From Methanolobus sp. WCC4 (lineage in GTDB: Archaea; Halobacteriota; Methanosarcinia; Methanosarcinales; Methanosarcinaceae): DNA of 64,000 nucleotides. The notes below the pieces were generated by a model. The model was not told the DNA's origin. It saw only the letters and a list, made by a program, of their open reading frames with translations, and did no database searches. Location: positions 1,222,480 through 1,286,479 of the forward strand of contig NZ_CP150629.1 in assembly GCF_038022665.1 (NCBI RefSeq). The letters run 5' to 3'. The position numbers and the translations under genes were made by a program. Positions 1-64,000 of the stretch are shown here, piece by piece (the stretch's first letter is position 1; every line of letters begins with the position of its first letter).

Positions 1-536
1 GTCTTTTTGGCACGTTCTGTTATATCTATAAGTTCCGGCTCTTCCACGGTTTCTGTATGGAGCTGGATCGCACAGTCCAGATCAGCTGCCAGTGTGAATC
101 CGTATTCCATGACCTCGTTGGAGGCATCCCAAACTTCAGGACTAACGGGATAGTGAGGCCTTCCACTCTTCAGACCCACAGCAAGTCCCTTTTCCACATA
201 TCCGGCAGCGATGTCAAGTCCTCCTTTCATGGTCTCCACCGCCCTTTCAAGTTCCATGTATTCGGTGAGCTTTGTGATCTCTGCCGGATGCACTCCCAGA
301 ACCGGGAAGGATGTGACACCGGTCTCGTTTATCTGACGTGATATCTCAACGGTTTCATCAAAGACGGCTATCTGGTCCTCAGGCTTCGTTACCTTTATAC
401 CAAGGGTCCAGCTTGGTTTCATAACAAGGAATATGTGCGTTCCGCCTGTATTCTGGAACTCCTTTACGGCTTTGAGACCCTTTGCCCGTGGGTCTATGTG
501 CATGTGCTCGTCCGTTATGGGGAAACTCTGTGTCAT
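1..536 (-). CDS. TatD-family metal-dependent hydrolase (3' truncated)
   Basis: Reading the minus strand from an ATG at 536 gives an open frame to the window edge, so the C-terminus (beyond about 178 residues) is missing. The N-terminus reads TDEHMHIDPRAKG, with the His-x-His metal motif of the amidohydrolase/TatD superfamily at the start of the barrel; further on come a VLGVHPAEI segment, typical of TatD proteins, and DCAIQLHTE, which fits the later metal-binding strand. The family hydrolyses phosphoester or nucleic acid substrates, but archaeal members are mostly uncharacterised, so the substrate is unknown. It faces away from its neighbour at 644. Confidence 0.75.
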   Translation of the reverse strand, partial: MTQSFPITDEHMHIDPRAKGLKAVKEFQNTGGTHIFLVMKPSWTLGIKVTKPEDQIAVFDETVEISRQINETGVTSFPVLGVHPAEITKLTEYMELERAVETMKGGLDIAAGYVEKGLAVGLKSGRPHYPVSPEVWDASNEVMEYGFTLAADLDCAIQLHTETVEEPELIDITERAKK

Positions 537-643
537 GCTTTTCTGTATGTTATTACTTACCTAAAATGCTACTGCCCTGAGCTCCGTGTACTCAATTGCA
601 GGTCGTGAATAGCTATAAATGAACGTAACATCAATACAGGCCT

Positions 644-877
644 ATGAACATGAAGCCCTTTTTAACAAGGAGAGAAGTATGGCTCAGTCTGCTTTCGTTG
701 CTTGGTCAGTTGATGATCGTATCCATTGCTTCTTTCATGCTGCTGAATACGGATGTTTCCATGGAGAGGGCTGCTATTCTGGTAATTGTGATAATTGGAT
801 TTGCTTTTGTTATTGCAGTTACCATTCTGAGACTTTTAAGGCTTGCAAAGGTCACGGGTCTTTATGGTAAGGAATGA
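644..877 (+). CDS. small two-helix membrane protein
   Basis: A 77-residue protein with a charged start (MNMKPFLTRREVW) and two hydrophobic segments at about residues 13-34 and 43-63, followed by a basic tail. This is the topology of a small integral membrane protein with both ends inside. I do not recognise a family. The nested ORF beginning at 619 in another frame has no such pattern and was discarded. A short inverted repeat TACCCA/TGGGTA at 895-917 follows the stop and may help end the transcript. Confidence 0.5.
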   Translation: MNMKPFLTRREVWLSLLSLLGQLMIVSIASFMLLNTDVSMERAAILVIVIIGFAFVIAVTILRLLRLAKVTGLYGKE

Positions 878-998
878 AGTTTCAATTTTTTTAGTACCCA
901 TGTTTCCTTTCTGGGTATTACATATATATGATGCTGTCGTCAATAAAGCAATTTGTACTTAGCTTGCATTTTATAATATTAAATTATCAGAAGGTTGG

Positions 999-3345
<2,347 letters not shown>

Positions 3346-3367
3346 TTCTATTGTGGAAACAAAAGGG

Positions 3368-3395
3368 AAGCCCCGATTTCGGCCGGGGCTTTTTT
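3368..3395 (+). terminator. intrinsic-type terminator of icd
   Basis: AAGCCCCG (3368-3375) pairs perfectly with CGGGGCTT (3384-3391) across an 8-base loop, and the right arm runs into six T residues. This G+C-rich stem plus U-tract is the classical bacterial rho-independent form. It begins 22 bases after the icd stop codon and points the same way as icd. Confidence 0.8.
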
Positions 3396-3424
3396 AGTTT
3401 TTAATTTGTGCTATCTACACAAGA

Positions 3425-4180
3425 TCATATCAATCCATACACGATCTTGATGGCCATTATCCACAAAACCACACCAAACATCTGTTTGATCGTTTCTGAC
3501 TTCATTTTGCTATGCATTAGATGTGAACCTACCTGTCCTCCTATAAATGCAGCCAGAGCTGTATAGATCATGAGATTCATGTCCAGGTGTCCTGTTGTCA
3601 GGTGACCAAAGAACCCTGAGAATGAGGAGAACAACACAATGAAAGCTGATGTGGCTGAAGCACGTTTTGTCTCAAACCCAAGTGCGATCAAAACCGGTAC
3701 AATGAACACACCGCCGCCAAGTCCGAGAAGCCCGGCGAAAAAACCGATCCCAAATCCAAGAACGATACCAATGAGGGATCTGTTCTTCTTATCCGTGGCA
3801 TTAGTTGATGCATTCTTTGCTCCACCTTTTCCAAAAAATAGCATTCTTGCTCCGGCAAAGATCAGCACAATGCTAAGTATCCATAGCAGTATCTCAGTTG
3901 AAACGAACCTGGTAAAGTAAGCACCGAGTGGAGCTCCAATGATGGAAGTCACTACAAAAGGTGCTGCTACTTGCAAGTCTATCATTTTTTTTCTGTAATA
4001 GGTGATCGCTGCTGAGCTGGCAGTTATACCATTGAGAAGCAATGCTGTAGGTATTGCAATGAGCATATCAATGCCGAGCCAGTAAAATAAAGGCACATAT
4101 ACCAGGGAGCCACCCAGGCCAAGCATTGAAAATATAACGGCTAGAAAAAAGATGATAACAGCAATTAGAATAACATCCAT
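3425..4180 (-). CDS. TSUP (TauE/SafE) family membrane permease
   Basis: A 251-residue protein made almost wholly of hydrophobic segments (about eight predicted helices) with two glycine-rich inverted halves: LGLGGSLVYVPLF near residue 20 and GLLGLGGGVFIVPVLIALG near residue 150. These paired motifs are the signature of the TSUP/TauE/SafE family (DUF81), which moves sulfite, sulfoacetate, thiosulfate or other organosulfur anions across the cytoplasmic membrane. The substrate cannot be told from sequence. The gene follows the FmdE-like gene on the same strand, with a perfect 14-bp palindrome in the gap, and may share the sulfur or redox theme of that group. Confidence 0.88.
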   Translation of the reverse strand: MDVILIAVIIFFLAVIFSMLGLGGSLVYVPLFYWLGIDMLIAIPTALLLNGITASSAAITYYRKKMIDLQVAAPFVVTSIIGAPLGAYFTRFVSTEILLWILSIVLIFAGARMLFFGKGGAKNASTNATDKKNRSLIGIVLGFGIGFFAGLLGLGGGVFIVPVLIALGFETKRASATSAFIVLFSSFSGFFGHLTTGHLDMNLMIYTALAAFIGGQVGSHLMHSKMKSETIKQMFGVVLWIMAIKIVYGLI

Positions 4181-4226
4181 ATGACCAATTCCAGATCTTG
4201 TAGCAGTATATTATGTAAAAATGGTT

Positions 4227-4240
4227 GGTGCAATTGCACC
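4227..4240. promoter_or_regulatory. perfect 14-bp palindrome upstream of the TSUP gene
   Basis: GGTGCAATTGCACC is a perfect palindrome between the FmdE-like stop and the TSUP start. On the minus strand a TATA-like TACATAATATAC (about 4205-4216) follows it, then the ATG at 4180. It therefore sits just upstream of the probable core promoter, where an archaeal activator or repressor could bind. Confidence 0.5.
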
Positions 4241-4269
4241 TATTGCCCAATGTTCTAGTTTACTGTCAC

Positions 4270-4869
4270 TCATTTGTCTGCACAGGGTTTGCAAAGTATT
4301 TTGCCATTAATCTCCTGCAATTTGTGAGCAAATGTACGTTCACCACATTCCTCACACAATCCTGTATCAAAAACTCCTTTTTTCTTTTCAAAAGCATAAT
4401 CGAAAACCGGACTGATCACGAGGAAGTTTTCTTCAGGTATGCTTAGTATTTTGTTAACCAGGGGTTCTGCGATCTCAGAAGAAATGTCCTGTGGGAGTAC
4501 GCCTGATTTCCTCTGTTCAACAAATGGTGATTGTAGCATATTGCCAAAGAATTCAGGTTTTATGTATGCTCTGACTGCCTTTTGATCTATAGTATCGATG
4601 AGTGTAAAAGCCATTTTTCCATGGTATGTCTTTTCAATATTACTTTTCCCATAAGTACAACCAGAAATAGTCATAAGACCATCAACAAAGCATCCGGCTG
4701 CATGATCATTTCCTGTCTCTGCGATCATGAAAAGCTCTTTATCCTTTGATCTGTCAACGCCAAGTGCATTCATAGCAGCAGCTCCGGCCCTCATTCCAAG
4801 CGGCATAGCAGGACACCTGTGGCCGTGAAAGGTAAATCCTGTTTCAAGATAGTCATTTACATTGATCAT
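4270..4869 (-). CDS. FmdE-family protein with C-terminal zinc ribbon
   Basis: The protein (199 residues) opens with the FmdE domain (PF02663): [18 protein letters not shown] carries the conserved histidine and cysteine, followed by [22 protein letters not shown] with further conserved cysteines. The last 30 residues form a CxxC...CxxC zinc ribbon (CEECGE and CKPC). FmdE is associated with molybdenum formylmethanofuran dehydrogenase in methanogens but is not needed for catalysis and its role is unsettled; many genomes hold several FmdE paralogues unlinked to fmd/fwd, as here. The upstream region carries a TATA element (about 4945-4956) and a TTTCAAA-N4-TTTGAAA palindrome that also occurs before the ArsF-like gene. 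Confidence 0.88.
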
Positions 4870-4960
4870 TTTAATTTCTCCATAGCTGGTTTGTACGATT
4901 TTGTGTATTAGTCACACAACCACTAATGTACAATTAATTTGTCTATATTTAAAGATGGCG

Positions 4961-4980
4961 GTTTCAAAAAGATTTGAAAC
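4961..4980. promoter_or_regulatory. TTTCAAA-N4-TTTGAAA palindrome upstream of the FmdE-like gene
   Basis: GTTTCAAA (4961-4968) and TTTGAAAC (4973-4980) form an exact 8-bp inverted repeat with a 4-base centre. On the minus strand it lies directly upstream of the TATA element CTTTAAATATAG of the FmdE-like gene. The same half-sites and spacing recur at 6238-6255. Confidence 0.6.
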
Positions 4981-5044
4981 ACTCTGCTCATAGTGCTCAA
5001 GATATGCTATTATGATAGGTGATATTTTACAACCACGTCACCTA

Positions 5045-5761
5045 TTACGTAAATACAAAAAGTCTTGAATAGTACAAGCCTACAATTATGAAAATAAGTG
5101 CTGCCAGCATTCTCATACCTTTCTCTATAATATGGATCCTATTGACGAATTTCCCTACTCTGGATGCTGAATACACTAGTAGTATAGAGAAAAACAATAC
5201 AGGTAAAGCTGTTGCGATCGCAAATATCGAAGGTATGATTATCGGGTCCTGTGCGGCCAAAGCTATAGGAATGAGCATACCAAAGAAGAGTACAGCACTA
5301 AAAGGACAAAACGAAAGAGCAAAAATAAAACCAAGCAGAAAACCGCCCACATATCCTTTGTTCTTTAGTTTATCTCCCAGTGCACTGGTTACACTGCCTC
5401 CTTTGAAAGAAGGAAATCGGTCAGCTGTGATCATAAGGATTCCAAGGATTAGAAGAAATGGACCTAAAAGCAGTTCCCCGTTCTTTTGTAAGACTAAAGC
5501 AATATTCTGGCTGCTTATGCCTATCCAGATGATAGAGGATGCTACAAGCATATATGCTGTCATTCTTCCAAGTGTGTAGATCATACCAACAGTAAGTACA
5601 TGTCTGCCATTGTCGATTTCCTTCGACATATAAGCTATTGATGTTATGTTGGTTGCCAGAGGACATGGGCTAACAGCAGTCATCAGGCCAATAAAGAAGG
5701 CAGCGATCAAAGGAACGTCACTGGTCCCCATGGATTGCATAAAGGCCATAAGATCGGTCAT
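5045..5761 (-). CDS. CcdA/DsbD-like membrane protein, ArsG-type permease candidate
   Basis: A 238-residue polytopic protein with about six membrane helices. Its two halves carry the cysteine-proline motifs of the CcdA/DsbD superfamily: AVSPCPLATNIT (Cys33) and ALSFCPFSAVLFFG (Cys152). Classical CcdA passes electrons across the membrane through these cysteines. The start with SPCPLATNI and the adjoining thioredoxin lipoprotein also resemble the ArsG/ArsF pair described for aromatic arsenical handling in bacteria, where ArsG is an efflux permease. Its ATG abuts the stop of the upstream gene, so the two are translated from one mRNA. Electron transfer or efflux cannot be decided from sequence alone. 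Confidence 0.8.
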   Translation of the reverse strand: MTDLMAFMQSMGTSDVPLIAAFFIGLMTAVSPCPLATNITSIAYMSKEIDNGRHVLTVGMIYTLGRMTAYMLVASSIIWIGISSQNIALVLQKNGELLLGPFLLILGILMITADRFPSFKGGSVTSALGDKLKNKGYVGGFLLGFIFALSFCPFSAVLFFGMLIPIALAAQDPIIIPSIFAIATALPVLFFSILLVYSASRVGKFVNRIHIIEKGMRMLAALIFIIVGLYYSRLFVFT

Positions 5762-6205
5762 TTAGATTCCATCCATTTTTTCGTCGATGACTTTACTTAA
5801 ATAGGACATATATTCTGCCTTATCATCGATCTTATACCAGACGTCCATGTTCTGCTCAGCAGAAAAACCATTTTCTGTATATGTGCCTATCCACAGAGAA
5901 GAATAGGCAACTCCATATCTTTGAACTAGTTCCTTGTTCTCAGGAAGCTCACTGTTCACATGCCTGAATACAAGTTTTCCTGATCTTAGTTCATCTGCAA
6001 AGTATGTATTCACTGTTTCCTCTGCATAAGATCCGACTGTCTGACAACTGTGACATTGGTTCATTCCATGGAAGTGAATAACTTCTATATGAGGATCTGA
6101 TCTCAATGTGCTGTCAATAACCAGTGAAGTGCTTTCATCATTGTTCTCAACGCAGCCTGATGAAAGTAACGTCAGAACAAACAGAATGACCAGTATTTTT
6201 TTCAT
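5762..6205 (-). CDS. thioredoxin-fold lipoprotein, ArsF-like
   Basis: A 147-residue secreted lipoprotein: N-terminal hydrophobic stretch ending in the lipobox LSSGC (Cys18 would be lipidated). A thioredoxin-like domain follows, with the redox motif HGMNQCHSCQTV (Cys51 and Cys54). The region VIHFHGMNQCHSC resembles the family annotated as ArsF, the nitrophenyl-arsenical nitroreductase subunit, although most members in methanogens have no known arsenic role. It probably works outside the membrane with the CcdA/ArsG-like protein directly downstream, whose start codon touches this stop. A TTTCAAA-N4-TTTGAAA palindrome lies over the probable transcription start. Confidence 0.72.
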   Translation of the reverse strand: MKKILVILFVLTLLSSGCVENNDESTSLVIDSTLRSDPHIEVIHFHGMNQCHSCQTVGSYAEETVNTYFADELRSGKLVFRHVNSELPENKELVQRYGVAYSSLWIGTYTENGFSAEQNMDVWYKIDDKAEYMSYLSKVIDEKMDGI

Positions 6206-6237
6206 ATTAACACAGTTCGATTATACATGAGGATGCA

Positions 6238-6255
6238 TTTCAAATTCATTTGAAA
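6238..6255. promoter_or_regulatory. TTTCAAA-N4-TTTGAAA palindrome upstream of the ArsF-like gene
   Basis: TTTCAAA (6238-6244), TTCA, TTTGAAA (6249-6255). On the minus strand the TATA-like CTTTAAATAC lies at about 6271-6280, placing this palindrome over the expected transcription start of the ArsF/ArsG-like pair. Identical half-sites and spacing occur at 4961-4980. Confidence 0.6.
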
Positions 6256-6381
6256 ATTTTATCTAACTATGTATTTAAAGATTTGTCTCTCCAAAGTTTA
6301 TTCTTCGATGGCATCAAAAAAGGATTATTAACCAGTTATGATAAATTGGCGAATTCCCTCGCCAAAAAAAGAAAACGCATA

Positions 6382-6403
6382 GCTGCTATCCTCGGACAGC
6401 AGC
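6382..6403 (-). terminator. hairpin terminator of the Re-citrate synthase gene
   Basis: On the minus strand GCTGCTGTCC pairs with GGATAGCAGC (one G-U pair) around a 2-base turn, 11 bases after the stop at 6415. It is followed, leftwards, by T-rich sequence (TTTTCTTTTTTT), as expected for archaeal U-tract termination. A T7 tract also precedes the hairpin. Confidence 0.6.
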
Positions 6404-6414
6404 CAAAAAAAGAA

Positions 6415-7761
6415 TTAGTCTATAGTATCATGCATGCGAGGCTTGATCTCATTTAGACCACTTGACTCGCTTTCATCGCCATTCTCATCATGATCCCTGC
6501 GATGCATTTCCTTACTGACCATCTGGTTGAACATGAAGTATTTCTTCACGTATGCCATGATCTCTTCATCGGATATACAGGAAACCCTCTTCTCATCGTT
6601 GTAGAGTTTCTGGATCTCAGCCTGGATCGCCCTGAGGCGCTTATCGTTCTTATCTACCTCGATATTAACGTCCATAAGCTCGTTCAGTGTTTCCTGCACC
6701 TTATACCTGAGTACCTCTATACCGGATGAGTCACCAATGAGGAATATCCTCTTACCACCGACGATCTCAGGTGGATATGGTTCGTATGTGAACGGGTTCT
6801 TGATAACACCGGCAGAGTGAATGCCTGACTCATGGGCGAAGACGTTGTTACCTACAACGGATTTGTTCCTTGGGATACGGATTCCGATCTCATTTTCCAT
6901 GAACTTTGAGAATTCAATGATAGCGTCAAGGTTGTATTTGTCGAATCCCTCGATACGTCTTGCAAGGAACAGCAGGAGTTTCTCCATCTCTGCATTACCT
7001 GCTCTCTCACCGATACCAAGGAATGTTACATTGGACCAGTTTGCACCATGCCAGTATCCTGCAATGGAGTTGGCAACTGCAAGACCGAAGTCATCGTGAC
7101 AGTGTGTTTCGATGTTCTTGACATTGAGCTCGTCCTTCAGGTACTTTGTGATCATTGGTATTCCAAATGGTTCGTCAACACCTTCAAATGGTATGCCGAA
7201 TCCAATGGTGTCACATACACGAATAGTACAATCCGGGTCAATGTCCATTATTTTCTTGATAAGCGGGAAAGTGAAACCATAATTATCTGCACGGGTCATA
7301 TCCTCTATGTGAGCCCAGGTGCGAAGACCGTGATCAACTGCATACTGGAGTGCGTTGAGATATTTCTCCTCGGCTGTTTCACGGGTCAGTCCCATCTTGT
7401 CAACTATATGGGGATCAGATACGGACATCAGGACACCTGTTTCCTCAATGCCGTCAATGTTGAGGACCATGTCGATATCAGCAGGATTTGCACGTGCCCA
7501 ACCAGTGATCTCAGGGAATTCGTATCCCTGGTCCATCATGAGCTTGATAGCTTTTCTGTCCCTTTCGTTATATACAAAAGTCTCAAGTTTCTCAATTCCT
7601 ATCCTGTTCAGGTAGTTATATATCTGAAACTTCTGCTGACTCTTCATGACAATACCAGGCATCTGTGCCCCATCCCTGATAGTGCTGTCACTTATAGATA
7701 CTTCCTGCCCGAGTGGTAATTTTATTTTAGGAAGATCATCATAATCCTTGTATATCTTCAT
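6415..7761 (-). CDS. Re-citrate synthase / homocitrate synthase family enzyme
   Basis: The 448-residue protein belongs to the HMGL-like TIM-barrel family of isopropylmalate and homocitrate synthases: ISDSTIRDGAQMPG (about residues 23-36) holds the Arg-Asp pair that binds the oxoacid and metal, HCHDDFGLAVANS carries the His-x-His metal ligands, and FLGIGERAGNAEMEKLL is the family GERxGN motif. The segments DRDRKA-like, GYEFPEITGWARAN and HIEDMTRADNYGF closely match Clostridium kluyveri Re-citrate synthase as I recall it, more than AksA or LeuA. It would then condense oxaloacetate and acetyl-CoA to citrate, upstream of aconitase and the isocitrate dehydrogenase at 1120. No LeuA-type regulatory domain is present. 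Specificity is inferred. Confidence 0.75.
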   Translation of the reverse strand: MKIYKDYDDLPKIKLPLGQEVSISDSTIRDGAQMPGIVMKSQQKFQIYNYLNRIGIEKLETFVYNERDRKAIKLMMDQGYEFPEITGWARANPADIDMVLNIDGIEETGVLMSVSDPHIVDKMGLTRETAEEKYLNALQYAVDHGLRTWAHIEDMTRADNYGFTFPLIKKIMDIDPDCTIRVCDTIGFGIPFEGVDEPFGIPMITKYLKDELNVKNIETHCHDDFGLAVANSIAGYWHGANWSNVTFLGIGERAGNAEMEKLLLFLARRIEGFDKYNLDAIIEFSKFMENEIGIRIPRNKSVVGNNVFAHESGIHSAGVIKNPFTYEPYPPEIVGGKRIFLIGDSSGIEVLRYKVQETLNELMDVNIEVDKNDKRLRAIQAEIQKLYNDEKRVSCISDEEIMAYVKKYFMFNQMVSKEMHRRDHDENGDESESSGLNEIKPRMHDTID

Positions 7762-8016
7762 TCCATTCCTCCATAATGTAATTCTGAAATTCCGGAAAGC
7801 ATACCTATTGTAAAAACGGGTCAGTATCGGATATGAGCATCGAACTGAAAGCGATAGTGCTCCGGATGATTATCTTTGTTGAAAGTTGAACTTCATTTAC
7901 TATAGGTGGCTTTCTACTTAAAACATCCTTTTGTTATCAAAAACCAATTAATTTTCTTAGTATGTTGTTGAAATGAACCTTTAAATCTTTATAATTTAAA
8001 TGAGTACAGTATCCAT

Positions 8017-8520
8017 ATGTGGAGCACATTACTCGGGAAATTTGAAAAATATCCGGCCCAGCAAAAGGTCCTGAAAGTTATTTTTGAAAGGGGTTTCCAG
8101 GTAAATGATGAAGGCAAAGTTGCATCAGGTGCAATAGAGATAGCACACACACAACTTGCAAGGGAAGCAGGCGTTGACCGGCGTGTGGTGGATTCCACAA
8201 CCGAGGTTATTCTGGCTGACGAGCAGTTGAGGAAGGTCTTCCAGAATATAAGGTCGATACCTTTCCTTCGTGATGTAGCCCCTCTATTGGGTCAGGGTGT
8301 CGTCATTATCACTCCGGATGATGCATCTCACAAGGGCATAATATCCGAGGTTTCCACAGTAATAGCCCGGCATAATATCAGTATCAGACAGGCAGTATCT
8401 GATGACCCGTATTTCACCACCGAGCCAAAACTCACCATTATCACGGATACCAAGGTTCCGGGAAGCATTGTAGAAGAACTGTTAAAGCTGGATTCTGTAA
8501 AAGGCGTGAGTATCTACTGA
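8017..8520 (+). CDS. HTH-ACT domain regulator of amino acid metabolism
   Basis: A 167-residue protein: the first 75 residues look like a winged-helix region (AHTQLAREAGVDRRVVDSTT as recognition part), and residues about 95-167 form an ACT domain (IITPDDASHKGIISEVSTVI...), which usually binds a small ligand such as an amino acid. It fits the archaeal group described as amino-acid metabolism regulators with an ACT domain. It is transcribed divergently from the Re-citrate synthase gene across a 255-base AT-rich gap containing the TATA-like CTTTAAATC, so control of that gene is plausible but unproven. Confidence 0.75.
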   Translation: MWSTLLGKFEKYPAQQKVLKVIFERGFQVNDEGKVASGAIEIAHTQLAREAGVDRRVVDSTTEVILADEQLRKVFQNIRSIPFLRDVAPLLGQGVVIITPDDASHKGIISEVSTVIARHNISIRQAVSDDPYFTTEPKLTIITDTKVPGSIVEELLKLDSVKGVSIY

Positions 8521-8556
8521 AGCACTTTCCTTTTTCTCTCTCTCTCTCTTCAGTTT

Positions 8557-9765
8557 TTAAAGAACAGCCTTTGCAAATGCACGGAACACTTTCAACATAT
8601 GCACCGACCTGGAAGGATGTAGCATCTTCTTTATCAGTATGGAGGGATGGTCCATATCCCCATAGCGTGTGATAGTATCAAGAATTGCGGGATTATTCAT
8701 TGACCCTATCAACTCATCGAGCTCTTTGTCCCCGAGTCCGCCAATGAAATTATGTATCCTCATTCCCATTGCAAGTTCCTTACCGATCTCTCCCCGCCAT
8801 CTTCTGTCATATTCAGAAAGGAAGTTCGCAGAACTATCTTCATCAGCAGCAGCCTTGGCAGCAACCTCTCCAGCTATCTTCGCACAGACTGCACCGGTAT
8901 ATATTCCGCCTCCGGATGTTGGCTTGACCTGACCGGCAGCATCTCCCACAACAAGTACACCGTCAGAATATGTTCTCTCAAGCGGTCCAAGTGGTATCCC
9001 TCCCATTACAAGGTCGAGTTTCCCTCCTCCATATCTTGAAGCTACATGCGGGTTCTTTGTCAGCAGTTCCTCAAGTACCTGATGAGCATTCATCCCGGTT
9101 ACGCAGTTAGGGTCAACTGCCATTCCGACCCTGGAAATGCTCTCGTTCACGGGCACGGTCCATCCGAAGAATCCCGGGACCTGTGAACCGACGAAAAGTT
9201 CCACAAAATCAGTATTCTCTGAGCTGTAAGGCACTTCTGCCTGTATCCCCGGAAGCACCTTTGTCACATTGCCCAGACCTGCCATCTTAGCTATCCTGCT
9301 TCGAACACCATCAGCAGCTATTATGACATTTGCTTCGATCGTTTCAGCTCTTCCTTTCCTCACAACAGATAACTTCTGCATCTTCCCGGATGTATCGATT
9401 CCCGTAGCCCTTGTGTTCAGCCACAGATCGACATCCTCTTCAAGCGCCATGGCTGCAAGCCGGCGGTCGAACATCTTCCTTGAAACAACATATGCCTTAG
9501 TCTCTCTTCCATCTATGGGCAGGGGGTCACCGTTCATTGGGTGGACGAATGCACCTCTTACCGAATTGAACACAAAGTCATCAGATGGTTCTATATCACA
9601 CTCACTGACCGCCCGGGTGCTCAGCAGTCCCGTACATCCTACAGGGCTTCCTATGAACGCATGGTCCTCTACCATCAATGTCCTTGCACCGTGCATGGCG
9701 GCATATCTTGCTGCTGTGGAGCCGATGGGTCCGGCTCCAACAACGATAACATCATATCCTTTCAT
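8557..9765 (-). CDS. geranylgeranyl reductase family flavoprotein
   Basis: The protein begins with the FAD-binding Rossmann motif VIVVGAGPIGSTAARYAA and has a second flavin motif VLVVGDAAGQVKPTSGGGIYTG, both diagnostic of the geranylgeranyl reductase/digeranylgeranylglycerophospholipid reductase family. Such enzymes saturate the isoprenoid chains of archaeal membrane lipids or quinone-like carriers. The TGLLS cysteine region (VGCTGLLS) is also typical. I chose the ATG at 9765 (MKGYDVIVVGAG), one base after the stop of the HAD gene; an in-frame ATG at 9783 would add six residues and overlap that gene. Methanogens often carry several paralogues, so the substrate, membrane lipid or methanophenazine side chain, is open. 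Confidence 0.85.
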   Translation of the reverse strand: MKGYDVIVVGAGPIGSTAARYAAMHGARTLMVEDHAFIGSPVGCTGLLSTRAVSECDIEPSDDFVFNSVRGAFVHPMNGDPLPIDGRETKAYVVSRKMFDRRLAAMALEEDVDLWLNTRATGIDTSGKMQKLSVVRKGRAETIEANVIIAADGVRSRIAKMAGLGNVTKVLPGIQAEVPYSSENTDFVELFVGSQVPGFFGWTVPVNESISRVGMAVDPNCVTGMNAHQVLEELLTKNPHVASRYGGGKLDLVMGGIPLGPLERTYSDGVLVVGDAAGQVKPTSGGGIYTGAVCAKIAGEVAAKAAADEDSSANFLSEYDRRWRGEIGKELAMGMRIHNFIGGLGDKELDELIGSMNNPAILDTITRYGDMDHPSILIKKMLHPSRSVHMLKVFRAFAKAVL

Positions 9766-9766
9766 A

Positions 9767-10489
9767 TCAACTTCTGTTCCCATTCCAGTTTCGGTCTATA
9801 ATTATTTTAAGTAATTCCCTGAACGTATTTATCGTATGGTCAGGTCTTTCCTCTGCCTGCACACTATCCCCGGGGTGGCTGTGATCGCCATAATCTCCGT
9901 ATTTTGCATGTACAGTCACCATTCCTATCTGTTTGGATGGAATGATATCCCTTCTGAGACTGTCGCCAACATAAAGCGTCTCGTGGGCTTTTAGACCCAT
10001 GGAATCCAGAGCATAGGTGAAAGGCTCATGGGATGGTTTTTTGTGTCCGGTCATGTCAAAGGTGAAAAGTGAATCGAAACACCCGCAAAGTCCCGTTCTT
10101 TTGAGACGTCTCCCGGCATTTCTCCGGTCAGCATCAGTCAGTATCCCTATGTTCAGTTCCATTTCTTTCAGCTCCAGCATTGTATCTTTAACACCGGGAT
10201 AGGGTTTGATGTTGCGTATCTTCTCCCTTTCATATATTGTACAGCATTCGTTGAACACCTGTTCCGAGTACTTACCGTATTCCACCAGATAATCACTGAT
10301 ATTCTCTACATCCTCAAATCCATATCTCTTCCTGCGGAAGTAGGATAACAGCTCATGTGGGTTCCCTGTTCCTATGTATTCCACAATAGCATTGCAGGCG
10401 TTCATCTTTGCTTCAATGAAGTCAAAGAGGGTGTTATCCATATCAAATATGATACCTTTTGTACGGCCACTATCTCTGATGCTGTCCAT
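9767..10489 (-). CDS. HAD-superfamily phosphatase
   Basis: The haloacid dehalogenase motifs are in order: motif I GIIFDMDNTLFDF with the nucleophilic and acid/base aspartates, motif II GILTDADRRN, the motif III lysine in TGHKKPSHEPF, and motif IV YVGDSLRRDII. The cap is of the helical type inserted after motif I. Members dephosphorylate small metabolites such as phosphoglycolate or nucleotides; the substrate is unknown. I take the ATG at 10489 as start because the upstream in-frame extension (to 10558) is rich in basic and aromatic residues and lacks homology to the family. It is the first gene of a two-gene unit with the geranylgeranyl reductase. Confidence 0.8.
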   Translation of the reverse strand: MDSIRDSGRTKGIIFDMDNTLFDFIEAKMNACNAIVEYIGTGNPHELLSYFRRKRYGFEDVENISDYLVEYGKYSEQVFNECCTIYEREKIRNIKPYPGVKDTMLELKEMELNIGILTDADRRNAGRRLKRTGLCGCFDSLFTFDMTGHKKPSHEPFTYALDSMGLKAHETLYVGDSLRRDIIPSKQIGMVTVHAKYGDYGDHSHPGDSVQAEERPDHTINTFRELLKIIIDRNWNGNRS

Positions 10490-10670
10490 AACTTCGTCCT
10501 GTTTTCGAATTCTGATACTTCTGGTATTTCTGTATGCCGGAAAATATGCAGCATTCATATATCATATATTCGTCTGTGGTAATGGGTCCCAAACAAGGTT
10601 TATATATTATTCAGAGCTATATAAACAGGTGGAACTATCAATAAGGTGGTTCTGCAAACGAGGGAAAACA

Positions 10671-10814
10671 ATGGTTACACAAATACAGTTAGAGCAGAAG
10701 GATAATGCTACACCTGTCCGGTCAGCAATTGCTGATGACCCCTGCGTGAGAAAAGAAGATGAAGGATTCTATTCATCCTGTGGTCAGGCATATATCCGGA
10801 TCGACAGAAATTAG
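10671..10814 (+). CDS. 47-residue small protein with two cysteines
   Basis: A short frame begins at ATG 10671, preceded by GAGGG with 8-base spacing and by a TATA-like TTTATATATTA about 65 bases upstream, so it has its own promoter and ribosome site. The product is hydrophilic, begins MVTQIQLEQKDN and ends CGQAYIRIDRN, with cysteines at residues 28 and 39. I do not recognise a family. The segment PVRSAIADDPCVRKEDEG encodes a DNA palindrome TCAGCAATTGCTGA by coincidence. The longer frame starting at 10374 runs antisense through the HAD gene and was not used. Confidence 0.5.
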   Translation: MVTQIQLEQKDNATPVRSAIADDPCVRKEDEGFYSSCGQAYIRIDRN

Positions 10815-10885
10815 GGTAGGACTTTCTTCCTATATTCAGACGTCGGGCAATAGTCCCTACTTTCCATTTTTGCTTTTTTCATTCT

Positions 10886-11728
10886 TCACATGATCCTTTC
10901 AGATCTTTCCTTGTAGTGGGCGAAGAGTTCCTTCCCCCATGAGATCGCTGATCCTTCGGAACTTGATATGGTAGTACCATCGTATTTTCCAAAATTACCG
11001 GGTAGTGCCATTGAGAAGAACCTGTCACTTACAATGAGGTTCAGGGGTCTGACCTGCCCTTTGTAGACAAAGATGTTCGAACGTTCATCGCTGAAAAGGT
11101 TCTCTATCTCTTTTTCGTATTCCTCTCTCAGTGATTCGAAGATCGGATTGTCTGTCAGCAGTATATTGAGATTCTGTGGGACCTCTCCCCGGATGATCCT
11201 GTAGACATCTTCCGTCATTATCAGGTCGATCACACTTCCTTTTTCCATAAGACCGGAATATATGATGAGTTGTGCCGGATGATGCACCGGGACGAATGCC
11301 ATTATCTTTTCAGAACCATTTATTCTCTGTAGCATGTCTTCCTGTTGTTCGAATATATCGGGCATCTGTGGCTCACATATATCGCAGTTGACAAGTTCCC
11401 CTATCCTGTAGAGAAGTTCTTCCGGTATGGGTTTCAGATCATGTTTAAGCCAATAGTTCCTGTACTTCTCATGGGCTTCAAGGGTCATCAGGAGATCTTC
11501 CATATTCCTCACTATCACTTTTCCCATGGTCGTGAGGGTACAGGTTCCCTTATAGTATGTTATCAGATCCCATTCGACAAGCTTCTTTATCTGTGGTATC
11601 ATCGACTTCCATGGAAAGTCAAAAGCTGTCTTGATCTCATCCGAACTCTTTGCTCCGTCCTTCAGGAACAATAGTAACCCCTTCCTCTTCTCCGAAAGGA
11701 ATAGCGTATCGATCAAAGATGATCGCAT
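10886..11728 (-). CDS. FilR1/DUF1724-type winged-helix regulator
   Basis: The protein (280 residues) has an N-terminal winged helix (SSDEIKTAFDFPWKSMIPQIKKL, wing LITYYKGTCTLTTMG, residues 5-65) and a middle domain of the methanogenesis-regulator FilR1/DUF1724 kind (about residues 120-270). The family includes the Msr and MreA regulators of methyltransferase and acetoclastic genes in Methanosarcina. The ATG at 11728 follows AAGGGG at good spacing; an upstream ATG at 11761 would add an unlikely leader. No methyltransferase gene adjoins it, so the target is unknown. It is divergent from the cupredoxin-fold gene at 11948, across about 220 bases. Confidence 0.85.
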   Translation of the reverse strand: MRSSLIDTLFLSEKRKGLLLFLKDGAKSSDEIKTAFDFPWKSMIPQIKKLVEWDLITYYKGTCTLTTMGKVIVRNMEDLLMTLEAHEKYRNYWLKHDLKPIPEELLYRIGELVNCDICEPQMPDIFEQQEDMLQRINGSEKIMAFVPVHHPAQLIIYSGLMEKGSVIDLIMTEDVYRIIRGEVPQNLNILLTDNPIFESLREEYEKEIENLFSDERSNIFVYKGQVRPLNLIVSDRFFSMALPGNFGKYDGTTISSSEGSAISWGKELFAHYKERSERIM

Positions 11729-11947
11729 ATAAACCCCTTTTACATTTGCTTTTAAAGGCATATATAGTAATTGGAATATTGCTATTGATGAGGAACATAC
11801 AAATGATACATTCTTTTTCCAATGACGTTATCCTTTTCCAGGGCTGCCGATAAATTCGCACTACTGTTGCCATACCATGATGGTTTTGGCTATATCCCTT
11901 CAACTGAAAATATATTATGAGGAAGGGACCTCGGGAGGAATCGTCTA

Positions 11948-13087
11948 ATGGGAAATATCAGGACATCAGTACTAGTTTCAGTTCTATTCATAACAGTGAC
12001 ATTACTATTCACATCGGCATCATTGGCAGCAACAGGCGCAGGCATGTCAGAGACATCAACGGACTCTGATAACGGAAATTATGAATTCCTGATGGTAAGG
12101 GTCGTCACTCCGGGCTCACTGGAGGTCACGGTTGGTGATACAGTTACCTGGCGTAATCTTCAGCGCCCCAAGATGCCGATAGTTCTTGTGAGCATTGATG
12201 GTCTATGGGATGACCAGGTTATCTACTACGGTAAGATCTTCTCATATACATTTGAAGAGCCCGGAACCTATGCATTCACGGTTGAGGACAATCCTGCTAT
12301 GGCAGGAACTATAGTCGTATCTGAGAAAACGATGCGCTCGGCAGCCGATACATCTGAGGATGAGGGCATGATGGTACCGGAACCTGTGACTATGATGACA
12401 CAGTCTGTCGAACAGGTTCAGAGCCGTATGCAGCAACAGATGATCGATGATCGTAATGAGTTCCTTATCGTCCGCACCCTGACACCCACTTCAATGGAGG
12501 TCTATGCAGGTGAGACCGTCACCTGGCGTAACCTTCAGCGTCCCAAGATGCCTGTGGTGCTCATAAGCGATGAGGGTCTGTGGGATGATGAGACCATCTA
12601 TTATGGTAAGATCTTCTCCTATACCTTTGATGAGCCCGGAACCTATAGTTTCAGTATTCAGGACCATCCTGAGATGGCAGGAACCATTGTGGTCTCAGAG
12701 GAAAGGATGACATCTGTGGAAGATGAGGATATGGATGGGATGATGGTAGCACCCGGGCCTGTAATGATGAAGGAAGGCGAGGAGGTCGGAACCATGGAAC
12801 AGGTCAGGGTACGCGAGATGGAGCAAACGAGGCAATATAACTATGAGTTCCTTCTCGTCCGTGTGGCAACCCCTGAATCGATGGAGATCGAAGCAGGCGA
12901 GACGGTTACATGGAGAAATCTCCAGCGTCCAAAGTTCCCTCTGGTACTTGTGAGTGATGATGGACTCTGGGACGACCAGACCATCTATTATGGTAAGATC
13001 TTCTCCTATACGTTCGAGAATTCAGGAACTTACAAGTTCAGTGTTCAGGGAAATCCTGCAATGGCAGGGACTATCGTTGTAAAATAG
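11948..13087 (+). CDS. secreted protein with three degenerate cupredoxin domains
   Basis: Signal peptide (residues 1-27, ending SLAA), then three tandem copies of an 80-residue cupredoxin-like domain at about 46-124, 171-249 and 300-379, joined by acidic, Met- and Glu-rich linkers. Each copy has VTWRNLQRPK, YYGKIFSYTF and MAGTIVV, the framework of plastocyanin-type beta sandwiches. The usual copper ligands are lost: there is no cysteine at all, the first histidine position reads RPK, and only repeat 2 keeps a His (QDHPEM); the terminal Met is kept. So copper binding is unlikely or of a different kind. It is probably an extracellular structural or binding protein. SD-like GGGAGGAA precedes the ATG. 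Confidence 0.8.
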   Translation: MGNIRTSVLVSVLFITVTLLFTSASLAATGAGMSETSTDSDNGNYEFLMVRVVTPGSLEVTVGDTVTWRNLQRPKMPIVLVSIDGLWDDQVIYYGKIFSYTFEEPGTYAFTVEDNPAMAGTIVVSEKTMRSAADTSEDEGMMVPEPVTMMTQSVEQVQSRMQQQMIDDRNEFLIVRTLTPTSMEVYAGETVTWRNLQRPKMPVVLISDEGLWDDETIYYGKIFSYTFDEPGTYSFSIQDHPEMAGTIVVSEERMTSVEDEDMDGMMVAPGPVMMKEGEEVGTMEQVRVREMEQTRQYNYEFLLVRVATPESMEIEAGETVTWRNLQRPKFPLVLVSDDGLWDDQTIYYGKIFSYTFENSGTYKFSVQGNPAMAGTIVVK

Positions 13088-13091
13088 ATAT

Positions 13092-13125
13092 GGAAAGGCA
13101 AATTTCAACCTTTCCTCCTTTTTTA
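13092..13125 (+). terminator. terminator of the cupredoxin-fold gene
   Basis: GGAAAGG (13092-13098) pairs with CCTTTCC (13109-13115), followed by TCCTTTTTTATC. Position directly after the stop and the U-tract fit a terminator; the convergent hydrolase gene ends at 13134, only 9 bases further on. Confidence 0.65.
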
Positions 13126-13133
13126 TCTTCATT

Positions 13134-14075
13134 TTATTGGAATATTATCGCCAGTTCGTTTTGCAGGTCATCTGCCATCAATGCGGAATACCCGTGTGTG
13201 CTGCCATTCACATGATAGAACGCCTTTGGTTCATTCGCTTTATCGAAGGTCTTCTGTGCCGTTTCAAAAGGAATGATACTGTCATTGACCGAATGGAACA
13301 TCACAATTCTTCGGGGTGCAATATCTGCAAGGTAGTTATCAGGGTCTATGGACCTGTAGAAACGATATGCTTCAAGGTCAATGCTCTCATCGACAACTAT
13401 GTTATCCATGTCATATCCGCTTGTGCTGATGGCAACAACACCTTTTATATCCGGGTCGATAGCTGTGGCAATGATGGCGAACCTGCCTCCGTTGCTCAGT
13501 CCCAGCATTGCGATGTTCTGGCTGTCAACTCCTGACTGTTCACCGAGGACGTCTGCAGCAACCATTGCGTCATGGACCATCATATATTCCACCGGCTCCT
13601 CACCACTCATGAACAGCTCAAGGTCGCCCTGTGGGTCAATTCCTCCAAGATTCCTCTGGTCTATGGTTATGGATGCGTACCCGATCTCTGCGAGCAATTC
13701 AGGAATAGCGGTCTGCTGCTCCTTGGAAACACCTGCTCCCGGAAGTACGACGACACCGGGTACGGTTGTATCCTGATCCGGTAATCGTATCAGTGCTTCT
13801 ATATCAGAGTCCCTGCTTTTGAAGGTCGATGTCTTTACAGTTGTATTGTCATCATTGATCTCAAGACGGCTGACGCTATATTCAGTTTCATCGATATGTG
13901 AATAGGAAAGGATCCCATCATCTGAAACTGACCACTCCTCCTCGTCAGAGCTAAGGCTCACTCCAATGACACCAGCTGCCATGAGCAGAATGCCTATTGC
14001 AAGTGGCAGCAATTTGACATTTATCTTCTGTTCCGGTGCCTTTCTTTTTCCTTTGTTGATGTGATGCTTGCTCAT
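13134..14075 (-). CDS. membrane-anchored alpha/beta hydrolase
   Basis: A 313-residue protein with a basic N-terminus and one membrane helix (residues about 22-42), then an extracytoplasmic alpha/beta hydrolase domain. The nucleophile elbow is GLSNGGRFA (GxSxG), the acid is in VNDSIIPFE and the base in GSTHGYS near the C-terminus, so the catalytic triad is complete. The family resembles dienelactone hydrolases and S15-like peptidases (VVLPGAGVSKEQQ, oxyanion region). Substrate unknown. tRNA-Arg lies 20 bases upstream of its start and is read in the same direction. Confidence 0.8.
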   Translation of the reverse strand: MSKHHINKGKRKAPEQKINVKLLPLAIGILLMAAGVIGVSLSSDEEEWSVSDDGILSYSHIDETEYSVSRLEINDDNTTVKTSTFKSRDSDIEALIRLPDQDTTVPGVVVLPGAGVSKEQQTAIPELLAEIGYASITIDQRNLGGIDPQGDLELFMSGEEPVEYMMVHDAMVAADVLGEQSGVDSQNIAMLGLSNGGRFAIIATAIDPDIKGVVAISTSGYDMDNIVVDESIDLEAYRFYRSIDPDNYLADIAPRRIVMFHSVNDSIIPFETAQKTFDKANEPKAFYHVNGSTHGYSALMADDLQNELAIIFQ

Positions 14076-14095
14076 AGGATCACTCGATGTTTGTA

Positions 14096-14167
14096 CGAAC
14101 CTGCCGGGAATCGAACCCGGGTTCTAAGCTCCGGAGGCTAAAGTGATATCCACTACACTACAGGTCC
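14096..14167 (-). tRNA. tRNA-Arg (anticodon CCG)
   Basis: On the minus strand the acceptor arm GGACCTG pairs with CAGGTTC (one G-U), the D stem is GTG/CAC, the anticodon loop CTCCGGA gives CCG, and the T arm CCGGG-TTCGATT-CCCGG is perfect; the discriminator is G and CCA is not encoded. The anticodon stem TTAGC/GCTTA has one U-U mismatch (position 28-42), which is unusual but does not break the fold. Codon read: CGG. A TATA-like ATTATATTTATG lies about 40 bases upstream. Confidence 0.93.
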
Positions 14168-14337
14168 ACTATGTTGATGTAGGTCCATTCTGGATGTTTC
14201 TCATTGAACATAAATATAATGTTGGTCAATGTTGGTTCTATTCTGGCTTGTTGAGTATGGTCGGTTTTGTACATATGTATTCAATGTAGTATCATTCTGA
14301 TTCATTTAGCATACATACGAACAAAAACCCTTAAATA

Positions 14338-14349
14338 TCACAATTGTGT
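14338..14349. promoter_or_regulatory. TCAC-N4-GTGA-type operator, site 1
   Basis: TCACAATTGTGT, one mismatch from the palindrome TCACAATTGTGA at 17220. It overlaps the end of a TATA box (TTAAATAT, 14331-14338) on the plus strand, so binding would block transcription towards the MoaD-like gene. Confidence 0.6.
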
Positions 14350-14360
14350 ATTAGTAGTAT

Positions 14361-14372
14361 TCACGATCGTGA
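14361..14372. promoter_or_regulatory. TCAC-N4-GTGA-type operator, site 2
   Basis: TCACGATCGTGA is a perfect palindrome with the same outer half-sites as site 1 and a different centre (GATC for AATT). Centre-to-centre distance from site 1 is 23 bases, about two helical turns, and it covers the expected transcription start. Confidence 0.5.
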
Positions 14373-14384
14373 TGAAAAACGTAT

Positions 14385-14507
14385 ACCAAGGTTACAGGGT
14401 GGCTATACTATTGGCGGCATAGCTACTCTTTACCGTTGTACCATGCCTTGGCTTTGTGGTCTGATCCACATGAATCCTTCAGATGTGTTGGGGCATTCAA
14501 TGCCCCA
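14385..14507 (+). ncRNA. candidate structured leader or small RNA upstream of the MoaD-like gene
   Basis: This gene-free stretch can fold into an ordered set of helices: CCAAGG (14386-14391) with CCTTGG (14446-14451) closing an inner 11-bp stem 14396-14406/14419-14429 with a 12-base loop; then a 5-bp hairpin TGTGG/CCACA (14455-14470); then a 9-bp hairpin TGGGGCATT/AATGCCCCA (14489-14507). A TATA box at 14331 would start transcription near 14360, giving either a leader of about 215 bases for the gene at 14577 or a separate RNA, since a second TATA-like TTTAAA lies at 14532. I recognise no known riboswitch or sRNA family. The ORF at 14344-14580 through it looks random. Confidence 0.4.
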
Positions 14508-14576
14508 TCCAAAAACGTACTCTCCTGAAAGTTTAAACCCCTTGTTTTATTTATTATCACGACAACAGGCTACAAT

Positions 14577-14771
14577 ATGAAAATAAGACTCCCCTCGGGC
14601 AAGATAGAAGATATGGACCTCGGTCCACTTACTGTTGAAGAATTATTGAGCAAGCTGAATATCAGTCAGGGTGAGGTACTGGTATCACGCGATGGCCAGA
14701 TCATCCCTGAGGATGCCGTTCTCAATTCCGATGATAATGTACGCATAATGCAGGTTGTGTTCGGAGGCTAG
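14577..14771 (+). CDS. ubiquitin-like sulfur carrier (MoaD/ThiS/SAMP family)
   Basis: A 64-residue protein starting MKIRLPSGK and ending IMQVVFGG. The short beta-grasp pattern, the LTVEELLSKLNIS helix and the C-terminal diglycine are the marks of MoaD, ThiS and archaeal SAMP carriers, in which the terminal glycine is adenylated by an E1-like enzyme and then thiocarboxylated. The E1-like MoeB/ThiF at 17484 and MoaE at 18239 lie nearby, so a role as MoaD in molybdopterin synthase is the best guess; thiamine or tRNA thiolation, or protein tagging, remain possible. It is convergent with fdhD and has its own promoter region with two TCAC-N4-GTGA sites. Confidence 0.85.
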   Translation: MKIRLPSGKIEDMDLGPLTVEELLSKLNISQGEVLVSRDGQIIPEDAVLNSDDNVRIMQVVFGG

Positions 14772-14788
14772 ACCGCACAGCCTGACTA

Positions 14789-15610
14789 TCATACAACTTT
14801 TTCTTCATTCGTTCCCTCAACAGGTTTAGAGCTGTCAAGAGCCTCACATACTGGCTCTGGTATGCCTGTGATCCTCTTTCCCAATGAGTAAACGTTCATC
14901 TTCTTGCTTCTGACAAAACCGACTATGGTAAGTCCACGGGACCTTGCGATATCTATTGCAAGGGTGGTCGTTGCGCCCCTTGAGACAACTATGGGAATGT
15001 TGGCTGTCAGGCATTTCCTTACCATCTCCGATGATATCCTGCCGGAGCAGATGATATATGTCCTTGAAAGGTCGATGCCTCTCTCAAGCGCATAACCTAT
15101 GATCTTGTCCAGTGCATTGTGCCTGCCAATATCCTCAACAACACAGACCTTTCCTTCGGCGTTGTAAAGTCCTACCACATGTATGCCGCCGGTCAGGACA
15201 TGAAGTTCTGAATCAAGAGCCTCTTTGACCGATCCACGTATGACTCCTGCATCAAGTGTCAGGTCTGAGCTGATCTGCGGAAGCTTGGCTATGTCAAGAT
15301 AGGACATCGAGCCGCCACAACCACTCAGGACGGTCTTCTTTGAAACAAGGATCTTGAAAGGGCTCTTTGTCAGGACACCTGCATCAGTACCCTCTATCTT
15401 GATAGATTCGATCTCATCCACATCCTTGATGATCCCTTCCGTATAGAGGAAACCAAGCACGAATTCCCTGAGCATATCAGGACTGATCATGGCTGTCAGG
15501 GCATGTCTTCCGTTAACTTTCACGGCAAGGGGCATTTCCTCTATGACCTGGTGCTCTTCCAGTTCAAAGGAATCTGCGTCTCCTTTGATGCAATCAACTT
15601 CTCTGTACAT
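14789..15610 (-). CDS. fdhD: FdhD sulfurtransferase for Mo/W-bisPGD enzymes
   Basis: The 273-residue protein matches FdhD: N-terminal MPLAVKVNGRHALTAMISPDMLREFVLGFLYTEGII, the central cysteine motif LSGCGGSMS, and the C-terminal CVVEDIGRHNALDKIIG and SEMVRKCLTANIPIVVSRGATT segments. FdhD receives sulfur from a cysteine desulfurase and places it on the Mo/W-bis-pyranopterin cofactor, activating formate dehydrogenase-type enzymes; in a methanogen formylmethanofuran dehydrogenase is a likely client. The start codon immediately follows the sufS stop, with no intergenic base, so sulfur donor and acceptor are made together. The usual CxxC appears as a single cysteine followed by GG. Confidence 0.92.
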   Translation of the reverse strand: MYREVDCIKGDADSFELEEHQVIEEMPLAVKVNGRHALTAMISPDMLREFVLGFLYTEGIIKDVDEIESIKIEGTDAGVLTKSPFKILVSKKTVLSGCGGSMSYLDIAKLPQISSDLTLDAGVIRGSVKEALDSELHVLTGGIHVVGLYNAEGKVCVVEDIGRHNALDKIIGYALERGIDLSRTYIICSGRISSEMVRKCLTANIPIVVSRGATTTLAIDIARSRGLTIVGFVRSKKMNVYSLGKRITGIPEPVCEALDSSKPVEGTNEEKVV

Positions 15611-16792
15611 TCATAATCTCCTTACCATCTCTTTCATGGTCTCTATCAGTCTGTCAACCTCTTCTTTTGTATTATAAAGGTAAAGGCTTGCACGTACCGT
15701 TCCACCTTCGAGTCCCAGATGGTTCATAAGTGGCTGGCAACAATGTTCTCCTGATCTTACCATGATGGCTGCCCCTTCATCAAGGATATGTGCGACTTCA
15801 TGCGGATGCAGTCCGTCAACATTGAATGAGACAACTCCTATCCTGTTGTCATCTCCAGGGCCGTAGACTGTCACTTTATCTGTGTCCCTCAGTCCTTCAA
15901 GCAGTCTTTTTGTGAGTATTTCCTCATGCTCTTTTATCTTTGACATGCCGATATCTTCAAGGTAATCCACTGCTCTGGCAAGTCCTATCATCCCGGAGAT
16001 GTTCGGGGTTCCGGCCTCATATCTCTCATAGCCATCGACAGTGGTGTATCCGCTTACTGATACCTTATCTATCATTCCGCCACCAAGTAGCAGTGGGTTG
16101 ATATCTTCCTCTTTCATCCACAATATGCCTGTTCCGGTAGGTCCAAGCATCTTATGTCCCGAAAAACAGAGATAGTCACACCCGAGTTCTTTCACATCTG
16201 TAGGCATGTGCGGGACAGCTTGCGCACCATCAACAAGCAGTTTTACACCTTTCTCATGGCATATCTCAGCTATTTCCTTTACAGGGAGCAGGTTACCAAG
16301 GACGTTTGATGCCTGTGTGACCGCAACTATCCTTGTCCTTTCATTGATCGTATTCCTGATCTCCTCTATGTCGATAGAACCATCAGGCTCTGTGTTCACC
16401 ACTGAAACATCCACTCCTCTGTTTCGCAGGCGCATCCAGGGGAGAAAATTAGAATGATGTTCAAGGACCGTGGTCACTACGTTGTCACCTTTGTTCCATT
16501 TCATCCCACAGGCGACCATATTGATGGCTTCGGTGGTATTCTTTGTCAGGACAGTGGTGCCATCCTCTCCTCCGATGAAGCCGGATACCTTTTCATGGGC
16601 ATGCCAGTATTTCTGTGAGGATATGTTCGTTAGCCTGTGTACCCCTCTTCCAACATTGGCACGGTATATCCTTTCGAACTCGTTCGTTGCGTTCACTACC
16701 TGTTCAGGTGAAAGACTGGTTGCGGCACTGTCCATATAGGTTATGTCTGCAAGAATGGGGAAATCATTTCGTATACTATCTACGTTAAGCAT
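15611..16792 (-). CDS. sufS: SufS-type cysteine desulfurase
   Basis: A 393-residue aminotransferase-fold enzyme: PLP lysine in FSGHKMLGPTG (Lys214), phosphate-binding TTEAINMVA, DGAQAVPHM, and the sulfur-accepting cysteine in RSGEHCCQPL (Cys351), on the short loop typical of group II (SufS/CsdA) desulfurases. It converts cysteine to alanine and an enzyme persulfide, the sulfur source for iron-sulfur clusters, FdhD and the E1/MoaD system. The gene lies between the small HTH regulator and fdhD on the minus strand and forms one transcription unit with them. No SufU or SufE is visible here. A start at 16792 (MLNVDSIRNDFP) agrees with family length. Confidence 0.93.
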   Translation of the reverse strand: MLNVDSIRNDFPILADITYMDSAATSLSPEQVVNATNEFERIYRANVGRGVHRLTNISSQKYWHAHEKVSGFIGGEDGTTVLTKNTTEAINMVACGMKWNKGDNVVTTVLEHHSNFLPWMRLRNRGVDVSVVNTEPDGSIDIEEIRNTINERTRIVAVTQASNVLGNLLPVKEIAEICHEKGVKLLVDGAQAVPHMPTDVKELGCDYLCFSGHKMLGPTGTGILWMKEEDINPLLLGGGMIDKVSVSGYTTVDGYERYEAGTPNISGMIGLARAVDYLEDIGMSKIKEHEEILTKRLLEGLRDTDKVTVYGPGDDNRIGVVSFNVDGLHPHEVAHILDEGAAIMVRSGEHCCQPLMNHLGLEGGTVRASLYLYNTKEEVDRLIETMKEMVRRL

Positions 16793-16846
16793 TCTGTTCC
16801 ACCCGATGTATCAGGGTCTGTAATGAAGAATGGTATTTTTTACTTC

Positions 16847-17167
16847 TCACTCTTCGGTGCCAGTTCCGCATTGCCCTTCGTCCTGACGCAATTGCCGGCA
16901 GATCTCGCAGATCCTTCCCGAAAGGTCATCAACAGTACCTTTCTGCATATCTTCTGCGAGGGTATGTATGGCGCTTTTGATATCATCATCAAAAACAATA
17001 CGATAGCCTCTTTTCTTTGAAAGGTACTGTGAAACGGCTGAAGGTGCCATGTCAAGTTCTCTGGCCACTTCCTGTTGTGAAAGGCCGCAATTGACAAGTT
17101 CTTCTGCGATAGCTGCCCTGATGGCCGGCAACACATCCCAGACTATTCTTTGACAGGGTAATTTCAT
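16847..17167 (-). CDS. XRE-like HTH regulator with C-terminal cysteine cluster (COG2522-like)
   Basis: A 106-residue protein. Residues about 11-55 contain a helix-turn-helix (CGLSQQEVARELDMAPSAVSQYLSKKRG), as in the archaeal COG2522 group. Cysteines occur at 5, 27, 87, 90 and 100; the last three form CEICRQLRQDEGQC, a CxxC-x9-C set suited to a metal or iron-sulfur cluster. It is the first gene of the unit regulator-sufS-fdhD and has a perfect palindrome TCACAATTGTGA at 17220-17231, 15 bases downstream of its own TATA-like element, so autoregulation is likely. The same motif precedes moeB, nadA and the MoaD-like gene. A sulfur or Fe-S sensing repressor is inferred, not shown. Confidence 0.8.
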   Translation of the reverse strand: MKLPCQRIVWDVLPAIRAAIAEELVNCGLSQQEVARELDMAPSAVSQYLSKKRGYRIVFDDDIKSAIHTLAEDMQKGTVDDLSGRICEICRQLRQDEGQCGTGTEE

Positions 17168-17219
17168 GGTCCTTAGTTCCTGTGCATCATTAATATGTAT
17201 TTCCTGCTATGGATATGAC

Positions 17220-17231
17220 TCACAATTGTGA
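17220..17231. promoter_or_regulatory. TCACAATTGTGA operator of the regulator-sufS-fdhD unit
   Basis: Perfect 12-bp palindrome. For the minus-strand unit the TATA-like element is at 17246-17252 and the start codon at 17167, so the palindrome covers the expected transcription start. Related sites: 14338, 14361, 17340 and 19666. Confidence 0.65.
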
Positions 17232-17339
17232 ATAGGTTTTCGATCTTAAAAGTCTTTTCTGTTCTTTTTCCTTTTCCAATCCATTTTTCATTTTGGGAGT
17301 GTCTTAACTGTCTTTGCCCCGTACAATAGTATTATATAT

Positions 17340-17351
17340 TCACAATTGTTA
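17340..17351. promoter_or_regulatory. TCACAATTGTTA operator of moeB-moaE
   Basis: One mismatch from the palindrome at 17220. It directly abuts a TATA box (TTATATA, 17332-17338) on the plus strand, 133 bases upstream of the moeB start. The divergent gap 17168-17483 thus holds two back-to-back promoters, each with one copy; I see nothing else coding in it. Confidence 0.6.
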
Positions 17352-17483
17352 ATATCGGGATGACCGGTTATATTCTGTCTCGTACAGATATCCGGTCAGG
17401 GTCAAAAGAGATAAGCTTTGACCTCATATTATTTACTTATCCAGTCATATATCTAATATTTACAGGCTTTAAGGACACATCTC

Positions 17484-18233
17484 ATGTTTAGCGACGATGA
17501 ACTTGAACGTTACAGCAGGCAGATCATGCTCTTTGGTGAGGATGGCCAGAAGAGGTTAAAGGACGCAACGGTCTTCATTGCAGGTGCAGGGGGGCTGGGT
17601 TGTCCGGTAGCGCTCTATCTTGCAGCTGCCGGGGTAGGGAACCTGAGGATCGCGGACCGCGATACCGTGGAGCGGACCAACCTAAACAGGCAGGTGCTTC
17701 ACTGGGAAACGGACATTGGCAGGGAGAAAGTACTTTCAGTTGAAGAGAAACTTCGTGATATAAATCCCCACATCAATATCGATACATTCCATATCACCAT
17801 AGATGATTCCAATGTAATGGAACTGGTAGGTGATGCTGACATCATAGTTGATGCAATGGACAACTATCCTGTACGTTATCTTCTGAACAAGGTCGCCTAC
17901 GAGAAAGGTCTTCCACTTATCCATGGTGCTATCCGTGGTTTTGACGGCCAGGCTATGACCATAGTTCCGGGGAAAAGCGCCTGTTTTAACTGTGTATTCC
18001 CATCGCCCCCGCCTGTGGAAGTATTTCCTGTGGTAGGTGTGACTCCCGGTATTATAGCAATGGTACAGGTAAATGAGGCTATCAAATGTCTTCTCAGGAA
18101 GGGTGACCTCCTTACAGACCGGCTGATGATATGGAACGGTCTGTGTTCTGAAATGGAATACATGAGAGTGTCAAAGAGATGCGACTGCAAGATATGTGGA
18201 ACTGAGCCAGATCCAAAAGACAAACAGGAGTGA
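17484..18233 (+). CDS. moeB: E1-like adenylyltransferase (MoeB/ThiF/HesA)
   Basis: A 249-residue enzyme with the E1 nucleotide motif FIAGAGGLGCPVALYLAAAGVG, the adjacent acid/arginine set ADRDTVERTNLNRQ, and MDNYPVRYLLN. Two CxxC-type pairs (CFNC and CDCKIC near the C-terminus) form the structural zinc site of MoeB and ThiF. It adenylates the C-terminal glycine of a ubiquitin-like carrier; the candidate partner is the diglycine protein at 14577. MoaE follows five bases downstream, which favours a molybdopterin role, although archaeal E1 proteins often serve several carriers. The promoter carries a TCACAATTGTTA site abutting its TATA box. Confidence 0.9.
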   Translation: MFSDDELERYSRQIMLFGEDGQKRLKDATVFIAGAGGLGCPVALYLAAAGVGNLRIADRDTVERTNLNRQVLHWETDIGREKVLSVEEKLRDINPHINIDTFHITIDDSNVMELVGDADIIVDAMDNYPVRYLLNKVAYEKGLPLIHGAIRGFDGQAMTIVPGKSACFNCVFPSPPPVEVFPVVGVTPGIIAMVQVNEAIKCLLRKGDLLTDRLMIWNGLCSEMEYMRVSKRCDCKICGTEPDPKDKQE

Positions 18234-18238
18234 TGCTT

Positions 18239-18646
18239 ATGATAAAGATAACACATGATGATTTCGACATAAATAAAATGATATCAGATGCCAGAACAGA
18301 TAAAATGGGCGCAATGGTTACATTCCTCGGAACTGTCAGGGATGATGGTATGGATAGCCTTCAGTTCGAGGTATATGAGGAACTGGCTATCACAGAACTT
18401 GAAGCTATCCGTGACGAGGCATTCGAAAAGTTCGGGATAGAGAGCGTGGATGTCATTCACCGCATTGGTGACCTTCCGGTAGGCGAGAATATACTTCTTA
18501 TTGTAGTGGGTGCAGGGCACCGTAAACAGGCATTCGATGCATGCGAGTACATCCTCGAACGCATAAAGGAAAGTGTCCCTATATGGAAAAAAGAGGTCGG
18601 TGAATCAGGAGAGCGCTGGATCCCGGGGGAAGCTCATAATTCCTGA
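18239..18646 (+). CDS. moaE: molybdopterin synthase catalytic subunit MoaE
   Basis: The 135-residue protein shows the MoaE pattern: GAMVTFLGTVRDDG near the N-terminus, LQFEVYEELA, and the C-terminal active-site stretch ESVPIWKKEVGESGERWIPG with the catalytic lysine pair. MoaE joins MoaD thiocarboxylate to convert precursor Z to molybdopterin. I prefer the ATG at 18239 because GGAG stands eight bases before it; GTG at 18230 or ATG at 18233 would overlap the moeB stop. It is co-transcribed with moeB and gives the cluster a pterin-cofactor identity for Mo/W enzymes such as formylmethanofuran dehydrogenase. Confidence 0.93.
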   Translation: MIKITHDDFDINKMISDARTDKMGAMVTFLGTVRDDGMDSLQFEVYEELAITELEAIRDEAFEKFGIESVDVIHRIGDLPVGENILLIVVGAGHRKQAFDACEYILERIKESVPIWKKEVGESGERWIPGEAHNS

Positions 18647-18675
18647 TCCCTTTTCATTTTCTAATTATCTTTCGA

Positions 18676-19608
18676 TCACTTGATATCAAGCATTCTCTGG
18701 ATGGCAAGTCTTGCCCTGTCTGCCACATCTTCCGGTACGGTTACCCTCGGGGTGAGAGTTTCAAGGGAGTTGTACACTTTCTGAAGGTCTGTTCTTTTCA
18801 TTGTGATACATATCGCATTCTCAGATAGCGGGTAGTATGACTTATCAGGACAGTCATTCTTCATTCTGTGAATAATGCCTACTTCTGTACCGATGATGAA
18901 TTCCTTCTTCTCGCTCCTGCATACGTGTTCTATCATACCTGATGTAGAATATACGTAGTCTGCAAGGTCTACTACCTCTGAACGGCATTCAGGGTGGACA
19001 AGTACATCTGCTTCAGGATGGAGCTTACGTGCATTCATTACATCATCCGGTGTTATCCTGTCATGGACAAAACAGAATCCTTCCCAGGGCATTACTTCCT
19101 TGTCGGTGAAGCGGGCAACATAGCTTCCGAGGTTCCTGTCAGGTACGAAGATAACCTGTTCCTCTTCAAGGGACTCGACAACTTTCACAGCATTTGAGGA
19201 AGTACAGCATATGTCACTCTCTGCTTTAACTTCGGCTGAGGTGTTCACGTAACATACAACTGCAGCATCAGGGAACCTCTCCTTGAGAACACGAAGCTCG
19301 CCTGCAGTTATCATCTCGGCCATAGGACAGTTCGCATCTGCTGCCGGCAGCAGTACCTTCTTCTCAGGTGAGAGTATGGCCGCTGTCTCTGCCATGAAGT
19401 CGACACCACAGAATACTATCACGTCGGCATCCAGATTCGCTGCCTTTCTGGCAAGCTCGAGGGAATCACCTGTGAAGTCAGCTATGTCCTGTACCTCTCC
19501 TATCTGGTAGTTGTGGGCAAGTATCACTGCGTTGTGCTCTTCTTTGAGTTTAAGTATCTTATTTTTGAGTGCTTTTGCATCAAGTGTTGTTTTATCAATA
19601 TAGGTCAT
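18676..19608 (-). CDS. nadA: quinolinate synthase NadA
   Basis: The 310-residue protein is NadA (EC 2.5.1.72): NAVILAHNYQ at the start, VIVFCGVDFMAETA with Cys67, FCFVHDRI with Cys179 and NAICITMKRTD with Cys267, the three ligands of its [4Fe-4S] cluster. It condenses iminoaspartate with dihydroxyacetone phosphate to quinolinate for NAD synthesis. The usual partners (aspartate dehydrogenase or NadB, and NadC) are not in the window. Its promoter (TATA at 19692-19697) has a TCACAATTGTTA site 15 bases further on, linking this Fe-S enzyme to the sulfur/cofactor genes at 14577-18646. Confidence 0.95.
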   Translation of the reverse strand: MTYIDKTTLDAKALKNKILKLKEEHNAVILAHNYQIGEVQDIADFTGDSLELARKAANLDADVIVFCGVDFMAETAAILSPEKKVLLPAADANCPMAEMITAGELRVLKERFPDAAVVCYVNTSAEVKAESDICCTSSNAVKVVESLEEEQVIFVPDRNLGSYVARFTDKEVMPWEGFCFVHDRITPDDVMNARKLHPEADVLVHPECRSEVVDLADYVYSTSGMIEHVCRSEKKEFIIGTEVGIIHRMKNDCPDKSYYPLSENAICITMKRTDLQKVYNSLETLTPRVTVPEDVADRARLAIQRMLDIK

Positions 19609-19665
19609 AAGTGGTACCTTATTTGTTATATGGTCTATATTAAGTTATAATTTGACATCGGTCGT

Positions 19666-19677
19666 TCACAATTGTTA
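19666..19677. promoter_or_regulatory. TCACAATTGTTA operator of nadA
   Basis: Same sequence as the site before moeB. For minus-strand nadA the TATA box lies at 19692-19697, 15 bases upstream, so the site covers the expected transcription start; the nadA ATG is at 19608. Confidence 0.6.
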
Positions 19678-19844
19678 TTTGCTTCCGTTCCTATATACTT
19701 TTTACCACTATTTCTGAGGTGACCCGATTCCCTTGCAGTAGCACTTAAAATATTATTATGGGTATATTATTATGCTATCATATTTTTTGTGATCCGGTAC
19801 ATTTTTTAGTAGGGACTTTATATAAGTACATCTCACAACTGGAC

Positions 19845-20507
19845 ATGTGTATTGGTGGTGGATGCATAGTTAAGGTAAATTCTAATATACTGGAATTCGA
19901 AGATGCCCTTCTATCCCTGAACAGGGTAGCTGCAAAGAACATGGTGCTCGGAGAGTTCACCGGCGATAATGCCTTTGAGATCATAAATGAGATGATCTCC
20001 CCGGCACTTGAAAGTATTGGGGAGATGTGGGCAGACGGTAGGATCGCTCTGTCACAGGAATATATGGCAGGCAGGATATGTGAGGAGCTCGTGGAGATAA
20101 TATTGCCTGTTGACGGACCTACAAGGAAGAATATGCCTGTGATCGGTATTACGACCCTTGGGGATGAGCATATGCTCGGGAAGCGTATTGTCTCTTCTTT
20201 CCTTAAGGCAAATGGATTCAATCTCTTTGATTATGGTGATATGGGACCTGGACCGGTATTACGGAAAGTGAAGGATGATGGCATTGAGGTCCTGATGGTA
20301 TCGACCCTCATGCTCAACCTCGCCTATGGGGTAAAAGAGCTCAGAAATGGTTTTGATAATGAGAATATCAATACAAAGATTATAGTGGGGGGTGCGCCGT
20401 TCCTGTTCGACCGTGACCTGTGGAAAGAGGTTGGTGCAGACGGTATGGCAATTGATGCAATGGGGTCTGTAGAGAAGATCAATGAGGTTCTTGGGGTGTC
20501 ACAATGA
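19845..20507 (+). CDS. MtbC/MtaC-like corrinoid protein
   Basis: A 220-residue two-domain protein: an N-terminal helical cap (about residues 20-90, EDALLSLNRVAAKN and MWADGRIALSQEYMAGRI) and a B12-binding Rossmann domain (98-215). The cobalamin motif is LGDEHMLGKRIV, giving Asp107-x-His109-x-x-Gly112 with His109 as lower axial ligand, plus VSTLM and IIVGGAP. This is the shape of methanogen methyltransferase corrinoid subunits. It overlaps the next gene by four bases (ATGA) and heads an operon with a UroD-family methyltransferase and a histidine kinase. No MtaB/MtbB-type substrate methyltransferase is present. The ATG at 19845 is the best start; one at 19758 adds a Cys-rich, unlikely leader. 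Confidence 0.85.
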   Translation: MCIGGGCIVKVNSNILEFEDALLSLNRVAAKNMVLGEFTGDNAFEIINEMISPALESIGEMWADGRIALSQEYMAGRICEELVEIILPVDGPTRKNMPVIGITTLGDEHMLGKRIVSSFLKANGFNLFDYGDMGPGPVLRKVKDDGIEVLMVSTLMLNLAYGVKELRNGFDNENINTKIIVGGAPFLFDRDLWKEVGADGMAIDAMGSVEKINEVLGVSQ

Positions 20508-21541
20508 GCAGTGGGGAAATGACCTCCATGGAGAGGGTACTGACAACCCTCGGGCATGAAGAACCGGATAGGGTCCCATTCTTCCTGCTACTGACAACTC
20601 AGGGTGCCGATGTTTTCAATGTTTCCATTGAAGAGTATTTCTCAAAGCCTGAGATGGTGGCAGATGCCCAGATAAGGATGCAAAAAAAGTATGGTCATGA
20701 CTGTTATTATTCATTCTATTACGCTTCCATTGAGATCGAGGCATGGGGCGGCAGATCTATATTCTACCCGGACGCATCTCCGAATTGTGGGAGACCGATT
20801 ATCAGGGATATTGAGGATATCACATCTCTGGAAGCTCCTGATGTTTTTGAGTCCCCCCGACTTCAGAATGTCCTGAAAACGACCGCTATCCTGAAAGAAC
20901 ATTCAGGGGAGGATATCCCTATCATAGGTGTTGTTATGTCACCTTTTGCATTACCTCCTATGCAAATGGGCCTTGATCATTATTTCGACCTTATCTATGA
21001 TGAGCCAGAAAAATTCGAAGAACTGATGAAAGTGAACGAAGAGTTCTGTGTTCAGTGGGCAAATACACAACTTGAGGCAGGTGCAACGGCAATATGCTAC
21101 TTTGATCCTGTATCCTCATCAACCATTATTCCGCCGGAACTTTACAGGAAGACCGGTTTCAAGGTAGCAAAAAGAACCATCTCCAGAATAAAAGGTCTTA
21201 CTGCAACCCACATGGCTTCTGGCAGATGTCTTCCCATTATCGATGATATAGCAGAAACGGGAACTGCGGTGATCTGTACCAGTGTTCTTGAGGACCTTTC
21301 TGAGATCAAGGAGGTATCTAAAGGTAAACTATCTGTACTGGGTAACCTTAATGGTATAGAAATGAGGCACTGGTCCCCGCAGGAAACCGAATACAAGGTA
21401 AAGGAAGCAATAAGTAAGGCGGCAGAAGGTGGTGGTTATATCCTTTCGGACAATCATGGAGAGATACCATATACAGTGCCTTCACGAGTCATCACGGACA
21501 TCTCAAAGTCCGTAAACAAATGGGGTAAATATCCGGTTTAG
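20504..21541 (+). CDS. UroD/MtbA-like methyltransferase with altered zinc ligands
   Basis: The 345-residue protein is of the uroporphyrinogen decarboxylase fold used by the corrinoid:coenzyme M methyltransferases MtaA and MtbA: N-terminal MERVLTTLGHEEPDRVPF, then MSPFALPPMQMG, and the C-terminal TIM-barrel strands. In MtaA/MtbA a zinc that activates the thiol is held by His-x-Cys and a later Cys. Here the first motif reads THMASGR (His236, Ala238) and the second LSDNHGEIPY (His318 where Cys is usual). The protein may therefore bind metal differently, use another methyl acceptor, or only bind methyl-corrinoid. It overlaps the corrinoid gene by four bases and is followed four bases later by the kinase gene. 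Confidence 0.85.
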   Translation: MSSGEMTSMERVLTTLGHEEPDRVPFFLLLTTQGADVFNVSIEEYFSKPEMVADAQIRMQKKYGHDCYYSFYYASIEIEAWGGRSIFYPDASPNCGRPIIRDIEDITSLEAPDVFESPRLQNVLKTTAILKEHSGEDIPIIGVVMSPFALPPMQMGLDHYFDLIYDEPEKFEELMKVNEEFCVQWANTQLEAGATAICYFDPVSSSTIIPPELYRKTGFKVAKRTISRIKGLTATHMASGRCLPIIDDIAETGTAVICTSVLEDLSEIKEVSKGKLSVLGNLNGIEMRHWSPQETEYKVKEAISKAAEGGGYILSDNHGEIPYTVPSRVITDISKSVNKWGKYPV

Positions 21542-21545
21542 AAAT

Positions 21546-23231
21546 ATGTTCTACGATCATTATGTCCTTGTTCCTGAATGTATCAGGGAAGAGATCGAGC
21601 ACCTTATAGCTTATGATGTACATCTCAAGGGAATAAAAACTGCATATTTTATGCCATCAAAATCTGTGATCGATGGTAAAGCTATCATTGATATAATCAG
21701 GAATTTAAAATGTGATAATGACATTTTGCTTCTTTGTGAGAGGGCATGTCCTGAGGTATCGATCCCAGAGGGATACTGTGGGTCACTCAAGGTCAACAAT
21801 ATAGGGCACATCTATGATCTTTTTGTTGACAATATGATCCTAAAGGAACATGAGAATGAGGGTACTTTTGTCATAGTGCCGGGTTGGGCTGCTAAATGGG
21901 AAGAGAATCTGCAGTTCATCGACCAGTTCGATGGTGAACCTGACAGACCATTTTCAGATAGATATTCATCTGTTCTTATTCTGGATACCGGACTTCATCC
22001 TGATCTTATCGAAAAGGCAGAGGAATTCTCTGCATATGTCGATGTTCCTTTTAACATTCTTGATGTTGGCCTGGAGCATTTCAAACTGGCCTTTGACAAC
22101 CTGATACTCCAATGGGGTATCGAGAAGAAACAGGAACAATTAAAACTCTGCAATCGTAAGGCAGCCTCATATGCCATGTCTATAGATTTCATAAAGACGA
22201 TAGCAGATCTGACCGATGAGTCTATGGCAATTGATTCTATTTGCAAATTGTTCAGCACGATGTTCGCCCCGAAGAATGTGGTCTACTATTCGTTCCACGA
22301 GGAAGAAATGGATCTTAGATATTGCAGATCCCCCGAATCTGAAAAAGATGCGATAATGCAATTGAAGGATTCTGATGCGAACTATCTTGTTTTCGATACG
22401 GAAGATGGTTTTGCATTGAAGATCATGACCACAGATGATCTTCTGGGTATCATCGAGATACACGGGGTAGCTTTCCCTGAATATCTTGATGAGTATCTTA
22501 GTGTTGGTTATGATCTTGCAAAAGCTTCAGGTCTTGCAATATCCAATATAAGACGTTATCATGAGGTATTCAGGTCCCGTGAGGAACAGGTCAAACTCAG
22601 TGAGCTGCTTCGCAGTACGAATCGTATTCTAAGTCACGATATTGTCAATGACCTTCAGATCATACTTGGGGCACTGGACCTGCTTGAAGAGAACAACGAC
22701 CCTACATTCTTTTCAATGATAAGGAAAGCCGCAAATAAGAGTGTATCACTGATAAAGGATGTGAAGGAGCTGGACCTGTCTTCATCTGATCGGGAGCAAC
22801 TGGTCATTCAGGATGTCCGGCATATCATTGACAGTGTCATAAGCAAATATAATGCCGATCTTAGTGTAAAAGGAAATTGCCTGGTAATGGTGGATAAAGC
22901 TATGGTATCGGTCCTTGATAACCTGGTAAGCAATGCCTTTGTACATGGAAGTGCAAGTAAGGTGGACATCGATATAAAGGAAAGTGGTGGCACATGTGAG
23001 GTCACCGTTGCAGATAATGGCACAGGTGTTCCTGATAATATCAAACAGAAGGTATTCGATGAGGGCTTCAAATATGGAAGTACCGGACACACTGGCTTTG
23101 GACTCTTTATAGCTAAGCAGACTATCGAACGCTACAATGGTTCGATACGTGTAGAGGACAATATGCCATCAGGTGCTAAGTTCGTCATAGAGCTTGCAGC
23201 TGCAGAAACGGATGTGCATATTGTTAATTGA
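21546..23231 (+). CDS. DUF1638-GAF-histidine kinase
   Basis: A soluble 561-residue protein. Residues 1-190 resemble DUF1638 (YVLVPECIREEIEHLI, DILLLCERACPE, TFVIVPGWAAKWEENL), a domain common beside corrinoid methyltransferases. Residues about 210-335 look like a GAF sensor. Then come a dimerisation/phosphoacceptor region with ILSHDIVNDLQ (His364) and an HATPase domain: N box DNLVSNAFVHG, G1 ADNGTGVP, G2 GHTGFGLFIAK. There is no membrane helix and no receiver domain, and no response regulator lies in the window. Position as the third gene after the corrinoid and UroD-type proteins suggests that it reports on their methylation or redox state; this is inference. Confidence 0.85.
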   Translation: MFYDHYVLVPECIREEIEHLIAYDVHLKGIKTAYFMPSKSVIDGKAIIDIIRNLKCDNDILLLCERACPEVSIPEGYCGSLKVNNIGHIYDLFVDNMILKEHENEGTFVIVPGWAAKWEENLQFIDQFDGEPDRPFSDRYSSVLILDTGLHPDLIEKAEEFSAYVDVPFNILDVGLEHFKLAFDNLILQWGIEKKQEQLKLCNRKAASYAMSIDFIKTIADLTDESMAIDSICKLFSTMFAPKNVVYYSFHEEEMDLRYCRSPESEKDAIMQLKDSDANYLVFDTEDGFALKIMTTDDLLGIIEIHGVAFPEYLDEYLSVGYDLAKASGLAISNIRRYHEVFRSREEQVKLSELLRSTNRILSHDIVNDLQIILGALDLLEENNDPTFFSMIRKAANKSVSLIKDVKELDLSSSDREQLVIQDVRHIIDSVISKYNADLSVKGNCLVMVDKAMVSVLDNLVSNAFVHGSASKVDIDIKESGGTCEVTVADNGTGVPDNIKQKVFDEGFKYGSTGHTGFGLFIAKQTIERYNGSIRVEDNMPSGAKFVIELAAAETDVHIVN

Positions 23232-23305
23232 TCTCTCCTTGCAGTGATCGAAGTAAAAGGAACGAAGATATTACGATGTTAAAAAGAAAATTGGGAATCC
23301 TGCTT

Positions 23306-23668
23306 CTAATCCTCTGTAGCTCTTCCAATGGCCTTGACAAGTGTCAGCATTACTCCCATACCTTTCTGGAAGTCCTCGTTACCCATCTGTTTGAGAAGTC
23401 CTCCAAGACCGACCTTTGGAGGGTCAAGCAAGGCTTTGTCAAGTTCAGGGTCCTGCATTCCTCTTTCCAGCACGTCGATAAGATCTGTGCTTATTACTGA
23501 ATTGGTCAGCCTGAACACGGTAGCCATGATCTCGGCAATTCCCCGGGCCGTCTGGTCGTTCATGTAATCCTGCATTATCCTTGCAGTCCTTACAAGATCA
23601 AGGAAAGCCTCCATATCCTCAGGTGCGATCGGAATACTTGTTGGTATGTCATCATTTTCCATATTCAT
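23306..23668 (-). CDS. DUF1641 protein
   Basis: A 120-residue helical protein with PPKVGLGGLLKQMGNEDFQKGMGVMLTLVKAIG at its C-terminus, the recognisable DUF1641 core. DUF1641 proteins often accompany sulfide:quinone oxidoreductases or formate dehydrogenases in bacteria and archaea; their role is unknown, perhaps assembly or a small subunit. Here the gene starts six bases after the stop of the SQR-like flavoprotein on the minus strand, so the two are co-expressed. The ORFs on the opposite strand are shadows. Confidence 0.85.
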   Translation of the reverse strand: MNMENDDIPTSIPIAPEDMEAFLDLVRTARIMQDYMNDQTARGIAEIMATVFRLTNSVISTDLIDVLERGMQDPELDKALLDPPKVGLGGLLKQMGNEDFQKGMGVMLTLVKAIGRATED

Positions 23669-23674
23669 CCCTCC

Positions 23675-24865
23675 TTAGAACAACCCCTTTACACTCATAT
23701 CCCAGTGCAGGTAGTAATACATACGGTATATGTACCATCCCATCTTCGTGGGTTTGAATGGTGCGGGCATAACACCATAGTTCCAGGTGGCAATGTATGC
23801 CTGCCCTGCTGATGATGGTGTTTCCATCTCTGTGATTATAGGGCAACCTGTTTCTCCTTCATATGGTACCTTTGTCCTGTTGCCGTAAATGTCATTTGTG
23901 AGGTTCTGGCTGACCACAAGTGCCTGGTAATGGGCTCCTATTCCGGTCTTTAGTATGTCTGCAGGTCCGTTGTCACCAAGTATGTAAACGTTGTCGTGGT
24001 TTCCTGAAGGGCTCCGATATTGTAATGTCGTCCTGTCACAGGGGATCCAGCCTTTCTCATCAGTGATGCCTGAATCCACAAGAACGGCCTGGGGTTTGTG
24101 TGGTGGCACTGCGATCAAAAGGTCATACTCTACCTTCTCTCCTTCTTTTGAAGTGAGTTCTTTTTTAGAGGCATTTACCTCTCCAAGAGGGAAACTTCTC
24201 TTTACCTCGATGTTCTTCTCTTTGAGAAGGCCACTCACAAGTTTATTGAACTCAGGTGGTCCGATAGGTTCCATTGGCCATAGCAATGTGAGATTGAACT
24301 GGTCTCTGTTCTTCATTACATTTCTGAGGTAACTATCAAGCAGGAATGTGAATTTTACAGGTGCTCCCGGGCATGGTATTGGCATTGCAGCAACTGATAC
24401 TACTATATTGCCTTTGTCCATTTTCCTTATCTTTTCGCCAACCTGTGTGGCACCTTCGATCGAGGTATAGAATGTATTAAGTTCATCTGCAAGTCCGGGT
24501 ATGGCGTCTGCATCGGCCCGTGCTCCCATAGCTATCACAAGGTAGTCGTAATTATATTTCTTCCCACTTTTGACACCTACTTCTTTACCGTTGAGGTTTA
24601 CTGATGTGACCTCGCCATCATCTCCAAAGGCGGTGTTCACACGGGGACTGATGAGTTTCTTTCTTTTCCTGATTATATCTTCAGGTGTGTAGAGTCCGAA
24701 TGGGAGAAAAGTAAATCCCCCCTGATTCACACTGGTGTCATCCCTGTCAAGAATGGTGATCTCCAGTTCATCTCTGGCTATCTTCTTCCTGAACTCCCTT
24801 GCAAGCTTGTTGGCTACCACAGAACCGGCATAGCCAGCTCCCAATATCAATACCTTTTCTTTCAT
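23675..24865 (-). CDS. SQR-like FAD oxidoreductase
   Basis: The 396-residue protein begins with the FAD motif VLILGAGYAGSVVANKLA and has the second motif DNVYILGDNGPAD, as in sulfide:quinone oxidoreductases and type II NADH dehydrogenases. The segment MPIPCPGAPVKFTFLLD, with a cysteine before PGAP, is the SQR hallmark, and further cysteines (GWIPCDR, ETGCPI) could take part in polysulfide chemistry. The hydrophobic, aromatic tail (WYIYRMYYYLHWDM) suits membrane attachment. In a methanogen the electron acceptor might be methanophenazine. DUF1641 is the partner downstream. Whether it oxidises sulfide, or supports sulfide handling for cofactor synthesis, is open. Confidence 0.8.
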   Translation of the reverse strand: MKEKVLILGAGYAGSVVANKLAREFRKKIARDELEITILDRDDTSVNQGGFTFLPFGLYTPEDIIRKRKKLISPRVNTAFGDDGEVTSVNLNGKEVGVKSGKKYNYDYLVIAMGARADADAIPGLADELNTFYTSIEGATQVGEKIRKMDKGNIVVSVAAMPIPCPGAPVKFTFLLDSYLRNVMKNRDQFNLTLLWPMEPIGPPEFNKLVSGLLKEKNIEVKRSFPLGEVNASKKELTSKEGEKVEYDLLIAVPPHKPQAVLVDSGITDEKGWIPCDRTTLQYRSPSGNHDNVYILGDNGPADILKTGIGAHYQALVVSQNLTNDIYGNRTKVPYEGETGCPIITEMETPSSAGQAYIATWNYGVMPAPFKPTKMGWYIYRMYYYLHWDMSVKGLF

Positions 24866-24994
24866 ATTTTAACCCCATATTTTGATGAGTTATTAGTTCA
24901 GATAAAAATTTCGGTACTGATATTTTCACTCAGTAGTATTTAAGCAAATGGAAGTACATTTAAATAAAGATGCATCTCAGCAGTTCTGTGTAAG

Positions 24995-25099
24995 ATCTTC
25001 CATAGCCAGCACTGGCTGACTTTATGGAAGATGAGAAGTAGAAGGTTACAGATGTGATCTGTAACTTAAAGGATATAGTTATTGATCACAATAACTATA
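24995..25099. terminator. three consecutive hairpins after the rpsJ operon
   Basis: Between rpsJ and the SQR-like gene lie three perfect inverted repeats: ATCTTCCATA/TATGGAAGAT (24995-25004 and 25023-25032, with a nested GCCAG/CTGGC), GTTACAGAT/ATCTGTAAC (25045-25065, 3-base loop), and an 11-bp stem 25074-25084/25089-25099 with a 4-base loop, which begins five bases after the rpsJ stop. They probably end or process the long translation-operon mRNA read leftwards. None is followed by a long U-tract. Confidence 0.55.
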
Positions 25100-25103
25100 G
25101 TTT

Positions 25104-25427
<324 letters not shown>

Positions 25428-25451
25428 CTAAAAAAGGAAAGTTTGAGTGTC

Positions 25452-26720
25452 TTACTTCTGTGTGACACTCATGCACATGCCAGCTGCAATGGTCATACCC
25501 ATATCACGGATAGCGAATCTTCCGAGCTGTGGGATTTCCTTTACTGGCTCGATTACCATTGGTCTGGTTGGCTTGACGGTTACGATTGCTGCATCGCCTG
25601 CCTTGATGAAAGCTGCATTCTCTTCCTTGACCTGACCTGTCTTTGGATCAAGCTTCTTGTCAATGGACATGAGAGTACATGCTGTCTGGGTTGTGTGGCA
25701 GTGGAATACAGGTGTGTATCCTGCTGTGATAGCGGATGGGTGCTGAAGTACAACGATCTGTGCTGTGAACTCATCTGCTACTGAAGGTGGCTTCTCGGAA
25801 GGACCACATACGTCTCCTCTGCGGACATCGTTCTTACCTACGCCACGTACGTTCCATCCAATGTTGTCTCCAGGTCCTGCCTGGTCGTGCTCCTCATGGT
25901 GCATTTCAATGGACTTGACCTCTCCACCAGCTCCACTTGGCATGAAAGTGACATTCTGTCCCTTCTTCATGATACCGGTCTCGACCCTACCTACTGGTAC
26001 GGTTCCGATACCGGAGATCGTGTATGCATCCTGTACTGGGATACGGAGTGGAAGTGTGTCTGGCTTTTCTGGCTCCTTGAGATCGTTAAGGCATTCAAGA
26101 AGGGATGGGCCTTTGTACCATGGTGTGTTTGCGCTTGATGTTGTGATGTTGTCACCCTCGAATGCGGATGTTGGGACGAATGGGATCTCGTCTGCCTTGA
26201 ATCCGACCATGCCGAGAAGCTGGCTTACTTCTTTCTTGACCTCGTTGTACCTGTCCTCGCTGTATTCTGCTGCATCCATCTTGTTGACAGCAATGATAAG
26301 CTGGTTGATACCAAGGGTCCTTGAAAGGAACACGTGCTCCTTTGTCTGAGCCATTACACCATCAGGTGCTGCTACGACAAGAACAGCTGCATCAGCCTGG
26401 GATGCACCTGTGATCATGTTCTTTACGAAGTCACGGTGACCTGGGCAGTCTACTACTGTAAAGTAGAACTTGTCTGTGTCGAATCTCTTGTGGGAGATAT
26501 CGATGGTTACTCCTCTCTCACGCTCTTCCTTGAGTGAGTCCATTACCCATGCGAAAGCGAAGGATTCTTTTCCTTTCTCTTTTGCTTCTTCTCTGTATTT
26601 CTCGATAAGGTGAGCAGGTACTGCTCCTGTTTCGAACATCAATCTTCCGACAAAGGTTGACTTGCCGTGGTCTACGTGACCGATAACTGCTAAGTTCATG
26701 TGTGGTTTCTCAGCTGCCAT
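25452..26720 (-). CDS. tuf: translation elongation factor EF-1 alpha
   Basis: The GTPase motifs are complete: G1 [10 protein letters not shown]2 [10 protein letters not shown]3 DCPGHRDF, G4 NKMD. Domains 2 and 3 follow ([18 protein letters not shown] and [30 protein letters not shown]). It delivers aminoacyl-tRNA to the ribosome. Start at 26720 ([14 protein letters not shown]): GGAGAT stands six bases before it; an ATG two codons earlier is possible. Gene order between EF-2 and S10 is typical of archaea. Confidence 0.98.
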
Positions 26721-26845
26721 TTTCATATCTCCTATAGTTTAATTATCAATATATCAGTTTGATTTGCCATAATAGGTCTTTTTACGTTTAAACCTTTCTG
26801 ACGAAATAGGGTTTTTGCAGCAAAATACTGCAAAAATTCCCGCAT

Positions 26846-29044
26846 TTACATACTAAGGTAGTCAGATGCCTGTGGAAGTTCCTTCTTAAGTCCTTTCCTT
26901 TCTCTGATACCACTAACTATCTCTGATGTCAGACTTGCCGGAAGTGTGTCAAATCCTGCAAACTCTGTGCTCCACATTGCACGGCCTTCGGTTGCTGATC
27001 TGATATCTCCTGCAAATCCGAACAGTTCGGATACTGGTGCCCTGGATTCGATGATGGTCATGTCACCTTCAGCGGTCATGTTGATGATGATTCCACGACG
27101 TCCCTGAATTTCCTTGGTAGCTCCACCCATGTTGTCCTGTGGGACCTGGATGAATACCTTCTGGTATGGTTCGAGAAGTGTGTCATCTGCCATGAGCATT
27201 GCTGCCTGGATACCCTGTCTTGATGCAGGTATTACCTGTGCTGGTCCTCTGTGGACAGCATCTTCGTGTAACTTTGCGTCAACGAGCTTGACCTTTACAC
27301 CCATACATGGTTCCTTTGAAAGAGGTCCTGCCTTCATGACTTCCTGGAATCCTTCAAGGATGAGTTCCATGGTTTCATTGAGGTGCTGGATACCCTTTGT
27401 TACATCCAGGTATACATTGCTTTCAAATATGTCAACAATACCCTTTGCTTCGTCCTTGTCCATGCCTGCTTCAATGAGCTTTTCTCTGCGCTCTACCTCA
27501 GGCATGCGCATGGATATCTCGCCAGCCTTGATGAGGTCCCTGACCCCTTCCTCGAGTGGCTCGACCTCAACATAGAACCTGTTGTGCCTGTTCGGGGACT
27601 TACCTTCAACCGGTCCTGCATGGTTGCGGATGGTCTCACGGTAAACTACGATAGGTGGTGTGGTTGTGATCTCGACACCCTTGTCACGCTCGATCCTGTG
27701 TGCAATGACCTCAAGGTGAAGTTCACCCATACCGGCCATTAAGTGCTCACCGGTCTCTTCGTCAAGTGTGATCTTAAGTGTTGGGTCTTCCTTTGCAACC
27801 TGTCTCAATACTTCAACAAGCTTTGGAAGGTCCTTCATGTGCTTAGCTTCTACTGCGACGGTAACTACTGGTTCACTTGCGTGGGTGATACTCTCGAAAG
27901 GCTCCATGCCTTCAAGGGTTGTCACTGTTGAACCAACGATAGCATCTCTGAGTCCAGTTACAGCTGCAATGTTTCCGGCAGGGATCTTTTCCACTTCAAG
28001 TCTCTTCGGACCCATGAAAACACCTACCTGCTGGATTCTGTTTGTCCTTGATGTACCGGATACATATACTTCCAGACCACGTGTAAGTGATCCGCTGAAC
28101 AACCTTCCGGTCGCGACTTCACCTGCATGTGGGTCCATTGTAATGTCTGTTACCATGAACGCAAGGTCACCATCAGGGTCTGCATTGAACATTGATTTAC
28201 CAATAGCTGATCCCTTGTCACCGTGCCAGATTACGCCAACCCTTCCTTCCTGTGCTTCAAGAGGTGATGGAAGGAACCTGATAACCATGTCGTTCAGTAC
28301 TTCGTGGAGTGGGCACTTTTCTGCGAGTTGCTTAATACCCTCTCCGCTTTCGTCCTTGTTGAAATCATAGATCTGCTGGAAACTTACACCGGTCTTCTGC
28401 ATCATTGGTACGCTGATAGCCCAGTTGTACAGTGCTGAACCGAAAGCAACAGTACCTTCTGCTGCGTCGACTCTCCATCCTGCCTTGTAGCGCTCTTCGT
28501 TCATACCTTTGATGAGCTTGTTCACGTGGTCGATGAGCTTACCGAGTCTGATCTGCATCTCCTGTCCGTCGACCTGAAGCTCATTGATGAGACGGTCAAC
28601 CTTGTTGATGAACAGGACCGGCTTGACGTGTTCCTTGAGTGCCTGCCTGAGTACGGTCTCGGTCTGTGGCATTGTACCTTCTACAGCATCAATTACCACT
28701 ACTGCACCATCTACTGCACGCATTGCACGTGTAACGTCACCACCAAAGTCTACGTGACCTGGTGTATCGATAAGGTTGATGAGATATTCCTTGCCATCGT
28801 ACTCGTGGACCATTGAAACGTTTGCGGAATCAATTGTAATACCTCTCTCCTGTTCCTCTTCATCAGAGTCTGTCCAGCATGCGTTACCTGCAAGTTCTTT
28901 AGAGAGCATGCCTGCGCCTGCAAGAAGGTTGTCTGATAATGTTGTCTTACCGTGGTCGATGTGAGCAACGATACCAATGTTACGTATCATCTTTGGTTCG
29001 CTCATGAGCGCTGCTACACGGTCGACCATTTTATCTTTAGCCAT
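26846..29044 (-). CDS. fusA: translation elongation factor EF-2
   Basis: A 732-residue GTPase with G1 [31 protein letters not shown] and NKVDRLI. The diphthamide histidine lies in [12 protein letters not shown] near domain IV, and the C-terminus has [30 protein letters not shown], conserved in archaeal and eukaryotic EF-2. It drives translocation. The start at 29044 is 45 bases after the S7 stop in the same unit. Confidence 0.98.
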
Positions 29045-29088
29045 ATTTACTACCTGATCCTTAATTTACTGACTCTGCACGTATTCGA

Positions 29089-29649
29089 TTAACGTGCTGC
29101 CTTTGCGACTCTTTCCTTTGAGTCCTTCCTGTTGATGGAGAAGCACTTTGCATCGCGGTTAGATGCTGCAATGAGCTCTGCTGCAAGACAGTCTGCTGCA
29201 CTTCTCTTGGATTTGAAAGCAGCCTGGTTTGCACCCTTTGTGATGTATCTGAGTGCGGAATCGACACGTCTCTGTGGAGCGGTGTCTACTGCCTTTGGTA
29301 CGGATATTCCGCCGTACTTGAGTCTGACAACTTCTTCCCTTGGACCTGCGTTGGAGATTGCCTCGACAAGTACCTGTACAGGGTTCTTCTGTGTCCTGTT
29401 GTTGATGATGTCAAAAGCTTCAGAGACGATCATCATTGCTCTCTGCTTCTTTCCGGTGTTCTGTTGGTTACGCATGACGTTGTTGACAAGACGCTCAACG
29501 ATGTTGATGTCTGACTTGTTGAACTGCTGTCTTGCATGCTTTCCGTTTGTGTGTGGGATGATCACAGGGTCAAGGTTAACGTACCTTCTGATACCCTGGT
29601 CAGCGACCTCTACTTCAGCGAGATCCCATTTTCCGAATAATTTTGACAT
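29089..29649 (-). CDS. rps7: ribosomal protein S7 (uS7)
   Basis: The protein shows archaeal S7 features: [25 protein letters not shown]-like segment [23 protein letters not shown], and [20 protein letters not shown]. It organises the 30S head. I place the start at ATG 29649 ([15 protein letters not shown]), four bases after the S12 stop; the longer frame to 29682 would overlap S12 by 29 bases. Confidence 0.96.
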
Positions 29650-29653
29650 TTGA

Positions 29654-30082
29654 TTATCTCCTTGGTTTCTCTTTACGGCCAATGACCATCTCTCTTAAGG
29701 ATACATTGTTCACAGCAGTGACCTTGAAACGTACACCTGGGATATCACCCATTGCACCACCCATACGGCCACCGATCCTTTCTACGGTAACTTCATCGTG
29801 TTCATCGATGAAGTTGATAGCACCGTCACCTGGACAGAATGCTGATACCTGACGACCGTTCTTGATCAACTGTATTCTTACACATTTCCTGATTGCTGAG
29901 TTTGGCTGTTTAGCCTCTACGCCCACCTTCTCAAGCACAATGCCTCTTCCCTGAGGTGCACCACTGAGTGGATCCGCCTTTACGTCAAGACCAAGTGCAC
30001 GCCTGTTATAGCGAGAGTCCTTCCATCTTGCGTCCTTTCGCATGCGCTGAATAGTGTGAGCTGCATATTTTCCATTTGGCAT
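29654..30082 (-). CDS. rps12: ribosomal protein S12 (uS12)
   Basis: The 142-residue protein contains [19 protein letters not shown] and [14 protein letters not shown], the universally conserved decoding-centre regions. The start at 30082 ([12 protein letters not shown]) matches archaeal S12; the frame is open a further five codons to an ATG at 30097, which is less likely. It lies 50 bases after the NusA-like gene. Confidence 0.97.
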
Positions 30083-30132
30083 ATTTATGTCCTCCAATTA
30101 TGTCTATGATGAGTATGATATTATTCGATGAA

Positions 30133-30567
30133 TCATTGCAGGATGACATCATCTATATCGTGATGCCTCTTTGCAACAAGTTTGACCTTTTCAATGTTTT
30201 TTCCATTACGTCCTATGGCAAGACCTTTGTCCTTATTGGATACTTCTACATAAGCCAATCGCTTATTGTTCCTGCTTGTAATGTTCACCGACCTGACAGA
30301 TACCGGACCGAATGCGTTCTTTATGAATGCAACAGGTTCGTCCGAGTATTCGACAAGATCTATCTGCTTATCCACCGTTTTCTTCATCCGGTTGATGTGG
30401 TCTCCTTTCTTCCCAATGGCAGCACCCATATCGCCTGCCTTGATCACATATATTAACCTGTCATCGTCGACAATACAGTCTTTGACAGTTGCCCCTGTAA
30501 GTTTTTCAAATAATGCGATAAATCGGATACCTTCAGTGGATAGCTTGATCTCGCCCAAATATCGCAA
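30133..30567 (-). CDS. nusA: archaeal NusA-like KH-domain protein
   Basis: A 144-residue protein of two KH domains: GDMGAAIGKKGDHINRMKK and GLAIGRNGKNIEKVKL, each with the GxxG loop. Archaeal NusA lacks the bacterial N-terminal and S1 domains and is encoded between rpl30e and rps12, as here. It binds RNA and probably takes part in transcription elongation or termination. Spacing to rpl30e is five bases. Confidence 0.95.
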   Translation of the reverse strand: MRYLGEIKLSTEGIRFIALFEKLTGATVKDCIVDDDRLIYVIKAGDMGAAIGKKGDHINRMKKTVDKQIDLVEYSDEPVAFIKNAFGPVSVRSVNITSRNNKRLAYVEVSNKDKGLAIGRNGKNIEKVKLVAKRHHDIDDVILQ

Positions 30568-30572
30568 CTCCT

Positions 30573-30860
30573 TTAAGCGGCGGCCAGAATGTCGGATTCT
30601 CCACTGTCAATGATAGCCATTGCAGCGATGATGTATGGTTTTCCGCATGCAGGTCCGAGTTCTGTTCCTGTGCCCGGGTAGTTGAGTATCGGTACGTTTG
30701 TGCTTTCGATCTTTGCTCTTACATCTGCAGGACAGTTTGCAGCGAGTACTACCATTTTTGCGTCGTCGTTCATGGCAGCATCGATGGTCCTGTTAGATCC
30801 AATGATCACCTTTCCGGTCCTGATCACTTTGATCAGGGCTTTGTCAATGTTAATGTCCAT
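30573..30860 (-). CDS. rpl30e: ribosomal protein L30e (eL30)
   Basis: The 95-residue protein has the L7Ae/L30e fold: [29 protein letters not shown] and [14 protein letters not shown]. It follows rpoA2 after a 104-base gap that contains a TATA element (CTTTATATAC at 30937-30946 on the plus strand, read as GTATATAAAG on the minus), so a secondary promoter probably serves rpl30e and the genes below. Confidence 0.96.
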
Positions 30861-30964
30861 TTATATCAACTCATTTATAACGTCAGTTTGAGATTTGTAT
30901 TAATAAGTGATTCCGTATATTTACTTTCTGGTTGTTCTTTATATACTTCTATATAATGAACCGA

Positions 30965-32107
30965 TTATTTCGTAATTAGATGCACGTCTCCTGTTCCAAG
31001 CTTGATAGGCTGGCCCACGATAATGTTCTCTGTTACACCGTTCAGTTCATCGCGGTCCCCGCGCATACCTGCATCAAGCAGGTGATTCACAGTAACCTCG
31101 AAAGCTGCACGTGCGAAAACACTGGCCTTCTCACCAGAGATACCATGCCTTCCGATCTGCTTTACTTCACCATCACAGCACATGATATCAGATACCAGCA
31201 TGATGTGTCTGATATCCACAGTAAGACCCTGCTCTGAAAGTGTGTTTGTAGCTTCTGTGATAATGGAGTTCCTTGCAGCTTCGATACCAAAGACCTCGTA
31301 GATCTCACCAATGTTGTTGGTGGTGGTCCTTCTGGCATCCACGCCTTCTATCTGAAGTACTTCCTTGAGCTGGGAACCTTCAGTATAAAGGGTGTATTCG
31401 TCACCATCTTTCCTGATAACTACCCTCTTGATACCTTCGATACCTTTCAGCGTAATGGAGTGTATGTTCTTTGCAAGCTGGAGAAGTTCACGGTAAGATG
31501 GAGCGTTAGGGGTCATAATGACCTGGTTCGCAACACTTTCCGATACATTGACCATCACATCAAGTTCCTCGCGGAGCTTGTCTGCGATCTCATCAGGTGT
31601 AAGTGACCTGTGGTTCAGTGTCTTCTCGTGAAGGTCGATGATCAGTTGCATGTTAGCAAGATCGGTCGTGATGTCCGCAAGGTGCTCGATGTGAGTTGCC
31701 TCTATCTCCCATGCAAGGTGACGTGCCTTATCCCTGTCATTCGCGTATTCTTCTTCCAGTGCGATGGTCATCATTGGTGTGCTTGGGGTCTTCCTTGCAT
31801 CCACGATCTCGATGAGACGTGGCAGACCGAGTGTAACGTTAATTTCAGCGACACCAGCGTAGTGGAAGGTACGCATGGTCATCTGGGTACCCGGTTCACC
31901 AATGGATTGTGCCGAAACGACACCCACTGCCTCACAGGGTTCCACACATGCATATTCGTAACTGGCCATCACCTGCTCGATGATATCCTCAAGCTCTTTC
32001 TTTGAGACCCCTACCTTCATCACATCTTCCTTCAAGGTTTTCATGATGTTCTTCGGCAGGTCGAGCCCAGCGATCATTGCATCAATAGTAGCTTCACTGA
32101 TTGTCAT
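30965..32107 (-). CDS. rpoA2: RNA polymerase subunit A''
   Basis: The 380-residue protein is the C-terminal part of the largest RNA polymerase subunit, split in archaea: [24 protein letters not shown] is the bridge-helix/trigger-loop region, and [19 protein letters not shown] and [17 protein letters not shown] form the C-terminal clamp part. The ATG is one base after the rpoA1 stop, as usual for this pair. Confidence 0.98.
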
Positions 32108-32108
32108 T

Positions 32109-34754
32109 TTAGTTCACCTCCTTCCCGGTGACTCTCCTGACGATACGGTGAATAGCCTCAGGTTTACTATAGTCACTCTTGGTGGAATCGATCCCGTCCT
32201 CTCCATACTTGAACTGGACAATGACTCCACGTGTCTCACGTACAGAACCGTCATACTGGACCTCAAGATCCTGAAGTGCGTTAACAAGTCTTCTCTGCAG
32301 GTAACCTGACTGGGAAGTACGGACCGCAGTATCTACAAGACCTTCACGACCACCAATTGCGTGGAAGAAGTATTCGGTCGGGTTCAGTCCGCTCTTGTAG
32401 CTCGCTTTCACGAAACCGTGAGCATCTGCACCAAGGTCACCCTTGTCGAAGTGTGGGAGTGTCCTTCCTGCATAACCTCTTCTTATCCTTTCACCACGAA
32501 CCGCCTGCTGTCCTACACAGGCAGCCATCTGGGTAAGGTTAAGCATTGAACCTCTTGCACCGGACTTTGCCATCAACACAGCAGAGTTCTCAAGACCTAG
32601 CTGCTGACCTGCAATGTTACCGGTCTGGTCACGAGCCTTACCGAGTTCCTGCATGATCTTCATTTCAATGGTTTCCTGAAGTGTACGTCCTGGCAATGGT
32701 TCGAGTTCCTTTGCCTCATAGGCTTCAATGAGTTTTGAAACCCTCTCTTCAGCTTCATTCAGGAGATTTCCTATCTGTATCTTCGCAGTAGGTGGAATAT
32801 CCTCATCACTTATACCGAAACTAAGACCTGTCTTCATCACACCACGGATAGCAAGTCTGGTGAAGTCATCTACGAACTTGGCACCGGCTTCTGAGCTGTA
32901 TTCCTTGACCACTTTATCGAGGATCTTGCCCTTGAATGCACCAATGGACTGTTCGTCAATAGTACCCTGGAGCATCTCTCCATCTTCTATGACGACATAG
33001 GCATTGTATTCACAATCCTTCTTCTTACAGGTCTCACACTTGAAGCAGGCCTGTGCAGGGAACTCCAGATAGAGTCCTTTTGGAAGGATCTGGCTGAAGA
33101 TCTGCTTACCGTTCCAGAGTGGTTCTCCGTTCTCGGAGTAACTTGCCGGTTCAGGAAGGTCCCTTATGTCGGATTTCCTGAGCAGTTCAAGAGCTGCGTT
33201 CTTTGTGATCGCGTTCTCGTTCCTTGTAAGAAGGAAAAGACCTGAGATGTGGTCGTGTATACCACCGATGATCGGTCCGCCGAAACGTGGTGAGAGAATG
33301 TTCTCCTGAACCTGCATGAGAATGCTGGCCTCGGCCCTTGACTCTTCGGTCTGAAGAACGTGCATGTTCATTTCGTCACCGTCAAAGTCCGCGTTGTACG
33401 GTGCACATACTGCAGGGTTGAGTCTGAATGTCTTGTTTGGAAGTACCTTGACCCTGTGGGCCATGATACTCATCTTGTGAAGGGAAGGCTGCCTGTTAAA
33501 GAGTACGATGTCGCCGTCCATGAGCTGTCTCTCGACAGTCCATCCGACCTCTATCTTCTCGGCAAGTTCTTCCTTGTTTGTCTCTGATACCCTGATACGT
33601 CTTCCATCATCCCGTATCGCGTAGTTGGCACCAGGGTGGACCTGATTACCGCGCTGTACGTACATGCGGAGAAGTTCTATGTTCCTGCTGGTAACTTTCT
33701 CAGGGATCGTCATGTGCATGGCGATGGCCATAGGTACGCCCACCTCATTGATACTGAGGTTTGGATCAGGGGATACTACGGTACGTGCTGAGAAATTGAC
33801 ACGCTTACCTGACAGACTTCCTCTGAAACGTCCTTCTTTACCCTTCAGACGCTGGGTAAGTGTCTTCAGAGGTCTTCCTGATCTGTGCCTTGCAGGTGGT
33901 ACACCTGATACTTCGTTGTCGAAGAATGTCGTGACGTGGTACTGGAGTAGTTCCCACAGGTCTTCGATGATAAGCTGTGGAGCACCAGCATCCCTGTTCT
34001 CCTGGAATCTCTGGTTGATCCTGATAATATCTACAAGCTTGTGTGTAAGGTCGTCCTCACTGCGCTGTCCGGATTCGAGTGTGATCGAAGGTCTGACAGT
34101 TACCGGCGGTACCGGAAGTACTGTAAGGATCATCCATTCAGGCCTTGCGCTTTCAGGGTCCATACCAAGAACCTTTACATCCTCATCAGGGATGTTCTCG
34201 AAGCGGTCACGTATCTCTGTTGGTGTGAGCTTGTGTCCGTCCTCCACATAGTCGCTTGGTTTTTCGAACTTGATCTCAAGCTGTTCGGTAGAACAGTATG
34301 GGCATGATTTGGACTTGCGGGCTTCCTTGAATACCTCATTGATGATATTGTCAGGAAGGTGTCCCATTTCCTTTGATGTGTTCAACTGGTCAAGGAATTC
34401 ATCTTTCTTACTTGCATCGAGGAGAAGCCTGCTACAGTTGCGGCATACAGAACGCAGTGTCTTGCGTATTGTCTTGTTGAATCCGACGTGTATGACCGGA
34501 GCCACAAGGTCTATGTGTCCGAAGTGTCCCGGACATTCTCCTGCACGGCTGCCACAGGTCTTACACTTAAGACCGGGGTCGATCACTCCGAGACGCAGGT
34601 CCATGAGACCCATGTCGATAGGATAGCCGTCGTCGTCATAGGTGTCAGCGGTAATGATCGCTGTCACGCTCATCTTCCTCACTTCACGTGGTGAGATAAG
34701 ACCGAATTTGATCGCTCCGACCCTTTTTGGAATTGATGGAATATCATTGTGCAT
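32109..34754 (-). CDS. rpoA1: RNA polymerase subunit A'
   Basis: The 881-residue protein carries the catalytic magnesium motif [12 protein letters not shown], zinc-binding [18 protein letters not shown] near the N-terminus, [26 protein letters not shown], and an additional cysteine pair set ([14 protein letters not shown]) in the middle. It forms the active centre of archaeal RNA polymerase with A'' and B subunits. It lies between rpoB1 and rpoA2 with gaps of 13 and 1 bases. Confidence 0.98.
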
Positions 34755-34767
34755 CCTTGATCACTCC

Positions 34768-36582
34768 TTATACTGCATCCTCAAGTTGCATCCTTGGAGC
34801 TACACCAAGGGATTTGATCTCGTCGAGCAGCAGTTTGAATGCGTAACTCATCTCTACAGGATGGATATCTGTCTCAGCACCACAGTTGGAGCAGTACCTG
34901 ACATTCCTCTTCCTGTCGAAGGTCGCTACCATTCCACAGTGTCCGCAGACAAGTTCTACTACCTTGTCAGATTCATCGAGTAGTCTTTCCTTCAACGTCA
35001 TTGCGGCACCGTGGCCGATAAGCACATCACGCTCCATTTCTCCGAAACGCAGACCTCCTTCACGTGCACGACCTTCTGTAGGCTGTCTTGTAAGCACCTG
35101 TACAGGTCCGCGGGACCTTGCGTGCATCTTTGATGCTACCATGTGGTGCAGTTTCTGGTAAAGAATAACTCCTACGAACACATCTGCCTGGATCTTCTTT
35201 CCTGTAACACCATCGAAGAATACCTCTTTTCCTGTGTGTGCGAATCCGTGTGTCCTGAGAGCTGCACGGAGGTCGTCCTCTTTCTCTCCTGAGAACGCGG
35301 TAGCATTGATCCTTCTTCCTTCCATGGAACCTACCTTACCACCGATCATCTCAAGCACGTGACCGACAGTCATACGTGAAGGGATAGCGTGTGGGTTGAT
35401 CACAAGATCAGGTACCATTCCCTTCTCGGTGAATGGCATGTCTGCGAAAGGAACGATAAGTCCGATAACTCCCTTCTGACCGTGTCTTGATGCGAACTTA
35501 TCACCGATCTCAGGAATTCTCTGGTCTCTTATCTTTACCTTTGCAAGACGTGTTCCGTTAATTGATTCTGTAAGGATGACCGTGTCGACGACTCCTTTCT
35601 CGTTGGAACGCATTGTGATAGCACTCTCTCTGCGCTGCTCAACGGTGATACCGAAGTCGGACTGTTCCTCAAGGAAACGTGGCGGACTTGTCTTTCCGAT
35701 AAGTACGTCATTCGGACCGACCCTTGTCTCAGGGTTCACAAGACCGTCGATGTCGAGGTTTGCGTATGCCTCCGGGCTACGTGCTCCTCTGAACTCGGAG
35801 TCAGGGATCTCGAACTTGTCTTCCTGTCCACCGGGGTAACGTCTTTCCTCACCCTCGAATGTCCTGATGAAGTGGCTTCTTCCAAGTCCTCTTTCGATGG
35901 AACCTTTGTTGAAGACCAGTGCATCTTCAATATTGTGTCCTTCGTAGGACATGACAGCTACAACGAAGTTCTGTCCGGCAGGCCTGTCATCGAAATGGAT
36001 TGATTCACAGGTCTGTGTCCTGACCATTGCCTTCTGTGGGTAGTGTAAAAGGTGTGCACGGGTGTCAGGTCTTAGCTTGGTGTTGGATGTAGATACACCG
36101 ATACACTGCTTGACCATGGCCGCACCCATTGTGTTACGTGGGGATGCATTGTGTTCCGGGTAAGGTACCATTCCTGTACAGATACCAAGCATAAGTCCCG
36201 GGTTGATCTCCATGTGGGTGTGCTTGTCTGTGATGTCCTCTCCGTAAAGAGCGATAAATGCATTTTCCTCTTCCTCGGAGTCAAGGTATTCGACCTTTCC
36301 GGCCTTTGTCAGCTCATCGTAGGACATCTTCCCTTCTGCAAGCAGGGCTTCCTCTTCCTCTGTCATGAGCGCAACGCCATTCTTTACGATAATGAGTGGT
36401 CTTCTTGCACGACCCATGTCAGTGTTGATGAGTACTTCGTGAATGTCCTCATAATATGTGACGTTGATCTGTTCGGAGATCATTCCTGATCTGCGCTGTT
36501 CCCTGATGTTCTCTACAAGTTCAACAGGGTCAGTGTGGGTTCCTATGAGTTCTCCGTTAAGGAAAACCTTAGCTTCATTCAT
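34768..36582 (-). CDS. rpoB1: RNA polymerase subunit B'
   Basis: The C-terminal half of the second largest subunit: [17 protein letters not shown] (nucleotide-binding region), [32 protein letters not shown]-like [17 protein letters not shown], and a C-terminal zinc ribbon (CGHCGM and CSNCGA). I take the ATG at 36582 ([11 protein letters not shown]), which overlaps the rpoB2 stop by eight bases and has GGAGG upstream; the frame is open further to 36603 but that would enlarge the overlap. Confidence 0.97.
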
Positions 36583-38221
36583 CGAGAAGTCCTCCCATAT
36601 CATCTAATGATTCTGAATAGTTCGTATACCCGATCGGTTCCGGCTTTGCTTCTTCTGCTACTTCTGGCTTAGCTTCCAGCTCTTCAAGGTAGTCATCAAG
36701 TTCTTCGTCATATTCAGGAAGTGCTTTCAATGATGAAGTAAGGACGGTCTTCTCGACACCAAGGTCATAGAGGACGTTCTTGAGTTTCTTATCATCGTCC
36801 GTACCGGTTGAAAGCTCCACCATCTGCGCAAAGTTCTTCACAAGACCACAATTCGGACCTTCAGGGGTCTCTGATGGACAAAGTCTTCCCCATTGTGTTG
36901 GGTGAAGGTCACGAGCTTCGAAGTGTGGCTGTGCCCTTGAAAGTGGGGAAATTACACGCCAGAGGTGTGAAAGTGTTGATATGTAGTCTGTCCTGTCAAG
37001 CAATTGTGATACACCGGTTCTGCCGCCTACCCAGTTACCTGTTGCAAGTGGGTGCTGCAATCTGTCTGTGAGTACGTCTGCCCTTACAAGTGTGACCACA
37101 TTGAGCTCACGGTTCCTCATGTTCGCTCTCTCGAGCTGGTATTTGATATCTCTTGAGAGTCTGTTGAATGCGACCCTGAACAGGTCTTCCATAAGGTCAC
37201 CTGTGAGCTTGAGTCTCTTGTTGGAGTAATGGTCCTTATCATCCGGGTTACGCCTTCCAAGTGCAAGTTCGAAACATGATTCCGCCATTCTTCCAAGGAA
37301 ACTTGCCTTTGCCGGCCTGTCGGTCGGTTCATTTCCAAGGTGTGGTAAAAGGTATCTGTCAATGACGTAATTGGCACGTTTGATCTGGTAGTCCCTTGCC
37401 TGTCCGGAAGCGACCCTTGAACCGATCTTCTCCATTGCATCCTCTATGTTGTCGACCTCTGCTTCTTCAAGGTTCTCGAACATGAACTTCATGATCTCAG
37501 GGTCTGTGGATACAGCCTTTACGAGCTCTTCATCAGTCTCCACACCGAGTGCTCTCATAAGTGTGATGAAATTGATACGTCCTGATATGGATGGGAATGA
37601 TACTTCCAGAAGTGATTTCCTTCCTCTCTCTACGACCACGAGTGCCCTGTATCCTCTCCTCTGTGAGAACACCTTTGACACTTCGATGGTGTCTCCGTAT
37701 CTCTCGCCAAATTCAGTGAGTATCTTGTTAGGAGCGAGGTCTTCCAGTGTCATGACCACACGCTCGGTTCCGTTGATGATGAAGTATCCTCCCGGGTCAA
37801 GAGGGTCTTCTCCGAATGTGATCATCTCTTCCTCAACTATATCGGTGAGGTTACATATATCGGATTTGATCATCACCGGAAGCTGTCCGATCTTTGCTTC
37901 CTGTGGCTCCTTTTCCTCATCATTCTCAACGACGCTCATCTGAAGGTAGAGTGGTGCTGAGTATGAGAGGTTCCTGAGCCTTGCTTCGTTCGGATAAAGA
38001 TTCTCAATAGCTCCATCCGCTTCTTTTACCACCGGGTTCTCTACACGGATAGCACCCAGTTTGATGTAGGTGTCCTCGAGGTCGGTCTCGATGATCTTCT
38101 GTTCATCGATGATCTTCTGCAGACCTATCTCCAGAAACTTGTTATAGGAATCGATGTGATGCTGTACGATCTTATCTTTCGTGAAGAACGAACGTGGGAT
38201 CTGTCCTTTAGTTAACGCTAT
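36575..38221 (-). CDS. rpoB2: RNA polymerase subunit B'' with a non-canonical start codon
   Basis: The N-terminal half of the second largest subunit: [20 protein letters not shown] near the start, [33 protein letters not shown], and [21 protein letters not shown]. The homologous N-terminal region extends well upstream of the first GTG (38032). In frame, the sequence runs back to an in-frame TAA near 38240 with no ATG, GTG or TTG. A good ribosome site (GAAGGTG) stands before ATC-ATA, so ATA at 38221 (or ATC at 38224) is the probable start, unless a base error hides an ATG. Length 548 residues from ATA. Follows rpoH by 117 bases. Confidence 0.93.
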
Positions 38222-38338
38222 GATAGCACCTTCTTTGTGTGATTTGTATTATGGTAACTTGTAATTGTAAAATGGTGTGTTGCGGTACATTGCAAAAAAA
38301 GACATGGCAAATGGTCTCTGTACTAATGATCGGTGATC

Positions 38339-38575
38339 TTATGCGATCACGAGTCGATAATAAAATGATTCGCCAGCAGTCTGACTGATGCGGGTGATCT
38401 TAACAACTTCCCCGACCTGTGCCCCAATTTCCTGAATAACAGGGTCAACAACCTTTATCTTTGGTAGTTGTTCCTTCTCAATTGCATATTGCTTTAAAAC
38501 AGATCTAAGTTCGTCTTCCGGCATGATCTCATGTTTCGGGATTGACTGATGGTCGAGCAGGCTATATTTTCTCAC
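38339..38575 (-). CDS. rpoH: RNA polymerase subunit H
   Basis: A 78-residue protein, VRKYSLLDHQSIPKHEIM through VVDPVIQEIGAQVGEVVKITR to YYRLVIA, is archaeal RpoH/eukaryotic Rpb5 C-terminal domain. I use the GTG at 38575, preceded by GGGAGGAG; the longer frame from 38623 includes that ribosome site inside and is not credible. It begins the rpo operon, 55 bases after tRNA-Lys on the same strand. Confidence 0.96.
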   Translation of the reverse strand: MRKYSLLDHQSIPKHEIMPEDELRSVLKQYAIEKEQLPKIKVVDPVIQEIGAQVGEVVKITRISQTAGESFYYRLVIA

Positions 38576-38630
38576 TATTATTACTCCTCCCTCAAAAATG
38601 TGAACGTGAACACTCCTGTGCAAAGTGTGG

Positions 38631-38704
38631 CGGGCTCGTAGGGATTTGAACCCTAGGCCGTCTGGTTAAAAGCCAGACGCTCTGCCTGACTGAGCTACGA
38701 GCCC
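38631..38704 (-). tRNA. tRNA-Lys (anticodon TTT), CCA encoded
   Basis: On the minus strand the acceptor stem GGGCTCG pairs with CGAGCCC, the D arm is GCTC-AGTCAGGCA-GAGC, the anticodon arm TCTGG-CTTTTAA-CCAGA gives TTT, and the T arm CTAGG/CCTA is regular with TTCAAAT loop. G73 is followed by genomic CCA at 38628-38630. It precedes the rpoH operon in the same orientation and may share its transcript. Confidence 0.97.
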
Positions 38705-39037
38705 AATTTGTTGGGTGGGTTTGCTGAGGCTGCTTCACGTTCATCGACTTCGGTGTAGCGGGGGATAAAAGCACTTATGGGATATAAACTTTGCGTACTT
38801 CCCCGATATGTAAGGTCTCTTATAATTTACAATGAACTACTTCTACTTATAGGTTTTTTATAATATCTTCTTTTAGCATACCAAAAGCAGAATGTTTATA
38901 TCATATTATTTTCGCTTTTTACAAAGTAGATGCAGATACTCCCCTCTGCAGATGTCCGAACATGTCCTATAAGCGATATTTCAGTAGTGTAGCAATGGTG
39001 TAGCAACCGGACACGTCGCTAAAAAAAAGATGGGGAC
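38705..39037. other. gene-free region between tRNA-Lys and ahcY
   Basis: The tRNA-Lys promoter side is AT-rich. At the ahcY end, the minus strand shows CTTTTTTTTAGC 17-25 bases after the ahcY stop, a likely U-tract terminator. Between them, 38931-39020 holds a 6-bp hairpin TGCAGA/TCTGCA and two interleaved pairings, TGTCCG (38953-38958) with CGGACA (39008-39013) and AGCGA (38972-38976) with TCGCT (39016-39020), which together would form a pseudoknot, plus a 9-base direct repeat GTGTAGCAA. A TATA-like TTTATATCA lies at 38895. No coding frame is credible. Confidence 0.4.
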
Positions 39038-40270
39038 TTATGTCCCGCATTCCCAGCCACTCATGTAGGCTGTCTGTTCCTCTGAGAGCTTATCAATGCT
39101 GATGCCCATTGACCTGAGCTTCATCTCTGCAACGCCTACATCAAGTTCATGAGGCACGCCATGTACTCCATCAGGCAGCTTGTTCTCTGCTATGTATTTG
39201 ACACATAGTGCCTGGTTAGCAAAGCTCATATCCATTACCTCTGCAGGGTGTCCGTCACCTGCTGCAAGGTTCACGAGCCTTCCGTCTGCAAGTACATAGA
39301 CACGTTTGTCCTTGAGCGTGTATTCCTTGATGTTGTTCCTGACGGTCTTCACAGAGCTTGCCATTGTAACGAGGTCCTCGAGGTTGATCTCAACGTTGAA
39401 ATGGCCTGCATTTGCGAGTATGGCTCCGTCCTTTATTACCTCGAAGTCCTCTCTCTTCAGGATATCCCTGTTACCTGTGGTGGTGAGGAATATGTCTCCT
39501 ATCTTTGCAGCTTCTTTCATAGGCATGACAGTGTTACCGTCCATACGTGCTTCAAGTGCCCTTATAGGGTCTATCTCTGTGACAATTACGTTTGCACCAA
39601 GTCCACTTGCACGCATTGCAGCTCCTTTACCGCACCAGCCGTATCCGCCGATAACAACGTTCTTACCTGCTACAAGGAGGTTGGTGGTTCTCATAATTCC
39701 ATCCCATGCTGACTGACCTGTGCCGTAGCGGTTGTCGAAAAGGAACTTTGTCATTGCATCATTTACTGCGATGACCGGCATCTTCAGGGCACCATCACGT
39801 TCCATTGCCTTGAGCCTGTGGATACCTGTTGTGGTTTCCTCGCAGCCGCCAAGGATCTCGGGCAGCATATCCGTACGTTCTGTATGAAGCTTGAAGATAA
39901 GGTCCGCACCGTCATCGATGGTGATGTCAGGTTTTGTGTCAAGAACTTTGTCTATTGCCTCATAGTACTCCTCGGTACAGCAGTCATATTTTGCAAAACA
40001 CTGGATGTTATCCTTCTGGTGAAGTGCAAGGGATACATCATCCTGTGTACTTAACGGATTACATCCTGCAATAGCTACCTCTGCTCCGCCAATAGCGAGT
40101 GTCTCCACAAGTGCTGCGGTCTTTGCCTCGACATGCAGTGCCATTCCTACTTTGTGGCCTGCAAGTGGTTTTTCTTTCTCGAACTGTTCCCTTATGATAT
40201 TGAGAACAGGCATATGGTTAAGAACCCAGTCGATCTTCATGTTTCCGGATTCTATCATTTCATCGCTCAT
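39038..40270 (-). CDS. ahcY: adenosylhomocysteinase
   Basis: The 410-residue enzyme has the NAD motif [22 protein letters not shown], the substrate motifs [29 protein letters not shown] and NAGHFNVEI, and DDGADLIF. It hydrolyses S-adenosylhomocysteine (or, in archaea, possibly S-inosylhomocysteine) to homocysteine and the nucleoside. The C-terminus lacks the long extension of bacterial forms, as in other archaeal members. A 69-base gap separates it from the SAH/MTA deaminase upstream on the same strand, so both may act in one salvage route. Confidence 0.95.
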
Positions 40271-40339
40271 TTGAGATCTCCAGTTGTGCTAAAATTGAAT
40301 TCAATATAGTGATTATAGTGTAATCTAGTGATCAGTGTC

Positions 40340-41638
40340 TCAATTGTCTACCTTGGATATAAGGTCTTTTGATATCCTGATCGCTGCATCTATTACTTCC
40401 TGCTCATCCATTGAGAGGACCTTTCCATCTTCCATGAGAACCTTTCCGTTCACAATGGTAGTGGTCACATCCTTTCCGCTTGCAGCGTATACCAGATGTG
40501 ATGCAACGTCATATACTGGTGTGAGATGTGCCCTGTTCATATCGACTATGATCATGTCGGCATTGTATCCTTCCTTCAGCATTCCGCTGTTGATGCCAAG
40601 TGCCTTTGCACCGTTTGTGGTTGCCATCTCAAGCACCTTGCGTGCAGGGAGTACGGTAGGGTCCATGACACTGACCTTCTGCAGAAGTGCTGCAGTTCTC
40701 ATTTCCTCGAACATGTCCAGGTTGTTGTTGGAGGCGCATCCGTCGGTTCCGAGGCATACGTTCGCTCCTGCATCAATGAGCTTGGCTACAGGGCATATGC
40801 CGGATGCCAGTTTCATGTTGCTTATCGGATTGTGGGATATGTTTACACCGTACTCGGCCAGTATCTTTATGTCACCGTCGGACAACCAGACACAGTGTGC
40901 TGCAAGTACGTCCGTTCCCCAGAAATCGATGCCTTTGAGGAAATGTATGGAACACATGCCGAAGTTCTCTTTCATATAATTGAGTTCTGCTTCGGTCTCC
41001 AGTACATGGATGTGCAGTTTAACATCATCCTTGACAGCCTGTTCCTTCACTCTTATCAGGAATTCCCTGGAACATGTGTTAGGTGCATGGGGACCGTACA
41101 TGGTAATGATCCTGCCATCTGCCTTCCCGTTCCATTCTTTGACAAATGCAGTGCCCACTTCAAGTTCCCTGTCTGCCTTATCCTTATCTCCGAAGTCTAT
41201 CATTCCGTAGGAAAGCGCAGCACGTATGCCTGCCTCGTCAACAGCCTGGGCCACCCTGTCCTCATGGATGTACATGTCTGCAAATGCAATGGTTCCCGAG
41301 CGTATCATCTCAAGGCATGCAAGCCTTGTACCTGCATAGATGTCCTCGTCCGTGAGCTTTGCCTCTGCCGGCCATATGTGGTTCTCCAGCCAGTCCTGCA
41401 ACTGCATATCATCCGCATAGCCCCTGAATATGGTCATTCCGGCATGGCAGTGGGTATTGACAAGTCCTGGCATAAGGACGGAACCTTTAGCATCGATGAT
41501 CTTCTCAGCGGTGTGTTCTGTGGAGGTTCCTATTTCCTTTATTTTTCCATCCTCTATTACAACGACCCCGTTCTCTATGTCACCTGCTTCCGGGTCCATT
41601 GTGAGGATATAGGCATTCTTTATTATGATATCAGCCAT
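40340..41638 (-). CDS. mtaD: MTA/SAH (5'-deoxyadenosine) deaminase
   Basis: A 432-residue amidohydrolase: metal motif GLVNTHCHAGMTIFRGYADD, HIHVLETEAEL, the third histidine in VLAAHCVWLSD, and LGTDGCASNNNLDMFEEM. It belongs to the 5-methylthioadenosine/S-adenosylhomocysteine deaminase group; the Methanocaldococcus relative DadD deaminates 5'-deoxyadenosine, MTA and SAH. With ahcY directly downstream, it probably routes SAH by deamination to S-inosylhomocysteine followed by hydrolysis, useful for a methanogen with heavy SAM turnover. The 378-residue ORF on the opposite strand is a Cys-rich antisense shadow. Confidence 0.9.
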   Translation of the reverse strand: MADIIIKNAYILTMDPEAGDIENGVVVIEDGKIKEIGTSTEHTAEKIIDAKGSVLMPGLVNTHCHAGMTIFRGYADDMQLQDWLENHIWPAEAKLTDEDIYAGTRLACLEMIRSGTIAFADMYIHEDRVAQAVDEAGIRAALSYGMIDFGDKDKADRELEVGTAFVKEWNGKADGRIITMYGPHAPNTCSREFLIRVKEQAVKDDVKLHIHVLETEAELNYMKENFGMCSIHFLKGIDFWGTDVLAAHCVWLSDGDIKILAEYGVNISHNPISNMKLASGICPVAKLIDAGANVCLGTDGCASNNNLDMFEEMRTAALLQKVSVMDPTVLPARKVLEMATTNGAKALGINSGMLKEGYNADMIIVDMNRAHLTPVYDVASHLVYAASGKDVTTTIVNGKVLMEDGKVLSMDEQEVIDAAIRISKDLISKVDN

Positions 41639-41692
41639 TATCTCTCTCCAATTGTCCTATAATGATTATGTTCAGTAATAGTAATGTAGTGA

Positions 41693-42325
41693 TCAGACAG
41701 TTTCCTGCTTCAGTTCTTCCAGATACATACGCATTATCTCGAGTCTCTGCTCTGCGATCACCCTTGCGGTCTCCGTATTCAGTCTTTCAGGTATTCTGAA
41801 AGGTTTCCTCTCCATATAGTCATAGAAACCGTCGAAGGGGTCCTCTGTGTAAGCATTCATGGATGTCTCCTTCACAGTTCCGATGGTCTGCTTCAGTGCC
41901 CTTAAGGCTCCCATTGAGACAAGTGAGCGGAAAATACCGACAGCTCCGAGTGCATCTATCCTGTCCGCGTCCTGAAGTATCCGGGCCTCGATGGTCTCCG
42001 CCTTCATTCCACGACTGAAACGATGTGTGAGTATACATGATGCAACATGGTCTATAAGCTCAGCCTCTGCCCCACTTTTGCCCAGGAACTCACGTGCGAT
42101 CTCAGCACTGTATTCTGCGTGGTTGCCGCCTTCCTCATGTTCCCGAACGATCCCGACATCGTGCAATAATGCTGCAAGACGAAGTACTTTTAGGTCACCA
42201 CCTTCGGTTTCCTGTATTTTCATACAGGTGTTCTCAACGCGGTTGATATGTGACATGTCATGGGTGCTCGGTTCGCCTTCAAGTATCCCTGCAACGAACT
42301 GCCGTGTGCTCTCTATCAGATCCAT
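41693..42325 (-). CDS. HD-domain phosphohydrolase
   Basis: A 210-residue HD protein: HDMSHINRVENTC, LRLAALLHDVGIV (the His-Asp pair), NHAEYSAEIAREFL, and ILQDADRIDALGAVGIFR. This arrangement is that of the HDIG-like phosphohydrolases related to YedJ, whose substrates are usually nucleotides. It overlaps the phosphopantoate ligase gene by 10 bases and is likely its operon partner, but a function in CoA synthesis is not known. Confidence 0.85.
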   Translation of the reverse strand: MDLIESTRQFVAGILEGEPSTHDMSHINRVENTCMKIQETEGGDLKVLRLAALLHDVGIVREHEEGGNHAEYSAEIAREFLGKSGAEAELIDHVASCILTHRFSRGMKAETIEARILQDADRIDALGAVGIFRSLVSMGALRALKQTIGTVKETSMNAYTEDPFDGFYDYMERKPFRIPERLNTETARVIAEQRLEIMRMYLEELKQETV

Positions 42326-43086
42326 TTGATACCTCGCTCTTCAGCTTTGTTCTTAAGATTCTCCTGCATGGAGTACAGGGAATCTGATATGACCCTGTCA
42401 TTGTCATAAGCATCTATGACATCAAGAAGTGAGTCCTTGCTCTTCCCTTTCATATCCTTTGTGAACTGCACCATATTGCTAAGTGCCCTTGTCACATTGT
42501 CTATTATAGATACTGTAGCACTGAGTGATGTCCTGGAAAGCGGGTTAAGGTCTATCGTAATGACCGTCTTTCCCATTTCCACAAGCTTCTGGCATCGGTC
42601 GCCATCCTCAAGAGGTACCAGGACAACATCCGCACTGAAGATGCCATCTTCATCAACAATGGCCCTGTCGTGTGAAAGGTCAAGTCTCTTCTCTCCCTTT
42701 CCTCCAAGGACGACACCTGCACCCTGTGACCTTAGATGTTCTGTTATCTTATGGATCCTTGCATCACTTCTGTGGAACAGGTTCACCTCCAGCCTTGCAC
42801 CAGTGACGTCGGCAAGAGATACCATAAGGTCAGGCACAAGTGCCGCAGTGTTCCCGTTCACGGATATTATGGGGTTCCTTGCAAGGAGTATATGAGCAAC
42901 CGCTGCCCTTTCAGCAATGGCTGCTGATTCGGTGGTCCTTTCCCCTATCAGGTAATCAAAGGCCTCACCACGCCCCTGGGCAACAAGTCCCTGCTTGCTG
43001 GTGATGCCTATGTTCACTCCTTCTACTATCTTTTCCCTTGTGATGAGGGATTCGTATCTGGGATGGTCCTTCGGGATATCTGTCAT
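42316..43086 (-). CDS. 4-phosphopantoate-beta-alanine ligase
   Basis: The 256-residue protein matches the archaeal phosphopantothenate synthetase family (COG1701, DUF137): IPKDHPRYESLITREKIVEG, LVAQGRGEAFDYLIGERTTE, NPIISVNGNTAALVPD, and DLNPLSRTSLSATVSIIDNVTRA. It joins 4-phosphopantoate and beta-alanine with ATP, the step after pantoate kinase in the archaeal CoA pathway. Pantoate kinase (44137) and CoaBC (45022) are on the same strand just upstream, so three pathway steps are clustered. Confidence 0.93.
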   Translation of the reverse strand: MTDIPKDHPRYESLITREKIVEGVNIGITSKQGLVAQGRGEAFDYLIGERTTESAAIAERAAVAHILLARNPIISVNGNTAALVPDLMVSLADVTGARLEVNLFHRSDARIHKITEHLRSQGAGVVLGGKGEKRLDLSHDRAIVDEDGIFSADVVLVPLEDGDRCQKLVEMGKTVITIDLNPLSRTSLSATVSIIDNVTRALSNMVQFTKDMKGKSKDSLLDVIDAYDNDRVISDSLYSMQENLKNKAEERGIKWI

Positions 43087-43123
43087 TCGGATCGTGTCTC
43101 TTCTTGTTTTTTGTCAATTCAGG

Positions 43124-44065
43124 TCATTTGCTGGCATCAAGTATTATTCCCTGGTCGGTAGGTACCAGCATTGTCTGGATATCCTGTCCCTGCAGCATCT
43201 GTATGTACTTGTAGTTTATCAGGTCAGGGTTCTTTGCCAGTTGTTCGTTTATTATCCTGAGTGCTTCAGCCTCACCGTAAGCTTCTGCGATGGTAGCATT
43301 TGCAACACCGTTGGCTTCTATGATCTTTCTTTCGGCCTCAAGTTGCTCTTTCTCTTTTACGAAGATCATCCTCTGTGCTTCCTGGTCAGCCTGGAGCTTT
43401 GCTTCGATGGCTTCAGCAACTCTTGTTGGCAATACAACGTTCCTTACCAGTACTTCCTCTACAATGATGCCATCGCTTCCAAGTGCCTGGTCAATGTTTG
43501 TAAGCATCTCTCCTGCTACCAGCTGCCTCTCTTCACCATATACCTGCAATGCGGTTTTAGTGGATACGACCTCACGTATGGATGATCTTATCGTAGGGCG
43601 TATTATCTTTTCTGCATAGTTGGTTCCCAGATTCTGATGTACAGTGCTGACCTCATCGGGTATCAGTCTGTATCTGACAGTGATGTCAAGTCCCAGTGTG
43701 AGTCCTTCTACAGTAAGGGCTTTGATCTGGTCATCCCCTACTACCTGACCTTCACCTGTTATTCCGCTCATGGTGTATGTTTCACTTCTGACAGAGTATT
43801 TTGTAACGCTGACCCATGGAGGAACGATGTGTAATCCTTCTCCAAGTTCATCCTCTTCGACACCGCCGAACTGGTTGAATTTCACACCAACCTCTCCAGC
43901 CCCGACAGAGACGAATATCGAGCCGAACATTACTGAGAATACTATCAGGATAACAAAAATAATTGGTATTATGCGAGCAATTTTGCCAAGTATTGGCGGG
44001 ATACCTATTGGAATCTCAGGTATCTTCTTCTGGGGTTCTGGTTCCCATTCTCCTTCAACGACCAT
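43124..44065 (-). CDS. SPFH/prohibitin-family membrane protein
   Basis: A 313-residue protein with one membrane helix (about residues 31-54), then an SPFH domain (VGAGEVGVKFNQFGGVEEDELGEGLHIVPPW, RYRLIPDEVSTVHQNLG) and a coiled coil rich in Ala, Glu and Gln (ADQEAQRMIFVKEKEQLEAERKIIEANG). Such proteins form ring assemblies at the membrane and often partner with FtsH-like or NfeD proteases, none of which is seen here. It stands between two CoA-pathway genes, a conserved-looking but unexplained setting. Confidence 0.9.
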   Translation of the reverse strand: MVVEGEWEPEPQKKIPEIPIGIPPILGKIARIIPIIFVILIVFSVMFGSIFVSVGAGEVGVKFNQFGGVEEDELGEGLHIVPPWVSVTKYSVRSETYTMSGITGEGQVVGDDQIKALTVEGLTLGLDITVRYRLIPDEVSTVHQNLGTNYAEKIIRPTIRSSIREVVSTKTALQVYGEERQLVAGEMLTNIDQALGSDGIIVEEVLVRNVVLPTRVAEAIEAKLQADQEAQRMIFVKEKEQLEAERKIIEANGVANATIAEAYGEAEALRIINEQLAKNPDLINYKYIQMLQGQDIQTMLVPTDQGIILDASK

Positions 44066-44136
44066 CTTTTAACCTCTCCTTAATCGATTATGATCTTCCA
44101 TTCCATTATAAATGGAACTGTTAAATATGTTTTCAC

Positions 44137-45021
44137 TCACCCGATCCTGGTGCTTTCGTTCCTTATTTTGAAATGGAGGACAGTTCCAAATTCTGAGAAT
44201 ATATCATTAAGTTCAGTTCTCCTGTCAACAGGTGGTATGGAGAACACCGCATTCCCGAGCATTGCCTGTGATGCTATGACACCGATATTCCTGGAAGTTT
44301 CTATAGCTTCCATTACCTTTTCGCTGGCAAGCATGCTACGTATGGTGAACTCTCTTGAGTAAAACATGAAGTTATTAACAGAAGGCTTTTCCATGAGCTT
44401 TCTCATTGCTTCCTTTCCGGCATTATTGATGGATCTTACCATTTCAGGATCATTGAGCACTGATCTTGTAGACAGTTCTCCAAGGACCACACAGTACACG
44501 TCATTATCTTTTGAAGGGACCTGATCCACTGAAGCTATGGATGGTGCTCCGGGTGTCTTTCTGACAGTGATCCCTCCATGCACCTGTCCGGTGACGTCTC
44601 CAAGTCCGCTGCCATTGCTAACCTCTGCCACATGCGCAATGTCATTGAGCTGGTTTGCAGTATAATTAAGTGATAATGCATGGTTCAGCGCATAGGCTGT
44701 ACCAAGGGCTCCGGCTCCGGAGGCTCCGAAACCACATCCAATTGGGATGTCCGATATGCTTTCGACCTTTACCGGAAGATCTGTCATTGATCCAACAACT
44801 GCCCGGCTGGTGTCTCCCGGGACCTGCTCCCCGTTAAGGTATATCTCTGTCCTTTCGATGTCATCTGAGACCGTTACAGTGGTGTGGACCCCTCTGTCCA
44901 GTACCACTCCACAACCGGTCGAGCCTTTCTTCATGGGTTCCACATGGTCGTGTATCTGAAAAAAGCCTGTAATATGAGCCGGTGCAAAAGCCCTGGCTGT
45001 CAGTATACCCTTCTCTGACAT
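44137..45021 (-). CDS. pantoate kinase (GHMP family)
   Basis: The 294-residue protein has the GHMP kinase ATP loop PIGCGFGASGAGALGTAYALN and the N-terminal ARAFAPAHITGFFQIHD motif of archaeal pantoate kinase (PoK). It phosphorylates pantoate for the ligase encoded at 42316. Its ATG abuts the CoaBC stop (45022), so the two are translationally coupled. Confidence 0.93.
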   Translation of the reverse strand: MSEKGILTARAFAPAHITGFFQIHDHVEPMKKGSTGCGVVLDRGVHTTVTVSDDIERTEIYLNGEQVPGDTSRAVVGSMTDLPVKVESISDIPIGCGFGASGAGALGTAYALNHALSLNYTANQLNDIAHVAEVSNGSGLGDVTGQVHGGITVRKTPGAPSIASVDQVPSKDNDVYCVVLGELSTRSVLNDPEMVRSINNAGKEAMRKLMEKPSVNNFMFYSREFTIRSMLASEKVMEAIETSRNIGVIASQAMLGNAVFSIPPVDRRTELNDIFSEFGTVLHFKIRNESTRIG

Positions 45022-46266
45022 CTATTCATCGTCCTTCGCGGTCAGCAGTGATGTGATCTCATCCATAAGGACACTTGCAATAAGACTTTTGGGACCTTCG
45101 ATGTTAAGGTCCTCTTTCTTGCCGGAGTATAATATAGTAACATTATTGTTATCTGTTCCAATTCCGCCTTTGCTGACCTCATTGGCAACTATCATATCAA
45201 GTCCGGAAGTCTCAAGTGTCTTCCTTGCTCGTTTGAGCAGTTCTTCAGTATCAACTCCGGCCTCTGCCTTGAATCCGACTATCTTTGTCCGGGGATGTGC
45301 TTCTTTTGCTTCTTTTATGAGCTTGCGTGTGGGTCTGAATTTAAGCTCAAGCCCTTCATCGGACTTGATCTTCTGTTCACTGGCGTCAAGTGTATAATCT
45401 GCAATTGCAGCAGCACTTATAAGGACATCATGTCCCTCTCCGAGCTCATAGAGCACTGCATCGGTCATCTGATCAGCTGTTTCAGCATATATCTCATTGA
45501 TGCCTGTAACTCCAAGTCTGTTCCTGTGGACTATGGTCACATCAGCACCTCTGCGGTAGGCTTCAAGTGCCAGTTCATTTCCGGTCTTTCCGGATGCCCT
45601 GTTGGTAAGGATGCGTATGGGGTCTATGGACTCTGCTGTGGATCCGCTTGTAATGAGTATCTTCTTTCCGCAAAGTGTCCTTTTCCCTATCTCCCGCTCA
45701 ACCTCGAGAACTATCTCATCATTTCCGGCTATCTTGGCTATTCCTTCTTCTATCTTTGGTCCGATGAACCGGATGCCCCAACTCTTCATCTTCTCTATGT
45801 TCTCTCCGACCGCTGGATGGTCATACATGTCCTCATGCATCGCAGGTACTATCATCACGGGTTTGCCTGCCCCGATCGCTGTGGTCGCAAAGGTCGTCAC
45901 AGGTGTATCGTCTATTCCTGCTGCGATCTTCCCGATGGTGTTGGCCGTTGCAGGTGCTATCAGTAAAAGGTCCGCCCTGCCGAGGTTGCCAAAGAATTCC
46001 ACATGCTCTACATTTCCGGTTATCGCTGTGATCACTTCATTTCCGGTTGCATATTGCAGGGCCATCGGGTTGATGATCCATCCGGCACTCTCGCTCATCA
46101 CTGCATATACATCAGCTCCCCTGCGGATGAACTCACGGGCAAGCTCCACTGTTCTTACAGCAGCGATACTACCTGTGACCGCAAGCACGATGGTCTTGCC
46201 TTTCAATGAGTCTGATCTTGTGGACTTGATCCAGAGTGTCGGGTGTTCATTTGGAGTTTGAGGCAT
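45022..46266 (-). CDS. coaBC: bifunctional CoaBC
   Basis: A 414-residue fusion. The N-terminal flavin decarboxylase (CoaC) has VTGSIAAVRTVELA, the active histidine in GNVEHVEFF and PAMHEDMYDHPAV (PAMN in bacteria). The C-terminal CoaB part has ITSGSTAESIDPIRILTNRASGKTGNELA and ISAAAIADYTL, with KIKSDEGLELKFRPTRKLI. It makes 4'-phosphopantetheine from 4'-phosphopantothenate via cysteine coupling and decarboxylation. It heads the CoA group with pantoate kinase directly after it. Confidence 0.95.
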   Translation of the reverse strand: MPQTPNEHPTLWIKSTRSDSLKGKTIVLAVTGSIAAVRTVELAREFIRRGADVYAVMSESAGWIINPMALQYATGNEVITAITGNVEHVEFFGNLGRADLLLIAPATANTIGKIAAGIDDTPVTTFATTAIGAGKPVMIVPAMHEDMYDHPAVGENIEKMKSWGIRFIGPKIEEGIAKIAGNDEIVLEVEREIGKRTLCGKKILITSGSTAESIDPIRILTNRASGKTGNELALEAYRRGADVTIVHRNRLGVTGINEIYAETADQMTDAVLYELGEGHDVLISAAAIADYTLDASEQKIKSDEGLELKFRPTRKLIKEAKEAHPRTKIVGFKAEAGVDTEELLKRARKTLETSGLDMIVANEVSKGGIGTDNNNVTILYSGKKEDLNIEGPKSLIASVLMDEITSLLTAKDDE

Positions 46267-46336
46267 ATTTATGTCCTTATTCGATCTTATGTGGATTAGT
46301 TGATCTTTATTATTTAAAAGAGGATGGTGAATTCTG

Positions 46337-46669
46337 TTACTCTGACAGAATTGTATTTACGAATCTATTAAGCTCAGGAATATCTTTTTTGGCAGTATTC
46401 CAGACTTCTTCCAGGTCGACACCAAAATAGGCATGTATCAGCTTATCTCTCATTCCCGCGATCTCTTTCCACGGGATCCTGGGATATTTATCTGTTGTAT
46501 TTGAAGATAGATTCTTTGTGGCTTCACCAATTATCTCCAGTTGCCTGACAACAGCATCCTGAACAAGCCTTTTATCCAGGAAATCTTCAAAGCTCATGCC
46601 AGAAGTGTATTCTTCTATTTGCTCAGTAGCATCCAGGATGTGATTAAGAAAAACAGAATCATCCTTCAC
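46337..46669 (-). CDS. hepT: HepT-like toxin (DUF86)
   Basis: A 110-residue helical protein with the HEPN active motif RDKLIHAYF (Rx4H-x-Y) and RQLEIIGEATKNLS, typical of HepT. HEPN toxins cleave or otherwise disable RNA and are neutralised by the paired MNT nucleotidyltransferase, which AMPylates the tyrosine beside the RxxxxH motif. It overlaps the MntA gene by 11 bases. It forms a complete two-gene toxin-antitoxin unit downstream of the CoA group. Confidence 0.9.
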   Translation of the reverse strand: MKDDSVFLNHILDATEQIEEYTSGMSFEDFLDKRLVQDAVVRQLEIIGEATKNLSSNTTDKYPRIPWKEIAGMRDKLIHAYFGVDLEEVWNTAKKDIPELNRFVNTILSE

Positions 46670-46988
46670 AATAGATGCTCCTCAGTTCATTTTTGACCAT
46701 GGGTGAAATGTATGGGCTCAATGCTTTTTCAGTAACCATGTCAATTTTTGTACCCAGCAGATCCTCGAATTCGTTCTCGATCCTAATGTGATCGATAAGA
46801 CTCTTTCCTTTAGAGAATGTTACCAGAAGATCAATATCACTGTTCCCGGTTTGTTCTCCTCTTGAAAAAGAACCAAAAAGCCCCAGAGAAACTATGTCAT
46901 TCTTCCTGCAAAGTTCCATTACATCTTCCCCTACGCTCCTGTCAAGGCCAAGGGATTCTACAAGATCGAATATGTCGTTGATTTCCAT
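46659..46988 (-). CDS. mntA: MntA-like nucleotidyltransferase antitoxin
   Basis: The 109-residue protein has the minimal nucleotidyltransferase motif GLFGSFSRGEQTGNSDIDLLVTF (GSxRG and the Asp-x-Asp pair), with the third acid in KIDMV. It is the antitoxin half of the MNT-HepT system, acting by adding AMP to HepT. The gene is upstream of hepT and overlapping, the usual order. Confidence 0.9.
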   Translation of the reverse strand: MEINDIFDLVESLGLDRSVGEDVMELCRKNDIVSLGLFGSFSRGEQTGNSDIDLLVTFSKGKSLIDHIRIENEFEDLLGTKIDMVTEKALSPYISPMVKNELRSIYCEG

Positions 46989-47154
46989 GTGTTCTTCTCT
47001 TTTAGGTGGAGTATTATCTTTTTTATCTTCATTTCCTGTTTAAGAACTGTGGTTACATCTTATTTCGCATTATTATTAGCTATCATTCTTATTAAATTTC
47101 TTGCAGGGCATTTCATTCAATGTTAAGCAAATTCAGGCAGGATGATCCCTTCAC

Positions 47155-47832
47155 CTAAACCAACTTCGCCCTTGCCGACTCCAGAGCACTTCTGCCAACA
47201 GTCTTTTCTGCAAACCTGTCAGCAAGTATCTCCAGTTCATCCTGGGAGTGGTTCCTTGTGAAACTCATGACTGCCAGTTGCCTTAGTATCGGGGTCCTGT
47301 TATTGTGGCGAAGATGCCATACCTCATGTGCAAGGATAGCTTTCAGTTCCTGGGTATCTGTAAGTTCCAGCATTCCTATGGACAGGAATATGGCTTTTCC
47401 AGATGCGAAAGCTCCGGGTACTGCAGAATCATAGTAATATACTGTTGCCCTTATGCCAAGCTCATCGACAAATTCCTGCGGCCAGTCCATGATCTCTGTT
47501 ATCGGCCTGGCTTTGTATCTTTTGATAAGTACCTTATAATATACTCCTGGCAGGATGAGGATGATCGCGGTGGATAATATCACATAAGCCGTATATACCT
47601 CAAGGCTTAGCATCTGGCTGCACCGCATGGCACGGAAGACCAGTGCAATGGCAGAGATGACTGCCAGTTGTCCCAGAACAAGTGAGATGAGTCTCTTTTT
47701 AGTATCTGTGCTTTTCAGGTACAGGCTGAACATGATCACGGCCGCCAGAAGTGTCACTCCTATAAATGCCAGAAGGCCGGAATCACTGATACAGGTGACA
47801 TAACATTGTAACTCATCCCTGATGCTGAACAT
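47155..47832 (-). CDS. BlaR1/M56-like membrane metalloprotease without sensor domain
   Basis: A 225-residue protein: three membrane helices (about 18-37, 48-66, 81-97), a short connector, and a zinc protease domain with LAHEVWHLRH (His169-Glu-x-x-His173) and a later glutamate/aspartate set DELEILADRF. Sequence PGAFASGKAIFLSIGML is typical of M48/M56 gluzincins. It lies 20 bases downstream of blaI on the same strand, just as BlaR1/MecR1 proteases pair with BlaI/MecI. No penicillin-binding sensor is attached; any signal would have to reach the protease through the membrane part or another protein. Confidence 0.82.
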   Translation of the reverse strand: MFSIRDELQCYVTCISDSGLLAFIGVTLLAAVIMFSLYLKSTDTKKRLISLVLGQLAVISAIALVFRAMRCSQMLSLEVYTAYVILSTAIILILPGVYYKVLIKRYKARPITEIMDWPQEFVDELGIRATVYYYDSAVPGAFASGKAIFLSIGMLELTDTQELKAILAHEVWHLRHNNRTPILRQLAVMSFTRNHSQDELEILADRFAEKTVGRSALESARAKLV

Positions 47833-47852
47833 ATTCTACCTGCCCTAAAAGG

Positions 47853-48212
47853 TCACTTCTTTTTATTGTATGTGTGAAAATTCTCGATCGCCACTTTGCC
47901 AAAGGTATCCACAAGACTGTCCAGCACCTTTTGTGTGATATGGTTTGCCGTGTTGTCCATGGAATCGGAAGCAGAATAGATATATCTCACCTTTGATTCG
48001 CTCCTGTCCAGTTCCCTGTTCGCATAGCCTGCTTTCACAAGCCTGTCAAGGGTTCCGGCAACGCTGGATAAAGGGATATCGGTCTTTTCTGTGATCATGG
48101 AAGTTGTCAGCTCTTCATTTTCCCATAGAACCTGCATTATCTGCGATTCAATGGGACTGAAGAATTTGGTCAATCCTTCATTTGAGAGGTTTATTCTGTC
48201 CAGTTTCACCAT
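47853..48212 (-). CDS. blaI: BlaI/MecI/CopY-family repressor
   Basis: A 119-residue winged-helix protein: LSNEGLTKFFSPIESQIMQVLWENEELTTSMITEKT, SSVAGTLDRLVKAGYANRELDR, then a C-terminal dimerisation helix. BlaI-type dimers bind TACA-spacer-TGTA palindromes and are inactivated by a membrane protease. Here four TTTACA-N5-TGTAAA-like sites surround the gene and its divergent neighbour. A NF dipeptide (N111-F112) near the end recalls the staphylococcal cleavage site, which may be chance. The co-oriented M56-like gene follows. Confidence 0.88.
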   Translation of the reverse strand: MVKLDRINLSNEGLTKFFSPIESQIMQVLWENEELTTSMITEKTDIPLSSVAGTLDRLVKAGYANRELDRSESKVRYIYSASDSMDNTANHITQKVLDSLVDTFGKVAIENFHTYNKKK

Positions 48213-48235
48213 GGCTTTACAACTGTTGTAAAGCC
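48213..48235. promoter_or_regulatory. BlaI-like operator at the blaI start codon
   Basis: Two 11-base arms, GGCTTTACAAC and GTTGTAAAGCC, around one central T, immediately upstream of the blaI ATG (48212). Contains TTTACA-N5-TGTAAA. Its position would block blaI transcription or initiation, i.e. autoregulation. Confidence 0.7.
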
Positions 48236-48280
48236 ATATATATCTTGTTGGTCCTTTTCCTGATCTATTTTCCTTAAGTG

Positions 48281-48299
48281 CTTTACATCAGCCGTAAAG
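48281..48299. promoter_or_regulatory. BlaI-like operator 2
   Basis: CTTTACATCAGCCGTAAAG: TTTACA-N5-CGTAAA, one mismatch from the consensus, in the divergent gap between blaI and the ABC permease gene. Confidence 0.6.
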
Positions 48300-48309
48300 T
48301 TAATCTACG

Positions 48310-48326
48310 TTTACACTTGTTGTAAA
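48310..48326. promoter_or_regulatory. BlaI-like operator 3
   Basis: TTTACACTTGTTGTAAA: perfect TTTACA-N5-TGTAAA. Centre is 28 bases from operator 2 and 25 from operator 4. Confidence 0.65.
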
Positions 48327-48334
48327 GTATTGAC

Positions 48335-48351
48335 TTTACACTTACTGTATA
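48335..48351. promoter_or_regulatory. BlaI-like operator 4
   Basis: TTTACACTTACTGTATA: one mismatch from TTTACA-N5-TGTAAA, overlapping a TATA-like GTATAATAG, 58 bases before the ABC permease ATG. Binding here would block RNA polymerase recruitment for the exporter operon. Confidence 0.6.
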
Positions 48352-48408
48352 ATAGTTGCGATCAGGCTATTCGGAGAAGAAAAAGCGAATCATGACAGGG
48401 GAAATAAG

Positions 48409-49584
48409 ATGCATTTACACTCTTTTGTATTGAAGGATCTATTCAGAAGAAAAACAAAATTAATGGTGGCAGTGTTGGGTGTAGTGGTTGCTGCGGCTGC
48501 AATTGTTGCTGTCATTACCACATTCTCAGTGGCAGAGGAAAGTTTCCATGAGGCAACCAACAAGTTCGGTGCCAATGTAGTGGTCAGACCTGCTATCGAG
48601 TCAATTCCACTCGTGGATGGATATTCCACCATGGGCTCACTCTATGCCGGGAACAACTACATAGAGGAATCTGATATTCATAAGATCTACACGATCAGGG
48701 ACAATGCCAGTCTTTCAGTTGTAGCACCACGGCTTTACGGCATTGCAGAACTTGAAGGCTCTTCTGTCGTTGTAATGGGCATTGATCCACAGCAGGAGCG
48801 AAATCTGAAGCCCTGGTGGATGGTCAGGGGACACTGGCTCCCAGACGAGGATACTGAAGAACCTGAGGCATTGCTGGGTTCGGATATTGCTTTACCTCTG
48901 GGCCTGACGGAAGGTTCAATGATCACACTTTCCAGGGATAATATCTCAATTGATGTCCGGGTCGCAGGTGTGATAGAAAGCACCGGCGACAACGAGGACG
49001 GATACGTGATACTTCCTCTTGCCACTTCCCAGTATCTTCTCTCACAGGAAGGAAAGGTCAGCAGTCTGGAAGTGAGGGCATTATGTAACGCCTGCCCGGT
49101 GGAAGAGATGAGTCGGCAGATAGAAGGCGTTCTTCCGGGTATCGAGGCAAGGGCCATGAGCCAGATAGTCCAGAACGAGATGGCGATAGTGGATCACACT
49201 AAATCCTCGGCCATGGCAGTCTCGATCATCACCCTGCTTGTAAGCACCCTTACCGTTGCTTCCACAATGCTTGCCTCTATTAACGAGAAAATGAAAGAGA
49301 TAGGTATCATGCGTGCTATCGGCGCCAGTGACATCCAGATACTTTCCATGCTCTTCTTTGAAGGTGCACTTATCGGAGCTGTCGGAGGTTTCATTGGTTT
49401 CTTTGTTGGTACGCTGGCTTCATTCATTACAGCCCCTATGCTGGTCTCGCAAACACCGTCCCCAATGTGGAATATTTTGCTTCCTGTTGTAGGCATCTGT
49501 ATCCTTACAGGAATGCTTGCTTCCCTTGTCCCGGCAAAACGGGCTCTGGGTATCGATCCTGCGGAGGTATTGAGAAGTGTCTGA
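48409..49584 (+). CDS. FtsX/MacB-type ABC permease with periplasmic CxxC
   Basis: A 391-residue protein: one N-terminal membrane helix (17-38), a large external MacB-PCD domain, then three C-terminal helices (about 266-385) with the FtsX signature MKEIGIMRAIGASDIQIL. Unusually, the external domain carries RALCNACPVEEM (Cys226-x-x-Cys229). Cysteine-bearing permeases of this sort occur in the Campylobacter Cj1661/Cj1662 iron-uptake accessory genes. It overlaps the ATPase gene by eight bases and is first in an operon under the BlaI-like operators. AGGGGA precedes the ATG. Confidence 0.88.
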   Translation: MHLHSFVLKDLFRRKTKLMVAVLGVVVAAAAIVAVITTFSVAEESFHEATNKFGANVVVRPAIESIPLVDGYSTMGSLYAGNNYIEESDIHKIYTIRDNASLSVVAPRLYGIAELEGSSVVVMGIDPQQERNLKPWWMVRGHWLPDEDTEEPEALLGSDIALPLGLTEGSMITLSRDNISIDVRVAGVIESTGDNEDGYVILPLATSQYLLSQEGKVSSLEVRALCNACPVEEMSRQIEGVLPGIEARAMSQIVQNEMAIVDHTKSSAMAVSIITLLVSTLTVASTMLASINEKMKEIGIMRAIGASDIQILSMLFFEGALIGAVGGFIGFFVGTLASFITAPMLVSQTPSPMWNILLPVVGICILTGMLASLVPAKRALGIDPAEVLRSV

Positions 49585-50278
49585 AGAGAATAATGGCCTT
49601 GGTCAGGTTCATGATCAGGATATGATCCGGATAACGGATGTGACGAAGAACTATAGTATAGGTTCCGGTGCGGTAGAGGTTTTACACGGTATCAACATGT
49701 CAGTCAAAAAAGGCGAATTCGTCTCCATTATGGGCCAATCCGGTTCAGGAAAGACCACTCTGATGAACCTTATCGGAATGCTGGACAGTCCTACAGGCGG
49801 AAGTATCAGTATAAACGGCACTGAGGTCACAGGTCGTTCTCAGAAAGAGCTTGTCCAGATGAGACGAAAGACTGCAGGCTTCATTTTCCAGCAGTTCCAC
49901 CTCATCCCTTCATTGACGGCTTATGAGAATGTTGCTCTGCCATTGGTATTTGCCGGTGAGAAGGATGATGGTGCGGTGGCAAAAGCAATGGAGAAGGTGG
50001 GTCTTCATCACAGGATGCATCACAGGCCCTCAGAACTGAGTGGTGGGGAACAGCAGCGTGTGGCTATTGCAAGGGCAGTTGTCATGCAGCCGCAGATCCT
50101 GCTCGCGGATGAACCCACAGGTGCCCTGGATGCGGTCACTGGTACTAAGATCATGTCCCTGCTGAGATCGCTGGCCGGTGAGATGACAGTTATCATGGTG
50201 ACCCATAACAGGGAACTTGCTGATCATTCTGATAGAATTATCGAATTACAGGACGGCTACGTAAAGAAATCAATTTAA
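49577..50278 (+). CDS. ABC transporter ATPase (MacB/LolD type)
   Basis: A 233-residue ATPase: Walker A GQSGSGKTT, Q-loop FIFQQFHLIPSLTAYENVALP, signature LSGGEQQRVAIARA, Walker B ILLADEPTGALD, H-loop MVTHN. The FQQFHL and YENV segments are those of the MacB/LolD family that powers FtsX-type permeases. The frame opens with GTG at 49577 inside the end of the permease gene; an ATG at 49622 (MIRITDVTKNY) is the alternative start. It supplies energy for export or for mechanical coupling across the membrane. Confidence 0.93.
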   Translation: MSEENNGLGQVHDQDMIRITDVTKNYSIGSGAVEVLHGINMSVKKGEFVSIMGQSGSGKTTLMNLIGMLDSPTGGSISINGTEVTGRSQKELVQMRRKTAGFIFQQFHLIPSLTAYENVALPLVFAGEKDDGAVAKAMEKVGLHHRMHHRPSELSGGEQQRVAIARAVVMQPQILLADEPTGALDAVTGTKIMSLLRSLAGEMTVIMVTHNRELADHSDRIIELQDGYVKKSI

Positions 50279-50300
50279 AAGCAATATCGGGAGTAATAAT

Positions 50301-50795
50301 ATGAATCGAAAAATGGTCTTTGTGTCTTTATTGGCAATTCTAGTTTCCCTTTCAGCACTGGGATGTATCGGCTCTGATGATCCTGCATCCGCAGGTCCTT
50401 CTGAACCTGTGGAAGGAACATGGATAAAATCGAAGGTGAGCGGGGATACGGTGTCCATACCTGTCAGCTCGGTCGAGCTATACACCAATATCCATTCAAA
50501 AGTGAACACGGAAGTTGGTGAGGTCGCTATTATGGCTTATATGCTGGATGATGAGATAATCGTCAGATCCAATGTATGTCCTCCATGTGGTTCTATAGGA
50601 TTCACACTTGAGGATGATATTCTGGTATGTGATGCATGTTCCACGGTCTTTGATGCAACCACAGGTGACGGGGTCATGGGGGCATGTGTGGCCTATCCAA
50701 AGGAAAATATCCCATACACGATATCGGATGGTAACATCGTCATGGATATGGATGATGTTGTGACAGCTCACAGGAATACAGTAGAGATAAACTGA
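50301..50795 (+). CDS. DUF2318 lipoprotein with two CxxC pairs
   Basis: A 164-residue lipoprotein: signal helix with lipobox LSALGC (Cys22), a beta-rich domain, then SNVCPPCGSIGFTLEDDILVCDACSTVFDATTGDG. The two CxxC motifs in this spacing define the DUF2318 domain, found in the Ftr/P19 iron-uptake neighbourhoods (Campylobacter Cj1660, FtrD) where it is thought to handle metal or electrons outside the membrane. It is the third gene of the exporter operon and ends at a clear hairpin. No Ftr1 permease or P19 protein is in the window. Confidence 0.82.
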   Translation: MNRKMVFVSLLAILVSLSALGCIGSDDPASAGPSEPVEGTWIKSKVSGDTVSIPVSSVELYTNIHSKVNTEVGEVAIMAYMLDDEIIVRSNVCPPCGSIGFTLEDDILVCDACSTVFDATTGDGVMGACVAYPKENIPYTISDGNIVMDMDDVVTAHRNTVEIN

Positions 50796-50820
50796 GGCCT
50801 TGCGCAGTCCTATTTTGAAT

Positions 50821-50850
50821 GAATAAGGTTCATGACCTTATTCTCTATTT
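50821..50850 (+). terminator. terminator of the exporter operon
   Basis: GAATAAGGT (50821-50829) pairs with ACCTTATTC (50835-50843) across a 5-base loop, followed by TCTATTTTTT. It begins 25 bases after the DUF2318 stop; the convergent membrane-protein gene ends at 50889. Confidence 0.7.
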
Positions 50851-50888
50851 TTTACGAACACTTTTCTGAATAAGACCCTGAAGAGTGG

Positions 50889-51533
50889 TCACTGCCCGAA
50901 TAACAATTTCAGGATTGGAAGCATGAACAGACCATAGATCAGATACTGGCCGAACAGCGCGGCAAAGGCAAGTGGATATCGCCTGATCACATTTGAACTC
51001 ACGCCGGAGAACCTGTCCTCATTGAGCATATGCGCCAGCATGGGGAAGATTCCGTAAACGAACATGACAATGACCGCATACAGGAATCCAAATACAGGTT
51101 CAGTGAATATTCTCAGGAATACCTGTCCTGTCTCTTCTACGAATATGCCGTAAATGCCTGTTATCAGGAAAATTTCCTTGCTTGTGTATCTCATTCTCCT
51201 CAGGACCAGGTACCATGCAGAGATCACAAAAAGATAGTACACAAAACCAAAGATAATATCGTTGAGCGGATCTGGGCTTAGAAGTATCCTCTGTTCAGCA
51301 GGTTTTGGAAGGTTATCTATAATTGCAAAAATTTCGGTCAAAAGCCCGAACAGAACTCCTGCTCCGATAAAAGATATCTTCAATGGATATTTTTCGAGAA
51401 GGGCACTTAATCTCTCTTTGAACAGATATGTGAATATCCACATCGGAAATATCAGGTTCATTGGTTCATTCTTTAGTCCATGTATTGTCAGAATGATACT
51501 AAGAATAATTAGGAGTGTTCTTTTCCAATTCAT
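50889..51533 (-). CDS. polytopic membrane protein of unknown function
   Basis: A 214-residue protein beginning MNWKRTLLIILSIILT with five to six hydrophobic segments, including LIFPMWIFTYLF, ISFIGAGVLFGLLTEIFAIIDN and a conserved-looking GIYGIFVEETGQVFLR stretch with Glu residues inside the membrane region. I do not recognise a named family. The ATG at 51533 is preferred; the frame is open to 51734, but the added residues run antisense through the start of the neighbouring lipoprotein. It is divergent from that gene with a 79-base gap. Confidence 0.7.
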   Translation of the reverse strand: MNWKRTLLIILSIILTIHGLKNEPMNLIFPMWIFTYLFKERLSALLEKYPLKISFIGAGVLFGLLTEIFAIIDNLPKPAEQRILLSPDPLNDIIFGFVYYLFVISAWYLVLRRMRYTSKEIFLITGIYGIFVEETGQVFLRIFTEPVFGFLYAVIVMFVYGIFPMLAHMLNEDRFSGVSSNVIRRYPLAFAALFGQYLIYGLFMLPILKLLFGQ

Positions 51534-51612
51534 TTGGTTTGTTATAGGGGCTTTTATCTTTTGTATTATTGCTTTAACAAACTTTATCAAACTTTCAACA
51601 CAACTACTAAAT

Positions 51613-52674
51613 ATGAATTTTCGTCCTTTTCTCCACACACTCCTGATTACACTCATACTCATGACACCTGGCTGTCTGGACAACGAAGCGGATACTCCTG
51701 ATAATATTGAAAACGATAATGTTTCCGAAATCACTGATTTCGATGTCTCTGATAATAGTGATAAATCTGTTCCTGAAACAGACTACCGCCAGCAAATGCG
51801 TGATTTTGTCATCGACATCAGCACCTACTCAAAACAAAAAGACCCTGACTTCATAATCATTCCGCAGAACGGACAGGAACTACTGACCACAGGTGGCGAG
51901 CCTGATGACCCATTGGAACAGGATTACATTGAAGCCATCGATGGGGTTGGAAGGGAAGACCTCTTCTTTGGATATGATGACGACAACGTGGCTACAGATG
52001 AAGAAGATACAGAATATATAGTATCATTGCTGGATATTGCAAAGGACAACGGTGTAGTAGTGCTGGTAACGGATTACTGCTGGACCAGATTTTACGTAGA
52101 TGCTTCATATCAAAAGAATACAGACCGGGGTTACATCTCATTTGCTGCTGACAGCAGGGACCTTGATACTATTCCTGACTATCCGGCAGAGCCATTCAAT
52201 GTCAACGATGATGATGTCGATTCTCTCGATGATGCTAATAATTTCCTGTACATCATCAACCCTGAGGTATTTGACAGTAAGGAAGAGTTTCTGGAAAGCC
52301 TTCAGGAAACTGATTACGATGTGATCCTTATCGATCTGTTCTTTTACGATCTGCCTCTGACATCTGATGATATTGATTCATTGAAGATCAGATCCAATGG
52401 AGCTTCGCGGTTGGTGATCGCTTACATGAGCATCGGTGAGTCTGAAAGCTATCGTTTCTACTGGGATGACTCATGGCATATGGGGTCGCCTGAGTGGCTT
52501 GAGGCTGAGAATCCTGACTGGGAAGGGAACTACAAGGTACGTTATTGGGACGAGGAGTGGCAGGCTGTCATCTACGGGAATGAGGATGCGTACCTGGATA
52601 TGATAATTGATGCGGGATTCGATGGTGTCTATCTGGACATTATCGATGCTTTCGAGTATTTTGAAGAGAACTGA
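51613..52674 (+). CDS. GH114/TM1410-like lipoprotein (MJ1477 family)
   Basis: The 353-residue protein has a signal helix with lipobox MTPGC (about residue 20), an acidic linker, and a TIM-barrel domain of the MJ1477/TM1410 group related to endo-alpha-1,4-polygalactosaminidase (GH114): FIIIPQNGQELL, VLVTDYCWTRFYVDASY, RLVIAYMSIGESESYRFYW, and C-terminal DAGFDGVYLDIIDAFEYF with the catalytic-type aspartates. It probably trims an extracellular galactosamine-like polysaccharide. The ATG at 51613 fits the signal peptide; the longer frame from 51262 lies antisense to the membrane-protein gene. Confidence 0.82.
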   Translation: MNFRPFLHTLLITLILMTPGCLDNEADTPDNIENDNVSEITDFDVSDNSDKSVPETDYRQQMRDFVIDISTYSKQKDPDFIIIPQNGQELLTTGGEPDDPLEQDYIEAIDGVGREDLFFGYDDDNVATDEEDTEYIVSLLDIAKDNGVVVLVTDYCWTRFYVDASYQKNTDRGYISFAADSRDLDTIPDYPAEPFNVNDDDVDSLDDANNFLYIINPEVFDSKEEFLESLQETDYDVILIDLFFYDLPLTSDDIDSLKIRSNGASRLVIAYMSIGESESYRFYWDDSWHMGSPEWLEAENPDWEGNYKVRYWDEEWQAVIYGNEDAYLDMIIDAGFDGVYLDIIDAFEYFEEN

Positions 52675-52792
52675 CCGTAGATTTGATCAATGTGTTTTTC
52701 GTCAGGATCATCTTATGGTCCTGTGCGTTCAGTCACAAATGGATATCTATTAATAATATAATGCCTGAAAAATCTCGCAGAGAGGACTTTTC

Positions 52793-53614
52793 ATGTGGAT
52801 AGGTATAAAAAAAGCAGTAGTGATTCTGGCGGTGCTCTTGCTCGCTATATCAGCGACAGGATGTACTTCTGATGATAATGGTAGTGATAATGGGGGCAGC
52901 AGTTCTGCCGCAAATGGTGATGAGTATACGAACTCCATAGGTATGGAGTTCCAGCGCATAGAGGCTGGCAGTTTTGATATGGGGACCTCCCAGTATGCAT
53001 ACTCCCAGCCTGTACATGAGGTAAGGATCGCTGATGCATTCTACATCGGCACCTATGAGGTAACACAGGCACAGTGGGAAGAGGTCATGGGCAGCAATCC
53101 TTCTGAGTTCAAGGGTGACAACTATCCTGTTGACAGTGTTTCATGGAACGACGTTCAGGAATTCATCGACAATCTCAATGAGATGGAAGGAATCACAAAG
53201 TACAGGCTTCCAACCGAGGCCGAGTGGGAATATGCAGCAGCGGCCGGAACAAATACACTCTATTCATTCGGCGAGATCGATGAGGATGAAGGTCCGTTCC
53301 TGAAAGACCATGCCTGGTATCAGGAGAACTCATATGAGAGGACCCATAAAGTAGGCGAGAAACTTCCGAACCAATGGGGACTCTATGATGTTCACGGCAA
53401 TGTATGGGAACTTGTACAGGACAGCTGGGTCGACAGCTACAGCAGTGCACATGAGGATGGCAGTGCAGTTGACAAAGGTGAAGGCTCCCTGAGGGTTGCC
53501 AGAGGTGGAAGTTACTCAAGCAAGGAAAATGCACTTTACACTGCATACAGGAAAAAGCAGGACCCACGCGATGGCAACTCTATGACAGGCTTCCGTCTTG
53601 TGATGGATGCCTGA
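52793..53614 (+). CDS. SUMF1/FGE-fold lipoprotein lacking the catalytic cysteine
   Basis: The 273-residue lipoprotein has a signal helix and lipobox ISATGC (about residue 23), a Ser/Gly-rich linker, and a formylglycine-generating-enzyme-type domain: NSIGMEFQRIEAGSFDMGTS, YEVTQAQWEEVMG, RLPTEAEWEYAAAAG, GLYDVHGNVWELVQDSW and ARGGSYSSKENALYTAYRKK. In true FGE the last motif holds the redox cysteines before the Arg; here no cysteine is present, so the domain is likely a binding or scaffold module, as in many surface proteins of this fold. Downstream 53615-53718 holds only T-rich sequence. Confidence 0.85.
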   Translation: MWIGIKKAVVILAVLLLAISATGCTSDDNGSDNGGSSSAANGDEYTNSIGMEFQRIEAGSFDMGTSQYAYSQPVHEVRIADAFYIGTYEVTQAQWEEVMGSNPSEFKGDNYPVDSVSWNDVQEFIDNLNEMEGITKYRLPTEAEWEYAAAAGTNTLYSFGEIDEDEGPFLKDHAWYQENSYERTHKVGEKLPNQWGLYDVHGNVWELVQDSWVDSYSSAHEDGSAVDKGEGSLRVARGGSYSSKENALYTAYRKKQDPRDGNSMTGFRLVMDA

Positions 53615-53718
53615 TCTCCCTTTTTTATTCTTTTTTCTGGTTCTATTTTTTTATCCCGTCTTGTGCAGGAACAAATAGGCAGATTATTTATTCAGTAAGT
53701 CTCTATCTCTGTTATTAA

Positions 53719-54744
53719 ATGATAGAGAAGGAAAAGATCGTTGGCAATATCAGTTCTGTCTTCAACAGGTATACCGGTAAGGAAGAGATGGAACATGAGA
53801 TCAATAAACTGCGCTCACATATCGTCGAGCTTGAACTGGATGTACGGACTGCCAACATAAGATATGAGAAGAGTTCCGAGTCTGAAAAAAAGGCAGTTGC
53901 AGCCAGACAGGAAGCCGAAGAAAAACTGAAGGCTGCAGAGGTCAGGCTCCTGACCCTTGAACACGAGCTTGAGAAACAGCGAACTGATTCACCATCCGAA
54001 TTATCGTTCAATCGTGTTGACCAGTTCAGCAGGGAGCGGACAACCGAGTTCCTCCGTTCACTGTCATCTTTCAAACATACGTCAGGTTCACTTATCACTG
54101 TCCATGTAGCTGCCGGGGAGCAACTGGATGGCATAAAGGACAGTGAAGCCCTTATGGAGCTGATCGATGGGGAGACCCTTGCAATGGCAGAGAAAGTTGT
54201 CTCAACAACAGGATATGTATTGTTCTACTCTCCTGACCATCTTGTTAACGAACTGATAGTCCCTCCTTTGCCGGTGAAGGGCTCTAATTGGAATACTGGT
54301 GATACATTTGACACTGGAACTCTAACTGGACTGTTGAAAGAGGAAATGAGCTTATGCGTACTTGTAGCACATGCCGGTGAATCCTTTGTGGGATATTCCC
54401 TTGATTCAGAGGAATTCGATTCATTCCAGGTGATCAAGAGCAGTGTTAAGGCCAAACATGGAAAGGGTGGTTTCAGCCAGAGGAGATTCGAACGTTTGAG
54501 GGATGAGGATATTGCACATCATATCGACAAGGTGAAACTGGCTCTCAAGGACATGTTCGATGAGCTGGAGGGAAGTGTCGACCGTCTCTTCATAGCAGGT
54601 GACCCGCAGCTTGCAAAGGAGATGACAACCGTTGTTCCACTGGACATCGAACAGATATTCTCGTCATCGGATATCCGTATAGAGAAACACAATATATCTG
54701 AGATCATGAAACAACTGCTGGTGTGCCGCAGGTACAGGTTCTGA
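53719..54744 (+). CDS. archaeal Vms1-like release factor (VLRF1-type)
   Basis: A 341-residue protein. Residues 20-90 form a coiled coil. Residues about 100-341 have an eRF1/Vms1-like domain: SLCVLVAHAGESFVGYSLD, then KAKHGKGGFSQRRFERLRDE (248-262), corresponding to the catalytic loop of Vms1/ANKZF1, with Gln254 at the position of the essential glutamine, and DRLFIAGDPQLAKEM. Vms1 releases nascent chains from tRNA on stalled, split ribosomes. It is followed closely by a coiled-coil gene and rlmE, all on one strand, a plausible ribosome-rescue and maintenance operon. Confidence 0.8.
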   Translation: MIEKEKIVGNISSVFNRYTGKEEMEHEINKLRSHIVELELDVRTANIRYEKSSESEKKAVAARQEAEEKLKAAEVRLLTLEHELEKQRTDSPSELSFNRVDQFSRERTTEFLRSLSSFKHTSGSLITVHVAAGEQLDGIKDSEALMELIDGETLAMAEKVVSTTGYVLFYSPDHLVNELIVPPLPVKGSNWNTGDTFDTGTLTGLLKEEMSLCVLVAHAGESFVGYSLDSEEFDSFQVIKSSVKAKHGKGGFSQRRFERLRDEDIAHHIDKVKLALKDMFDELEGSVDRLFIAGDPQLAKEMTTVVPLDIEQIFSSSDIRIEKHNISEIMKQLLVCRRYRF

Positions 54745-54757
54745 AGAGGTCATTAGT

Positions 54758-55324
54758 ATGGTGACAAAAGAGGAGATATACGGTATTATAGATGCCATAG
54801 GTGCTTTGACCCTGGATGAGATCGATCAGGTGGTAAAGGAGATGTCACTTATCAGGGGCGATGTTCCCATGGCCTTACCTTCTATAAGAAGTATCTGTGA
54901 AGAGGCTGAACATGAAAATCTCATAGTTGCTGTTTCCTGGGAAGAGGTTAAAGGCATGGATGAAAGTGATTACTCTTACTATATCTCCGGACCGAATGCT
55001 TTTCCTGAGGTGCCCTTCGAACTGAGCGAGGTAATTGACATCTTGGAACTTTCAAAGAGGGAGGTCGATATGAGCAAGGTATCCACACGAATAAACCGGA
55101 ATCTTCACAAGAGGATAAAGAACCTCGAGAGCAAGATATGTTCGGTCAGCAAAGGCAAGGTCCTTTCGCATGATCTGGAAAACCTGGAGCACCGCTATAG
55201 TGACATACTGAACCAGTATTACGACCATAGTTTCTGGCTTCCTGATGATATGTCGGAGGTTGAGGCAGAGATAGGGGAACTCAGTAGCAGGATCGAGGCT
55301 CTCAGGGCGGCACAAGGTATTTGA
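54758..55324 (+). CDS. uncharacterised coiled-coil protein
   Basis: A 188-residue acidic protein, mostly helical, with a coiled coil at about residues 115-145 (HKRIKNLESKICSVSKGKVL) and a second helix pair at the C-terminus (MSEVEAEIGELSSRIEALRAAQ). I find no recognised domain. It starts 13 bases after the Vms1-like gene and ends 25 bases before rlmE, so it probably works with one of them on the ribosome. GAGG before the ATG supports this start. Confidence 0.65.
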   Translation: MVTKEEIYGIIDAIGALTLDEIDQVVKEMSLIRGDVPMALPSIRSICEEAEHENLIVAVSWEEVKGMDESDYSYYISGPNAFPEVPFELSEVIDILELSKREVDMSKVSTRINRNLHKRIKNLESKICSVSKGKVLSHDLENLEHRYSDILNQYYDHSFWLPDDMSEVEAEIGELSSRIEALRAAQGI

Positions 55325-55349
55325 CCTTTAGGTATTATCAGGAATCAAT

Positions 55350-56123
55350 ATGGCAAGAGACAGACGCGACAAGTACTACTGGAAAGCCAAGGACGAGGGC
55401 TATCGCTCCCGTGCATCGTACAAGCTTTTCCAGATCAATAACAAACACCACGTGATAAAAGAAGGTGATACGGTAGTAGATCTGGGTGCTGCTCCCGGTG
55501 GCTGGCTGGAGGTAGCGAAGGAACTATCAGGTGGTCGCGTGGTCGGTGTCGATCTCAGAAGGATCTCTCCTATCGAAGGTGTTGAGACCATAGTTGGTGA
55601 CATCACTTCCGACAGGACCATCAAGAAGATATTCGGACTTGTTGGGGCAGGTGGGGCAGATGTTGTCATATGTGACGCTGCACCGAACCTGAGTGGTAAC
55701 TGGAGCTACGACCATGCGAGGTCCATTGACCTTACCCGCTCTGCTCTTGGATGTGCGAAGAAGATCCTGAAACCAAGTGGACATTTTGTTGTGAAGGTAT
55801 TCCAGGGAGATATGTTCAATGATTTCCTTGAAGAGGTCAAGGATAATTTCACATTTGTACGTTCCTATTCCCCCAAAGCCTCAAGGTCCCAGAGTGCCGA
55901 GATCTATGTAATTGGCAAGAAGTTCCTGACCGCTCCTCTCAGGCGCAATGATGAGTTCGATGTAACGATAGAAAAACTCGGATCTAGCGGTGATGGTGCA
56001 GTTCTTATCGAGGATTTCGTGGTCTTTGTCAAAGGTGTCGAAATTGGCGATCATGTGAGGATAAAGATACAGGATGTAAAGCCCAATTTTGCTTTTGCCG
56101 ATGTTATAAGTAAACTGGAATAG
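55350..56123 (+). CDS. rlmE: 23S rRNA 2'-O-methyltransferase RlmE/FtsJ with TRAM domain
   Basis: The 257-residue enzyme has the FtsJ start RDKYYWKAKDEGYRSRASYKLFQIN, the SAM site VDLGAAPGGWLEVA, CDAAPNLSGNWSYDHARS with the catalytic aspartate, and KVFQGD with the lysine of the K-D-K-E tetrad. The last 60 residues (IEKLGSSGDGAVLIEDFVVFVKG) form a TRAM domain, common in archaeal members and absent from E. coli RlmE. It methylates a uridine in the peptidyl transferase centre. A GCTACC/GGTAGC hairpin (56123-56141) follows the stop. Confidence 0.95.
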   Translation: MARDRRDKYYWKAKDEGYRSRASYKLFQINNKHHVIKEGDTVVDLGAAPGGWLEVAKELSGGRVVGVDLRRISPIEGVETIVGDITSDRTIKKIFGLVGAGGADVVICDAAPNLSGNWSYDHARSIDLTRSALGCAKKILKPSGHFVVKVFQGDMFNDFLEEVKDNFTFVRSYSPKASRSQSAEIYVIGKKFLTAPLRRNDEFDVTIEKLGSSGDGAVLIEDFVVFVKGVEIGDHVRIKIQDVKPNFAFADVISKLE

Positions 56124-56302
56124 CTACCGTGCACAGGTAGCAAACCCCTACATTCTTAAAAAGAACTTGTTCTATATACTTATGCACTTAAGTAATATAT
56201 TTTTTATATAAGATATACAGTTCTACCTTTGTTACTTTCTTTAGAGTACCTCATGTCTGAGTTCTCTTTGAAGTTCCTCTGCAAAGATAGAAATGTGATC
56301 CC

Positions 56303-57310
56303 ATGAACGATGAAGCCCCTGCTCCAGATAGGAACTCAAAGCAAATGCGCCTTATTGTTGCTGCTATTGTGCTCCTTATTGCAGTCTACGGTCTTCTTGG
56401 AGACTATATAGAAGAGCAGAGGACATTGTATGAGGTTGATTCTCTCTGGGATGAGGCATCGGATTTGCGCGAGACCGGTAGTTATGATGGGGCATTAGAG
56501 GTCTATAATTCCGTATTTGGGGTAATATCATCGAATGAATATCCACTTCAATATGGTATGAACCACTATTACAGGGGAAGGACCTATGAAGGAATGGCTT
56601 CAGCGGACCCTGTAAATGGATCAGATAACCTGCAGAGCAGCATCTATGCTTACGGTCAGGCTCTGAAGTTCATCTCCAAAGAAGAGTCTCCGGCTGAGTA
56701 TGCAAGGATACAGCATGGTCTGGGGGATGCATACCTGAAATTATATGCTTACCAGGGTGATAGTGAAACACTGAGCACCTCCATTGAATATTATAATGTG
56801 TCATTGGAATACTATTCCATAGCTGCTGATCCTATATACTTTGCATCTATTCATAACAAACTTGGGAATGCCTGGCGTAAGAAAGGCAATTCAGAAGGTG
56901 ATATAATTGCCCTTGAGAATGCCCTTGATGCATACACTGAGTCTTTGAGGGTCTTCAGGGCAGATGTGTATCCTCTTGAGTATGCAGGTGTCCAGAACAA
57001 CCTTGGTAATCTCTATATCGAGATATCGGTATTTGGCAATGAAAAGGACAACATCGGCAATGCCATAGTCGCCTTCAACAATGCACTTGAGGTATATACC
57101 ATCGAAACCCGGCCGGTGGAGTACGCTACCGTCCAGAACAATCTTGGAAATGCCTACTTCGCGCTTTCAGAGATAGAGGACAAAGAAGGTAATGTTGAAT
57201 TGGCTGTAACTGCCTACCATGAGGCATTGAAGGTATTCACAATAAGCCTGTTCCCTGAGGAACATGATGGTGTTATCTACAACATTGCAAAGGCTTACAA
57301 AAGTCTGTAA
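56303..57310 (+). CDS. membrane-anchored TPR protein
   Basis: A 335-residue protein with one membrane helix near the N-terminus (about 16-34) and seven or so tetratricopeptide repeats outside: recurring YAGVQNNLGNLY, YATVQNNLGNAY, YASIHNKLGNAW-type units. TPR arrays mediate protein-protein contacts; partners are unknown. The 179-base gap upstream is AT-rich with TATA-like TTTTTTATATAAG at about 56200, the probable promoter. Confidence 0.85.
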   Translation: MNDEAPAPDRNSKQMRLIVAAIVLLIAVYGLLGDYIEEQRTLYEVDSLWDEASDLRETGSYDGALEVYNSVFGVISSNEYPLQYGMNHYYRGRTYEGMASADPVNGSDNLQSSIYAYGQALKFISKEESPAEYARIQHGLGDAYLKLYAYQGDSETLSTSIEYYNVSLEYYSIAADPIYFASIHNKLGNAWRKKGNSEGDIIALENALDAYTESLRVFRADVYPLEYAGVQNNLGNLYIEISVFGNEKDNIGNAIVAFNNALEVYTIETRPVEYATVQNNLGNAYFALSEIEDKEGNVELAVTAYHEALKVFTISLFPEEHDGVIYNIAKAYKSL

Positions 57311-57366
57311 TTGAAAAATATGTGAAAAAGGGTAAAAAGTGTTAGATAAGGCCGATCATTTGTCCT

Positions 57367-57657
57367 TTATCTTTCCTGTAGTGTCTGGACCTCTTCAACA
57401 AGACGCTTTCCGGCAGCGATCTCATCGATACTGTGTATAACAGCTCCGAGTTCCTCGATGGCCATTTTTATTTCCTCGTAGTCAAGTTCCTCGCCTTCAA
57501 CAGTGATCTTGACCGTTTCTGTCTGCTGGTCTACCTCATAAAGACTTAGGTTCACACCATGTACTCCCGGGAGTACGCTGAGTGTCTTGGACAATTCAAC
57601 AATAGATGGATGATGGGGTTTAAGCACATCCAGAACCAATCTCCTAATTCCTGTCAA
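57367..57657 (-). CDS. DUF211 protein
   Basis: The 96-residue protein [40 protein letters not shown]...[14 protein letters not shown] matches DUF211, a small ferredoxin-like alpha/beta protein common in archaea. Structures show oligomeric metal-binding forms, but the role is unknown. It lies convergent to the TPR gene. Confidence 0.9.
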
Positions 57658-57803
57658 TATCTCATCCTTCCCTTTCAGAGGTCATATTCTGAGTTCAAGC
57701 CTATGAACATAGAACATTATATTATTTTTGTTTTCCTGTGGAATGCATTTATCTAACTTCAGGACATAAGGGGACATATTCTCAGTACCTATGAGGTATT
57801 CTT

Positions 57804-58442
57804 ATGATAGATATGCATACTCATACTATTTTCAGTGATGGTGAACTTATTCCCAGTGAACTCGTCAGAAGAGCGGTGGTTCACGGATACAGGGCAATAG
57901 GTATCACAGACCATGCTGATTTCTCAAATGTGGAACACATCATTAAAAATGTAAGCAAGGCAAAGTACCTTGAAGATGAACTTGATATCCAGGTGAAGGT
58001 GGGTGTGGAGATAACCCATGTCCCGCCAAGGAAGATCGCTCCTCTTGCGAAGCTGGCAAAGGACCTGGGTGCGGAGATCGTCGTAGTCCATGGGGAAACG
58101 ATAAACGAGCCTGTAATGCCAGGCACAAATGCTGCATCAGTAGAACTTGCAGATGTTGATATACTTGCCCACCCCGGTTTCATCACGGTCGAGGAAGCAG
58201 AGATCGCTAAGGAGAATGATGTCTGTCTTGAGATCACTGCAAGGAACGGCCATAACCGTACCAATGGTCATGTTGCGAAGATCGGTATGGAAACAGGTGC
58301 AACTCTTGTGGTGGACACCGATACCCACAGTCCCGGGAATCTTATCACAAGGGATTTCGCTCTGAAAGTGGCTATGGGTGCAGGGCTTACTGAAAAGCAG
58401 GCAGAGGACGTTCTGAACAACTCACTCCGTTTCCTGGAGTGA
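57804..58442 (+). CDS. PHP-domain phosphoesterase
   Basis: A 212-residue PHP protein: N-terminal MIDMHTHTIFSDGELIPSELV with the first metal histidines, AIGITDHADFSN, VGVEITHV, DILAHPGFI and VVDTDTHSPGNLI with the last metal ligands. All motifs for a trinuclear metal site are present. Relatives include histidinol phosphatase and DNA polymerase PHP domains; substrate not known. A putative cyclase follows 27 bases downstream in the same direction. Confidence 0.88.
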   Translation: MIDMHTHTIFSDGELIPSELVRRAVVHGYRAIGITDHADFSNVEHIIKNVSKAKYLEDELDIQVKVGVEITHVPPRKIAPLAKLAKDLGAEIVVVHGETINEPVMPGTNAASVELADVDILAHPGFITVEEAEIAKENDVCLEITARNGHNRTNGHVAKIGMETGATLVVDTDTHSPGNLITRDFALKVAMGAGLTEKQAEDVLNNSLRFLE

Positions 58443-58469
58443 ATATTCTATTTTACTTTCTGTTTTGAG

Positions 58470-59117
58470 ATGAAAGGGAAGATAATAGATATAACCACTG
58501 GGATATCTATTGATACGCCAGTATACGATGGTGACCCTGTTCCTGAGGTAGAAAAGGTCTCTTCTATTGAAGAAGATGGTTTCGTAGTTTCAAGGATAAG
58601 TATTGGAACACATACGGGGACCCATGTCGATGCACCATCTCATATTTTCAAAGATGGGATATCGGTTGATGCCATCTACCCCGGAAAACTTATGGGGAAA
58701 GCTGTTTTACTCGACCTTTCTTCCGGTAAGGGCCATATAACAGCAGATGAACTTGAAAGACATTATCTTCCATTTGTGGGTGAGGATGATGTATCGGTTC
58801 TTCTGATCAGGACTGAAGCAGGTCCATCTTCAAAAAACCCATTGAATTCTGAACGACTTCTTGCGGCAACTGCAGGTGAGTGGATATTAGAGCATGGATT
58901 TTCTGCAATAGGTGTTGACAATCTTACGATCGATGCAGGATCATCATTGCCCAACCATCATCTTCTTTTATCCAATGAAGTGGGCATTGTTGAGTATTTG
59001 CACTTATGTGAGGTAATTGAAGGTGTATATTATTTCATATGTCTTCCGTTAAAGGCAATGGGCTGTGATGGTGCACCCGCACGTGCAATTCTTATAGATG
59101 ATCCCTGTTTTGGATAG
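58470..59117 (+). CDS. cyclase/kynurenine formamidase-family hydrolase
   Basis: The 215-residue protein has the family motif SIGTHTGTHVDAPSHIF (HxGTHxDxPxH), which binds the metal, and IDITTGISIDTPVYDGDP at the start. Bacterial relatives hydrolyse N-formylkynurenine or isatin; the archaeal substrate is not known. It is the second gene of the pair with the PHP protein and ends before the long AT-rich gap leading to the archaellin gene. Confidence 0.85.
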   Translation: MKGKIIDITTGISIDTPVYDGDPVPEVEKVSSIEEDGFVVSRISIGTHTGTHVDAPSHIFKDGISVDAIYPGKLMGKAVLLDLSSGKGHITADELERHYLPFVGEDDVSVLLIRTEAGPSSKNPLNSERLLAATAGEWILEHGFSAIGVDNLTIDAGSSLPNHHLLLSNEVGIVEYLHLCEVIEGVYYFICLPLKAMGCDGAPARAILIDDPCFG

Positions 59118-59338
59118 TTACCGCCATGTTCTTTGTTTGATCTGGACAGGTCAATTTAAATATCAGATGTGCTATATTTCATTGTATAATTCATTATAGA
59201 TATTATAATGGTAATACAAACTATCCAATAGCATATTAATAAAAGGATTAATATAGTATAACTGGCAATATAATCCTGTTACACGATTGCTAAAACGTTT
59301 CATGAGGGAATCGCACGAAAGCAAATCAGAAGCATTCA

Positions 59339-60217
59339 ATGCACAGTGACAACCGTGCACAGGTAGGTATAGGTACCCTGATCATATTCATATCCATGGT
59401 ACTTGTGGCAGCAGTAGCCTCTGCTTTATTGATCAAGACATCAGGTGTGCTACAGCAGAAAGCGTCACAGACCGGTCAGGAGACGACACGTGAGGTTGCT
59501 TCAAATATGCGTATCGACCGTGTAGAGGGTGCTCGTGCTACCTATAGTACGGTTACGGTAACCGATGGTACTCCTTCTGGAACTAATTTGACTACATCCA
59601 AAGGCGGAATGATCGAATGGATCTCCGAATCGGGTGCATTCAATATTTCTGTAGATGGTGGCGATACGGTAGAAGTTGATGAATATTCCTATTATGAGCA
59701 TCGTTTTTCAAGTTCTGGTTCTCATAATTTCACCGTTACCGGTACTTCCGGCACTACTACTGGCTCAGTTATTACAAGTGATGCGGTTGACTATGGTGAG
59801 ATTGCCAAGTTACATATTTCCGTATCTTTAGGTCCTGGTAGTGAGGATGTTGATCTTTCACAACTGATCATCTATCTTTCCGATGGCTCGCACGTTGCCA
59901 ATGTAAGATACAATACTGCAGATCCTGATGATGAGATTCATCTACCCACTGAAGAGTATTTTTCTGTAAGCCCTATACGAACTCGTGATCAAACTGTCTT
60001 CAAAGCTACCCAGCCTGTTTTAAGAACAGGTGACATTATGGAAGTTGTGGTCGATATACGAAGGGTTTTTCAGGCAGATGACGACGAGTACGAAGGATTA
60101 CCACCAAGGACCGAGGTGTCCTTCCAGGTGAGGCCGGAAGCCGGAGCTCTTGTAGTATTTGACTTTACAACACCAGGTGCTTACTTCGATGAGAAGTATA
60201 TACTGCTCAGGTATTGA
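59339..60217 (+). CDS. archaellin (FlaB-type)
   Basis: The 292-residue protein starts [28 protein letters not shown]: a short basic leader, a class III signal site (cut after Ala7 expected), and the hydrophobic helix of archaellins with the GIGTLI signature. The rest is a Thr/Ser-rich, acidic beta domain typical of filament subunits. No other arl/fla genes (flaC-J, preflagellin peptidase) lie nearby, so it is an orphan copy. Upstream 59118-59338 is strongly AT-rich with TATA-like stretches (near 59150 and 59250) and contains no gene. Confidence 0.88.
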
Positions 60218-60240
60218 AGATACTGAATGTACTATCTTAC

Positions 60241-60840
60241 TTAAAAATTAGATAATGTATATTTTTTATCTTCCATTATAAGTTCAAAATCAAAGTTTCC
60301 TTTCACTGGTCCTTCGAGTACCAGTCCTATGTTCCTATTGTTATCCTGATCACTATCAGGTATCCATTTACCAGTGTTATTATCGAAAGTTCCTTTTCTA
60401 AAAAAAATGGTATCGCCATCAATATGGTATCTATCCTTAGCACCGTTCCCATACTGGCATATGATCGTATTGTTCTCCTGGATCCAATATGAATCAGTTA
60501 AGTTTCCGTTCATATCAGGATCAGGGTCCACACCAAAGGCAAGATAACTGACTTGTGGCAGGGAAAGTTCGACCGTGCAGGTCGACCCGTCCGGTCCGGT
60601 AAGGTCAGAGATATCCCTTGCATATCCGTTCTGTATTGACATAAGCTCTACTCTTACATCATCTATCTGCTTGCTGTCCTTAGCTCCTGAATGGACAGGT
60701 GACAGGCTGTTCCATGAGAAGGCCATAAGGAAGATGATGGCTCCGGTTATTAAGAGGTAGAATACCATCTTCAGTGGAATTGTATCAGCACCACGTGTAT
60801 CTCTGACGAAAGAATTTCCTTTAGCCCCCACCAATACCAC
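60241..60840 (-). CDS. pilin-like single-helix membrane protein
   Basis: A 199-residue protein with a short leader RDTRGADTIPLKMVFYLLITGAIIFLMAFSW: a Gly-Ala junction before a single hydrophobic helix, reminiscent of type IV pilin-like processing sites but with charged residues in place of the usual pattern. The remainder is an extracellular Asn/Asp-rich domain. Many methanogen genomes carry such genes near adhesion pili loci, but I do not recognise the family. It lies tail to tail with the archaellin gene and is downstream of the XTP pyrophosphatase gene on the minus strand (20-base gap). Confidence 0.6.
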   Translation of the reverse strand: MVLVGAKGNSFVRDTRGADTIPLKMVFYLLITGAIIFLMAFSWNSLSPVHSGAKDSKQIDDVRVELMSIQNGYARDISDLTGPDGSTCTVELSLPQVSYLAFGVDPDPDMNGNLTDSYWIQENNTIICQYGNGAKDRYHIDGDTIFFRKGTFDNNTGKWIPDSDQDNNRNIGLVLEGPVKGNFDFELIMEDKKYTLSNF

Positions 60841-60860
60841 CTTTTTGTTCTATTATCGAC

Positions 60861-61406
60861 TCAGTCCAGCCATTCAAGGAATTTGTCGAGCGCCCTTCTT
60901 CGATGCGAGACCGTGTTCTTGAACTCATCCCCGAGTTCTCCGAACGTCTTTCCGTTGTAATCGAATATAGGGTCATAACCAAAACCACCGGTCCCCAATT
61001 CCTCAAAAGTGATCTTGCCTTCCACGGTTCCGGTGAATGTAAGAGGCTCACTTCCGGGCTCGCAGTATCCGATAACGGACTTGAACACAGCTCTCCTGTC
61101 GGTCTCACCTTCCATTATCTTCAGGACCCTCTTGTTACCGAGGTTCTTTTCAACAAAAGCGGAATAAGGTCCGGGAAATCCATTGAGCACATCGATGAAC
61201 AGTCCTGAATCATCGACCATGACAGGCATTCCAAGTCTCTCTGCTGAAAGCTTTGCACCATATGCGGCAATGGGTTCAAGCTCATCTTCCTGAAGTTCCG
61301 GGTAACCATCTTTATTCTGTATGACCTCATATCCTCTGGCTGCAAGTATGTCCTTTACTTCCCTGAACTTACCCTTGTTTCCTGTAACGAATACTATTTT
61401 ACGCAT
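60861..61406 (-). CDS. XTP/dITP pyrophosphatase (HAM1/RdgB)
   Basis: The 181-residue enzyme begins KIVFVTGNKGKFREVKDIL, followed by VMVDDSGLFIDVLNGFPGPYSAF and the C-terminal SHRRRALDKFLEWL, all hallmarks of HAM1/RdgB. It hydrolyses non-canonical purine nucleoside triphosphates to prevent their use in DNA and RNA. It overlaps bud32 by eight bases and forms an operon with bud32 and kae1. Confidence 0.95.
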   Translation of the reverse strand: MRKIVFVTGNKGKFREVKDILAARGYEVIQNKDGYPELQEDELEPIAAYGAKLSAERLGMPVMVDDSGLFIDVLNGFPGPYSAFVEKNLGNKRVLKIMEGETDRRAVFKSVIGYCEPGSEPLTFTGTVEGKITFEELGTGGFGYDPIFDYNGKTFGELGDEFKNTVSHRRRALDKFLEWLD

Positions 61407-61971
61407 ATCTTCCTCGTTTTTCTATCTCTTTCACTCTTTCGAGCACTTCATCTGCCTGTTCGAAATCCTGTCTGTATCCTCTGCAGAATGCCTCTATTAG
61501 CTTCTCATGGTTCCTGTGTGTACTTTCAAATGTCTGGAACAGGACATGTACATCCACACCCCTGGCTTCGGTACTGCTGTCAAAGAATGAGAGTCCGAAA
61601 TCTATCATGTATATCCTGTCCTGATAAAGTAAGAGGTTGGATGTCGTCAGGTCGCCGTGAACGATTCCTGCTTCATGTAGTTCAGCAACAAGTACCCCGA
61701 TACGTTCACTGAGCTTCTCATCGATAACATGTTTCAGTGCAGTTCCATCTATGTACTGCATCTTTATCGTGGAATTCTCGATGTCATAGATGACAGGTGT
61801 AGGAACTCCGGCTCTCCTTGCTTCTGACAATAATCTTGCCTCTGCCTTTGTCCTTTCTTTCCGTATCCTTTCATCAAGTTCCCTGAGGCGGTAGTTCTTC
61901 GGTACTCTTTCCTTGATGAGCACTCCCTCTTCCACTCTCACGGTTGCTTCGGCACCACTTGTCAGATACAT
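61399..61971 (-). CDS. bud32: KEOPS kinase Bud32
   Basis: The 190-residue small kinase has an N-terminal nucleotide-binding region without a glycine loop (SGAEATVRVEEGVLIKERVPKNYR), the catalytic IVHGDLTTSNLL and the DFG motif YMIDFGLSFFD, as in Bud32/PRPK. It works with Kae1, Cgi121 and Pcc1 in the KEOPS complex for the tRNA t6A modification. It overlaps kae1 by 10 bases. In some archaea it is fused to Kae1; here the genes are separate. Confidence 0.95.
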   Translation of the reverse strand: MYLTSGAEATVRVEEGVLIKERVPKNYRLRELDERIRKERTKAEARLLSEARRAGVPTPVIYDIENSTIKMQYIDGTALKHVIDEKLSERIGVLVAELHEAGIVHGDLTTSNLLLYQDRIYMIDFGLSFFDSSTEARGVDVHVLFQTFESTHRNHEKLIEAFCRGYRQDFEQADEVLERVKEIEKRGRYA

Positions 61972-62987
61972 CCTTGCCTACCTCCATCAAAGTCATCAGG
62001 GAGCCATGTTACATCGACCTCATCAGGTCTGAAATTAGGGTTAACGTGTGAGTTCTCTACATCGATCACATTACCTGAGTCATACATGAGAAGTCCCAGG
62101 TATGCTATCATGGCACCGTTATCTCCCATGAATCTCTTCTCAGGTACGTAGAATGAGGCGCCACGTTCAGTACACATTATATCAAGCATTTCCCTGAGTC
62201 TCATATTAGCTCCGACACCACCTGCAAGAAGGACCTCATTCTTTCCTGTGTGGGCAAGGGCGCGTTCTGTGACCTCTACCACCATTGCAAAGGCAGTCTC
62301 CTGGAAAGAATAGCAGACATCTTCCATTGAATGCTTCTTTAAAGCCTCGGTGGCAGCTGTGGATAGTCCTGAAAAGGAGAGGTCCATTCCTTTGACAACA
62401 TAAGGGAGTGGGATATATTTCGATGCATTCCTGGCAAATTGCTCTATCTGTGGTCCACCGGGATGTCCGAGACCGGCACTCCTTGCGAACTTATCAAATG
62501 CATTACCAAGTCCGATATCCAGTGTCTCTCCGAACACTCTGTATCTTCCCATGCGATAGGCCAGTACCTGTGAATTCGCACCGCTGACGTAGAGGGTCAC
62601 AGGGTCAGTTGCAGGGGTTTTCCAGCGTCCTACCTCGACATGCGCAAGACAGTGGTTCACACCTACAAGAGGAACATCAAGACTAATGGCAAGCATCCTG
62701 GCAGCGGTTGCCACAGTACGAAGGCATGCCCCAAGTCCGGGTCCCTGTGAGAAGGAGATCGCATCTATCTGAGAGGCATCAACACCTTTCTTCTTAGCTT
62801 CCTCAAGGACACCTTTTACAACATAGGAAGCATATTTTGCGTGATGCTGGGCTGCTTCCCTTGGATGTATCCCGCCTGTGGGAGGCCGGTACATATCAGA
62901 TACCTCAGCGATCACGTCATTCTCATTAACGATAGCAGCACTGAGGTTCCATGCGGTCCCCTCAATGCCAAGTACTGTTCCTTTCAA
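61962..62987 (-). CDS. kae1: KEOPS subunit Kae1 (t6A synthase), TTG start
   Basis: The 341-residue protein contains VLGIEGTAWNLSAAIV, the metal motif NHCLAHVEVGR, the nucleotide loops YVSGANSQVLAYR and DIGLGNAFDKFARSAGLGHPGGP, and LLAGGVGANMRLREML of the Kae1/TsaD family. It transfers the threonylcarbamoyl group to A37 of ANN-decoding tRNAs. I choose the TTG at 62987 because GGAGAT stands six bases before it and homology begins with the next residues; the ATG at 63056 overlaps the stop of the surface-protein gene (63026). Confidence 0.93.
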   Translation of the reverse strand: MKGTVLGIEGTAWNLSAAIVNENDVIAEVSDMYRPPTGGIHPREAAQHHAKYASYVVKGVLEEAKKKGVDASQIDAISFSQGPGLGACLRTVATAARMLAISLDVPLVGVNHCLAHVEVGRWKTPATDPVTLYVSGANSQVLAYRMGRYRVFGETLDIGLGNAFDKFARSAGLGHPGGPQIEQFARNASKYIPLPYVVKGMDLSFSGLSTAATEALKKHSMEDVCYSFQETAFAMVVEVTERALAHTGKNEVLLAGGVGANMRLREMLDIMCTERGASFYVPEKRFMGDNGAMIAYLGLLMYDSGNVIDVENSHVNPNFRPDEVDVTWLPDDFDGGRQGCI

Positions 62988-63025
62988 CTTGATATCTCCG
63001 ACGCTAAAAGGGGTGCAGTTGAATA

Positions 63026-64000
63026 TTAATTTTGCTGTTTCCTGATGAGTGCACAACTGATCGCTAGTATGGCCATAGTCAGAACTACGGATATTGCCGG
63101 AAGTTTTGCATTATCTTCTTTATCTTCCTCATCCGTGGTCTCAGCATTGTTATCCATGGCTGTTATGGATACATCGGCCCTTTCCGCCCCCATACCAGCT
63201 TTTTCGGCTTGAACGACCAGCGGCTCTTCTGCTGTAATGGCAAAAGGAGAGAACCCTGGTGTACTTGCTTCAAAGTAGAGGTATTCCTCGTCAGAACCAC
63301 TCTGTTCGGTAGAGAGTTTTTCCCATACATCCTCACTGTACCTGTTCAGGGTGATGGTATCAGTGTCTATATCATTATCCTGTACCCAATCTTTGCTGAC
63401 CTTGAAACCAATGACAGGGTTCTGGATGTTGCCTTCTATGGCATAGCCTGTCTTACCGACCCAGATGTTCAGATTCCTGTAGACAAGTCCGGGAGCAGGT
63501 TCATCTGCAAGTGCGGAAGTATCCTTCAATATCTCAATAGTGGTGCTTATCTTTCCTGCGTTCTTGAGGGATGTGTAGCGAATGTAGTCGATATCGTTCT
63601 TCTCATCATCGAAATCGAAGTCCACTATGTCATCCTTGCCGGCATAAACAGTAAGTACATCCTTAAAGCCGATGTTCTCATACTCTTCACCTGATGTGCC
63701 TCCGCCACCACCGCCTCCTCCTCCGCCACCGGAAGAGCTGGTTGTGGATGTTGTTGCTACATTGGTTCTTGTGATATTAATGGAAGTTGTGTTTGTATTC
63801 CCTGCTGAATCAGTGACGTTCGCATAGATTATGTTAGTACCTACAGAAAGGTCCACTGTTTCTACGAAGGTTCCATTTATTTCTTCAACAGATGTTTCAA
63901 TTCCGTTTACCGTAACAGATGCCGGGGAGCCAGTTCCATTAGCTATGCCTGAAATGCTAACTGATCCTGACGCTGTTGAACTTCCATCTGAGGGTGAGGT
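63026..64000 (-). CDS. PGF-pre-PGF domain surface protein (5' truncated)
   Basis: The minus-strand frame is open from 64000, so the N-terminus is missing. The visible part has an Ig-like repeat (VSISGIANGTGSPASVTVNG and IYANVTDSAGNTNTTSINIT), a Thr/Ser and poly-Gly linker (11 consecutive Gly), a PGF-pre-PGF domain (YENIGFKDVLTVYAGKD, FKVSKDWVQDNDID, YLYFEASTPGFSPFAI) and a C-terminal membrane helix (about 20 residues) ending IRKQQN. Such proteins are large, secreted, often glycosylated cell-surface or S-layer-associated proteins of Methanosarcinales. Its stop precedes kae1 on the same strand. Confidence 0.88.
   Translation of the reverse strand, partial: TSPSDGSSTASGSVSISGIANGTGSPASVTVNGIETSVEEINGTFVETVDLSVGTNIIYANVTDSAGNTNTTSINITRTNVATTSTTSSSGGGGGGGGGGGTSGEEYENIGFKDVLTVYAGKDDIVDFDFDDEKNDIDYIRYTSLKNAGKISTTIEILKDTSALADEPAPGLVYRNLNIWVGKTGYAIEGNIQNPVIGFKVSKDWVQDNDIDTDTITLNRYSEDVWEKLSTEQSGSDEEYLYFEASTPGFSPFAITAEEPLVVQAEKAGMGAERADVSITAMDNNAETTDEEDKEDNAKLPAISVVLTMAILAISCALIRKQQN

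Follow-up and report, generated by a model that had tools for sequence, protein, structure and literature searches.

A corrinoid protein and a zinc-less UroD-fold protein as the probable input unit of a DUF1638–GAF receptor in archaea and bacteria

We analysed a 64,000-nucleotide stretch of Methanolobus DNA (the window) in which the genes for a corrinoid protein (COR), a UroD-fold protein (UROD) and a DUF1638–GAF–histidine kinase stand in a row on the same (+) strand (Table 1), and we consider it probable that the three form a signal-transduction module with COR and UROD as its input unit. The proposal that the first two proteins act as a receptor read by the kinase, made in an earlier sequence-only reading, is the best account of the locus, given the conserved gene order and interchangeable signalling outputs. 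It is well supported because the order is widespread, different outputs plug into the same arrangement, UROD appears to have no methyl-transfer site and COR keeps its DxHxxG motif. We found no earlier description of such a COR–UROD–receptor module in the open-access literature, within which the trio appears to be undescribed.

Table 1. Features of the three-gene locus, in window positions.
Feature	Position	Strand	Evidence
COR, corrinoid (B12-binding) protein, 220 aa	19845..20507	+	Pfam B12-binding_2 and B12-binding; orthologues in all triads
GxxW in cap helix, G59-E-M-W62	20019..20030	+	W in 95/96 family CORs
DxHxxG cobalt-ligand motif, D107-G112	20163..20180	+	D 96/96, H 95/96, G 96/96
ATGA stop/start overlap of 4 bases, coupling COR and UROD	20504..20507	+	-4 overlap likewise in 55/78 loci
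UROD, UroD-fold protein, 345 aa, without the methylcobamide:CoM methyltransferase zinc site	20504..21541	+	URO-D 1.1e-55
H236-x-A238, site of zinc ligands HxC in MtaA/MtbA	21209..21217	+	A 107/108, C 0/108, H 103/108
DNHGEIP loop (316-322), site of third zinc ligand (GCG) in MtaA/MtbA	21449..21469	+	N317, H318, G319 in 108/108
Receptor kinase, DUF1638 - signalling helix - GAF - HisKA - HATPase, 561 aa	21546..23231	+	Pfam; AlphaFold2 model pLDDT 88
DUF1638 domain, about residues 1-175	21546..22070	+	Pfam 101-180 above cut-off (32.6 vs 27 bits); model pLDDT 90
Long signalling helix (177-220) and GAF domain (225-345)	22074..22580	+	Model; structure matches
H364, presumed phospho-accepting histidine (HDIVND)	22635..22637	+	Invariant, 18 aligned kinases
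HATPase_c catalytic domain	22896..23198	+	8.3e-20, 71.7 bits; N and G boxes invariant

Gene calls bear out the tight operon described from the sequence, with its 4-base overlap and a 4-base gap between UROD and the kinase gene, although COR may start elsewhere, given an in-frame ATG at 19758 and homology that sets in near 19890. The flanking genes, encoding NadA upstream and a DUF1641 protein downstream, are unrelated to the trio, and no substrate methyltransferase lies next to it, as had been noted. The accompanying statement that a response regulator is lacking stands for the operon, next to which we found none, but not for the genome, which has about 30 receiver-domain places elsewhere; Methanosarcina acetivorans kinases are likewise mostly orphans (PMC11784639). 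In three Methanolobus genomes, the corresponding locus lacks the trio as a unit. Its arrangement is not a product of chance, since gene order and the 4-base COR/UROD overlap (55/78 loci) recur across phyla.

A scan that used UROD only returned 80 loci, mostly bacterial and from many phyla, with COR directly upstream of UROD in 81/81 and a DUF1638/GAF gene downstream in 76/81. The complete triad was present in all 14 further archaeal loci chosen by UROD profile, and choosing loci by the kinase gave about 20 in COR–UROD–kinase order; viral contigs yielded no relatives. The sequence-only reading had proposed looking in other genomes for the three genes in this order and with no substrate methyltransferase; the arrangement extends far beyond methanogens. 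Outputs of the third gene are interchangeable, comprising histidine kinases, hybrid kinases with a receiver, diguanylate cyclases or none (n=56: HATPase 38, receiver 9, GGDEF 5, others without output). Neighbours of bacterial triads are mainly receivers and kinases (downstream, 32/72 and 18/72; upstream, 17/70 and 17/70), and COR, UROD and GAF distances correlate with one another (rho 0.59-0.64 versus a permuted maximum of 0.25). Neither COR nor UROD was found fused to the receptor at any of the loci, which counts against the module, and gene order is the basis on which we infer physical contact between COR, UROD and the kinase.

MtaA and MtbA, together with corrinoid proteins, pass methyl groups to coenzyme M (CoM), whose thiol is activated by zinc held by HxC...C ligands. 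The UroD fold of the second protein is upheld by a URO-D match covering residues 7-338, and its closest solved relative is of the MtaA/MtbA type (PDB 4ay7, 2.1e-19). Neither zinc-ligand cysteine occurs in any of 108 distinct URODs, and MtaA/MtbA of the same genome retain both. UROD falls far short of the curated cut-offs for TIGR01463 (135.9 versus 235.4 bits), MtaA_Meth (105.5 versus 400) and the HemE model TIGR01464 (63.4 versus 302.95 bits), and the tree places it in a group well apart from MtaA, MtbA, CmuA and HemE; the truncated UroD of pCMU01 sat on a very long branch, and its placement was disregarded. With the ligands missing, zinc-dependent methyl transfer to CoM by UROD was rejected, as was a HemE-like decarboxylase, whose catalytic Asp (FSD) aligns with Tyr73 in the window UROD. 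The alignments show that the active-site residues of the known methyltransferases and decarboxylase have been lost and that the corrinoid-binding motif of COR has been retained. UROD is nevertheless the most conserved of the three proteins, with D66, D201 and N317-H318-G319 invariant, an enzyme-like pattern suggesting that it may catalyse something unrecognised. One of the two bacterial-scan patterns contained DNH, so its conservation in bacteria is partly by construction; archaeal loci were picked without it.

The DxHxxG motif read in COR is present (D107-E-H109-M-L-G112). COR therefore shares the motif of MtbC/TIGR02370-type corrinoid carriers but scores below the curated TIGR02370 cut-off (66.3 versus 215.3 bits) and has W at the cap position, which is F or Y in this genome's corrinoid methyl carriers.

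In the third protein, the DUF1638 domain assigned earlier to its N-terminus exceeds the Pfam cut-off. The HisKA match is weak (21.6 bits, under the 26.9 cut-off), yet the H-box histidine and the N, G1 and G2 boxes are all present, and N459, N463, D490, G492, G494, G517 and G519 are invariant besides H364, predicting an intact histidine-kinase catalytic core. About 120 residues in the middle (225-345), blank in Pfam, adopt a GAF fold in the model, with the GAF domains of KdpD, NLH1 and a dual-sensor kinase among the best structure matches. The DUF1638 fold gave no significant PDB match by structure search of the model, and the sequence search was also empty. Three cysteines (window positions 10, 68 and 89) are conserved in the free-standing DUF1638 forms of this genome and in most bacterial triads; the window domain keeps only C68, which counts against the module. 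The free-standing DUF1638 genes of the genome do not lie beside methyltransferase genes.

These data suggest a mechanism in which COR would hold a corrinoid in the base-off/His-on state and the UROD barrel, having lost the CoM-activating zinc site, would sit on COR as a ligand-binding or ligand-presenting partner, the two together making a detachable input unit. Contact with a small molecule would change the upper ligand or the oxidation state of the cobalt; the DUF1638–GAF half of the third protein would read that corrinoid state, and the long helix would relay the change to the fused output, a histidine kinase here and hybrid kinases or diguanylate cyclases elsewhere. Candidate stimuli may include a methyl donor, cobalt redox state, a corrinoid ligand and light. 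The chances that the corrinoid state is the signal are about even, and a methyl donor as the stimulus is rather doubtful.

The earlier suggestion that signalling is coupled to methyl flux is not supported in the sense of a link through MtaA/MtbA-like chemistry, as the zinc-thiolate site is lost in every member and the module is present both in methanogens in which no MtaA/MtbA was detected and in bacteria that lack RACo. The whole triad is carried by 14 archaeal genomes of methanogen lineages outside the family that lack MtbA/MtaA as judged at E 1e-60, 13 of them Mcr-positive, and the corrinoid activase RACo was found in 3/16 bacterial hosts tested. With no zinc cysteines, the HemE Asp lost, hosts lacking MtaA/MtbA and few activases, the sequence evidence indicates that the trio is not an ordinary methyl-transfer pathway. 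The missing zinc-ligand cysteines and the hosts lacking MtaA/MtbA make it very unlikely that the trio is catabolic in the manner of MtpCA/MtsAB, one UroD protein taking and passing on the methyl group beside a co-transcribed regulatory kinase. Such a pathway would fit the strong conservation of UROD, and it has a precedent in MtpC (corrinoid) and MtpA (CoM methyltransferase) of the mtpCAP-msrH growth locus (PMC7374477). It is at odds with the DUF1638/GAF gene, usually bearing a signalling output, that follows in 76/81 loci, and with the absence of any recurrent transporter or catabolic partner family among the commonest neighbours. In Zoogloea and most proteobacterial hosts the only UroD proteins are HemE and the triad UROD, and in Desulfonema magnum the triad UROD is the only one. 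The Azoarcus pAZKH copy, within a methylotrophy island among methanol-oxidation genes, fits a catabolic pathway and counts against the module, since it would also suit a metabolic role. A general methylotrophy or methanol sensor, an idea suggested by this copy, was dropped because no C1 genes were found near other triad loci and Fae occurs in only 1/16 bacterial triad genomes.

It is also unlikely that the trio is a CarH-like light or oxygen sensor, in which the upper ligand of the COR corrinoid would be bulkier, for instance adenosyl, and methyl donors would not be the stimulus. GxxW plus EH is the signature of B12 photoreceptors (PMC11796333); COR has the GxxW, and its PDB matches include domains of the CarH/photocobilin type. 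However, EH is replaced by [V/E/I]Y, many hosts are sediment anaerobes for which light is implausible, and UROD would have no obvious role; with its signature half present, a CarH-type photoreceptor was set aside. The least probable of these readings is a sensor of corrinoid or tetrapyrrole availability, with UROD binding a tetrapyrrole-like ligand and COR reporting cofactor loading. HemE binds tetrapyrrole, and its GHG aligns with the DNHG loop of UROD, but Tyr73 replaces the HemE catalytic Asp and the listed 25 commonest families of neighbours include none for cobalamin synthesis.

For the signal-transduction module, we give even odds to a broader claim, namely an unrecognised bacterial and archaeal receptor class in which a corrinoid and zinc-less UroD pair senses a small molecule by cobalt-centre chemistry, with a DUF1638–GAF adaptor linking it to kinases or diguanylate cyclases. 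If true, organocobalt chemistry would serve as a chemosensor, beyond methyl transfer and light sensing, and an enzyme pair would have been converted to an exchangeable receptor. DUF1638 would gain a testable function, the annotation 'uroporphyrinogen decarboxylase family protein' in many bacteria would be accounted for, and COR/UROD-type genes would be unsafe evidence of methylotrophy. The diguanylate-cyclase versions would allow the stimulus to be screened directly in E. coli.

Several known systems share parts of this arrangement. MtaA/MtbA (PDB 4ay7) have the UroD fold and a corrinoid-protein partner, but differ from UROD in the HxC...C zinc site, found in no UROD member, and in their separate tree group. 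The four-gene mtpCAP-msrH locus, required for growth on methylmercaptopropionate in Methanosarcina (PMC7374477), likewise pairs a corrinoid protein with a UroD protein, lacks a distinct substrate methyltransferase and has a regulator alongside. By description it includes an MFS transporter and MsrH, whereas the trio has a DUF1638–GAF receptor and no transporter, and the trio is also present in non-methylotrophs and bacteria. CarH and photocobilins share B12-binding_2 and B12-binding domains in signalling, DxHxxG and GxxW, and a diguanylate cyclase domain is present in some photocobilins, as in some triad receptors; CarH and photocobilins differ in having the EH motif and in being single-protein sensors without a UroD partner or DUF1638. 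The DUF1638 proteins PGA1_c13340 of Phaeobacter inhibens and SPO2162 of Ruegeria have functional links to a corrinoid methyltransferase system and corrinoid reactivation (PMC5764234, PMC12478193); these are free-standing and linked to a RamA-like protein, whereas the triad DUF1638 is fused to GAF and an output. In the mec cassette of dichloromethane degraders, corrinoid and UroD-type proteins are encoded with the sensor kinase MecA (PMC9768040). This cassette (MecA with PocR; MecB, MecC, MecE, MecI) shares the corrinoid, UroD and kinase grouping, and differs by description in its PocR sensor domain, catabolic role and several methyltransferases. Finally, MsmS and RdmS of Methanosarcina acetivorans are cytoplasmic PAS/GAF kinases tied to methyl-sulfide metabolism (PMC6944256), and differ as heme or thiol sensors without an H-box or dedicated corrinoid and UroD partners.

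On re-reading the window we found that the coordinates and overlaps claimed in the sequence-only reading for three tightly packed genes, encoding a corrinoid protein (COR), a UroD-type protein (UROD) and a DUF1638-GAF receptor kinase (together, the triad), are exact. The kinase core of the third protein is intact, and its GAF part, which Pfam leaves unnamed, grouped with sensor-kinase GAF domains when an AlphaFold2 model (mean pLDDT 88; alignment of 58 sequences) was searched with Foldseek. A separate model of the DUF1638 part (pLDDT 90) gave no significant match in a PDB fold search. NadA and a DUF1641 protein are the immediate neighbours, and past them the translations read as apparent housekeeping genes (translation factors, ribosomal proteins).

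Genes of the triad in the window
Gene	Position	Features
COR	19845-20507	Both B12-binding domains and DxHxxG
UROD	20504-21541	URO-D fold
Third protein	21546-23231	DUF1638 - long helix - GAF - HisKA - HATPase

The triad is a conserved unit. Its gene order, which the sequence-only reading had suggested looking for elsewhere, recurs at about 20 loci among 186 genomes of Methanosarcinales with the kinase as query, also where flanking genes differ. When UROD served as the only query against 84,980 species genomes, 80 loci came back, bacterial for the most part (Desulfobacterota, Chloroflexota, Nitrospirota, Beta- and Gammaproteobacteria, Bacteroidota, Magnetococcales and others; 57-64% identity for the bacterial URODs). 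Because that search used no other protein, the genes beside UROD count as independently observed: the one directly upstream is COR in 81 of 81 cases, and a DUF1638/GAF gene is downstream in 76, some of the remainder being at contig ends. The 4-base COR/UROD overlap is conserved at 55 of 78 loci, and the three proteins correlate in their pairwise distances (rho 0.59-0.64, 66 loci), as they do among bacterial loci only (n=54, rho 0.29-0.37, higher than every permutation). Three Methanolobus genomes lack the entire triad between the same flanking genes, the sole remnant being the neighbouring MASE3-type kinase. This membrane histidine kinase (Pfam on the copy at L039:947-2482, minus strand; similar kinase core, about 42%; homologues at L040-L044, L046-L047 and L073-L075) follows the triad in many Methanolobus genomes and is absent from the window.

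The triad is also a signalling unit. The third gene has a constant N-terminal and a variable C-terminal half; 56 that were scanned carry DUF1638 (44), HATPase (38), HisKA (31), receiver (9), GGDEF (5) and Hpt (2) domains, several with PAS insertions, and at some loci it encodes a GAF-type protein of ~240 aa with no recognised output and signalling genes nearby. Bacterial neighbours have receiver or kinase domains downstream (32/72 and 18/72) and upstream (17/70 each), and no corrinoid methyltransferase family is among the 25 commonest neighbour families listed, which leaves room for rarer cases.

The triad is not the usual methyl pathway, judging by zinc-ligand residues, phylogeny and hosts. 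Zinc in MtaA and MtbA (the 4ay7 family) is bound by HxC and a later C, which the window genome's own MtaA/MtbA (named by NCBIfam) retain. Cys occupies neither place in any of 108 distinct triad URODs, which have HxA and DNHGE instead; DNH is part of one of two peptide patterns used for the bacterial scan, and the same residues were seen in the order- and phylum-level sets, which are independent of it. A few methanogen URODs have also lost the first His of HxA. The catalytic Asp of HemE aligns with Tyr73 of the window UROD, and a long, well-supported branch separates triad URODs from MtaA, MtbA, CmuA and HemE. Triad UROD is present in 29 of 393 genomes of Halobacteriota, 14 of them outside Methanosarcinaceae; all 14 have the whole triad, none has MtaA/MtbA at E 1e-60, and 13 have McrA (none seen in G458, a draft of ~50 contigs), so that we infer them to be non-methylotrophic methanogens. 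RACo-type activase was found in 3 of 16 bacterial hosts tested. Most proteobacterial hosts have HemE, triad UROD and no further UroD protein, and the complete genome of Desulfonema magnum has triad UROD alone. Any single absence among these hosts carries little weight, as many of the genomes are drafts; D. magnum and Zoogloea ramigera are isolates.

DxHxxG is retained in 95 of 96 CORs, and COR therefore likely binds corrinoid in the His-on mode. Its cap residues are W62, S70 and Y73, versus F/Y, P and M/L in the window genome's methylamine-type corrinoid proteins, and the plain reading is a repurposed corrinoid site. Of the four published elements of the B12 photoreceptor signature (PMC11796333), COR has GxxW but lacks the EH element, leaving light sensing a minor possibility. 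Locus L050 has two adjacent COR genes (11472-12113 and 12307-12966, minus strand) ahead of one UROD, the outer copy reading DEFLLG, with Phe in place of the cobalt-ligand His; a gamma symbiont of Taylorina (L134:5361-8843) has a tandem duplicate of the COR-UROD pair, then one receptor gene. In one genome UROD (L069:10663-11703, minus strand) has an in-frame TAG at its relatives' Trp codon, near residue 81, and a relative (L071:8908-10785) has a truncated COR and no UROD; these may reflect decay or, in a possible pyrrolysine user, readthrough of TAG.

In Phaeobacter, fitness data connect a free-standing DUF1638 protein with both corrinoid methionine synthase and a RamA-like protein (PMC5764234); in Ruegeria its abundance is higher on N-osmolytes (PMC12478193). 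The fusion of DUF1638 to the signalling helix in the third protein suggests that this domain is the part touching COR. Three Cys are conserved in the window genome's free-standing DUF1638 and most bacterial triads; the window kinase has one of the three. At L051:8517-10404 (minus strand) the receptor kinase is in two reading frames, broken between DUF1638 and GAF, with COR and UROD intact. The receptor N-terminus at L070:8487-9899 (minus strand), in another genus of the family, no longer aligns to DUF1638, and the COR-UROD-GAF-kinase order is nonetheless kept.

One locus is suggestive of a stimulus. On plasmid pAZKH of Azoarcus sp. KH32C (NC_020548; L157:21289-26438) the triad is accompanied by a hybrid kinase containing two receiver stretches, with tetrahydromethanopterin C1 genes on one side and a PQQ methanol dehydrogenase cluster on the other, in a methylotrophy island with fae, fhcABCD and Calvin-cycle genes. 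This C1 link did not hold more widely, Fae being found in 1 of 16 bacterial hosts tested. Plasmid pTs417 of Ca. Thiodictyon syntrophicum (L159:4332-9323) encodes a corrinoid protein, a UroD protein (HxA...C), a RACo activase and a GAF-GGDEF protein. This operon is distinct from the triad and may be a second type of corrinoid sensor, parallel to it and with an activase.

We propose that UROD would bind a small ligand and present it to the corrinoid of COR, or gate access to that corrinoid; a change in the upper ligand or oxidation state of cobalt would alter the putative contact of COR-UROD with DUF1638, and the GAF dimer and helix would then switch the output. The sequence-only reading, a kinase reading methylation or cobalt redox state in step with methyl flux, is strongly supported as to the kind of system, a sensor; its chemical detail is not supported. 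In the searchable open-access literature, which omits most subscription papers, we found no account of such a module. We rate the triad as a new input unit attached to two-component and c-di-GMP signalling; a signal shown to lie in cobalt chemistry would make the receptor itself categorically new.
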